From Methanoregula sp. (lineage in GTDB: Archaea; Halobacteriota; Methanomicrobia; Methanomicrobiales; Methanospirillaceae), in the NCBI GenBank assembly GCA_030651815.1, contig JAUSBW010000016.1:1-34410 (forward strand): DNA of 34,410 nucleotides, in the 5' to 3' direction. Below, piece by piece: positions 1-34,410 of this stretch. Under the pieces are notes generated by a model. It had not been told where the DNA came from. It did no database searches and saw nothing but the letters and a program-made list of their open reading frames with translations. The position numbers were made by a program, and so were the translations under genes. Each line of letters opens with the position of its first letter. Position 1 is the first letter of the stretch.

Positions 1-2
1 CT

Positions 3-101
3 TCAACCGGATCAGTAGGGTGGGGCACACCCGAATTTGCGCTCATGGAAATTAGATCCTCTGTTCCGGCATCGACCGCCGGAGTAAGTTCTGGTCGATG
101 A
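3..101 (+). pseudogene. tnpB: 3' end of a TnpB (IS200/IS605 family) gene, cut by the window edge
   Basis: Frame 3 is open from the first base and ends at TGA 99-101. Its 32 codons include G-W-G-T-P-E-F-A-L-M-E-I and a Ser/Ala/Gly-rich tail, which resembles the extreme C-terminus of archaeal TnpB proteins (RNA-guided nucleases of IS605-type elements). The reading frame is followed within ten bases by a hairpin typical of the right end of these elements, which supports the call. The catalytic RuvC residues lie outside the window, so I cannot say whether the gene is intact. It could also be a remnant of the 3' end only. Confidence 0.6.
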
Positions 102-106
102 AGTGA

Positions 107-138
107 GAATCCCTCGACTTTAGTCGTGGGAGTGTCAA
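107..138 (+). mobile_element. IS200/IS605-type right end (hairpin), possible omega-RNA 3' end
   Basis: Bases 111-130 read CCCTCGACTTTAGTCGTGGG, a stem of nine pairs with one mismatch around a two-base loop. Such sub-terminal hairpins at the 3' side of tnpB are the recognition structures of the HUH transposase. In TnpB systems the guide RNA (omega RNA) is transcribed from the tnpB 3' end into this region, its guide segment coming from sequence just beyond the element end near 138. The position right after the tnpB stop at 101 fits both roles. Confidence 0.6.
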
Positions 139-140
139 CA

Positions 141-842
141 ATAATTCCGTGAAGTCTCTTTTCCGGATTCCGGAAAACTGTTTACAAAAAAATCGCTCTG
201 CATTTTTTATAAAAAAACCGGGCACGCGAAAAATAAAATAAAAAATCCCGGTCCGGTATCCCATCATACAATCCCTGCCCATCTCGTACCGGTTCCTGTC
301 GTTCCACCCCCGGATAATCACCAAAATCCCCCTTTCGCCTGGTGGTCCGGGGGGTCATGAAAAAGGGGGGGTTCAAACTCCAAAAACCTCATAAAATGCC
401 CGGTTTGTCAAACGGGGCATTTCTGAAAAACCCCGTAAAACGCCCGGATTCCATCAGGACTGGTATATGGTAGAAAACCGCAAAAGGAGTTCATTTTAAC
501 CTTTTCAGGATCTGGGTGAGTTTTCGCTCCAAATTTTCCAGGGACCGGGTGGTAGCGGATCGGGAAAAAAGTGCCGCCAAAGCGCAATAAGGTGCATCAG
601 AACGCATTATATACGCCTCAATTTAGGGTTATTTTGGCGATTGGGGCGTTATACGTTGAGATAAATGGTGATAAATAGTGGGTAACGGGGTACCGGGGAA
701 ATAGTATGGGGATGGGGTGAGATTAATGAGATCCTCAGGGAATGCTCCCGGTAACCGGCTTTGAACAGCCTGTATCCCCTCTCATTCACTTTCCTGCCGC
801 ATCCCGATCCTTATCATATCATAATCCGAGATCCTAAGCACC
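141..842. other. Long intergenic region without a supported gene
   Basis: I see no convincing coding frame here; the short open frames lack family features and start signals. The stretch holds a TATA-like motif near 606-614, an imperfect inverted repeat at 614-648 (arms CGCCTCAAT and ATTGGGGCG, one mismatch), and an AT-rich stretch at 660-680. These could be the promoter region and leader of uvrB, which starts at 843. Confidence 0.5.
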
Positions 843-2795
843 GTGACAGAGTTCTATCTCGTCTCCAGCTTCGCACCGGCCGGCTCCCAGCCGGAAGCCA
901 TACAACAACTAACCGAAGGTCTGGAAAAGGGCGAACAGCTCCAGACGCTGCTGGGCGTGACCGGCTCCGGCAAGACCTATACGATGGCAAACGTGATCGC
1001 AGCTGCAAACCGGCCCACGCTTGTGCTCGCCCACAACAAGACGCTCGCCGCCCAGCTCTATGCCGAGTTTTGCGACTTCTTCCCGAAAAACCGGGTCGAG
1101 TACTTTGTCTCCTATTACGACTACTACCAGCCCGAGTCCTACATTCCGTCAAAGGATCAGTATATCGAGAAAGACTCGGCCATCAACCCCAAGATCGAGC
1201 AGATGCGGCTCTCTGCCACCGCCTCCCTCTCGTTCCGGCGCGACGTGATAGTAGTCGCATCCGTCTCCTGCATCTTCGGGCTTGGCAATCCGGAGAACTT
1301 CCGGAACATGGGGTTCGAGCTCTCGGTCGGTCAGACAATCTCCCGTAATGAGATCATGAGTAAACTGCTCGATATCCTGTTCGAGAGAAACGATCTCGAA
1401 CTGATGCCCGGCCGTTTCCGGGTCAAGGGTGACACCATAGATATCATCCCCGGTTACTTCAACGATATCATCCGGATCGAGATGTTCGGCGACGAGATCG
1501 AGCGCATCGGCGAAGTGGACAAGAACACCGGCGCCCGGAAAGAACAGCTGAAATATTTCTATGTCTATCCCGCACGCCACTTCGTCACTCCGGAAGGTGC
1601 CCGGAAGAAGGCTGCCGCTACCATCAGAAAAGAGTTAGACGAGGTACTGCCCACGTTGGGCATGATTGAGGCGCACCGGCTCGAACAGCGGACCAACTAT
1701 GATCTCGAGATGATCGAAGAGACAGGATCGTGCAAGGGCATTGAGAACTACTCCCGGCACTTTGACGGGCGCTCGGCCGGGGAAAAACCTTACTGTCTGC
1801 TCGATTACTTCCCCGACGACTTCTTACTGATCATCGATGAGAGCCACCAGACAATCCCGCAACTGCACGGCATGTATAACGGCGACCGTTCACGCAAAAA
1901 ATCCCTGATCGATTACGGGTTCCGGCTGCCGAGTGCGTACGATAACCGGCCCTTGCAGTTCCACGAGTTCGAGCAGTATATGACAAGCACGATCTTTGTA
2001 TCCGCAACACCGGGCGACTACGAGCTGAAACATTCCGCACGGCTCGTAGAGCAGATCATCCGCCCGACCGGTCTCGTAGATCCCGAAGTCGAGGTACGCC
2101 CGATCGAGGGGCAGACCGATGATGTGATCCGCGAGGTGCAGGCAACCATCGCACGCGGTGACCGGGCACTGATCACCACGCTCACCAAAAAACTCGCAGA
2201 AGAACTATCAGAGTTCCTCGCAGACCGGGGCATCAAGACCCGCTATCTCCATTCGGATATCAAGACGCTGGAACGCACCGAGATCATCCGCCAGCTCCGA
2301 TTGGGTAAGTTCGATGTGCTGGTCGGCATCAACCTGTTAAGAGAAGGTCTCGACATCCCAGAAGTCGGGTTCATCGGCATCCTCGATGCGGACAAGGAAG
2401 GGTTCCTCCGCGACGCACGGAGCCTGATCCAGATCATCGGGCGGGCTGCCCGCAATGTCAACAGCAAAGTTGTGCTGTACGGCGATGCAATGACCAACTC
2501 CATGAAGCGGGCAATTGCCGAGACACTACGGCGACGCGAGATGCAGGTCAGCTTCAACACCGAACACGGGATCGTGCCTTTAACGATCATCAAGCCGGTC
2601 AAGGAAAAGGAAGTCGAACTGACCGATACAAAACATGTACCGAAGAACGAGATCCCCAATGTGATCATAGATATCGAAAAACAGATGCGGGATGCAGCCG
2701 ACAGCCTCGACTTCGAACGGGCAATCGCGTTACGCGATCAGATCAAGAAACTCAACGAGCGGTTGAAAGAAGCAGGAAAACACCCGCACAGGTAA
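843..2795 (+). CDS. uvrB: UvrABC excinuclease subunit B
   Basis: UvrB is the damage-verifying helicase-like subunit of bacterial-type nucleotide excision repair; it is loaded by UvrA and recruits UvrC. The 650-residue protein has normal family length. Visible motifs are the Walker A loop GVTGSGKT (about 38-45), the aromatic beta-hairpin with YYDYYQPESY (about 91-100) that clamps DNA, the Walker B box IIDESH (about 331-336), helicase motif VI around QIIGRAARN (about 530-540) and the C-terminal UVR domain (about 613-648) that contacts UvrC. The start is a GTG; no in-frame ATG precedes the conserved N-terminus. UvrA and UvrC are not adjacent. Many mesophilic methanogens carry this bacterial system, presumably by ancient transfer. 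Confidence 0.97.
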   Translation: MTEFYLVSSFAPAGSQPEAIQQLTEGLEKGEQLQTLLGVTGSGKTYTMANVIAAANRPTLVLAHNKTLAAQLYAEFCDFFPKNRVEYFVSYYDYYQPESYIPSKDQYIEKDSAINPKIEQMRLSATASLSFRRDVIVVASVSCIFGLGNPENFRNMGFELSVGQTISRNEIMSKLLDILFERNDLELMPGRFRVKGDTIDIIPGYFNDIIRIEMFGDEIERIGEVDKNTGARKEQLKYFYVYPARHFVTPEGARKKAAATIRKELDEVLPTLGMIEAHRLEQRTNYDLEMIEETGSCKGIENYSRHFDGRSAGEKPYCLLDYFPDDFLLIIDESHQTIPQLHGMYNGDRSRKKSLIDYGFRLPSAYDNRPLQFHEFEQYMTSTIFVSATPGDYELKHSARLVEQIIRPTGLVDPEVEVRPIEGQTDDVIREVQATIARGDRALITTLTKKLAEELSEFLADRGIKTRYLHSDIKTLERTEIIRQLRLGKFDVLVGINLLREGLDIPEVGFIGILDADKEGFLRDARSLIQIIGRAARNVNSKVVLYGDAMTNSMKRAIAETLRRREMQVSFNTEHGIVPLTIIKPVKEKEVELTDTKHVPKNEIPNVIIDIEKQMRDAADSLDFERAIALRDQIKKLNERLKEAGKHPHR

Positions 2796-2827
2796 TCGCT
2801 CAACAAAACCCGGAAAAAACAGGATAA

Positions 2828-4180
2828 TTACGGGATCGGGTACTTCTTCTTTCGCTCTTCTTTTGGATGTTCACTGTCTGCAGAGCCCACCATGTAATAG
2901 CGTTTGATGAAATCACGCACTTTCTCGGATTCAATCCAGCCCATATCCAGCTGCGTGATGATCCGGTCAATCTCCCGTGCCTGCAGAATGATCTTATCGG
3001 AGATATCACCGGGTGCAAGGCTCGAAAGGCCCATGATAACGGCAAGCGGGTTCCTGATATGGTCGCCAAGGATGGCAAACTGTTCGATGTTCTGCTCGAT
3101 CTGCTCGAGCGCTTCTCTCTTCACAATTTCCATCTGTTTGCGATCGGTGATATCGATGAACGACGCCATGATGCAGATCGGTTTTCCGGTCTTATCTTTT
3201 ACCATATTTATCCAGATAAGAACAAAAAAGGGCGATTTGTTATATTTTATCAGGGGGATCTCGCCAAACCAGCTGCCTTTTTTTGGCAGCATCTCACGGA
3301 TCTCGTCAAAAACCTGCCCTGAACCAAAAAACTGGCTGGAATGTTTCCCTATAAAATCCTGCTCATGAGTATACTCCATTATTCTCATGAGCGATTGATT
3401 TACGTAGGTGATATTGAAATCAAGGTCAAGGATTGCAATGGCGTTGATCGATGAGCTGATGGCATGATCCTTGATGAGCAGTGCCTGTTCAGCTTTTTTG
3501 CGGTCCGTGATATCTACAATAGTACAGACAAACTGTTTGTCGGTGAGTTTTCCTGCAGAGATAAGCTCCCACCGCTCCCCTTCAGTCCGCGACTTGAACC
3601 GTGTCTCAAGGCTCTCTACGTGTTCATGGAGGTTGAGCTGGTAAAAAAACGTATCTTTTGTTGTGGGATCCAGCCAGAGGTCAGCAAATGAGATCTTTGG
3701 GAGTTCTTCAGTAGTATACCCGAGCATCTCTGCAAACCGCTTGTTCACTTCTGTTATTGAGAGATCCGAACTGTTGACAAGACCAATACCCGCTTCAGAG
3801 TGGTTGAAGATTCCGCGATACTTCACTTCGTTCTTCCGCATGTGGGTTGCGAGACTCGATACAACAGCAGAAACGCCTATGAGGACAAAACATTTGATGG
3901 ACGAAGCGATTAGTTCCCCCATTGCGCCCTGAGTAAAATAGTATACTATTCCCATGTACGCAAGGGAGATTACCACGGCAAAGACCGGGCCACGGTTCGG
4001 GTACCAGTAGGCAGCGATAACTACCGGGATATAGAGCAGGAAAGGGGCGACATCATTGGAACCATAATTAAGGCTCAGGATATTGATCAGGAGGGCAAGG
4101 ATAGTCGTGTTGATAACAATAAAAAGCCAGAGATCAACAACACTCTCATCGCGCTCAACAAAAATATTCGTTCCCGTCAT
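2828..4180 (-). CDS. Membrane PAS sensor protein lacking a kinase ATPase domain
   Basis: The 450-residue protein has an N-terminal block of about four membrane segments (roughly 15-110, DUF4118/KdpD-like), then two PAS domains (about 118-228 and 238-346), each closed by the typical D-I-T-D-R-K segment. After a short coiled stretch comes ILGDHIRNPLAVI (about 370-382), which resembles a histidine-kinase H box with His374. The protein then ends within about 75 residues, and no N, G1 or G2 boxes of a HATPase domain are present. It therefore cannot autophosphorylate by itself. It may be phosphorylated by another kinase or signal through protein contact. It is a single gene running towards uvrB. 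Confidence 0.85.
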   Translation of the reverse strand: MTGTNIFVERDESVVDLWLFIVINTTILALLINILSLNYGSNDVAPFLLYIPVVIAAYWYPNRGPVFAVVISLAYMGIVYYFTQGAMGELIASSIKCFVLIGVSAVVSSLATHMRKNEVKYRGIFNHSEAGIGLVNSSDLSITEVNKRFAEMLGYTTEELPKISFADLWLDPTTKDTFFYQLNLHEHVESLETRFKSRTEGERWELISAGKLTDKQFVCTIVDITDRKKAEQALLIKDHAISSSINAIAILDLDFNITYVNQSLMRIMEYTHEQDFIGKHSSQFFGSGQVFDEIREMLPKKGSWFGEIPLIKYNKSPFFVLIWINMVKDKTGKPICIMASFIDITDRKQMEIVKREALEQIEQNIEQFAILGDHIRNPLAVIMGLSSLAPGDISDKIILQAREIDRIITQLDMGWIESEKVRDFIKRYYMVGSADSEHPKEERKKKYPIP

Positions 4181-4383
4181 TCATTCTCCAGTCACTTTAG
4201 TTCTTCCTATGTCCTGCCTGTCTGTGGCTGGTAGTTTTGCCCACGAGAGATATGAAACCTTATTGTACCAACCGATATTACCATATTTTGTTTTTGTCGG
4301 ATTTCTTTCTATGCTACTATCATGGATCATAAGTTAAAAAAAAAGGCAGCGGATGAATTCCCTCACCGATTCGATTTTTTTGT

Positions 4384-4660
4384 TCAGGTCCATTTGCCGG
4401 CTACCGGTTCATCCCCCGCCATACCATAGGTAAAGGCGGTAACCGCTCCACCACCGGGAGTGTTGCTGGACGCGAGGTAAACTGCACCCCTGCGGAAGAT
4501 GCCTGCTTCTGTCTTGCCATCTGCGTTCCAGTCTCTGGTTGCTGGTACATCGCTTGCCTGACACCGAAGATGAAGTAGGTGGGCGTTCCTCCACCCGGAG
4601 CGTTGCTGGATGCAAAGGCAAACAGACCATTGCGGAAGATGCTGTCTCATTGGGGTAATA
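4384..4660 (-). pseudogene. Remnant of an FG-GAP/VCBS-type repeat protein
   Basis: On the minus strand two frames together encode two copies of a beta-propeller-like repeat. One frame reads IFRNGLFAFASSNAPGGG, and after a frame change near 4560 the other reads DWNADGKTEAGIFRRG, then ASSNTPGGG and GDEPVAGKW before a TGA at 4384-4386. D-x-N-x-D-G-K is the usual calcium-binding loop of FG-GAP repeats in surface proteins. An in-frame stop just upstream of the first copy and the frameshift show that the gene is dead; only its last roughly 90 codons remain. Confidence 0.65.
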
Positions 4661-4710
4661 ACCGCGTGGTACCGACATGCGGCTAATTTACGCCGGATAC
4701 GAATCAGGTC

Positions 4711-4764
4711 ATGTCTCGTTTGTCCTGTTTATGTCCTGTTTATGTCTCGTTTGTCCTGTTTATG
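4711..4764. repeat. 31-bp tandem repeat (about 1.7 copies)
   Basis: The 20-base block ATGTCTCGTTTGTCCTGTTT occurs at 4711-4730 and again at 4742-4761, separated by a shorter variant at 4731-4741, giving a 31-base period. It lies between two decayed genes and has no recognisable function; replication slippage is the simplest origin. Confidence 0.8.
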
Positions 4765-4794
4765 CCGGGGAGTTTTGTCATTCTCATCGTGTTT

Positions 4795-5222
4795 TTAAGT
4801 CCGGGGAATTTTTGCGAGGATGTAATGGGCACCCCTACCCATCCCTTTAAGGGTCAGCAGACCTTTCTGGACCAGATCTTCAAGGTCACGTCCAGCGGTC
4901 TTTATGGACGCATCAGTAAGTTTCCGGTATTCAATGTTAGATATTTCGTGTTTGCTCTTCAGATATCCGATAACTTTTATCTGCCCTCTTTTTCAGTGGG
5001 TGAAATGTCATTGACATCTTCCCGCCCGTATTCATTGCCAAAAATACCGATATAGATTTCGGATTTCTCTACACCATCGAGATAGGTATCGTCCGGTCGC
5101 TGATCGCAGGCAGGGAGTCCCTCAAAAAGGAAAGCATCAAAGAATTGCCTGATTAATGTCTCACCATTGATGAAATCAAAAAGTGCCTTAAGCCAAAAAA
5201 CGTTCTCATCAGCACCCGGCAC
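4795..5222 (-). pseudogene. Internally deleted DUF4062 / winged-helix (COG2865-like) gene
   Basis: The upstream part (5222-4977) encodes the end of a DUF4062 domain: RPDDTYLDGVEKSEIYIGIF followed by GNEYGREDVNDISPTEKE, after which the frame stops. In another frame, 4985-4795 encodes KVIGYLKSKHEISNIEYRKL, then TAGRDLEDLVQKGLL and GRGAHYIL before TAA 4795-4797, which is the winged helix at the C-terminus of the same protein class. In intact relatives a Schlafen-type AlbA_2 domain lies between these parts; here it is missing. The N-terminus is also degraded. This is the remains of one gene after an internal deletion, not two small genes. Confidence 0.7.
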
Positions 5223-5262
5223 TGATCGCGGTCATGATCGAGGAATTTGCCCGCAGGGGGGA

Positions 5263-6225
5263 TCAGCGTCCCGCATCCGGTGGCGTGCCGGGTGCAAGCC
5301 GGATCAGGTTCTCCCTTCCTTTCTTCACTTTGATAATCATGCCGCATGCATGAAGATCATTGAGTACAGTGCTGACCGTAGACTTGGGCAGGCCGGTTAC
5401 TTTGACGATATCTGACTGGAACAGTTCGCCGTCATGAGACCTGAGCAGCTGCACGATCCGGTCTTCGAAGCTCATCAGCTCGGTTTCGGTCAGGGGCGAG
5501 GGAGTCAGTGGTTCATCGGGGGTGTTCCCGCTGCTTTTCGTGCGCCTGCGATAGAACGCAAAACCAGTAAAGGCGATTACGATAACCAGTACGAGACCCG
5601 CTGCAACCGGCAGCAGCGGGAATGCAGGCTGTTCGAGCACCACCCGCGGTTCGCCGGCACCGAACGAACGCTGGCCGTACCAGACAAGCCCGTCCCGGGA
5701 ATTATCAGGTTCCGGTTCGATCCGTGCTACAGTGTACCCCTCAGGATAGCGGATGACCAGCGTGTTGTCCTTTTCAAGGTATAGCCCGCCGGCAAACGCA
5801 TCGCCGATAGTAATTGTGGCACCCGGCCTGGCAAACCCGTTCCAGCGGGCCGTGTAGACCACGACACCGTACCTGCCGGTCGGCGACTCCTGCATAACAG
5901 CATCACCGATCACACCGGTTATCTCCATGTGCCGGCCAGTCGCCACTGCCGCCTGCGCAGCCGAATGCACCATCAGCTCCCGGAACTGTGGGAGGTAGAC
6001 CGCCGGAATGTCACGGGCATATGTCTCGAAATCCGTAACATCGTTATCGGAGAGCAGGAGAGTGCGGTACTCAACGCGCCAGAGCGCTGACCCGTCATCT
6101 GCGACCGTGATGGTATACGTGATGGAATAGTCCGGTGTTGCTGCCGCCGCTGCCATGCCGGTCAGGGAAATGGGTAACACCAGTACGATAAACACCAGTA
6201 TTCTCTGCCACAGCATTCGTCTCAT
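5263..6225 (-). CDS. Membrane-anchored protein with cytoplasmic winged helix-turn-helix
   Basis: Residues 1-29 form a signal peptide or signal anchor (hydrophobic run, then Ala-rich). Residues 30-200 form a mainly beta-strand exported domain. Residues 202-224 are a strong membrane helix followed by RRRTK, which places the C-terminus in the cytoplasm. Residues 250-312 form a MarR/IclR-like winged helix (DIVKVTGLPKSTVSTVLNDL). The protein therefore looks like a one-piece sensor-regulator that could read an extracellular state and bind DNA. It lies 89 bases downstream of the DUF5667-type gene in the same direction and may share its promoter. The DNA target is unknown. Confidence 0.85.
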   Translation of the reverse strand: MRRMLWQRILVFIVLVLPISLTGMAAAAATPDYSITYTITVADDGSALWRVEYRTLLLSDNDVTDFETYARDIPAVYLPQFRELMVHSAAQAAVATGRHMEITGVIGDAVMQESPTGRYGVVVYTARWNGFARPGATITIGDAFAGGLYLEKDNTLVIRYPEGYTVARIEPEPDNSRDGLVWYGQRSFGAGEPRVVLEQPAFPLLPVAAGLVLVIVIAFTGFAFYRRRTKSSGNTPDEPLTPSPLTETELMSFEDRIVQLLRSHDGELFQSDIVKVTGLPKSTVSTVLNDLHACGMIIKVKKGRENLIRLAPGTPPDAGR

Positions 6226-6314
6226 GGTTCACCTCCGTGTGCAATGGGGAATTATAGCTTGTAAGAGAAGAAAAAAATTTGGGGACTTTTTATCAAAACG
6301 GAGAAATCCAATTT

Positions 6315-7244
6315 TTATCGATTCTTCCCGCTGCCCGTTCCGGGGGTTGGGCTGCTGCCCGGATTGACGCCGGAATTGCCGCCGCCGTTTGATGCGCTGT
6401 TGCCGTTACCGGAATTTCCTCTTTCTTTGTCATCCGTCTGGCGAGTCGGTGCAACGGTTGCCGCAGTCTGGACCTTCTGCGGGCCCGGGGACGCCGGTGT
6501 CGCGGTCACCCGGTTCTGTCCCTTGCTGTCATCCTTTCCTGTGCCCGGTCCCTGCTGAACCTGCTGGGTCTGCTGAACCTGCCGGGTCTGCTGTACCTGT
6601 ATGGTCTGATCCTGACCGGTATTCCGGGTCTGCTGCTGTTCCCGGACTTCAAGCCTGACCGCTTTTACAATCGTCGTATTGTTCTTTTGCATGACGCGTT
6701 CGAACCGGGTCTGTGTCTTCTCCTGGAACTTCTCTTCAAGGGCGAGGCTGTTGTCGTACGCCCGGATCAGGCCGGTGTTGTTGGGGTGTGTCTCTAACAG
6801 GTTTGCAAGCACCAGCTGGTGTTTCGTAATCATCTGCTGCGCATGCAGAAGGCCGGTAGCGTTTGAATCTGCATAGGTCAGCAGCCGCATCTGGGTCATG
6901 TTGGTCTTCTGCCAGTAGAGATCGAGGGCTCGATCTGCATTGACCGAATTGTTCAGCTGCAGCTCCCTGCGTACTTCAGACAGCCGCAGCCGTGCATTGT
7001 TCATCTGTTTGTTGAAGCGCTCTGTCTCGTTTGCCGTAAAGGACTCGTCAAGTCCCTCAAACGCGATCTTGAGGCCGTAGAGCGGGCTGCCCGGGCCGAT
7101 TGGTCCATCGTATGGTTCCACATCATCGATTATCACGGTCTCATTTGTAAACATCACGGTATCCTCCTGCGCTGCCGCTGCGCCTGCCATGCAAAGCAGG
7201 GCGAGCGCGAGGATGCCGGCAATCCATCCGGTTCTGTTTATCAT
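6315..7244 (-). CDS. Exported DUF5667-type protein with Gln-rich and Gly/Ser-rich tail
   Basis: The 309-residue protein has a signal peptide (about 1-25), a helical DUF5667-like domain starting at PGSPLYGLK (about 51-59) and running to about residue 150, a Gln-rich segment of short V-Q-Q-T repeats (about 201-231), and a low-complexity Pro/Gly/Ser/Asn tail. There are several N-x-S/T sequons, for example near residues 34, 72, 115, 128 and 188, consistent with a glycosylated surface protein. No catalytic motif is visible. It precedes the membrane-anchored winged-helix gene, which suggests a shared role in envelope sensing. The function is unknown. Confidence 0.8.
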   Translation of the reverse strand: MINRTGWIAGILALALLCMAGAAAAQEDTVMFTNETVIIDDVEPYDGPIGPGSPLYGLKIAFEGLDESFTANETERFNKQMNNARLRLSEVRRELQLNNSVNADRALDLYWQKTNMTQMRLLTYADSNATGLLHAQQMITKHQLVLANLLETHPNNTGLIRAYDNSLALEEKFQEKTQTRFERVMQKNNTTIVKAVRLEVREQQQTRNTGQDQTIQVQQTRQVQQTQQVQQGPGTGKDDSKGQNRVTATPASPGPQKVQTAATVAPTRQTDDKERGNSGNGNSASNGGGNSGVNPGSSPTPGTGSGKNR

Positions 7245-7260
7245 GCTTAAACCTCCAGTT

Positions 7261-7282
7261 TTTCAGCGTGTTGCTGCTGAAA
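7261..7282. promoter_or_regulatory. Inverted repeat upstream of the DUF5667 gene
   Basis: Arms TTTCAGC (7261-7267) and GCTGAAA (7276-7282) form a perfect 7-bp dyad with an 8-base spacer, 17 bases upstream of the ATG at 7244 on the minus strand. The place and symmetry suit a regulator-binding site, perhaps for the winged-helix protein encoded next. This is unproven. Confidence 0.35.
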
Positions 7283-7485
7283 CAATAATCAGGCCCGGGC
7301 GGTATAAGCCCAGCGAAAATCCAGAAAAAACCGGACCGGTCGTAATCGTTCCGGTGCTTAAAAGATCGTTCAGGATTGTTCGGATGACAGATCCGGGCAC
7401 ATATTGCGGAAATAAAAATCGGTGGAAACCGAGCGGCAATTACGGGATATTGTATGCAAATCAGGCCGGCCGCGCAAAAAAACAG

Positions 7486-9957
7486 CTAACCGATTCCCCA
7501 CTGGGCAAGAGTAGTCCGCGATGGATCGACATCATCCCAGCTCCAGCCGAGCGCCTCAATAATCCTTGAAATGGGCTGCTCGATAGTCTTGTCCAGCATC
7601 AGTTCCAGATCAACGACAAACTCGGGGGGTACCTGATCCCCGTACTCGAAGCAGAGCACATCCGTTTTTGGGTATTTCGAGGTCACGGTCCGGATATAGA
7701 TCCTCTTGGGCTTGCTCCCTTTGCCAAATTCGGTATGGAGATGCTGGTTGGCATAATTAGCGCCCCGCACCTGGGCATCGTCTTTTCCGTAATTATCGAG
7801 GGATTTTCCGATACCGCCGGGAATGCCCATCTCATCAAGGGTATATTTTCCCGCCCGGTACTTTGTGATCACTTCAGAGAGGAAAGACTTGATCCCTGCA
7901 TATTCTTCTCCTTTAAGGATCATCTCCATCACCCGTTGCTGCACGACTTTGGTGATCTGGGGCGTATCGCTTCTTCGGATCTCAAAGCCCACAATGTCCA
8001 CCTCATCGACATCTTTTCCCTCTTTCCAGACAAGGTGTCCCGCATACCGCTTCTTTTTACCGGCCTGGAAGAACCGTTCATAGATCTTCTCAAACTTGAT
8101 AGAGAAATAGTGGACATCGGCATTCAGTTCCTTATGGGCAAATTCCTGGTAACTCTCATTGAGACATTTCTCGATTGCCCGGGCCGTTGAAATGGTCGCG
8201 TCCCGGTCAAGCCCCGGCGGCAGATGCACCATGCATGAATCGGTATCCCCATAGATTACGGTGTAGCCCTGCTGCTCGATCACGCGCCTGGTATGCTCGA
8301 TGATGGCCCTGCCGACCGATGTAACTGCTGACCCGATCTCGCGATCAAAAAGCCGGAAGCGGTTATAGCCGGAGACACCATAGTACGTGTTCATGATCAC
8401 CTTGAGCACGTTCTGCTGCATATCGTAGAGCACATAATTCGGGGATCCGAATTCATACTTGTTGCGCAGCGCCTTTTTATCATCCCGCTCTTTCAAGAGT
8501 TCGGATATGATACTCCTTGTCAGCCCGTCCGGCTGTTTCCTGAACCGGATCCCGTTGGGTGCCACCAGTTCGCCTGCGGGATCTTTTGTCTCCATGGATG
8601 CGTTGATCGTCATCATCGCCATCGGGTAGAGCGATTTTAAGTCGAGCACGACTACGTTCTCTCTGATCCCCCTGCTCGGCTCAAAAACAGTCGCCCCCTC
8701 GAACTCCTCTGCATTGGCAAACCCTTTGGAAGGCAGGACATATTTTCCGGATGCTTTCCGCAGGATATAGACATCGATCACGCTCGATGAGTTCAGCGTC
8801 CTGTCGAGCGGGCATCCTACATAGCGGGCGATCTCACGGTAGAACTCGATAATATTGTTCTTCTTATTGATAGCAACGCAGAGCTCCACATCCTTGAAAT
8901 TGTACTCAACAAGAAGTGCAGGCTGTTCTCTCCAGAGATCCGAGATGGTGCCGGTATACCTCACTTTGTGTTCACCGACTTCATCAAGAGCAACTGCATC
9001 GAGCCGGTACGACTCTTTCTGGGTGAGGTGCATCTTCTTGTATCCCATCAGCAGATCGAAGAGCGCCCGTCCTCTGAGGGCGCGGCGTTCAGTCTGGCCC
9101 GGCAGGCGGGCGAGATGCGTGGCCGAGAGCCCGAGTATCTCCATCCTTCCGGCAATATACGGCATATCGAACTCCACAAAGTTCCAGCCGGAGAGCACAT
9201 CAGGATCCCGCGCAACGATGTACGCGGAGAACGCCCTGAGCATCGATACTTCATTGGAATAAGTAGTGATGGTGTGCGTGTCTTTCCGGTAACAGCCGTT
9301 GGCAAGCCCACCCTCTGCTTCTTTATCCGTTATCTCCCCGGGCATGCCACCGTCCCTGAAAAGGAATGTGGTATAATCGTTATCGAACGAATCGTAGCAG
9401 GTGATGCAGATGATCGCATCCCGCTGGGTGTCAGGAAATCCCCGTTCATCTTCACATTCGATATCAATGATACAGGAACGGGCGGGTGCGTCCACCTTTG
9501 CGGGTTTAAGATCCTTATAGTCCACAGTCATTGAGGGAGCAGATACACCGCCAGTCAGCCCACAGTCGATCATGAACCGTGTGGCAAACGGGATATCTGC
9601 TTCAAAGTGACGATATCGTTCGCGCACCTCCCGGACATCGCCCGGTTGCTGGACATACATCCTGCACAGCGGTTCGTTCCGGATCGAGCGGTATTCCGTC
9701 CCGTCCTCTAACGTGGCCTGTGCCGGAGGAGCAATTGCCAGTGCCTGGTCTGCGGGTATATAAAAATATGGCCTGAACCCGGTCACATCGAGCCGTATTG
9801 CTTTTCCCTGTGCATTGCGGCCGAATATGTGGATGACCGGACCGTCAGGTGCCCTGCTGTACTCCACCTGGTTAATCGCAAGGGAGATGCCGGAAAAATG
9901 ATCGAGCGTACATGGGGCATTCATGCAGGCATCGGTGCGCAGGGGTTCTGATGCCAT
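7486..9957 (-). CDS. polB: DNA polymerase, family B
   Basis: This is a replicative-type archaeal DNA polymerase of 823 residues with proofreading. Exonuclease motifs are DIE at 165-167 (Exo I), NFVEFD at 259-264 (Exo II) and YNFKD at 352-356 (Exo III). Polymerase motifs are DLKSLYP (439-445, motif A), K519 to YG 526-527 (motif B) and YGDTDS (569-574, motif C); both catalytic Asp residues of motif C are present. KKKRYAG further on belongs to the thumb-proximal conserved block. No intein is present. The ATG at 9957 lies one base from the stop of malate dehydrogenase, so the two genes are almost certainly co-transcribed. Confidence 0.97.
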   Translation of the reverse strand: MASEPLRTDACMNAPCTLDHFSGISLAINQVEYSRAPDGPVIHIFGRNAQGKAIRLDVTGFRPYFYIPADQALAIAPPAQATLEDGTEYRSIRNEPLCRMYVQQPGDVREVRERYRHFEADIPFATRFMIDCGLTGGVSAPSMTVDYKDLKPAKVDAPARSCIIDIECEDERGFPDTQRDAIICITCYDSFDNDYTTFLFRDGGMPGEITDKEAEGGLANGCYRKDTHTITTYSNEVSMLRAFSAYIVARDPDVLSGWNFVEFDMPYIAGRMEILGLSATHLARLPGQTERRALRGRALFDLLMGYKKMHLTQKESYRLDAVALDEVGEHKVRYTGTISDLWREQPALLVEYNFKDVELCVAINKKNNIIEFYREIARYVGCPLDRTLNSSSVIDVYILRKASGKYVLPSKGFANAEEFEGATVFEPSRGIRENVVVLDLKSLYPMAMMTINASMETKDPAGELVAPNGIRFRKQPDGLTRSIISELLKERDDKKALRNKYEFGSPNYVLYDMQQNVLKVIMNTYYGVSGYNRFRLFDREIGSAVTSVGRAIIEHTRRVIEQQGYTVIYGDTDSCMVHLPPGLDRDATISTARAIEKCLNESYQEFAHKELNADVHYFSIKFEKIYERFFQAGKKKRYAGHLVWKEGKDVDEVDIVGFEIRRSDTPQITKVVQQRVMEMILKGEEYAGIKSFLSEVITKYRAGKYTLDEMGIPGGIGKSLDNYGKDDAQVRGANYANQHLHTEFGKGSKPKRIYIRTVTSKYPKTDVLCFEYGDQVPPEFVVDLELMLDKTIEQPISRIIEALGWSWDDVDPSRTTLAQWGIG

Positions 9958-9958
9958 A

Positions 9959-10825
9959 TCAGGAGATCGCCCTCCGGCAGAGTTCCTTAACGAATTCTCC
10001 TGCCTCGTTCATCTTCTCCTGCTCCCAGTCATCAAGTTGCCATTCCTCGATTGCCTGTATCCCATCTTTTCCGATCCTGACCGGAACCCCCAGCGAACAG
10101 CCGGAGATACCATATTCCCCTTCCAGCACGGATGAACAGATCACCAGTTCACGGGCATCCGAGAGCACCATGCGGGCGAGGGTGACGATATGCAGGGCCG
10201 GGCCAAAGACGGTTCCGCCCTTGCCTTTGATCACATCCATGCTCGCTCCCCGCAGTTCAGTGAGGATATCTTCTCGCATGGGGATAGGGATCTGGCGGGA
10301 GTGGGTAGAGAAGATCGGCACCTGATGCTCGCCATGCTCTCCCAGCACAAAGGAAAACCCGGTAATTCCCCGCATGCGAAGCGCGAGCGCGAACCGTGCG
10401 CTGTCCAGCTGGCCCCCAAACCCTATGCATCGCTCCTTTGGTATTCCCGTACGGGTGCAGAGCAGGTAGTTGTTGGCATCCATAGGGTTGGTCACCGTGA
10501 TCACAATACCATTGAACCCTTTGAGCAGGGCAGCGCATTCGTTGACTGCTGCAGAATTTGCTTCAAGCAGGTCTGCGCGTGTTTTTACAGAGGGATTGCG
10601 GGGCAGTCCCGCAGAAAAGACGCAGACATCTGCATCACGAATTGCATTTTTATCAGTAGTGATATCTGTTGTAAGCCCCGTGTGCCGCAGATCAAGTACC
10701 TGCGCTTTGAGCAGTGCAGGAGCGCTGTCATACAGGACAAGCTCATCGGCGATCCCCATAGAGGATGCGAGACAGGCGACCTCGCCACCAATCCTGCCGA
10801 CTCCTACTATCGCAAGGCGCGCCAT
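9959..10825 (-). CDS. mdh: Malate dehydrogenase (lactate/malate dehydrogenase family)
   Basis: The enzyme interconverts malate and oxaloacetate with a nicotinamide cofactor. The 288-residue protein opens with the Rossmann motif GVGRIGG (about 8-14); Asp33 at the end of the second strand favours NAD over NADP. The substrate loop AGLPRNPSVKTR carries Arg76 and Arg83; Arg at the first position is the malate-type residue. The pair Asp141/Arg144 and catalytic His164 in GEHGEHQVP complete the active site. In methanogens the enzyme feeds the incomplete citric acid cycle. It is transcribed ahead of polB and diverges from pyrD across 51 bases. Confidence 0.93.
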   Translation of the reverse strand: MARLAIVGVGRIGGEVACLASSMGIADELVLYDSAPALLKAQVLDLRHTGLTTDITTDKNAIRDADVCVFSAGLPRNPSVKTRADLLEANSAAVNECAALLKGFNGIVITVTNPMDANNYLLCTRTGIPKERCIGFGGQLDSARFALALRMRGITGFSFVLGEHGEHQVPIFSTHSRQIPIPMREDILTELRGASMDVIKGKGGTVFGPALHIVTLARMVLSDARELVICSSVLEGEYGISGCSLGVPVRIGKDGIQAIEEWQLDDWEQEKMNEAGEFVKELCRRAIS

Positions 10826-10876
10826 CTGGTATCAATATGGGTATGCTAATAATAAATAACGACCATTTCCTGATAG

Positions 10877-11764
10877 ATGGTATCGATTAAACCGGGACCG
10901 GTAAATGTGGGGGGGGTAGCTTTCAACAATCACCTCCTGCTCGCAGCCGGGGTACTGGGAACGACCGGCAGTTCGCTCGCGCGGATGCTCTCCCTGGGAG
11001 CTGGCGGCGTAGTAACCAAATCAATAGGCCCTGTCCCCAAGGAGGGTCATGCGGGACCCTGCCTGGTGGTACTGGAAGACGGACTCCTGAATGCCATGGG
11101 TCTCCCCAACCCGTCACAGGATTTTATCGAGGAACTTGGACCCCTTGCAAAACAACCGGTGATTGCAAGTATATTTGGGGGAAATCCCGAGGAATTTGCA
11201 ACCGTTGCCGGTTGGTTCAAGGGAAAGGTTTCCGGTTTTGAGCTGAATCTCTCCTGCCCGCATGCCGAGGGATATGGTGCTGCAATCGGCAGCGACCCGG
11301 CGCTGGTGGAAGCCTGCACCCGCGCCGTGAGCAGCACCGGTGTCCCGACATGGGTGAAACTTACCCCGAATGTAACCGATATTACTGCGATTGGCAGGGC
11401 TGCGGAACGGGGCGGGGCAAGTGCGATAGTTGCTATCAATACCTTAAAAGCAATGCGCATCTCGACCGGTTTGAAGCGCCCGGTACTGGGTAACCGGTTC
11501 GGCGGACTTTCCGGCAGTGCAATCTTTCCTGTTGCAGTCCGGTGCGTGTACGAACTATATGCTTCCTGTAAAATTCCGATCATTGGTTGCGGGGGCATTG
11601 GGACTGCCGACAACGTGATCGAAATGATGATGGCAGGAGCCCGGGCTGTGGAGATCGGCAGTGCAGTTCATAATGATGTGAATGTCTTTGAGACGATCGC
11701 AAAGGAGCTGTATTCGAAGAACGGGATTGCCGCAGAAGAGATTGTGGGGTGCGCTCATGAGTGA
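10877..11764 (+). CDS. pyrD: Dihydroorotate dehydrogenase, class 1B catalytic subunit
   Basis: PyrD oxidises dihydroorotate to orotate in pyrimidine synthesis using FMN. At 295 residues it has the usual length of the NAD-linked B class. Lys48 in TKSIG, the N-A-M-G-L-P-N-P loop (72-79) and Asn124-Cys127 in NLSCPH mark the FMN and substrate sites; a catalytic Cys is the class 1 base. GCGGIGT and GARAVEIGSA are the phosphate-binding turns near the C-terminus. The pyrK gene begins inside its stop region (ATG 11757-11759, stop 11762-11764), indicating translational coupling and the heterotetrameric PyrD-PyrK enzyme. Confidence 0.96.
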   Translation: MVSIKPGPVNVGGVAFNNHLLLAAGVLGTTGSSLARMLSLGAGGVVTKSIGPVPKEGHAGPCLVVLEDGLLNAMGLPNPSQDFIEELGPLAKQPVIASIFGGNPEEFATVAGWFKGKVSGFELNLSCPHAEGYGAAIGSDPALVEACTRAVSSTGVPTWVKLTPNVTDITAIGRAAERGGASAIVAINTLKAMRISTGLKRPVLGNRFGGLSGSAIFPVAVRCVYELYASCKIPIIGCGGIGTADNVIEMMMAGARAVEIGSAVHNDVNVFETIAKELYSKNGIAAEEIVGCAHE

Positions 11765-12530
11765 CCGGAGTGAACAGGTTTCTGTGCCGGTCACCATCGC
11801 CCGGGTGAAAACGGAAACACCGGCTATCCGGACCTTCGTATTCAAGGAATCTTTTCCTCATGCTCCCGGACAGTTCGTGATGGTCTGGGTGCCGGGCGTA
11901 GACGAGATCCCGATGGCGCTCTCCTCTGAGAACAGCATCACCGTTCAGAAAGTCGGCGATGCCACGAGTGCCCTCTTTACTCTCGCTCCTGGCGCAAAAC
12001 TGGGGATACGCGGCCCGTTCGGAAACGGGTTTACCAGGGGAGAGAAGATGCTGGCAATTGGCGGAGGGGTCGGTGCTGCCCCGCTCCTGCCTCTTGCACG
12101 GTCTGATTGTGTCATGACTATGCTTCTTGGCGCAAAGAACGAGTCTGAACTGCTCTTTGTCGATCAGCTGGATGAATGCACGGACGTGCTGATCGCAACC
12201 GATGACGGATCGCTCGGGCAGAAAGGGTTTGTGACCGCGCTCATGGACGATCTCAATCTTGGGGCGTATGACCGGATTGCGGTCTGTGGCCCGGAAGTGA
12301 TGATGCATTCTGTGCTCTCAAAAGTCGATGAGAAAGGGATTGCTCATAAAACCGAGTTCTCCCTGCACAGGTACATGAAATGCGGTGTCGGTGTCTGCGG
12401 TTCGTGCTGTGTGGATCCATCCGGGCTTCGGGTATGCCGGGACGGCCCGGTTTTTTCCGGGGACAAACTTTTAAAAAGTGAGTTTGGGAATTATATGCGG
12501 GATGCGAGCGGCAGAAAAAAGAAGATATGA
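11757..12530 (+). CDS. pyrK: Dihydroorotate dehydrogenase electron transfer subunit
   Basis: PyrK passes electrons from PyrD's FMN through a 2Fe-2S cluster and FAD to NAD. The 257-residue protein has a ferredoxin-reductase-like FAD barrel (about 8-95), the nucleotide-binding loop IGGGVGAAP (101-109) and the cluster cysteines Cys209, Cys214, Cys217 and Cys227 in the family spacing. I chose the ATG at 11757, which overlaps the pyrD stop, over a longer upstream frame that lies wholly inside pyrD. Confidence 0.95.
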   Translation: MSDRSEQVSVPVTIARVKTETPAIRTFVFKESFPHAPGQFVMVWVPGVDEIPMALSSENSITVQKVGDATSALFTLAPGAKLGIRGPFGNGFTRGEKMLAIGGGVGAAPLLPLARSDCVMTMLLGAKNESELLFVDQLDECTDVLIATDDGSLGQKGFVTALMDDLNLGAYDRIAVCGPEVMMHSVLSKVDEKGIAHKTEFSLHRYMKCGVGVCGSCCVDPSGLRVCRDGPVFSGDKLLKSEFGNYMRDASGRKKKI

Positions 12531-12693
12531 GCACTGCCGCTGTTCATACTATCGAAACGTACATCCAATTTTCAAATAAATTGATTGTGTCCAATAATCG
12601 GCTAAGTTCTCTACTTCAAAAGGTAACATTTTTTAGTTGTATAAGAACATTGATCACGGTAAGCCTGGAACACGCTTGCGATATTGCGATAAG

Positions 12694-12739
12694 GTCTCAT
12701 TCGTGGAAGGGCGCACTGCCAGCCCTTCCACGAAGAGAC
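12694..12739. repeat. Long stem-loop (18 pairs, one bulge)
   Basis: GTCTC, a bulged A, then TTCGTGGAAGGGC (12700-12712) pair with GCCCTTCCACGAA (12722-12734) and GAGAC (12735-12739), leaving a nine-base loop. The core 13-bp arms match perfectly. It is not followed by a T-run, so it is not a typical archaeal terminator. It may be a structured RNA, a palindromic repeat element or a small transposon remnant. Confidence 0.75.
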
Positions 12740-12815
12740 ACGATCAAAAGGTTAAAAAAAACTGATAAATTATACCTTTCCGGGAGCGTCCCGGGATTTT
12801 GACAAAACCTGGATC

Positions 12816-12873
12816 TTAGCTGATTTTGTGACACGACCAGATTATTAGCTGATTTTGTGACACGACTAAATTA
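12816..12873. promoter_or_regulatory. 29-bp tandem direct repeat upstream of thiN
   Basis: Two adjacent 29-base units (12816-12844 and 12845-12873) share their first 22 bases exactly, beginning TTAGCTGATTTTGTGACACG, and differ at two later positions. The second unit ends 21 bases before the thiN ATG. Paired sites so close to a start codon could be operators or part of the leader; slippage is the alternative. Confidence 0.6.
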
Positions 12874-12894
12874 TTTACAAAACAGGGTAGAACA

Positions 12895-13491
12895 ATGAAA
12901 CAACCCAACCTCGCAACTGAGATCGACATGTTCGGACGGATGATAATTGCCCTTGAGGAGATTGAGGCGTGCCGGGAATTTGTCGCCCTCATACCTGAAG
13001 TCAGGACAAACATGGTATTTGCACAACCGCATGCAAAAACTCCCGATGAAGTCATGGCCGTAGAGGGCCGGATTACCATCATCAACGGCATGCCACGGGC
13101 TGCCGGGAGAGTCCGGTTCGGGGCATCGGGCCATATGGCACGGCTCATCATCGAACTCATGAAGACCGATCCGTCTGTCAGGGCCGGGATCGATTTCGCA
13201 AACCCCTCCGGGTTTTCAGACTGGCTGTCAGACTATTGCACAAAACAAGGCTGGGTGTCTGCTATGATTGACCGGAGGGCCGAGCCTGCCGAAATCAGGC
13301 TTGCAGGGTCATCGATGCAGTGGAAGGCGGCAGAGGCGGTCCGTGTTGCCGGGGGGAGAATCCCGAAAATTATCTGCGATGCCGGGGGACCGGGAAAAGA
13401 GCCGGTCTGTATCCTGGTGGGGAATGAACCCATCGGGGTTGCACAGGATTTGTGTGAAATTGCCCGGACCTCTGCGCAATCGCTGAAATAA
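12895..13491 (+). CDS. thiN: Stand-alone ThiN-type thiamine-phosphate synthase domain protein
   Basis: The 198-residue protein matches the ThiN family, which in archaea replaces ThiE and joins the pyrimidine and thiazole halves of thiamine. Recognisable segments are a VEGRI strand (about 56-60), the conserved FGASGHMAR (75-83), SAMIDRRAEP (122-131) and the C-terminal GGPGKEP (164-170). ThiN is often fused behind the kinase ThiD or behind an HTH domain (as in ThiR); here it stands alone, with no ThiD or HTH part in front of the ATG at 12895. It may be an enzyme or a thiamine-phosphate-sensing partner. Confidence 0.85.
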   Translation: MKQPNLATEIDMFGRMIIALEEIEACREFVALIPEVRTNMVFAQPHAKTPDEVMAVEGRITIINGMPRAAGRVRFGASGHMARLIIELMKTDPSVRAGIDFANPSGFSDWLSDYCTKQGWVSAMIDRRAEPAEIRLAGSSMQWKAAEAVRVAGGRIPKIICDAGGPGKEPVCILVGNEPIGVAQDLCEIARTSAQSLK

Positions 13492-13616
13492 GCCAAAATT
13501 TTAAGAAATTGTTACTGATTAGGTGATAGGATTTACGCTAAATGGGTAATTCAATGACTAAATTAATTGCCTGCTCCTTTTTTGAAATAGAACATTAAAA
13601 AAATCTGCTCACCGGT

Positions 13617-13633
13617 CTTCCGGTCACCGGAAG
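13617..13633. repeat. 17-bp palindrome
   Basis: CTTCCGGTCACCGGAAG is a perfect dyad around a central C, lying between thiN and tpiA about 160 bases before tpiA. It may be an operator or a small hairpin; nothing ties it to a known regulator. Confidence 0.5.
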
Positions 13634-13717
13634 GCATAGGTGCAGGCAATTACCGGGAGTGTGAATGAGGGTCTCATATTCGTTCCGGATATAAAAAACC
13701 GCTACGCAATTAGAAAG

Positions 13718-13730
13718 TTTTTATAAAAAC
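13718..13730 (+). promoter_or_regulatory. TATA box for tpiA
   Basis: TTTTTATAAAAAC lies about 70 bases before the tpiA ATG, within an AT-rich block. A second similar motif sits at about 13690-13699. Either is a plausible archaeal TATA element. Confidence 0.45.
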
Positions 13731-13792
13731 CTTCATCAGGTAAAAGACTGCAATCGTGTAATCAGGACTTAATCATTTAAGGAGTGTCAGAT

Positions 13793-14461
13793 ATGCCTTC
13801 ACCACTTATCCTTGTCAACTTAAAGACGTACCGGGAGGGGATGGGCAACCGTGCCCACATGATCGCACAGGCAGCAGAACTCGTGGCGCGCGAAAGCGGG
13901 GCCATTATTGGAATCGCACCTTCCTATATTGATCTTCACCCGCTCAGTCACCACTTTGCCATCCCCGTCTACGCACAGCATGTTGACGGATGCGAACCCG
14001 GTGCAAACACCGGGCATATAACCGTTGATGCGATCAAGAGCGCAGGTGCGGCAGGGGCACTGGTAAACCACTCGGAGCGGCGCCTCACTCTTGCGGATAT
14101 CGAAGCATCGGTCAGGGGCCTTATGGCACATAACCTCATCTCTGTGATCTGTACAAACAATGAGACGGCCAGTGCCGGTGCCGCTGCACTGGGACCGGAC
14201 TATGTGGCAATTGAGCCACCGGAACTTATCGGAAGTGGTGTATCAGTCTCAAAATCGAACCCGGATATTATCAGGCGTTCGGTTGCCGCTGTACATGCTG
14301 TAAATCCAAAGGTTAAAGTTTTGACCGGTGCAGGGATCCAATCCGGGGAATGTGTGAAGATAGCTGTAGATCTCGGAACTGACGGCGTGCTGCTCGCATC
14401 AAGCGTGGTAAAAGCAAAAGATCCGGGCGCGGTTCTCCGGGATCTTGTATCAAAACTCTGA
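13793..14461 (+). CDS. tpiA: Triosephosphate isomerase (archaeal type)
   Basis: The enzyme interconverts dihydroxyacetone phosphate and glyceraldehyde 3-phosphate. At 222 residues it has the short archaeal length (bacterial enzymes are about 250). Asn9 and Lys11 in NLKTY, the electrophile His93 in NHSERR, the catalytic base Glu141 in AIEPPELIG and the phosphate-binding loop at GAGIQSGE are all present. The ATG at 13793 is preceded by GGAG (13781-13784), which is better placed for it than for the in-frame GTG at 13784. It serves the same gluconeogenic pathway as the genes at 20734-23946. Confidence 0.96.
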
Positions 14462-14471
14462 AAGGAAAAAT

Positions 14472-14490
14472 CTTTTTTTTTTTCCTTTTT
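14472..14490 (+). terminator. T-rich terminator of tpiA
   Basis: An almost unbroken run of T, interrupted by CC, begins ten bases after the tpiA stop. T-runs without a hairpin are sufficient for archaeal RNA polymerase to terminate. Confidence 0.65.
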
Positions 14491-14502
14491 AAGGGGATGA
14501 TG

Positions 14503-14613
14503 TTATTTGAAGAACAAATACCCGGCTCCTACGAACACCACAAAAATCAAAACCCCGATTCCGATTACCGTAATGCTGCAGATCTGTTTTGGCTCTTCTG
14601 CTATGTAAAACAC
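14503..14613 (-). CDS. Possible small single-pass membrane protein (36 residues)
   Basis: A minus-strand frame from GTG (14613-14611) to TAA (14505-14503) encodes a short polar head with IAEEPKQIC, followed by a continuous hydrophobic helix (ITVIGIGVLIFVVFVGAGYL) and F-F-K at the end. The composition is that of a genuine membrane anchor. There is no ATG and no clear ribosome-binding site, and an in-frame stop lies just upstream, so it may instead be the tail of a lost gene. Confidence 0.35.
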   Translation of the reverse strand: MFYIAEEPKQICSITVIGIGVLIFVVFVGAGYLFFK

Positions 14614-14757
14614 GTATTCTGTGGATTAAACTACGATATGTAATCGTTTGAGTATTTGTATGTATATTTTCTCTCTAATCCTGCCATTCTGTACAGATGT
14701 CCTTCTTATAAATTCTCCGAAAATGAAGCAGAGCAATGGAATAAAAAGGAGAAACGA

Positions 14758-15312
14758 TCAGACAATCAGCGAGATCAGGTCATGCTTGGTGATCACACCC
14801 CGGACAATCCTGCCCTCCACCACCAGCACCGCGTGATTCTGCTGGAGGATATTGATCACAGTTTCCACATCCATGTCCGGAGGAACGGTGGGAAATCCCG
14901 GCTCCATGAAATCCCGCACAATAAACAGGTGGGTCTTGTGCAGGCGCTGCTGCTCGATCGCCTTTACAATCACGGTCTCTGAAATGCATCCAACAGGAAC
15001 TCCGCGTTCAATGACCGGCAACTGTGAGATATTATTCCTCTCAAAGATCTCGACTGCGCGGGTGATCGCATCCTGGGGCTGAACCGAAAGCACCGGTATA
15101 TGCATGATCTGCGCTGCCTTGATCTTTTTGGGCTCGGCACTGTTGAGCACCACAATGATCTTGTTGAGCGTGCTTATCCGTGGGTCCACATTTCCTGCTT
15201 CAATCCTTGCAACCATCGACTGGCTGATACCGGCGCGTTTGGCAAGCTCAGTCTGTTTCAAGCCAAGAGATTCGCGGCGCGTACGGAGTTCTTCGGGAGT
15301 TGGAATATGCAT
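14758..15312 (-). CDS. HTH-CBS transcriptional regulator
   Basis: The 184-residue protein joins an XRE-type helix-turn-helix (about 5-60, with LKQTELAKRAGISQSMVARI) to two CBS repeats (about 65-120 and 125-184). CBS pairs usually bind adenine nucleotides such as AMP, ATP or, in some bacterial proteins, c-di-AMP, so the protein is a candidate nucleotide-responsive repressor or activator. It is divergent from the ADP-forming CoA ligase across 172 bases that contain a dyad (15358-15372). The ligand is not evident from the sequence. Confidence 0.9.
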   Translation of the reverse strand: MHIPTPEELRTRRESLGLKQTELAKRAGISQSMVARIEAGNVDPRISTLNKIIVVLNSAEPKKIKAAQIMHIPVLSVQPQDAITRAVEIFERNNISQLPVIERGVPVGCISETVIVKAIEQQRLHKTHLFIVRDFMEPGFPTVPPDMDVETVINILQQNHAVLVVEGRIVRGVITKHDLISLIV

Positions 15313-15357
15313 CCTGATTACTGATGGTTATAGAAAGTAATCAACCTTATGTTCGTT

Positions 15358-15372
15358 TCAGCATATTGCTGA
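15358..15372. promoter_or_regulatory. Dyad between the HTH-CBS gene and the CoA ligase gene
   Basis: TCAGCA and TGCTGA flank a three-base centre in the shared upstream region. The site lies 46 bases from the HTH-CBS start and 113 bases from the ligase start, fitting an operator for the HTH-CBS protein, though this is untested. Confidence 0.4.
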
Positions 15373-15484
15373 CGAAATCGTGCCAATAGTTCTCAGTTGT
15401 ATTGAGCAATGGGAGAATCCTGCCAGATAACAACAACACTTAATACAACCCTGCATGTATCCATTGGATAAGGAATGTAAACCC

Positions 15485-17563
15485 ATGGCACGTCACCTTA
15501 TCTCCGAGGCAAAAGGGTATGAGATTTTACGGGAGATCGGCGTGCCGGTTCCCCGGTATGCACTTGCTACAAACATTACTGAGGCAATTGCTGCGGCCGA
15601 TAAAACGGGCTTTCCTTTAGTACTGAAAGTCGTCTCTCCCCAGATTGTCCATAAAAGTGATGCCGGCGGCGTCATTACCGGCATCCTCAACACTGAATTA
15701 CTGCTGGGGGCTTTTGACAAGATCCTCAGTAATGTCCGTAAATATGACCCGTCAGCAACGATCGACGGGATCATGGTCGGGCAGCAGCTCGAAAAGGGAC
15801 TGGAGATCATCATTGGCGGGAGGATCGATCCTGCGTTTGGAAAAGTGATCACCATCGGCATGGGAGGGACACTTGTCGAACTGATAAAAGACGTATCAAT
15901 ACGGGTACTCCCGGTCACTACTACCGATATCAATGCCATGCTCCATGAACTGAACGGGTACCAGCTGATCAAAGGGTTCCGCAACGAACCCCCCCGTGAC
16001 AGGGAAGCTCTCGTAAACCTCATCGATACCATTGCCCGTTTTTTTATGGATAGCGCTGAAATCGTTGAATTCGATATCAATCCGGTCTTTCTCTATGAGC
16101 ACGGGGTGTGCGCAGTGGATGCCCGGTTCTATACCGATGATACCCCCCGACCTGTAATATCAGAACCCGTCCGGCCACTACCCAAAGAACTGCTCCAGAT
16201 CAAATCCATCGCATTGATCGGCGCTTCTGCCGAACCCAATAAGGTAGGCTACGCAGTACTGCGCAATCTCCTCTCTTTTCCCGGCACCCTCTACCCGGTA
16301 AACCCGAAACACCCGGTGATCCTTGGCCGCACTACCTATCCTTCGCTTACTTCCATCCCAGGCCCGGTCGATGTTGCAGTCGTAGTTGTCCCGGCAGGAA
16401 TCGTCCCTTCGATAGTAGAAGAAGCAGGAAAGAAAGGGACACCCCTTGTAGTGATCATCTCTTCGGGATTCCGGGAGAGTGGTGCAGCGGGAAGCGAACT
16501 GGAAGCACGTGTCATTGCCTTTGCAAAACAATACAATATCCGCATTATGGGCCCCAACTGTCTGGGGTTCATGTTCCCGCACCAGAGTATCAATACCACC
16601 TTTGATCCCATCTCTCCAAAACCCGGAAACCTTGCCTTTTTATCCCAGAGCGGGGCGATCATCACCACGATGGTAGACTGGAGCCTGCCCGAAGAGATCG
16701 GGTTTTCTGAAGTGATCAGTGTCGGCAACCAGGCTGATCTCACCTTTGAAGACTACATCCTCTTTGCTGCCGATGATCCGAATACAAAAGCCATCATCCT
16801 CTATGTTGAGGAAATCCGCAAGGGCCGGCGCTTCATGGAAATTGTGCGGCAGGTAACGTCAGGAATGCCGGTGGTGGCAATAAAAGCCGGTTCCTCAAAA
16901 ATTGGCCAGATGACTGCTGCATCCCATACGGGTTCGCTTGCCGGCAGTTACGAAGTGTACCAGGCCGCCTTCTGGCAATCCGGAGTCATCCCTGTACGAT
17001 CGATGCGGGAGGCATTCCAGACCGCCGAACTTCTCTCATCGGAAGGTTATCCCAAAGGTATCCGTGCGATTGTGATCAGCAATGCCGGCGGCTTTGCTGT
17101 CATGTCTTCCGATTACGCAGAGATGATGGGTATTGAGATGGTGGAGTTTCCCCAGACGGTGATCAAAGAACTGGACTCCATCCTTCCCGTGGACTGGAAC
17201 CGGCGCAACCCTATCGACATGGTCGGTGATGCAAGCGCAGACCGGTTTGCGCGTACCTTTGATGTGATGATACGGAACCAGGAGCTCTGGGATATCGCAT
17301 TTGTGATCTCAGTGCCGTCGGCCATCTCCGATCCGATCCGCGTTGCAAACGAGCTGGTCCGGTTCTCAAAAAGCACGCAGAAGATGATCGTAGGGTGCAT
17401 GATCGGCGGCGATTCAATGAAGACACCCCTGCGGATATTAAGGGATTCCGGTATCCCCAACTTCCCGGATCTCGAAGACGCATTCAAGGCAGTAGGAAAT
17501 ATCTGCCGGCACATCTGCTGGGAAGAGTTCCACGGGCGCCGTTGCAGCACAGATGACCGGTAA
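15485..17563 (+). CDS. acd: ADP-forming acyl/acetyl-CoA synthetase, fused subunits with ATP-grasp domain first
   Basis: The enzyme interconverts acetyl-CoA (or another acyl-CoA), ADP and phosphate with the acid, CoA and ATP. The 692-residue chain carries an ATP-grasp (beta) domain first (about 1-220), then a CoA-binding Rossmann domain (about 235-330, with IALIGASAEPNKVGY) and succinyl-CoA-ligase-like domains to the end. ASHTGSLAGSYE around His481 matches the phosphohistidine segment of the family. Most described fusions have the order alpha then beta; here beta leads. I chose ATG 15485, preceded by AAGGA, over an upstream ATG at 15455 that lacks a ribosome-binding site. Substrate range cannot be read from the sequence. 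Confidence 0.9.
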   Translation: MARHLISEAKGYEILREIGVPVPRYALATNITEAIAAADKTGFPLVLKVVSPQIVHKSDAGGVITGILNTELLLGAFDKILSNVRKYDPSATIDGIMVGQQLEKGLEIIIGGRIDPAFGKVITIGMGGTLVELIKDVSIRVLPVTTTDINAMLHELNGYQLIKGFRNEPPRDREALVNLIDTIARFFMDSAEIVEFDINPVFLYEHGVCAVDARFYTDDTPRPVISEPVRPLPKELLQIKSIALIGASAEPNKVGYAVLRNLLSFPGTLYPVNPKHPVILGRTTYPSLTSIPGPVDVAVVVVPAGIVPSIVEEAGKKGTPLVVIISSGFRESGAAGSELEARVIAFAKQYNIRIMGPNCLGFMFPHQSINTTFDPISPKPGNLAFLSQSGAIITTMVDWSLPEEIGFSEVISVGNQADLTFEDYILFAADDPNTKAIILYVEEIRKGRRFMEIVRQVTSGMPVVAIKAGSSKIGQMTAASHTGSLAGSYEVYQAAFWQSGVIPVRSMREAFQTAELLSSEGYPKGIRAIVISNAGGFAVMSSDYAEMMGIEMVEFPQTVIKELDSILPVDWNRRNPIDMVGDASADRFARTFDVMIRNQELWDIAFVISVPSAISDPIRVANELVRFSKSTQKMIVGCMIGGDSMKTPLRILRDSGIPNFPDLEDAFKAVGNICRHICWEEFHGRRCSTDDR

Positions 17564-17580
17564 CGTACGACCCATCACAA

Positions 17581-19260
17581 TTACAGCGTGATCTTCTTTA
17601 AGATCTGCCCGTTCCGGAAGATGGTGATCACGCCGCCGCTCTGTGAGACCACGATACCCACTGTTTTGGTTACCTGCGTAATGGCGGCTACCGAGTTATG
17701 CCGCGTGCCCATCCCCCCGGGGAGTTTTACACTGCTCGTATCAACGGTAATATAGCGTCCCACTGATTCTACGAATCCATCCCCGGTGATGACAAATGCG
17801 CCATCGAGCTGGGCCAGCGCCTTGATATTTTCCTTGAGCTCCGGGTTCATGACAAGGCGGGCTTCGGGTTTGTGCCCTTCGAACGGGTTTAAGATGATCT
17901 GGCGGGACTTTTCCAGCACGTTTTTGGTATCGCCAATTAAAAATGTCGTACCTACCGGCTTTCCTTCCCTGCCCTCAATCGAGATCTCCGTGCAGATGTG
18001 AAAGACCGCATCAAAGACTTCTTCTTTTACATCGCTGTCTGCTATTACGAGATCCTTCCAGGTATCCGTGCTGATGCGCACCACGCCGTCCCGTTTCCGG
18101 TCCGTGATGTCGTGACCGATACAGAGAATCTCCACAATATGTCCCTTGTCGTCCCGGATGGCTTTGTTGATCCAGGCGATCCAGACCCGGTCACCGTTGC
18201 GACGGACATTTTCATTCACGTTGACTGCGTATCCTTCTGCATTGAAACCCAGATCATCTGCCATCATGGAGAGATCGTTACCGGAGCGGGTCTTTGCCGG
18301 AACGATCGTGCTGTTCACATTCTTTCCAATCACTTCATCGCTGGTATAATCAAAGAACGTGAGAGCGTAGTGATTGAAGAACGTAATCGTGCCCTGCATG
18401 TCCATCCGTATGATGATGCTCCGGGTATTCTGCACCACCTCCCGGTACTTTGCTTCGCTCTCCTTTAACATCCCGGCGATCTTCTGTTTTTCTGAAATAT
18501 CGGTTACTACAAACGTTCCGCCTTTACCAATGTCGCGGGTATCGAGAGGCTGTACCTGCAGCTGGCAGGCAAGAGTTTTTTTATCTTTTTTCATAAAAAG
18601 GCACCCGGCATGGGAAACCCCCTGAGCATCCCGTTTGAACTGCAGTTCACGGGAAAGGAGATCATACTCTTCGGGAGATGAGAGAAATGTTTTGAGATCT
18701 TTTCCCACCATCTGCGACTCTTCATAGCCGAGCATGGCAGGGAACTGGCGGTTCACCCATTCGATGATGCCATCGCGGGCCTGGAAGATGCCCAGCGGGG
18801 TTGCGGAGAGGATGGCGGCAAGCTGCTCATTCTGTGCCTTGATCTCGCGCTCGGATCTCTTGCGCAGCATGGTCTGTTTGATCAGGTTGACCATCTCAAA
18901 GACCTGCGGGCGGATGTCGCCGCTCTTTGGAAAAGTTATCTCGGTTCCATGGACAACTTCCATCACGGCAATCTTACCGGGCCCCCGCCTGCCAAGGAGG
19001 ATTACAGGGGTTACATTTCCCACGGATTTGAGATATTTGATGAACTCGATCCCGTTCATATCCGAGACAAATTCAATGCCGTTCACATCCGGCTGCTGCT
19101 CGTAGGAGACGATCGCATCGTAATTGCGTCCTTTGAGTTTTTCTATAGCCTGTTTTATGGAATGTGCATTATCGATCTTAATCTCCCCGGTCTTTTCTAA
19201 AAACGAATGCACCTGAGCAAGAAGATCAGTATTGTCATCAACAAACAAAACAGATATCAT
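17581..19260 (-). CDS. REC-PAS-PAS-diadenylate cyclase (DisA_N) fusion protein
   Basis: The 559-residue protein starts with a receiver-like domain (1-128). Asp8-Asp9 and Lys112 are present, but the phosphoacceptor position holds Tyr53 in IVSYEQQPD, and a nine-residue segment is duplicated (DVNGIEFVS / DMNGIEFIK, 58-75). Two PAS domains follow (about 145-258 and 268-390). The C-terminal part (about 405-559) matches the diadenylate cyclase (DAC/DisA_N) fold: LDGAFVITGDG supplies the DGA motif (486-488), and GTRHNSVAA (518-526) occupies the place of the RHR motif, with Asn instead of the last Arg. DAC domains make c-di-AMP from two ATP, as dimers. The variant motif leaves activity open. It converges on the CoA ligase with 17 bases between stops. 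Confidence 0.85.
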   Translation of the reverse strand: MISVLFVDDNTDLLAQVHSFLEKTGEIKIDNAHSIKQAIEKLKGRNYDAIVSYEQQPDVNGIEFVSDMNGIEFIKYLKSVGNVTPVILLGRRGPGKIAVMEVVHGTEITFPKSGDIRPQVFEMVNLIKQTMLRKRSEREIKAQNEQLAAILSATPLGIFQARDGIIEWVNRQFPAMLGYEESQMVGKDLKTFLSSPEEYDLLSRELQFKRDAQGVSHAGCLFMKKDKKTLACQLQVQPLDTRDIGKGGTFVVTDISEKQKIAGMLKESEAKYREVVQNTRSIIIRMDMQGTITFFNHYALTFFDYTSDEVIGKNVNSTIVPAKTRSGNDLSMMADDLGFNAEGYAVNVNENVRRNGDRVWIAWINKAIRDDKGHIVEILCIGHDITDRKRDGVVRISTDTWKDLVIADSDVKEEVFDAVFHICTEISIEGREGKPVGTTFLIGDTKNVLEKSRQIILNPFEGHKPEARLVMNPELKENIKALAQLDGAFVITGDGFVESVGRYITVDTSSVKLPGGMGTRHNSVAAITQVTKTVGIVVSQSGGVITIFRNGQILKKITL

Positions 19261-19428
19261 CGGGCATCTCCCGGAGGAAATAGCGTTTTATTCACTACTA
19301 AATTCACTACTAAGAGGTGGATGGCTGAATGATAAATAGTTGTTCTAGAATGGTGCGCCGGTGAAGGATTCTATAAAAAAACACCGGCGCAGGAGATGAT
19401 GAAAGAAAAAACAGACAGATGGAAAAAG

Positions 19429-19932
19429 TCAGGAATCCGGCACTTCTTCTAAATTATTAACAGGCTCAGTTTCATCCTTGTCATCCTCACGATTTTCATG
19501 GTATATCCACCATCCGGTAATGAGAATTACAGGGACGCCGACTGGAATGGCAAAACCGCCTTGAAAACGACACGCAGCGGATAACCCCAGAATGATTCCC
19601 CCCCCAATAGTAAAAAACGAGGCTTTTTTGAGCATTGAAGATTTTTCTTCAATATATGCATAAATCGTGATTATGAGACCTGAAAACAGAATTATTGTAC
19701 CAATTGTCCACAAGTAAGCTGCAGCAATGTTAAATATTCCTGTATTCTGGCCAAAATAAATATAAAGAATATCCTTGTTACCAGGAATCAGACTGTTCCC
19801 CAATTCAGATTGTTGAAAACGAAAGAATGCCCACTGCACGTTGACCAGCAACCAGTCGCCCCACATGTAGATATTGAGGGGGATCAAAAAAATTAAGCAC
19901 TGGAATATCAAAGAAGTTCTGTATTTATCCAT
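19429..19932 (-). CDS. Predicted multi-pass membrane protein, unknown function
   Basis: About 167 residues with four to five hydrophobic segments (around the N-terminus, two in the middle, and two in the last third) and an acidic hydrophilic tail rich in Asp and Glu. No family was recognised and no catalytic motifs are visible. I prefer the ATG at 19932; a GTG three codons upstream is possible. It is the last gene of the leftward series that begins at 23946, but a gap of about 90 bases to the winged-helix gene allows its own promoter. Confidence 0.65.
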   Translation of the reverse strand: MDKYRTSLIFQCLIFLIPLNIYMWGDWLLVNVQWAFFRFQQSELGNSLIPGNKDILYIYFGQNTGIFNIAAAYLWTIGTIILFSGLIITIYAYIEEKSSMLKKASFFTIGGGIILGLSAACRFQGGFAIPVGVPVILITGWWIYHENREDDKDETEPVNNLEEVPDS

Positions 19933-20019
19933 AATTACCACGATACCAGATCTATCATTGCTGTTTTTTGCAGATCGAATTAATCATGCATTGCAAAAAA
20001 GCAAATTGTCAGAAGAAAT

Positions 20020-20364
20020 TTATTCCTCTGTAGTCTGGACAATCGCCAGCTGGTACATCCAGTCCATGAGCGGATGACATTCTTCGACAACACACTCCAG
20101 CTCACAGCCAATACAAGGAATTAATTCATCGCCTGCAAGCAGATCAGAGGGATTGACCGGCATCTGCCGTGCCCGCAGGAGGTAGGTCTTTATCCCGTCC
20201 TTTTTGAATTCGATCCGGTCGATTAGTTCGCCTTCTTCGAGTTTCTTGACAATGCGCGAACACTTCCGGCTATCAACACCCAGCTCTTTCCAGAGCTCGC
20301 TCTGAAGAACGCCTTCAGGTTTTGACTGAATCAGTTTTAATGCTTCATCAACAGGATCGTCCAC
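20020..20364 (-). CDS. Winged-helix protein with C-terminal four-cysteine cluster
   Basis: Residues 5-65 form a winged helix of the TFIIIC B-block/Lrp-like kind (QSELWKELGVDSRKCSRIVK, then KLEEGELIDR). The C-terminal part has Cys84, Cys87, Cys91 and Cys96 in a C-x2-C-x3-C-x4-C arrangement, which could bind an Fe-S cluster or zinc. A winged helix followed by a Cys cluster recalls archaeal relatives of RNA polymerase III subunit RPC34/hRPC39, but I cannot confirm membership. It lies 21 bases downstream of the Sm-like gene, so the pair are probably co-transcribed and could both act in RNA metabolism or transcription. Confidence 0.8.
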   Translation of the reverse strand: MDDPVDEALKLIQSKPEGVLQSELWKELGVDSRKCSRIVKKLEEGELIDRIEFKKDGIKTYLLRARQMPVNPSDLLAGDELIPCIGCELECVVEECHPLMDWMYQLAIVQTTEE

Positions 20365-20385
20365 AGTTTCCCCCTTTTTATAATT

Positions 20386-20622
20386 TCAGATAAGCGGTGC
20401 TATGGTCAGGATATTGTTGCCCCGGATCACAACGGTTCCAAGGTTCCTGCCCCGCTGGTTATCTACAAACTCGATAGTCTCGTCCATGTGAATATTGAGA
20501 TACTCATCCACGGCTACGAGGCGGCCCTGCAGTTTCCTGCCTTCGTCTTTGATCTCTACGGATATTTTTGAATCCACAAGCGCAAACACTTTTTTTATCG
20601 GCAAAACAATTCCGTTAACCAT
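20386..20622 (-). CDS. Sm-like archaeal protein (SmAP/LSm)
   Basis: This is a 78-residue Sm-fold protein, expected to form a heptameric or hexameric RNA-binding ring. Sm1 covers about residues 11-44, with Asp39 and Asn43 in AVDEYLNIHM; Sm2 contains the hallmark IRGNNI (66-71). I chose the ATG at 20622, which gives the normal family length and is preceded by AGGG; the open frame continues 33 codons upstream without homology. It sits between the FBP aldolase/phosphatase gene and the winged-helix gene, all on the minus strand. Confidence 0.9.
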   Translation of the reverse strand: MVNGIVLPIKKVFALVDSKISVEIKDEGRKLQGRLVAVDEYLNIHMDETIEFVDNQRGRNLGTVVIRGNNILTIAPLI

Positions 20623-20733
20623 CTGCCCTAATTTAGGATGTAAGATAATTAAACCTTGCTCATTGTACGGTTCACGGGCACCCAACCAATCTGTGATCAA
20701 AGAGCGGCATCCAGGGAACAAAAAACAAACTTA

Positions 20734-21828
20734 TTAAGGAATTGCTTCCCAACGGCTGCGGAACTGTTTCTCGATCCCCGGTAAAGTGGTATATTCCATC
20801 TCTTCTAAGGAAAGCCTGTGAGGTTCAAAGGGACCCTGATCCCGTATCATATCAGCAAGTTCATTGCAGCGTGCCCTGACGCGGTCAAACCCGACATCAT
20901 CAAACATATCAGCAGGCCCGATAAGTTCGCCATTGCAGATCTGAAAACCCAGGCAGATGCACCGTGGCGGGCCATCAAACCGTGTCATATTGGCATCGCA
21001 GACACCGACCGGCATGAACGGACCATGATGCGATCCCCGCATCCATCCGGCAACTAATGTTGGGGTGCAGAAGGGCTCGATCACTTCTCCTACGGACGGA
21101 AGTCCGCTCTGCGCACGGACGATCATAACCGGATCATCCTTCCCGACATACCGGCCTGCAGTAAGGTTTAACTTTTCCGTGCTTGTCGATGCTGCAATCA
21201 AGCCATCCTTCCTATAGACATTCTTGATCACGTACCGGGAACATGCACCGATATAGGAGAGGAGGGTATAAGTCTCCTCAGGGGTCTTAAACCGGATGCG
21301 GCGCTTCTGGATGACATCGTGGACTTCAAAGATGAAGCCTTCGTGCATAGTGGGATCAATGACAAGGCCGGACGTGTTGAAGGGATCAGCAAAGATTTTG
21401 TAGAGAAAGAAGTTCCATGCACCGGGTTCGGTTTTATCGGCCATGAATATGAGAACAGGATCAGATCCCCGCTCTTCAAACTCCATCTCTGCAATGCCGG
21501 GTCCGAGGCCCCTGACATTTCCTGAGAATGCATTGGAGAGCATGTCCTGACCTGCCCCGTAGAGCTTCATACTCTTTGCAATTTTCGTACATTCCATAAA
21601 AACGTCCCACGCCAGCCTGTGGACGTTCTCATTATCCACACCATGGGCATGTGTCATGATCAACTCGATGTCATCGCCACAGTGGGTGACAAATGAATCA
21701 ATGAGGAGCTTGCCGCTCTGCTCCTTTAACATCTTTGCCGCTTTTTCCAAAAGTTTCGGGTGTGTGCGGGAGTGTCCGGGAAAACTTCCCACATCCGCTT
21801 TAATGACGGAAATCGTAGTTTTTGGCAT
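20734..21828 (-). CDS. Bifunctional fructose-1,6-bisphosphate aldolase/phosphatase (FBPA/P, class V FBPase)
   Basis: In archaea this one enzyme both condenses triose phosphates and dephosphorylates FBP, which makes gluconeogenesis one-way. The 364-residue protein keeps residues matching the studied enzymes: Asp12 in KADVGSFPGHS, Asp52-Asp53 and Gln94-Asp95 for metal and phosphate binding, Asp131-Lys132, and Tyr227/Lys230 in YVGKDD, where the Lys forms the Schiff base. The enzyme acts directly after tpiA's product. It lies downstream of the class II aldolase gene, 49 bases from its stop, and may be part of the same transcript. Confidence 0.95.
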   Translation of the reverse strand: MPKTTISVIKADVGSFPGHSRTHPKLLEKAAKMLKEQSGKLLIDSFVTHCGDDIELIMTHAHGVDNENVHRLAWDVFMECTKIAKSMKLYGAGQDMLSNAFSGNVRGLGPGIAEMEFEERGSDPVLIFMADKTEPGAWNFFLYKIFADPFNTSGLVIDPTMHEGFIFEVHDVIQKRRIRFKTPEETYTLLSYIGACSRYVIKNVYRKDGLIAASTSTEKLNLTAGRYVGKDDPVMIVRAQSGLPSVGEVIEPFCTPTLVAGWMRGSHHGPFMPVGVCDANMTRFDGPPRCICLGFQICNGELIGPADMFDDVGFDRVRARCNELADMIRDQGPFEPHRLSLEEMEYTTLPGIEKQFRSRWEAIP

Positions 21829-21877
21829 GAGAGATCACTGTATAGAATCTCTCTGCTATCTAAAAAAATGACGCTGA

Positions 21878-23020
21878 TTATTTGTTCATGGCCTTTCTGA
21901 CAAGAGATGCTGATCCATACGAACTGAACGCTTTGAAAAAGACGAGACTTTCCGCATAGGCCATTGCCCGGATTGCCTGTCCGGTATCTTCTTCTACGGA
22001 ATAGATCTCTTTGAAAAATTCCTTTATGGCGAATTTGCAGTTGCCGTCAAATACCTGTTTTTCTTTCTTCCCGGGATTTAAGGGAACGTATTTCTGAAGC
22101 GTCCATTCATGAATCGCCTTGTAGAGAGCGGGTTCATACACTTTTAAGATATTGAAAACTACATCCTGCCAGAAGGTACCGACATTTCCTTTTATGATAT
22201 CTCCTTTCGGGAAATGCTGGTTGATGAGATCACGGGGAGTGCCGGTGATCCCGTGCTGGGCAATACCGACATGCAGGTGATTATCCCGCAATGCTTTTGC
22301 AACCGCCCGGGTTTGGGAGATATCGATGGAGAGCTGTTCTACGATATTTCCTGCCCCATCGTACACATGCCCATGCGTGCTACCGTTGGCAATGGCAAGC
22401 ACCTGGGGATATACTCCGTTTTCCTGCAGGGCTTTGATGAATTCAACCGCTTCTTCAGGCTTTGTCAGGATCAGCCCGTGCCCGTCTTTCCTGCCGATCT
22501 CTCCCACCTCCACTTCGAGACCGAAATCCTTTCCCTTCATCCGGTTTTTGATGTAAAGGGCGAGATCCGTAGTAGCGAGGATATTCTTTTCCAGTTCTTC
22601 CCGGACATTTTTTCCTTCAAAATTAAAGAGATGGGAGGCATCAATGGCAAAGGACGTATACCCGGCAGCAATCTGGGCATCGATCAACTGTTTTGTCCCC
22701 TCAATCTCCGACGGATTGCCCGTCTTTATCGAGATATGATCTGCGTGAAGAGCCCAGATATCAAATTCTGCCGCCTTTGCAGCTTCGTTCATCTTTTCTG
22801 AGAATACCTGTGGCGTGAACCCGGTATACCCGCCATTTAAGTCGCATTCAGACCTCGCAAGTTCCATAAATACCGCAGAATCGGTATCTTTTGCGGCCCG
22901 GAAAATTCCCTGTGCGACCGTGGCAATCCGGATATTTGCAGCCATAATAATTGTTTTCTTTCCGGAAATGCTCCCCAGTATTGTTGAACCGGGGATTGGA
23001 CCAAAATTATTCTTCAGCAT
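21878..23020 (-). CDS. Class II fructose-bisphosphate aldolase-like protein
   Basis: This is a TIM-barrel protein with the metal site of class II aldolases: LHADH (91-95), a Glu in LEVEVGEIGRKDG (168-180), the ANGSTHGHVY segment (211-220, His216/218) and AQHGITGTP (254-262). At 380 residues it is longer than the usual 280-310, with a C-terminal helical extension of about 70 residues. It is translated 17 bases after class I FBPase, so the pair probably form an operon that makes fructose 6-phosphate by a route parallel to FBPA/P. Sugar-phosphate specificity is not certain; a related bisphosphate aldolase activity is possible. Confidence 0.8.
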   Translation of the reverse strand: MLKNNFGPIPGSTILGSISGKKTIIMAANIRIATVAQGIFRAAKDTDSAVFMELARSECDLNGGYTGFTPQVFSEKMNEAAKAAEFDIWALHADHISIKTGNPSEIEGTKQLIDAQIAAGYTSFAIDASHLFNFEGKNVREELEKNILATTDLALYIKNRMKGKDFGLEVEVGEIGRKDGHGLILTKPEEAVEFIKALQENGVYPQVLAIANGSTHGHVYDGAGNIVEQLSIDISQTRAVAKALRDNHLHVGIAQHGITGTPRDLINQHFPKGDIIKGNVGTFWQDVVFNILKVYEPALYKAIHEWTLQKYVPLNPGKKEKQVFDGNCKFAIKEFFKEIYSVEEDTGQAIRAMAYAESLVFFKAFSSYGSASLVRKAMNK

Positions 23021-23037
23021 AGAACTTCAATCCTGTT

Positions 23038-23946
23038 TCAGCACTCATCAAGCATAAACTTTTCAATCAGCCGGATCTCTTCTTTGCCACCAACATAGAT
23101 GGGTGTGACATCATCGATCCCTTCCGGTTTGATAGTCAGAATGTCGACTCGCCCATTGCTGATTGCCCCTCCGGCTTCATGGATGATCTTTCCTATGGGG
23201 TTTGCTTCATATAACAATCTTAGTTTTCCCTTTTCCCTTCCCTTAAAGCCGGGATAGGTGAATACACCCCCCTTATGGAGGATCTGGTGGACATCGGCAA
23301 CAAAACAGCCACTGAACCGGAGTTTATATCCTGAGTGTTCGAGTGTCTCAATCCACCGTGCGTGAGCAGGGAAGTAATCCCGCCTCAGGGCACCAGGTGC
23401 GTATATCTTTCCTTCCGGAATTTTTAGATCCTGGTGTCGTAAGAAAAATTCACCGGTTTCATCCAGTGCGAATTCATGTACACCCTCACCTGTGGTAAAT
23501 GTCAGGGTGGTCAGGGGGCCGTACAGGATATACATGGCAGCAATCATTGTCGCGCCCTTTTCAAGGACGTGACCGGGATAGATGCCGATGATGGAACCCG
23601 TGCAGAGGTTTACATCAATGAGGGACGATCCATCAAGAGGATCGATCACAATCCCGAAATTGTTCTTTGGATTCTCCACTTCAATGATCTTATGCTGTTC
23701 TTCAGTTGCGATATACCGGACAAGCCGGGCCTGCTGCAATCCTGAAATGAACACATTGTCTGCGTACATATCGAGAGCCATCTGCTCTTCGCCGTACATA
23801 TTTTTAGTCTGTTCATCTGCCGGGGTTTTCCTGATCGAACAGAAAAATCCTTTCTTCACCTGCTGAGCCTGTTTGCCCAAAAAGAGAATTAACTCCATTA
23901 AGTTTTTTTCTGTTCCTGCACGGACAAGGAAATCTTTGAGTATCAT
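23038..23946 (-). CDS. fbp: Fructose-1,6-bisphosphatase, class I
   Basis: This enzyme hydrolyses FBP to fructose 6-phosphate. The 302-residue protein shows the sugar-phosphatase signature [11 protein letters not shown] (101-111), acidic residues Glu53-Glu54 and Glu82-Glu83 for metal binding, and the conserved [11 protein letters not shown] and [19 protein letters not shown] blocks that form the substrate site. Class I FBPases are uncommon in archaea, where FBPA/P is the rule, so its presence with FBPA/P 1.2 kb away suggests acquisition by transfer. Together with the aldolase downstream it would complete a bacterial-style FBP route. Confidence 0.95.
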
Positions 23947-24085
23947 TTTTTTACTTCCTTCCTCTACAACAAAGAATATTAAACCAATGATTATCCAACC
24001 GGATTTACGGATTCTTTGTGTAGTCGTTTGATTCCGTGGTTTATCAGGATTATTATCCAGAGGTAAAGATCCACAATCAGGATAA

Positions 24086-24193
24086 CAGGCTGGGTCATAA
24101 CCTCATGAACACAATAAAATAACCTCAAATTGTGGATATTTTCTTCTGGACTTTATAAGCAACCACGTCATTTTCTAGTTGTGACCCAGCCTG
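24086..24193. promoter_or_regulatory. Separated inverted repeat in the divergent fbp / small-protein promoter region
   Basis: CAGGCTGGGTCATAAC (24086-24101) and GTTGTGACCCAGCCTG (24178-24193) are inverted copies with one mismatch, 76 bases apart. A TATA-like CTTTATAAGC (24151-24160) lies between them in the plus direction. The arms could be two sites for one regulator controlling both divergent genes. Confidence 0.5.
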
Positions 24194-24238
24194 ATAATAC
24201 CTGTTATTTCGGCATGTTTTTTCCCTCGCACGATCAAT

Positions 24239-24439
24239 GTGGACGATATGACTCATCACCAGCAGTTCGAACATCCTGATCATACCGGACACACATGTAA
24301 ACTCTGCTCATCATCCCATGATCCTGATCACAAGGCATCAGTCGGTGGCATCTGCCACAAATGCGTGTATAAGATTCTCATTGTCATCCTGATCATCATG
24401 ATCAGTATATCTTATGTAGCATGGTTTGGCGTGCTGTAA
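24239..24439 (+). CDS. Small protein with CxxC pair and a membrane helix
   Basis: The 66-residue product has a His-rich head, two C-x2-C knuckles (CKLC at 20-23 and CHKC at 39-42) that would bind zinc, and a C-terminal hydrophobic helix (about 45-64). It resembles no named family I can identify. The start is a GTG at 24239, or an ATG three codons later. A TATA-like motif 80 bases upstream supports expression. It ends seven bases before the convergent K+ channel gene. Confidence 0.6.
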   Translation: MDDMTHHQQFEHPDHTGHTCKLCSSSHDPDHKASVGGICHKCVYKILIVILIIMISISYVAWFGVL

Positions 24440-24446
24440 GGAATCA

Positions 24447-25421
24447 TCATTTTTTATTTTCCCCTTCTTCCTCGTGCTCACGTACCCGTGGCAGGATGAG
24501 GGCCTTATATTCTTCAAACTCCTCTTCCGTGATCAGCCCGCGCTCTTTTAAGGTTCCTACCCGCTCAAGCAGCGAAATCCCTGCTTCAGTCCCGTAATGA
24601 TTATAACGTATCTGCTCTTTCTGTCGTTCTTCCATAAACCCGGCAGCGAGAATTGCAGAGGGAAGTGCCAGGAGTAAGACGCCTCCAATCGTTACCATGC
24701 CGGTGATGGTCTGACCTAAAGGTGTGATGGGATAGATGTCACCGTACCCCACAGTAGTAACCGTCATCGCTGCCCACCACATGGCCGCCGGAATGCTGGA
24801 AAACTTGTCCGGCTGGGCAGCGTTCTCGACAAGGTACATAATCGTCGAGGAGAACAGTATCTCAAAGACCAGGAAAATTACGAGAAATGAGATGATCTCC
24901 CGCTTCTTGAAAACGACACGTTGCAGGAGTTGCAGTGCATCAGAATGGCGGGTGTAGCGCACCAGCTTGAAGATCGAGAGGAGCCGGAAGATGTGGAGCA
25001 TAGCATAGTCCTTTGGGAATACAAAAGGGAAGAGGATGGGGATGATCGATATGAGATCGATTATCATGTAGATTCCTGTGGCATAACGCAGGCGATCTTT
25101 TACCCTGCCTATGAAGGTGGGGTTCTGCGTACAAGACCAGAGCCGAAGGATATACTCGATTGCAAAAATTAAAAGACAGACCGAAATGATCGTAAAGAGC
25201 TGGCTGCAAAGCGAGAGCGGGAGATCTGTTATCGTGGAGATGACCACTGCGATTGTGTTGGCCAGAATAAAGATGGCAAGGAAATACTTCACTCCCAGTG
25301 CCGTCCGTTCCTCGTTTGGGTATGTGTTGAGGATCGTATTGACACGGCTTTTTATCCGGTCATAGCGGGATGTTTCCCCGATGATTTCCTGTGTTTGCTG
25401 TGCTGGATTCTCTGCCATCAT
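24447..25421 (-). CDS. Voltage-gated-type potassium channel
   Basis: The 324-residue protein has six membrane segments. The fourth (about 141-158, HIFRLLSIFKLVRYTRH) carries spaced Arg/Lys residues like a voltage sensor. The pore loop has the K+ filter TVGYGD (223-228), followed by the inner helix (about 240-262). The cytoplasmic end contains a SHOCT-like segment (LKERGLITEEEFEEYK, 291-306). No RCK/TrkA domain is present. It is probably a K+ efflux or equilibration channel in the cell membrane. c-di-AMP often controls K+ transporters in other organisms, which gives the DAC protein at 17581 some contextual interest. Confidence 0.92.
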   Translation of the reverse strand: MMAENPAQQTQEIIGETSRYDRIKSRVNTILNTYPNEERTALGVKYFLAIFILANTIAVVISTITDLPLSLCSQLFTIISVCLLIFAIEYILRLWSCTQNPTFIGRVKDRLRYATGIYMIIDLISIIPILFPFVFPKDYAMLHIFRLLSIFKLVRYTRHSDALQLLQRVVFKKREIISFLVIFLVFEILFSSTIMYLVENAAQPDKFSSIPAAMWWAAMTVTTVGYGDIYPITPLGQTITGMVTIGGVLLLALPSAILAAGFMEERQKEQIRYNHYGTEAGISLLERVGTLKERGLITEEEFEEYKALILPRVREHEEEGENKK

Positions 25422-25594
25422 TGCACCGTTTGGGCTGGATATTTTTGTAGGATCACTTTGTTAAAAAACCCTGATAGTGTGATATGACGAAATCCGGGTG
25501 GATGGTATTTATAGTGTCCGGGATGTTCCTGAAAGATGGTAATCCGGAACGCTGTCTGATTATTAAAAAATGAAAGAAAATATATCAGACCGGA

Positions 25595-25960
25595 TCACGC
25601 GGTTTCGATGTTGTCTGCTTCGTGTAAACCGAGCGCCTTTAACGAGGTTTCCCGCATCCTGAACATCTGGATCCTGCCGGTGACTCCCATGGGAGAATCA
25701 TCGACAAACATGACATACCGGGGGATTTTGAAATGTGCGAGATTTCCCTTGCAGAAGTCTTTTACTTCATGTTCGGTCATGGTCTGGTCAGGTTTCATCT
25801 TCACCCATGCGCAGAGCTCTTCTCCGTACTTAATATCCGGGACACCCACTACGTATACATCAGCAATCTTCTCGTGGTGGTGCAGTGTAATAAAAAAAGT
25901 GGTGCACCATATAATTCCCCGTCGATAATCAGGAAACAATCCCCTTATTACAGTCTCAAT
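25595..25960 (-). pseudogene. C-terminal remnant of an AMP-forming acyl-CoA synthetase
   Basis: The frame to 25595 encodes KIADVYVVGVPDIKYGEELC and AHFKIPRYVMFVD, the C-terminal domain of AMP-dependent acyl-CoA synthetases. The motif usually reading TGKIQKFRMRE is here TGRIQMFRMRE, so the conserved catalytic lysine position is lost. Upstream the similarity breaks up through frame changes near 25900-25950, and the large N-terminal domain is absent; the tRNA-Trp gene follows instead. This is a decayed fragment. Confidence 0.8.
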
Positions 25961-26105
25961 TTTTCTCTGGAGGGTCACACTGTCAGCACTATGATTATGA
26001 TCGGGATGCCCCAGCAAAAGCGAACGCAGATAACCAAACTCTTAAGTTTGTATACTGCGAATTTATTGAGTCAGCGGCAGGATAATCCTGTACGCGGAAT
26101 TGCAC

Positions 26106-26272
26106 GGGGTTGTGGCCTAGCCCGGAATGGCGACGGGCTCCAGCGGTCTTTGCGTTCTTGTGCTTGCAAATGATGAACAATGGGTCTGCTGATGAAAAGA
26201 TGATGACCCGTTGGAGCACTGATGCATGTCGGAGAGACCCGTCGATCGTGAGTTCAAATCTCACCAACCCCA
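26106..26272 (+). tRNA. tRNA-Trp (CCA anticodon) with an intron
   Basis: Exon 1 (26106-26143) starts GGGGTTG and carries the D arm and ACGGG-CUCCAG, giving anticodon CCA. Exon 2 (26237-26272) starts ACCCGU and holds the T arm GTGAG-TTCAAAT-CTCAC and the acceptor CAACCCC plus discriminator A; the 3' CCA is not encoded. All four stems pair. The splice sites form a canonical bulge-helix-bulge: central helix CUCC (exon 1) with GGAG (intron 3' end), and three-base bulges AG/C and AG/A, cut after the second base. Confidence 0.93.
26144..26236 (+). ncRNA. tRNA-Trp intron containing a box C/D guide RNA
   Basis: The 93-base intron has box C ATGATGA (about 26169-26175), an internal C'-like TGATGA near 26191 with a weak D' (CTGC) before it, and box D CTGA near 26218. 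The sequence ahead of box D (TTGGAGCA) is complementary to GCUCCA of exon 1, and the fifth base from box D pairs with C34, the wobble base. This is the known arrangement in euryarchaeal tRNA-Trp, where the intron directs 2'-O-methylation of its own pre-tRNA. Confidence 0.85.
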
Positions 26273-26445
26273 CATTTTCTTAATTATCTTTATCCAGTAG
26301 TATGCGGATTGCGATAACAAACCGGTCACGATTTTTATTTCTCGCAAAAGTTCTCTTATGTTCTGTTGTAAAGGCCATGTATGCCGGAACGGGTTGATCA
26401 CCTGAAGATCTCCCGATTATCAAATCACCCTTCCACAGCGCCCGA

Positions 26446-26455
26446 TTAGATATAA
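26446..26455 (+). promoter_or_regulatory. TATA-like element before phzF
   Basis: TTAGATATAAG at about 26446-26456 lies some 27-35 bases before the ATG at 26481, close enough to suggest a nearly leaderless transcript. Confidence 0.4.
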
Positions 26456-26480
26456 GCATTCAAAATTCCATCTCACTTTC

Positions 26481-27273
26481 ATGAGTCATGAGTTGCATCC
26501 GGTAGATGCCTTTACCGGTACCCCATTTCATGGAAACACCGCGGCCATCTGCATCATGGACGGGCCGGCCGATCCTGTCTGGATGCAACAGGTCGCCGGG
26601 GAGATGAAGTATTCAGAGACTGCGTTCCTGCATCCCGGTCCGGGTAGCTGGAACCTGAAATGGTTTACTCCTGAACGTGAAGTGGATCTCTGCGGTCACG
26701 CGACAATTGCAGCAGCCTTCACCTTGTGGACAACCAGTCGCGAGAATCCAGGATCGGCGATCGCGTTTGAGACGCAATCAGGAACACTCACTGCCCAAAA
26801 GGACGGGGACTGGATAACCATTGATTTTCCCGCAGAGCCGGTTACTTCTGCGGCATCGGTTCCCGAGCTTGATAAGGCACTGGGAGTCTCCCCGGTTTTT
26901 GTGGGGCGGAACCGGTTTGATATCCTTGCCCGAGCTCCCGTCAGCGGCAGATCTCTGCACCATTGAACCCGATATGGCTGCACTTGCGGCGATTCCAACG
27001 CGGGGTATCATCGTAACTGCGGTCTCCGATCTCCCGCATTTTGATTTTGTGTCCCGGTTCTTCGCGCCTTCAGTCGGCGTTCCGTAAGATCCGGTTACCG
27101 GGTCAGCCAACTGCTGTCTCGGGCCGTACTGGGGAGAAAAACTCAAAAAAACAGAGATTGACGGGTTCCAGTGCTCAGCACGGGGCGGAACCGTGAAGGT
27201 TACCTTGCATGGCGACCGGGTCATACTCGGGGGGCATGCAGTCCATATATCATCCGGCCAGCTTCTGGTCTGA
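26481..27273 (+). pseudogene. phzF-family isomerase gene broken by a frameshift and a stop
   Basis: The first frame encodes the PhzF N-terminus: VDAFTGTPFHGNTAA (8-22), the catalytic Glu46 in KYSETAF, and DLCGHATIAAAF. Between about 26925 and 26945 the frame changes: LPSAADLCTIEPDMAAL continues in a second frame through PHFDFVSRFFAPSVGVP. A TAA at 27085-27087 stands where the family has Glu before DPVTGSAN; reading on in the same frame gives DPVTGSANCCLGPYWG to a TGA at 27271-27273. Two lesions in one family-length gene make it a pseudogene; sequencing error could explain one but not easily both. Confidence 0.85.
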
Positions 27274-27312
27274 CGGGTTCCTGCGAGCGTGTTCCCGGCG
27301 CGGATAATGAAC

Positions 27313-27353
27313 TGAGTTGTGGCCCGGTCCGGAATGGCTACGGGCTCCAGCGG
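27313..27353 (+). pseudogene. Partial duplicate of the tRNA-Trp 5' half
   Basis: Over 41 bases this segment matches 26106-26146 (tRNA-Trp exon 1 and the first intron bases) at 35 positions, including the anticodon-loop block ACGGGCTCCAGCGG. No matching exon 2 or intron follows. It is therefore a fragment, lying just after the broken phzF gene, 1.2 kb from the intact copy. Confidence 0.75.
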
Positions 27354-27471
27354 GCAGGTATTCGAGCACGGTGACAAGTCCGTTTAAAAAAATCAACCAG
27401 AGTCCGGCTGATACCCCCGCCAAAGATACCCTTAAACTCCTCCTCGCCAAACATCATTTCGGAGAATCATC

Positions 27472-28032
27472 ATGGAAAAAATAACTATCGGCCCGATGCC
27501 GTACATGAGTGTCATGCCCGCCCTGCTCGTGGGCGTAAACGTGAAGGGAAAAGCAAACTACATGACTGCCGCGTGGGCAACCGTTGCCTGCATGGCGCCG
27601 CCCATGGTCTGTGTCGCGATCAACAAGACCCGGTACACGGCAAAGGGAATTGAGGAGAACAAAACTTTCAGCTTGAACATACCGTCTGCAAAGCAAGTGG
27701 TCGAAACCGACCATTGCGGGCTCGTCTCCGGCGCACAGGAAGACAAGTCGAAGGTTTTTGCGTCCTTCTATGGCAAGGTAAAGACCGCCCCCTTGGCAGA
27801 GGAATGCCCGGTCAATATCGAATGCAAGCTCTTCAAATCCGTTGACTGCGGGAGCCACATGCTGCACATCGGTGAAGTTGTGGAGATCCATGTCGACAAG
27901 GCATGCACAACGGATGGGAAACCGGATACCGCAAAGATCGACCCGATCGTGTACGCACAGGCGGCCTACTGGCTGGTCGGAAAGCAAATCGATAAGGCAT
28001 TCTCGGCAGGCAAGAAATACCAGAAGAAGTGA
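27472..28032 (+). CDS. Flavin reductase-like domain protein (flavoredoxin type)
   Basis: The 186-residue protein has the split-barrel FMN-binding fold of flavoredoxins: an N-terminal PALLVGVNVKGKANYMTAAW segment, MAPPMVCVAINKTRYTAKGI, and FSLNIPSAKQVVETDHCGLV are the usual flavin-contact blocks. It probably carries electrons, as in the flavoredoxin of sulfate reducers, but partners are not visible. It has its own upstream gap after the tRNA fragment and is followed, beyond a separate TATA box, by fae-hps. Confidence 0.85.
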   Translation: MEKITIGPMPYMSVMPALLVGVNVKGKANYMTAAWATVACMAPPMVCVAINKTRYTAKGIEENKTFSLNIPSAKQVVETDHCGLVSGAQEDKSKVFASFYGKVKTAPLAEECPVNIECKLFKSVDCGSHMLHIGEVVEIHVDKACTTDGKPDTAKIDPIVYAQAAYWLVGKQIDKAFSAGKKYQKK

Positions 28033-28062
28033 GATCCAGATTTTACTTCAAGCACACGATTT

Positions 28063-28072
28063 GATATATTTA
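28063..28072 (+). promoter_or_regulatory. TATA box for fae-hps
   Basis: GATATATTTA lies about 50 bases upstream of the fae-hps ATG and 30 bases after the flavoredoxin stop, so the gene likely has its own promoter. AGGAGAG at 28104-28110 is a strong ribosome-binding site. Confidence 0.5.
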
Positions 28073-28114
28073 TCATCACTCAGCGTCACATATTAAGAGG
28101 ATTAGGAGAGTTCC

Positions 28115-29296
28115 ATGTATTTAGTCGGAGAAGCACTTATTGGAGATGGCGCGGAGATTGCGCACATCGATCTGCTGATGGGCGATAAGGAAGGCCCGAT
28201 CGGTTCAGCGTTTGCAAATGCGGTTTCACAATTGTCAGCCGGGCACACCCCGCTGCTCGCAGTTGTCCGCCCGAACCTGCTCACAAAACCCGTCACGCTC
28301 GTCATCCCGAAAGTCACCTTAAAGGATATGTCACAGGTAAACGAGATGTTCGGTCCTGTGCAGGCAGCGGTGGCAAAGGCAGTTGCAGACTGTGTAGAAG
28401 AAGGCCTGTTTAACGGTGTTGACATTGAGAAGGTTGCGATTCTCGCATCGGTGTTCGTTCACCCGGATGCGAAGGATTACAACCGCCTCTACAGGTATAA
28501 CTATGGGGCTATGAAACTCGCACTCAACCGTGCACTCGCTGCATTCCCGGACGCAAAGACACTCGTGTACGAGAAGGATCGTGCCACCCATGCGATTATG
28601 GGATTCAAAGTACAGCGACTCTGGGATGCACCATATCTCCAGGTAGCAATGGACCTTGTGGACATGGGCAAGGTTGCACAGGTATTAAAGGAACTCCCTG
28701 AGAATGACCACCTCATCATCGAGGCGGGTACCCCGCTTATCAAGAAATTTGGCCTTGGAGTCATTTCCGAGATTCGCAAGCTCCGTCCCAACGCGTTCAT
28801 CATCGCGGACTTAAAGATCCTCGACACCGGCAACCTCGAAGCCCGCATGGCAGCCGATGCAACCGCAGACGCGGTCGTGGTCTCGGGTCTTGCACCCGTA
28901 TCAACCATGGAAAAGGCAATTGCCGAAGCCCGCAAGGTTGGTATCTACTCGATTGTTGATATGCTCAATGTGCAGAACCCGGCCAAGGTCATTGCGAGCC
29001 TGAAAGTCAAGCCCGATATCGTGGAACTCCACCGCGCAATTGATACTGACGACGCGGCCCATGCATGGGGCGACATCCCGGCGATCAAGAAAGCAGCTGG
29101 CGGCAAGCTTCTCGTGGCAACCGCAGGAGGCATCCGGGTCAATGTAGTAAAGGATGCACTCAAGGCGGGTGCGGATATCCTCGTGGTCGGCCGTGCCATC
29201 ACCGCGAGCAAAGACATCGGTCATGCGGCAGACGAGTTCCTTGAACAGCTCGACCGCGAAGAGATCGACCAGTTCCGGATTATGACGGATTTTTAA
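28115..29296 (+). CDS. fae-hps: Bifunctional formaldehyde-activating enzyme / 3-hexulose-6-phosphate synthase
   Basis: The 393-residue protein joins Fae (about 1-160), which condenses formaldehyde with tetrahydromethanopterin, to Hps (about 165-393), an aldolase of the OMP-decarboxylase fold. In methanogens the reverse Hps reaction yields ribulose 5-phosphate for pentose supply, and Fae captures the released formaldehyde. The Fae catalytic His17 is seen in AEIAHIDLLMG. The Hps part shows IIADLKILDTGNLEARMAADA and VATAGGIRVN with the phosphate-binding VVGRAIT. The partner Phi isomerase is not in the window. The ATG at 28115 follows AGGAGAG at a good distance. Confidence 0.97.
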   Translation: MYLVGEALIGDGAEIAHIDLLMGDKEGPIGSAFANAVSQLSAGHTPLLAVVRPNLLTKPVTLVIPKVTLKDMSQVNEMFGPVQAAVAKAVADCVEEGLFNGVDIEKVAILASVFVHPDAKDYNRLYRYNYGAMKLALNRALAAFPDAKTLVYEKDRATHAIMGFKVQRLWDAPYLQVAMDLVDMGKVAQVLKELPENDHLIIEAGTPLIKKFGLGVISEIRKLRPNAFIIADLKILDTGNLEARMAADATADAVVVSGLAPVSTMEKAIAEARKVGIYSIVDMLNVQNPAKVIASLKVKPDIVELHRAIDTDDAAHAWGDIPAIKKAAGGKLLVATAGGIRVNVVKDALKAGADILVVGRAITASKDIGHAADEFLEQLDREEIDQFRIMTDF

Positions 29297-29300
29297 TCGG

Positions 29301-29325
29301 TCATTATATTTTTTATTTTTTTATT
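29301..29325 (+). terminator. T-rich terminator of fae-hps
   Basis: TATATTTTTTATTTTTTTATTG begins a few bases after the stop codon at 29296, a typical archaeal T-run terminator. Confidence 0.6.
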
Positions 29326-29963
29326 GAAAGCATCAGCCGTGACAGACCTTAAATGTTCAAAGCCCTTTGGCATTAATTATTCGGCTCTTCTCCCGATTTA
29401 GGATTTTCAGTAATATATAAAGGATTGCACAAAATCGTTCGGGAAAAATCATACACTGCGGGGATCTATCCACTGTGAGTTGTGGGACTTCATCATCTCC
29501 AATAAACTGCCTTGCCCAGGTGCGACCCGACGAGGCGTCGCGCCGACCCCCATCGGGGGGGGGAATCCTCACAATGCCAGGGTTTTGGGGCGGCAGTCCC
29601 CTTTACTATGTTTGCCAAGACCGTGATTACAAACATAAATGATGATTATCCGAATAATTTATATCACTGGAACAAAAAAAATGAGTCCGAATACGTCGTA
29701 ATATTTACACCGTTTGGATTTCATTGCAACCTAATTTTCTCAAACGGAGACTAATCATTCCTTATGGATAATTTCAGACCATCCTAATTTGGGAGAAGAA
29801 CCAATTATTCTAACCTATTTTTGTTTTTGTTCGATAAAAATTTGGTCCCGATATTAAAAAATAGTAAGATGACTTATACCCATACAATATAAAGAATAGA
29901 CAATCTTATTATCTTTGATAAGAAAACACAAAAATAATCTATTATTGGGGAAGGGATTGTTAC
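29326..29963. other. Intergenic region at the core/accessory junction
   Basis: No supported gene. There is a TATA-like AATATATAAAGG (about 29411-29422) and a GC-rich palindromic block around 29521-29570 (CGACGAGGCGTCG, then CCCCCATCGGGGGG). From about 29600 the sequence becomes strongly AT-rich, like the ATPase gene that follows. Small frames on both strands show no family resemblance. Confidence 0.5.
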
Positions 29964-31358
29964 ATGAAAAATATTGATTTTATATCTATCAACAACTATC
30001 GTGCAATTAAAAATATTGAACTTTTACCCAAATCAATAAATATATTCGTAGGTCCAAACAATTGTGGAAAATCTTCGATTCTTGAAGCAATAGCAATGAA
30101 TCTTTCTGGAAAGAATGGTTTTACTGATGAGGGTGGTGCAAATATCTGGTCATTTTTAATAGCATCAAAAAAATATGATCCAGACTTCCTTTTTTTTAAC
30201 AATTCTAAACAAATCAAAATTGAAAGTAATAATCCAGATAAAACAAATCAGATTATTTTTGAGACCTTTAAAGAGGGTTATCCGGATGGTGAAACGGGAA
30301 AAATAATTCAAAATTTTCTTCAGACTCAAGTAAGTACATTCCTCGAAAAGGCATCAACAATATCAGAAATAAAAGAAAGCTACCTTTTCATCCCTAAAAA
30401 AAATACTCAAACTTCATTAAGACAGATTACCATTAATGATTTCATAGGGCACGATTATTCCGATGAATATCTAGATAATTCGTTCAAGCAGCAATATCAA
30501 GAAACAGATGACGTCCTTCAAATGTCATTTATCAATTATATGACATATTTAAGAGATAATTTAATTTTTGAACTTTTTAGAATGAAAAAAATGGTATTAA
30601 CGGGATATTGTAATGATAAAATCGAATACATCTATGTCTATTTTTATAACTTACCAATTTACGGGCCATTTGGATCGAACGCTGATAAAAATCGGACCGC
30701 GTATGATAATATTAATCGACGTTTTTATATGGAATTACTCGGTACAAGAGTAAACCGAACGAAACTTGTCCAAGTGTTAAATACATCCGAAAAAACTCAT
30801 AAAAATTTAATTACCTGCTTAAGAAATTCAAATACTCCCTCAGAAATAAGTTATCTTCATGATCTTGTTATTGACAACAATAAAATTAATGAGACGATAG
30901 AGAATTTAAGAGAGAAAATTAAATATTTCCAAGATGTTCGAAAGACCGATACCGGGCTTCAAATATTCATTCGTGATCAAAAAAATCCATTACCCATTTC
31001 GTCTATGGGGGATGGATTTAATTCATTATTAAAATTAACAATGATGAATAATCTCCTTGACAATGGAATTATTATTCTTGAAGAACCAGAAAGTTCACTA
31101 CATCCTGGATTTTTATTCATTCTATCGGAAGCTATCTTAAATAATTCAAAAAATTCCCAATTTTTCATTTCGACACACAGCCTAGATTTTATAAAAAGTC
31201 TTTTAAAAGTGGCAGAATGGAACAATCAACTAGATGAACTTCAGATTGTTCGAATGCATACCCGATTAGATTTTCAAAATCAAGATATTGAGTGTTTATC
31301 AGGAATTGAAGCAAAGGAAGAACTTGAAGAAATTGGTATTGATCTTCGGGGGATTTAA
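29964..31358 (+). CDS. OLD/PARIS-like AAA (ABC-type) ATPase
   Basis: The 464-residue protein belongs to the AAA15/AAA21 SMC-like ATPases used by OLD nucleases and the AriA subunit of PARIS. Walker A is GPNNCGKSS (30-38); a signature-like SSMGDGFNSL follows a coiled middle region; Walker B is IIILEEPESSLHP (369-381) with catalytic Glu residues 373-374; ISTHS (about 402) is the H-loop. No TOPRIM domain is fused; a TOPRIM-like gene starts two bases after its stop. Codon use and base composition are far more AT-rich than upstream genes, pointing to recent transfer. Defence function is inferred from architecture. Confidence 0.85.
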   Translation: MKNIDFISINNYRAIKNIELLPKSINIFVGPNNCGKSSILEAIAMNLSGKNGFTDEGGANIWSFLIASKKYDPDFLFFNNSKQIKIESNNPDKTNQIIFETFKEGYPDGETGKIIQNFLQTQVSTFLEKASTISEIKESYLFIPKKNTQTSLRQITINDFIGHDYSDEYLDNSFKQQYQETDDVLQMSFINYMTYLRDNLIFELFRMKKMVLTGYCNDKIEYIYVYFYNLPIYGPFGSNADKNRTAYDNINRRFYMELLGTRVNRTKLVQVLNTSEKTHKNLITCLRNSNTPSEISYLHDLVIDNNKINETIENLREKIKYFQDVRKTDTGLQIFIRDQKNPLPISSMGDGFNSLLKLTMMNNLLDNGIIILEEPESSLHPGFLFILSEAILNNSKNSQFFISTHSLDFIKSLLKVAEWNNQLDELQIVRMHTRLDFQNQDIECLSGIEAKEELEEIGIDLRGI

Positions 31359-31360
31359 CC

Positions 31361-31562
31361 TTGAAATGCATCGTCTGCGAAGGACCGAATGATCTTATTT
31401 TTTTTGATGAACTTGTTAAACACCACTTTAAAAAAAAAGGGCTTTCCTGTTCATAATAATTTGAGTGATTTCAATGATATATTTCATTCGAAGGCTCATC
31501 CTTTTTATAAAGAAGGATATGGATGTGTAATATTTCCGACATTCGGCAGATCTTTTTTCAAT
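31361..31562 (+). pseudogene. TOPRIM-like partner gene, frameshifted and cut by an IS
   Basis: Starting at TTG 31361, two bases after the ATPase stop and behind GGGGGA, the frame reads MKCIVCEGPNDLIFFDELVK, like the first strand and Glu of a TOPRIM nuclease. A run of nine A (31430-31438) shifts the frame: with eight A it would continue as GFPVHNNLSDFNDIFHSK through CVIFPTFGRS. As written, a stop occurs at 31454. The restored frame then runs into the IS1634-type element near 31563 and ends. The gene is therefore inactive here; its original length and exact family (for example DUF4435 or DUF3226) are unknown. Confidence 0.65.
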
Positions 31563-33162
31563 TATAGTATTTATTGAAGGGCGCACCGAGAAGATTGACG
31601 ATATCCTGTGATTCCACTCCAAAGTTCAGCAAAGTGCAAACAGTTTTACCGTCAATAATTTCGTGAATCTGTCTCACTCTGCGGAAGAAGAAGAAAACAC
31701 GTTTCATAGTAGGTTTGTTAGTCGGACGATTCTTCTGATTTCGAACGAATGCATTTTGTTCTTTGAGAACCTGTCGGAATTGCCATTCAGCAACAGAATA
31801 CACCAGCAGACATAGCACCATCAGCATTGACAGTGCCGCGATTCGAGATTCATTTTTAAGATATACCTCGGACACATGAAAGCTCTGGTCTTTAATAAAC
31901 CTGAATCCCCGTTCTACGGTCATCTGCTCTTTATAGTACTCGAGCATCACTTCATGATTGATATTCGTGTCATTACTTGCAAGGATGAATCTGCCGAGCA
32001 ATTCTTTCTCTCTGGCAACAAATTCAGAATTTATCTCCAGTTTACATGAAACCTTGTACACTATCTTAACGGGCTCGTCCGGACTCGGACGTCCTCTTTT
32101 TGGTAATATTTTCTGCTTTCCTTTTGTGATGACCAGATCCTGAATGACATAGCGTGGATGTTTCTCCAGCCAGCGTTGAGTAATCGCCAGTGCATCCGCT
32201 TCACATGCAAATCCCTTTACATGCATTTTTTTCAGGGCAGTCCGGTCTTTTTTATGATGACTTTTAACCTTTTTTGCGAACTTTTCTTCGCGATTTTTCT
32301 GTTGCTCTATCGAATGAAACATGATCCACGTCTGATCAATATTGCCGTATGAACTCGCATGTGCAAAATAAGTGTACCGGGTATCAGTACATGGTGTCCA
32401 GTAGACGTCCTGTTTACAGAGGATTTTTGCTTCTTTTATTGTCTCCGGTACATGACTGATCCAAAAGCAGTGTTGACCGAGGGTTGAGATATTGTGATTA
32501 GTATAAAATGCAGAATCTGCCATATGGTAAATGATATCATCCGTAATCAGGTTCGCTCTGACCGCTTGGATTGACTGAAGAAGGCTCTTTTTATCTGATA
32601 CGTTTCCCGACAGTGGTTCCATGAACACAGGAATTCCGTGCTGGGTTGTTACCAGGGAGATTATGAACTGTTTGAGATCGTTTCGAAGATCTTTAGAGTG
32701 CCCACGCACTATTCGTATCATCCGTGTGTGGAAGTCTGAATCATATTCTCCGGTGACGCTGATTGATGTGGTATCATGATGGAGACGCAAAGTGCCGAGT
32801 GGCATCTTTTTCATCATGTTGGTGACGATGCCTGTGAATAGTCGAGTGGGTCCATACGCAGCCATGGCGTCAAGTGCCTCTCCAAACAGATATTCGTTCA
32901 GATGCTCTGGTTTTATGCCCTCTCCGAGCAATCGTTCAACTGCTATATCCTCAAAAAATTCGGGCATGACATAAAGTCGGCGTTCAGTGAATCCAAGTCC
33001 ATTTAGGGTCAAGGCTTTTACTGCGGTGCCGTGGGAAACATTATGATGCCGTGTTTTCGGTATAACTTGATCGATATATTCTCCGATCCCTAGTTTATCG
33101 AACATTCCCGCTACTATACCGAGATGTCCTACAGTTACATTTGTGCCTTCTATCAGCGACAT
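31558..33162 (-). CDS. IS1634 family transposase (IS4-group DDE)
   Basis: The 534-residue transposase has an N-terminal DUF4277-like region (about 1-110) and a DDE catalytic core: Asp130 in HHDTTSISV, Asp216 in MADSAFYT and Glu417 in TVERGFRFIKD, with a beta-strand-rich insertion between the second Asp and the Glu. The length is normal and there are no internal stops, so it may be active. Its TGA at 31558-31560 lies at the element boundary. Expression runs leftward, opposite to the ATPase operon. Confidence 0.93.
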   Translation of the reverse strand: MSLIEGTNVTVGHLGIVAGMFDKLGIGEYIDQVIPKTRHHNVSHGTAVKALTLNGLGFTERRLYVMPEFFEDIAVERLLGEGIKPEHLNEYLFGEALDAMAAYGPTRLFTGIVTNMMKKMPLGTLRLHHDTTSISVTGEYDSDFHTRMIRIVRGHSKDLRNDLKQFIISLVTTQHGIPVFMEPLSGNVSDKKSLLQSIQAVRANLITDDIIYHMADSAFYTNHNISTLGQHCFWISHVPETIKEAKILCKQDVYWTPCTDTRYTYFAHASSYGNIDQTWIMFHSIEQQKNREEKFAKKVKSHHKKDRTALKKMHVKGFACEADALAITQRWLEKHPRYVIQDLVITKGKQKILPKRGRPSPDEPVKIVYKVSCKLEINSEFVAREKELLGRFILASNDTNINHEVMLEYYKEQMTVERGFRFIKDQSFHVSEVYLKNESRIAALSMLMVLCLLVYSVAEWQFRQVLKEQNAFVRNQKNRPTNKPTMKRVFFFFRRVRQIHEIIDGKTVCTLLNFGVESQDIVNLLGAPFNKYYN

Positions 33163-33213
33163 AAGCCCAATAACAATTTAGTCGTACTAAGTTATATAGG
33201 TATGTACTATATA
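31560..33213 (-). mobile_element. IS1634-type insertion sequence (approximate limits)
   Basis: The transposase gene is flanked by AT-rich ends. TATAGTA near 31563-31569 and TACTATA near 33205-33211 are inverted and mark the likely termini, with weaker pairing further in. The stop codons of both neighbours (the TOPRIM-like frame and the reverse transcriptase frame) fall within these ends, so the IS truncates both. I could not identify a clear target-site duplication. Confidence 0.6.
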
Positions 33214-34410
33214 ATTAAAAAATGGTTGATTTTTACTGCCGAAGGTCGGCTGGTCACAGAATCACCATGTCTTTCGCTGAAGTATTCTCGGTCGAGAAAG
33301 GGATTTCTTTTCAGTTGAACCAGAACATGTCTTCTGATTTTCGTATCAGAGAATCGTATAAGGGTGGATGCAAAGGTTGTGAACATCCAGTTCGAGTTAT
33401 CGACTGAATGCCAGTACCTTTGAGCGATCCATCGGTGCCCTTTATCCGGGTGCCGTCTTTTAGCCCATTGCCAGAGGAGTTCCCACACAGCGTGATCCAG
33501 ACTGCTAAATGTTTTAGCGGATACAACATTGCAATGGTAGAGAGACCAGCCCCGGATTACCGGGTTCAGTTTGTCTATCAGGACTTTCTGGCTCGCGCTC
33601 TTTGAACGACTGATGATATCGCTAATTTTGCGGGTTATGGTTGACACCGCCTTTTTCGATGGTTTTATCAGAAGTTTTCCGCTGTATTTCCGGAAGTTCC
33701 AGGACAGGAAATCAAATCCTTCGTCGATATGGACGATTTTAGTTTTCTCTTCCGAAAGTGAGAGCCCTCGTTCTGCGAGGAACCCTTCAACAGCGGCTTT
33801 TACTTGTTCTGCAACTTCCCGTGATTCTGCGGTAATCACCCAATCGTCAGCATACCGGACAAGGTTCACCTTTTTGTTCTTGAACTGATTCGTCAGGAGA
33901 GTTTTCATCCCGTCAAGAGTCAGATTCGCCAGTATAGGAGAGATGATGCCACCTTGGGCTGTTCCCATGATTGTGCTGTGATACACTCCTTCATAGAGAT
34001 AGCCGGCTTTGAGAAATTCCGCAAGGACTTTCTTGTCCATAGGGATGTTCTCAAGGAGCCATTCATGCGGGATGTTGTCAAAACAACCACGGATATCTCC
34101 TTCCAGAACGTATGAGGCGGAATTATCCTTACTCAGGCATATGAAAAGATACGCGGCTGCATCCTGTGCGCATCTCTTGAGCCTGAACCCAAGCGACGTT
34201 ATGTCAGCCGTTGTTTCTGCCCACGGTTGAAGAGCCAGAACGTAAAGTGCCTGCATTGCTCTGTCATAGAACGTTGGGATGGACAACGGTCGCATTTTGC
34301 CGGAATTGGATTTCGGGATATAGATTCTTGCCAGTGGTTGAGCCTTGTATCCTTTGTCCGTGAGTGAGAGGACTGCTCTCATCCGTTCTTCGGCAGTTTT
34401 CCATCTGACT
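33207..34410 (-). CDS. ltrA: Group II intron reverse transcriptase/maturase, partial at both ends
   Basis: The frame is open through the right window edge, so the N-terminus is missing. It contains RT blocks: ARIYIPKSNSGKMRPLSIPT, GDIRGCFDNIPHEWLL, GTAQGGIISPILANL and the catalytic RYADDWVI, then a maturase (X) region with NPVIRGWSLYH. Near the left end, NPFLDREYFSERHGDS is followed by a tail that ends at TAG 33207-33209 inside the IS end. The usual position for a C-terminal HNH domain and the intron's domain V/VI RNA are missing on this side, so the intron is probably dead, although the RT core is intact. Confidence 0.85.
   Translation of the reverse strand, partial: VRWKTAEERMRAVLSLTDKGYKAQPLARIYIPKSNSGKMRPLSIPTFYDRAMQALYVLALQPWAETTADITSLGFRLKRCAQDAAAYLFICLSKDNSASYVLEGDIRGCFDNIPHEWLLENIPMDKKVLAEFLKAGYLYEGVYHSTIMGTAQGGIISPILANLTLDGMKTLLTNQFKNKKVNLVRYADDWVITAESREVAEQVKAAVEGFLAERGLSLSEEKTKIVHIDEGFDFLSWNFRKYSGKLLIKPSKKAVSTITRKISDIISRSKSASQKVLIDKLNPVIRGWSLYHCNVVSAKTFSSLDHAVWELLWQWAKRRHPDKGHRWIAQRYWHSVDNSNWMFTTFASTLIRFSDTKIRRHVLVQLKRNPFLDREYFSERHGDSVTSRPSAVKINHFLII

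Follow-up and report, generated by a model that had tools for sequence, protein, structure and literature searches.

A predicted PAS-linked diadenylate cyclase with a pseudo-receiver, the only DAC detected in its Methanoregula genome

The REC-PAS-PAS-DAC gene and its neighbourhood

The window, i.e., the whole stretch of 34,410 nucleotides of Methanoregula DNA that was analysed, harbors at positions 17,581–19,260 of the minus strand an intact open reading frame, starting with ATG and free of internal stop codons, which encodes a protein of 559 amino acids (P0001) composed of a receiver, two PAS domains and a diadenylate cyclase (DAC) domain. The receiver-like domain (residues 4–93; 18,982–19,251, minus strand, as all the following parts of the gene) is matched by Pfam Response_reg with an E-value of 9.5e-10 and lacks the phospho-acceptor Asp, the position of which was found by the alignment of 68 REC domains to be occupied by Tyr53 (codon 19,102–19,104). 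PAS domain 1 spans residues ~145–262 (18,475–18,828; Pfam PAS_8 at residues 145–201) and PAS domain 2 residues 271–385 (18,106–18,450; Pfam PAS at the same residues), and the tandem is also matched in two stretches by Pfam PAS_9 (E 3.9e-23). The C-terminal part is a DAC region of the DacZ superfamily (residues 401–559; 17,584–18,060), delimited by NF041371 and profile matches, within which the Pfam DAC domain PF02457 covers residues 427–552 (17,605–17,982). The DGA motif is located at residues 486–488 (17,797–17,805), and an RHN motif is found at residues 520–522 (17,695–17,703), in the position of RHR. The preliminary description of this DNA, which named no strand, was correct in its motif positions and in placing a degenerate receiver and two PAS domains ahead of a DAC domain. 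A 2023 survey of DAC architectures by Galperin, which reportedly distinguishes 22 families, probably includes the REC-PAS-DAC type. Within the receiver, a near-repeat, NGIEFVSDMNGIEF, is present at residues 60–73 (19,042–19,083, minus strand), and its length is constant across the genus. A search of a plasmid collection with P0001 retrieved partial matches of the PAS type only.

Directly upstream of the DAC gene, the genes are arranged in the order FBPase, FBP aldolase, FBPase_3, Lsm and winged helix. The winged-helix protein (20,020–20,364), recognised by Pfam and synteny, and the Lsm/Sm-like protein (20,386–20,721; PF01423, E 1.3e-17) are conserved neighbours, and the FBPase_3, FBP aldolase and FBPase genes (20,734–23,946) form a gluconeogenic cluster upstream of them, all on the minus strand. 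On the other side, an ADP-forming acyl-CoA synthetase-like gene (15,455–17,563, plus strand) converges with the DAC gene. The upstream cluster together with the convergent downstream gene is found in nearly all the Methanoregula loci of sufficient length and recurs in a second genus (g15, locus L173); two loci, L109 and L110, also have FBPase, Lsm and winged-helix genes next to a far more distant REC-PAS-DAC gene, and in another one (L120) the DAC gene lies near those for FBPase and aldolase. In the loci compared, these neighbours are absent beside the DacZ-type genes of other families. This conserved gene position suggests that the DAC gene may be linked to sugar-phosphate metabolism.

A voltage-gated potassium-channel-like gene (24,447–25,421, minus strand; Ion_trans, E 1e-27) is located near the cluster, with a match to NF040645 that stays under the cut-off (E 3e-10). 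At the contig end, a DUF4277/DDE transposase adjoins a group II intron reverse transcriptase/maturase (31,558–34,382, minus strand). The host genome also encodes possible partners of P0001, namely two TrkH proteins, a Na+/H+ antiporter-RCK protein, a TrkA and an RCK channel, which are the usual types of c-di-AMP targets, along with a TrkA_N-DHH-DHHA1 protein as a candidate phosphodiesterase; since these families are common, their presence is weak support for P0001 as a c-di-AMP synthase.

The DAC domain: identity, catalytic residues and occurrence

The DAC domain of P0001 reaches 64.4 bits on PF02457 (gathering cut-off 27; E 8.9e-18). The NCBIfam DacZ model NF041371 aligns residues 377–555 with positions 85–263 of its 270 (E 9e-32); the alignment covers the catalytic two thirds of DacZ but not the DacZ N-terminal domain, and the score of 110 bits is far under the equivalog cut-off of 430 bits, which refers to the full 270 amino acids. 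At the sequence level the DAC match is far above chance, and it is kept throughout the genus. An AlphaFold2 model built with 45 homologs has a mean pLDDT of 83.5, with values of about 90 across the DAC domain and over most of PAS domain 1, and its pTM of 0.48 leaves the arrangement of the domains undefined; a model of the DAC region obtained from the single sequence was set aside (pLDDT 33). When the full model was compared with the PDB by Foldseek, the top 50 matches were PAS proteins only, with no DAC fold among them, so that the identity of the DAC domain stands on sequence profiles. A profile of 13 DAC regions headed by that of P0001 matches crystal-structure sequences, those of CdaA at E 3e-12 and those of DisA at E 3e-4.

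The catalytic motifs were compared in 183 archaeal and bacterial DAC domains, which were collected by similarity to the family of P0001 and therefore speak for the DacZ superfamily, not for every DAC. The Asp of DGA (Asp486 in P0001) and the His of position 521 are invariant (183/183 in both cases), and position 520 is occupied by Arg in 181 domains and by Lys in two; at position 522, Asn (40), Ala (35), Ser (32), Arg (17), Met (17), Val (13), Leu (10) and other residues are found. Since Arg occurs there in 17 domains out of 183, the full RHR motif does not define the DacZ superfamily. RHM is present in all of the eight haloarchaeal DACs sampled, four of which were scored and all lie above the DacZ equivalog cut-off; judging from this class, H. 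volcanii DacZ presumably carries RHM as well. It is known that haloarchaeal DacZ synthesises c-di-AMP both in vitro and in vivo (PMC6741144).

P0001 possesses Asp486, Arg520 and His521, but not the complete RHR motif. The Asn in the third position might be taken as the mark of a dead or very weak domain, acting as an ATP/c-di-AMP receptor by binding only, and the replacement of RHR by AAA does abolish the activity of M. tuberculosis DacA (PMC3328451) and of B. thuringiensis CdaS (PMC4568413). However, these mutants had lost all three residues and are therefore silent on the third one alone, whereas P0001 keeps the first Arg and the His; a residue-by-residue test of the third position was not found in the literature, where the published mutants are whole-motif AAA. 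Moreover, the third position varies among the 183 homologs, haloarchaeal DacZ and the sole DACs of many genomes included, and no further DAC that might supply such a receptor with c-di-AMP was found in the host genome. A role by binding only appears, on these grounds, quite unlikely. The idea, put forward in the preliminary description, that RHN marks a low-activity or binding-only version does not agree with the conservation of Asp486, Arg520 and His521 and with the scarcity of Arg at position 522. Since the Asp, Arg and His are kept, the third position is variable and haloarchaeal DacZ has RHM, RHN is no indicator of a dead enzyme, and it was ruled out as such by the survey of the 183 domains. 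The textbook RHR motif is thus unfit for calling archaeal DACs inactive, and P0001 is probably, as far as its residues tell, an active diadenylate cyclase. No measured activity of any REC-PAS-DAC protein was found in the literature.

Comparison with named genomes places the host in Methanoregula (91% identity to 'Methanomicrobiales archaeon' bins and 65–74% to named Methanoregula). Its genome, in 285 contigs, is 99.9% complete with 3.1% contamination, and P0001 is the only DAC that the PF02457 and NF041371 searches detected in it. Given that neither search disclosed a second, canonical DAC in this assembly, the situation envisaged in the preliminary description, i.e., a canonical DacZ in the genome beside a family universally devoid of ATP-binding residues, is not the one found here. 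Orthologs of P0001 (559–624 amino acids, all with GTRHN) are present in 20 of 20 near-complete Methanoregula genomes, counting those that have a completeness of 90% or more and in which the DAC loci were read; in 16 of them the ortholog is the only DAC, and the remaining four hold one or two more. Some Methanoregula possess, as second or third DACs, PKD-membrane-DAC proteins of about 500–517 amino acids (L040, L062 and L071), the PKD of one of which (L062) was confirmed by Pfam.

Phylogeny of the DAC domain and domain fusions

In a tree of 124 DAC domains, obtained by a quick search and without bootstraps, the archaeal domains fall into a DacZ-type clade (SH-aLRT 88) and a sensor clade (SH-aLRT 93). 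The latter is made up of sequences of the Methanoregulaceae and Methanospirillaceae, of a few further Methanomicrobiales and of a single member of the Methanoperedenaceae, and the modules placed in front of its DAC domains include REC-PAS-PAS, PKD with a membrane segment, TPR and TrkH. A single DAC, of the DacZ type, is present in the remaining large families of Methanomicrobiales (f2, f4, f5 and f6). A loss of DacZ in all the Methanoregulaceae was considered and rejected: proteins of the DacZ clade are encoded in three genomes (L191, L192 and L226, in G236, G366 and G427, respectively), so that the sensor clade, which diversified in the Methanoregulaceae and related groups, has replaced DacZ there largely rather than completely. 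Some genomes hold from two to four DACs.

A protein of 266 amino acids (L038, from genome G029) is DacZ-like by its N-terminus, yet its DAC domain branches inside the sensor clade. Another protein from the Methanoregulaceae (L205, from G354; 339 amino acids) has a very divergent DAC with the stretch ARHIFAAAIT and a branch length of 2.0. In three of the 199 Methanomicrobiales genomes searched, a TrkH K+ transporter carries an in-frame C-terminal DAC domain, without stop codons (TrkH, E 3e-45; DAC, E 8.5e-18); the copies are located at L112:1277-3475, L247 (733 amino acids), L248 and L063/L249:1693-3753, and one of them leaves the contig end. Such a fusion would place c-di-AMP synthesis on a K+ transporter, and the archaeal classes DacV or DacW may already include fusions of this kind.

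Possible control of the cyclase and comparison with known systems

With Tyr53, P0001 does not have the phospho-acceptor Asp of two-component response regulators. The same holds for the whole class: Asp is found at this position in none of 68 REC-PAS-DAC proteins, Tyr in 45 of them and Cys, His, Pro, Phe, Gly, Arg or Leu in others, and judging from these sequences the fused receiver is a pseudo-receiver throughout. The N-terminal Response_reg match and the existence within the window of a PAS histidine-kinase-like gene (2828–4180, minus strand) might suggest a two-component output, in which a histidine kinase would phosphorylate the receiver and turn the cyclase on. The product of that gene has two PAS domains and matches HisKA weakly, under the cut-off, and no ATPase domain was found in it. 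Since the phospho-acceptor Asp is missing from 68 of 68 proteins, a classical phosphorelay is unlikely, and a cyclase switched on by a kinase in this way must be regarded as very improbable. A PAS input to the cyclase is more plausible than receiver phosphorylation.

Among 31 orthologs from the genus, conservation is highest in the DAC domain, with 83% identity in the pairwise mean and 85 of 159 columns invariant, followed by PAS domain 2 (80%; 48/125), the receiver (70%), the linker (59%) and PAS domain 1 (56%), the least conserved of the domains. The poor conservation of PAS domain 1 and of the linker would also fit a constitutive cyclase, in which the PAS domains and the receiver would serve for dimerisation or localisation only, with no sensing of a ligand, and no cofactor motif is common to all the orthologs: position 328 of PAS domain 2, aligned with the His of the FixL RSRHD motif, holds His in 23 of the 31 and Asn in the other eight, P0001 among them. 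On the other hand, PAS domain 2 is conserved almost like the DAC domain, and the sensor clade has repeatedly swapped its front modules (REC-PAS, PKD, TPR and TrkH), which is in agreement with regulated inputs; a constitutive enzyme is therefore unlikely. The His of the RSRHD motif is presumably the haem ligand of FixL, and PAS domain 2 might be of the haem type in most orthologs, which is to be taken as a lead; near position 328 the AlphaFold2 model of P0001 is poorly resolved (residues 324–327 below 50). By Foldseek, the fold of the two PAS domains is similar to those of FixL and DosP, a likeness that is uninformative on the ligand because the PAS fold is common.

Overall, we consider that P0001 is a competent sole c-di-AMP synthase, a PAS-gated DAC with a pseudo-receiver acting by dimer geometry, with a probability of roughly three in four. 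In detail, we infer that two DAC domains would be paired face to face and make c-di-AMP from two ATP, and that the PAS domains, on sensing a ligand, a cofactor or a partner, would alter the geometry of the dimer and thereby the output; the receiver, closed to classical phosphorylation, would probably be an assembly or protein-interaction surface. The signal-dependent synthesis of c-di-AMP proposed in the preliminary description is accordingly plausible for a predicted DAC behind two PAS domains. A broader scenario is far more tentative and in our opinion rather doubtful: in the Methanoregulaceae, an ancestral DacZ would for the most part have given way to sensor-fused DACs that radiated there, and Methanoregula would produce all its c-di-AMP via one soluble PAS-gated enzyme responding perhaps to a redox, gas or metabolite signal tied to gluconeogenic flux, as the conserved FBPase/aldolase neighbourhood might indicate, with PAS domain 2 being maybe of the haem type. 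As a Methanoregula genome usually encodes one soluble synthase with two PAS domains, the control of archaeal c-di-AMP synthesis is directly testable in this genus.

As for known systems, the archaeal classes DacV, DacW and DacX, following Corrigan and Gruendling 2013, are listed in PMC6741144, where the representative of DacX is Methanoregula boonei A7I8S2; the earlier statement that the described archaeal synthases are all short and of the DacZ type is incomplete in view of this listing. Since an ortholog occurs in every near-complete Methanoregula genome read (20/20), P0001 is very probably DacX, an assignment made by genus-wide presence; P0001 and the representative A7I8S2 share the genus. 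In terms of that listing, P0001 would be a member of an already named archaeal class. No biochemistry on DacV, DacW or DacX, and no experimental paper on DacX, was found in the literature. DacZ/CdaZ (DacY; H. volcanii DacZ and M. jannaschii CdaZ) has in common with P0001 the DAC superfamily, the catalytic Asp and the RH pair; however, DacZ is about 270 amino acids long and has a PK_C-like N-terminal domain where P0001 has REC-PAS-PAS, and its clade is the sister of the separate DAC clade (SH-aLRT 93) of P0001. The crystal sequences of CdaA/DacA and DisA align with the C-terminal half of the P0001 DAC domain, DGA and RH included. Unlike these enzymes, P0001 has neither a membrane segment nor the DisA linker or HhH domain, the third residue of its RHR motif is not Arg, and the N-terminal half of its DAC domain is divergent.
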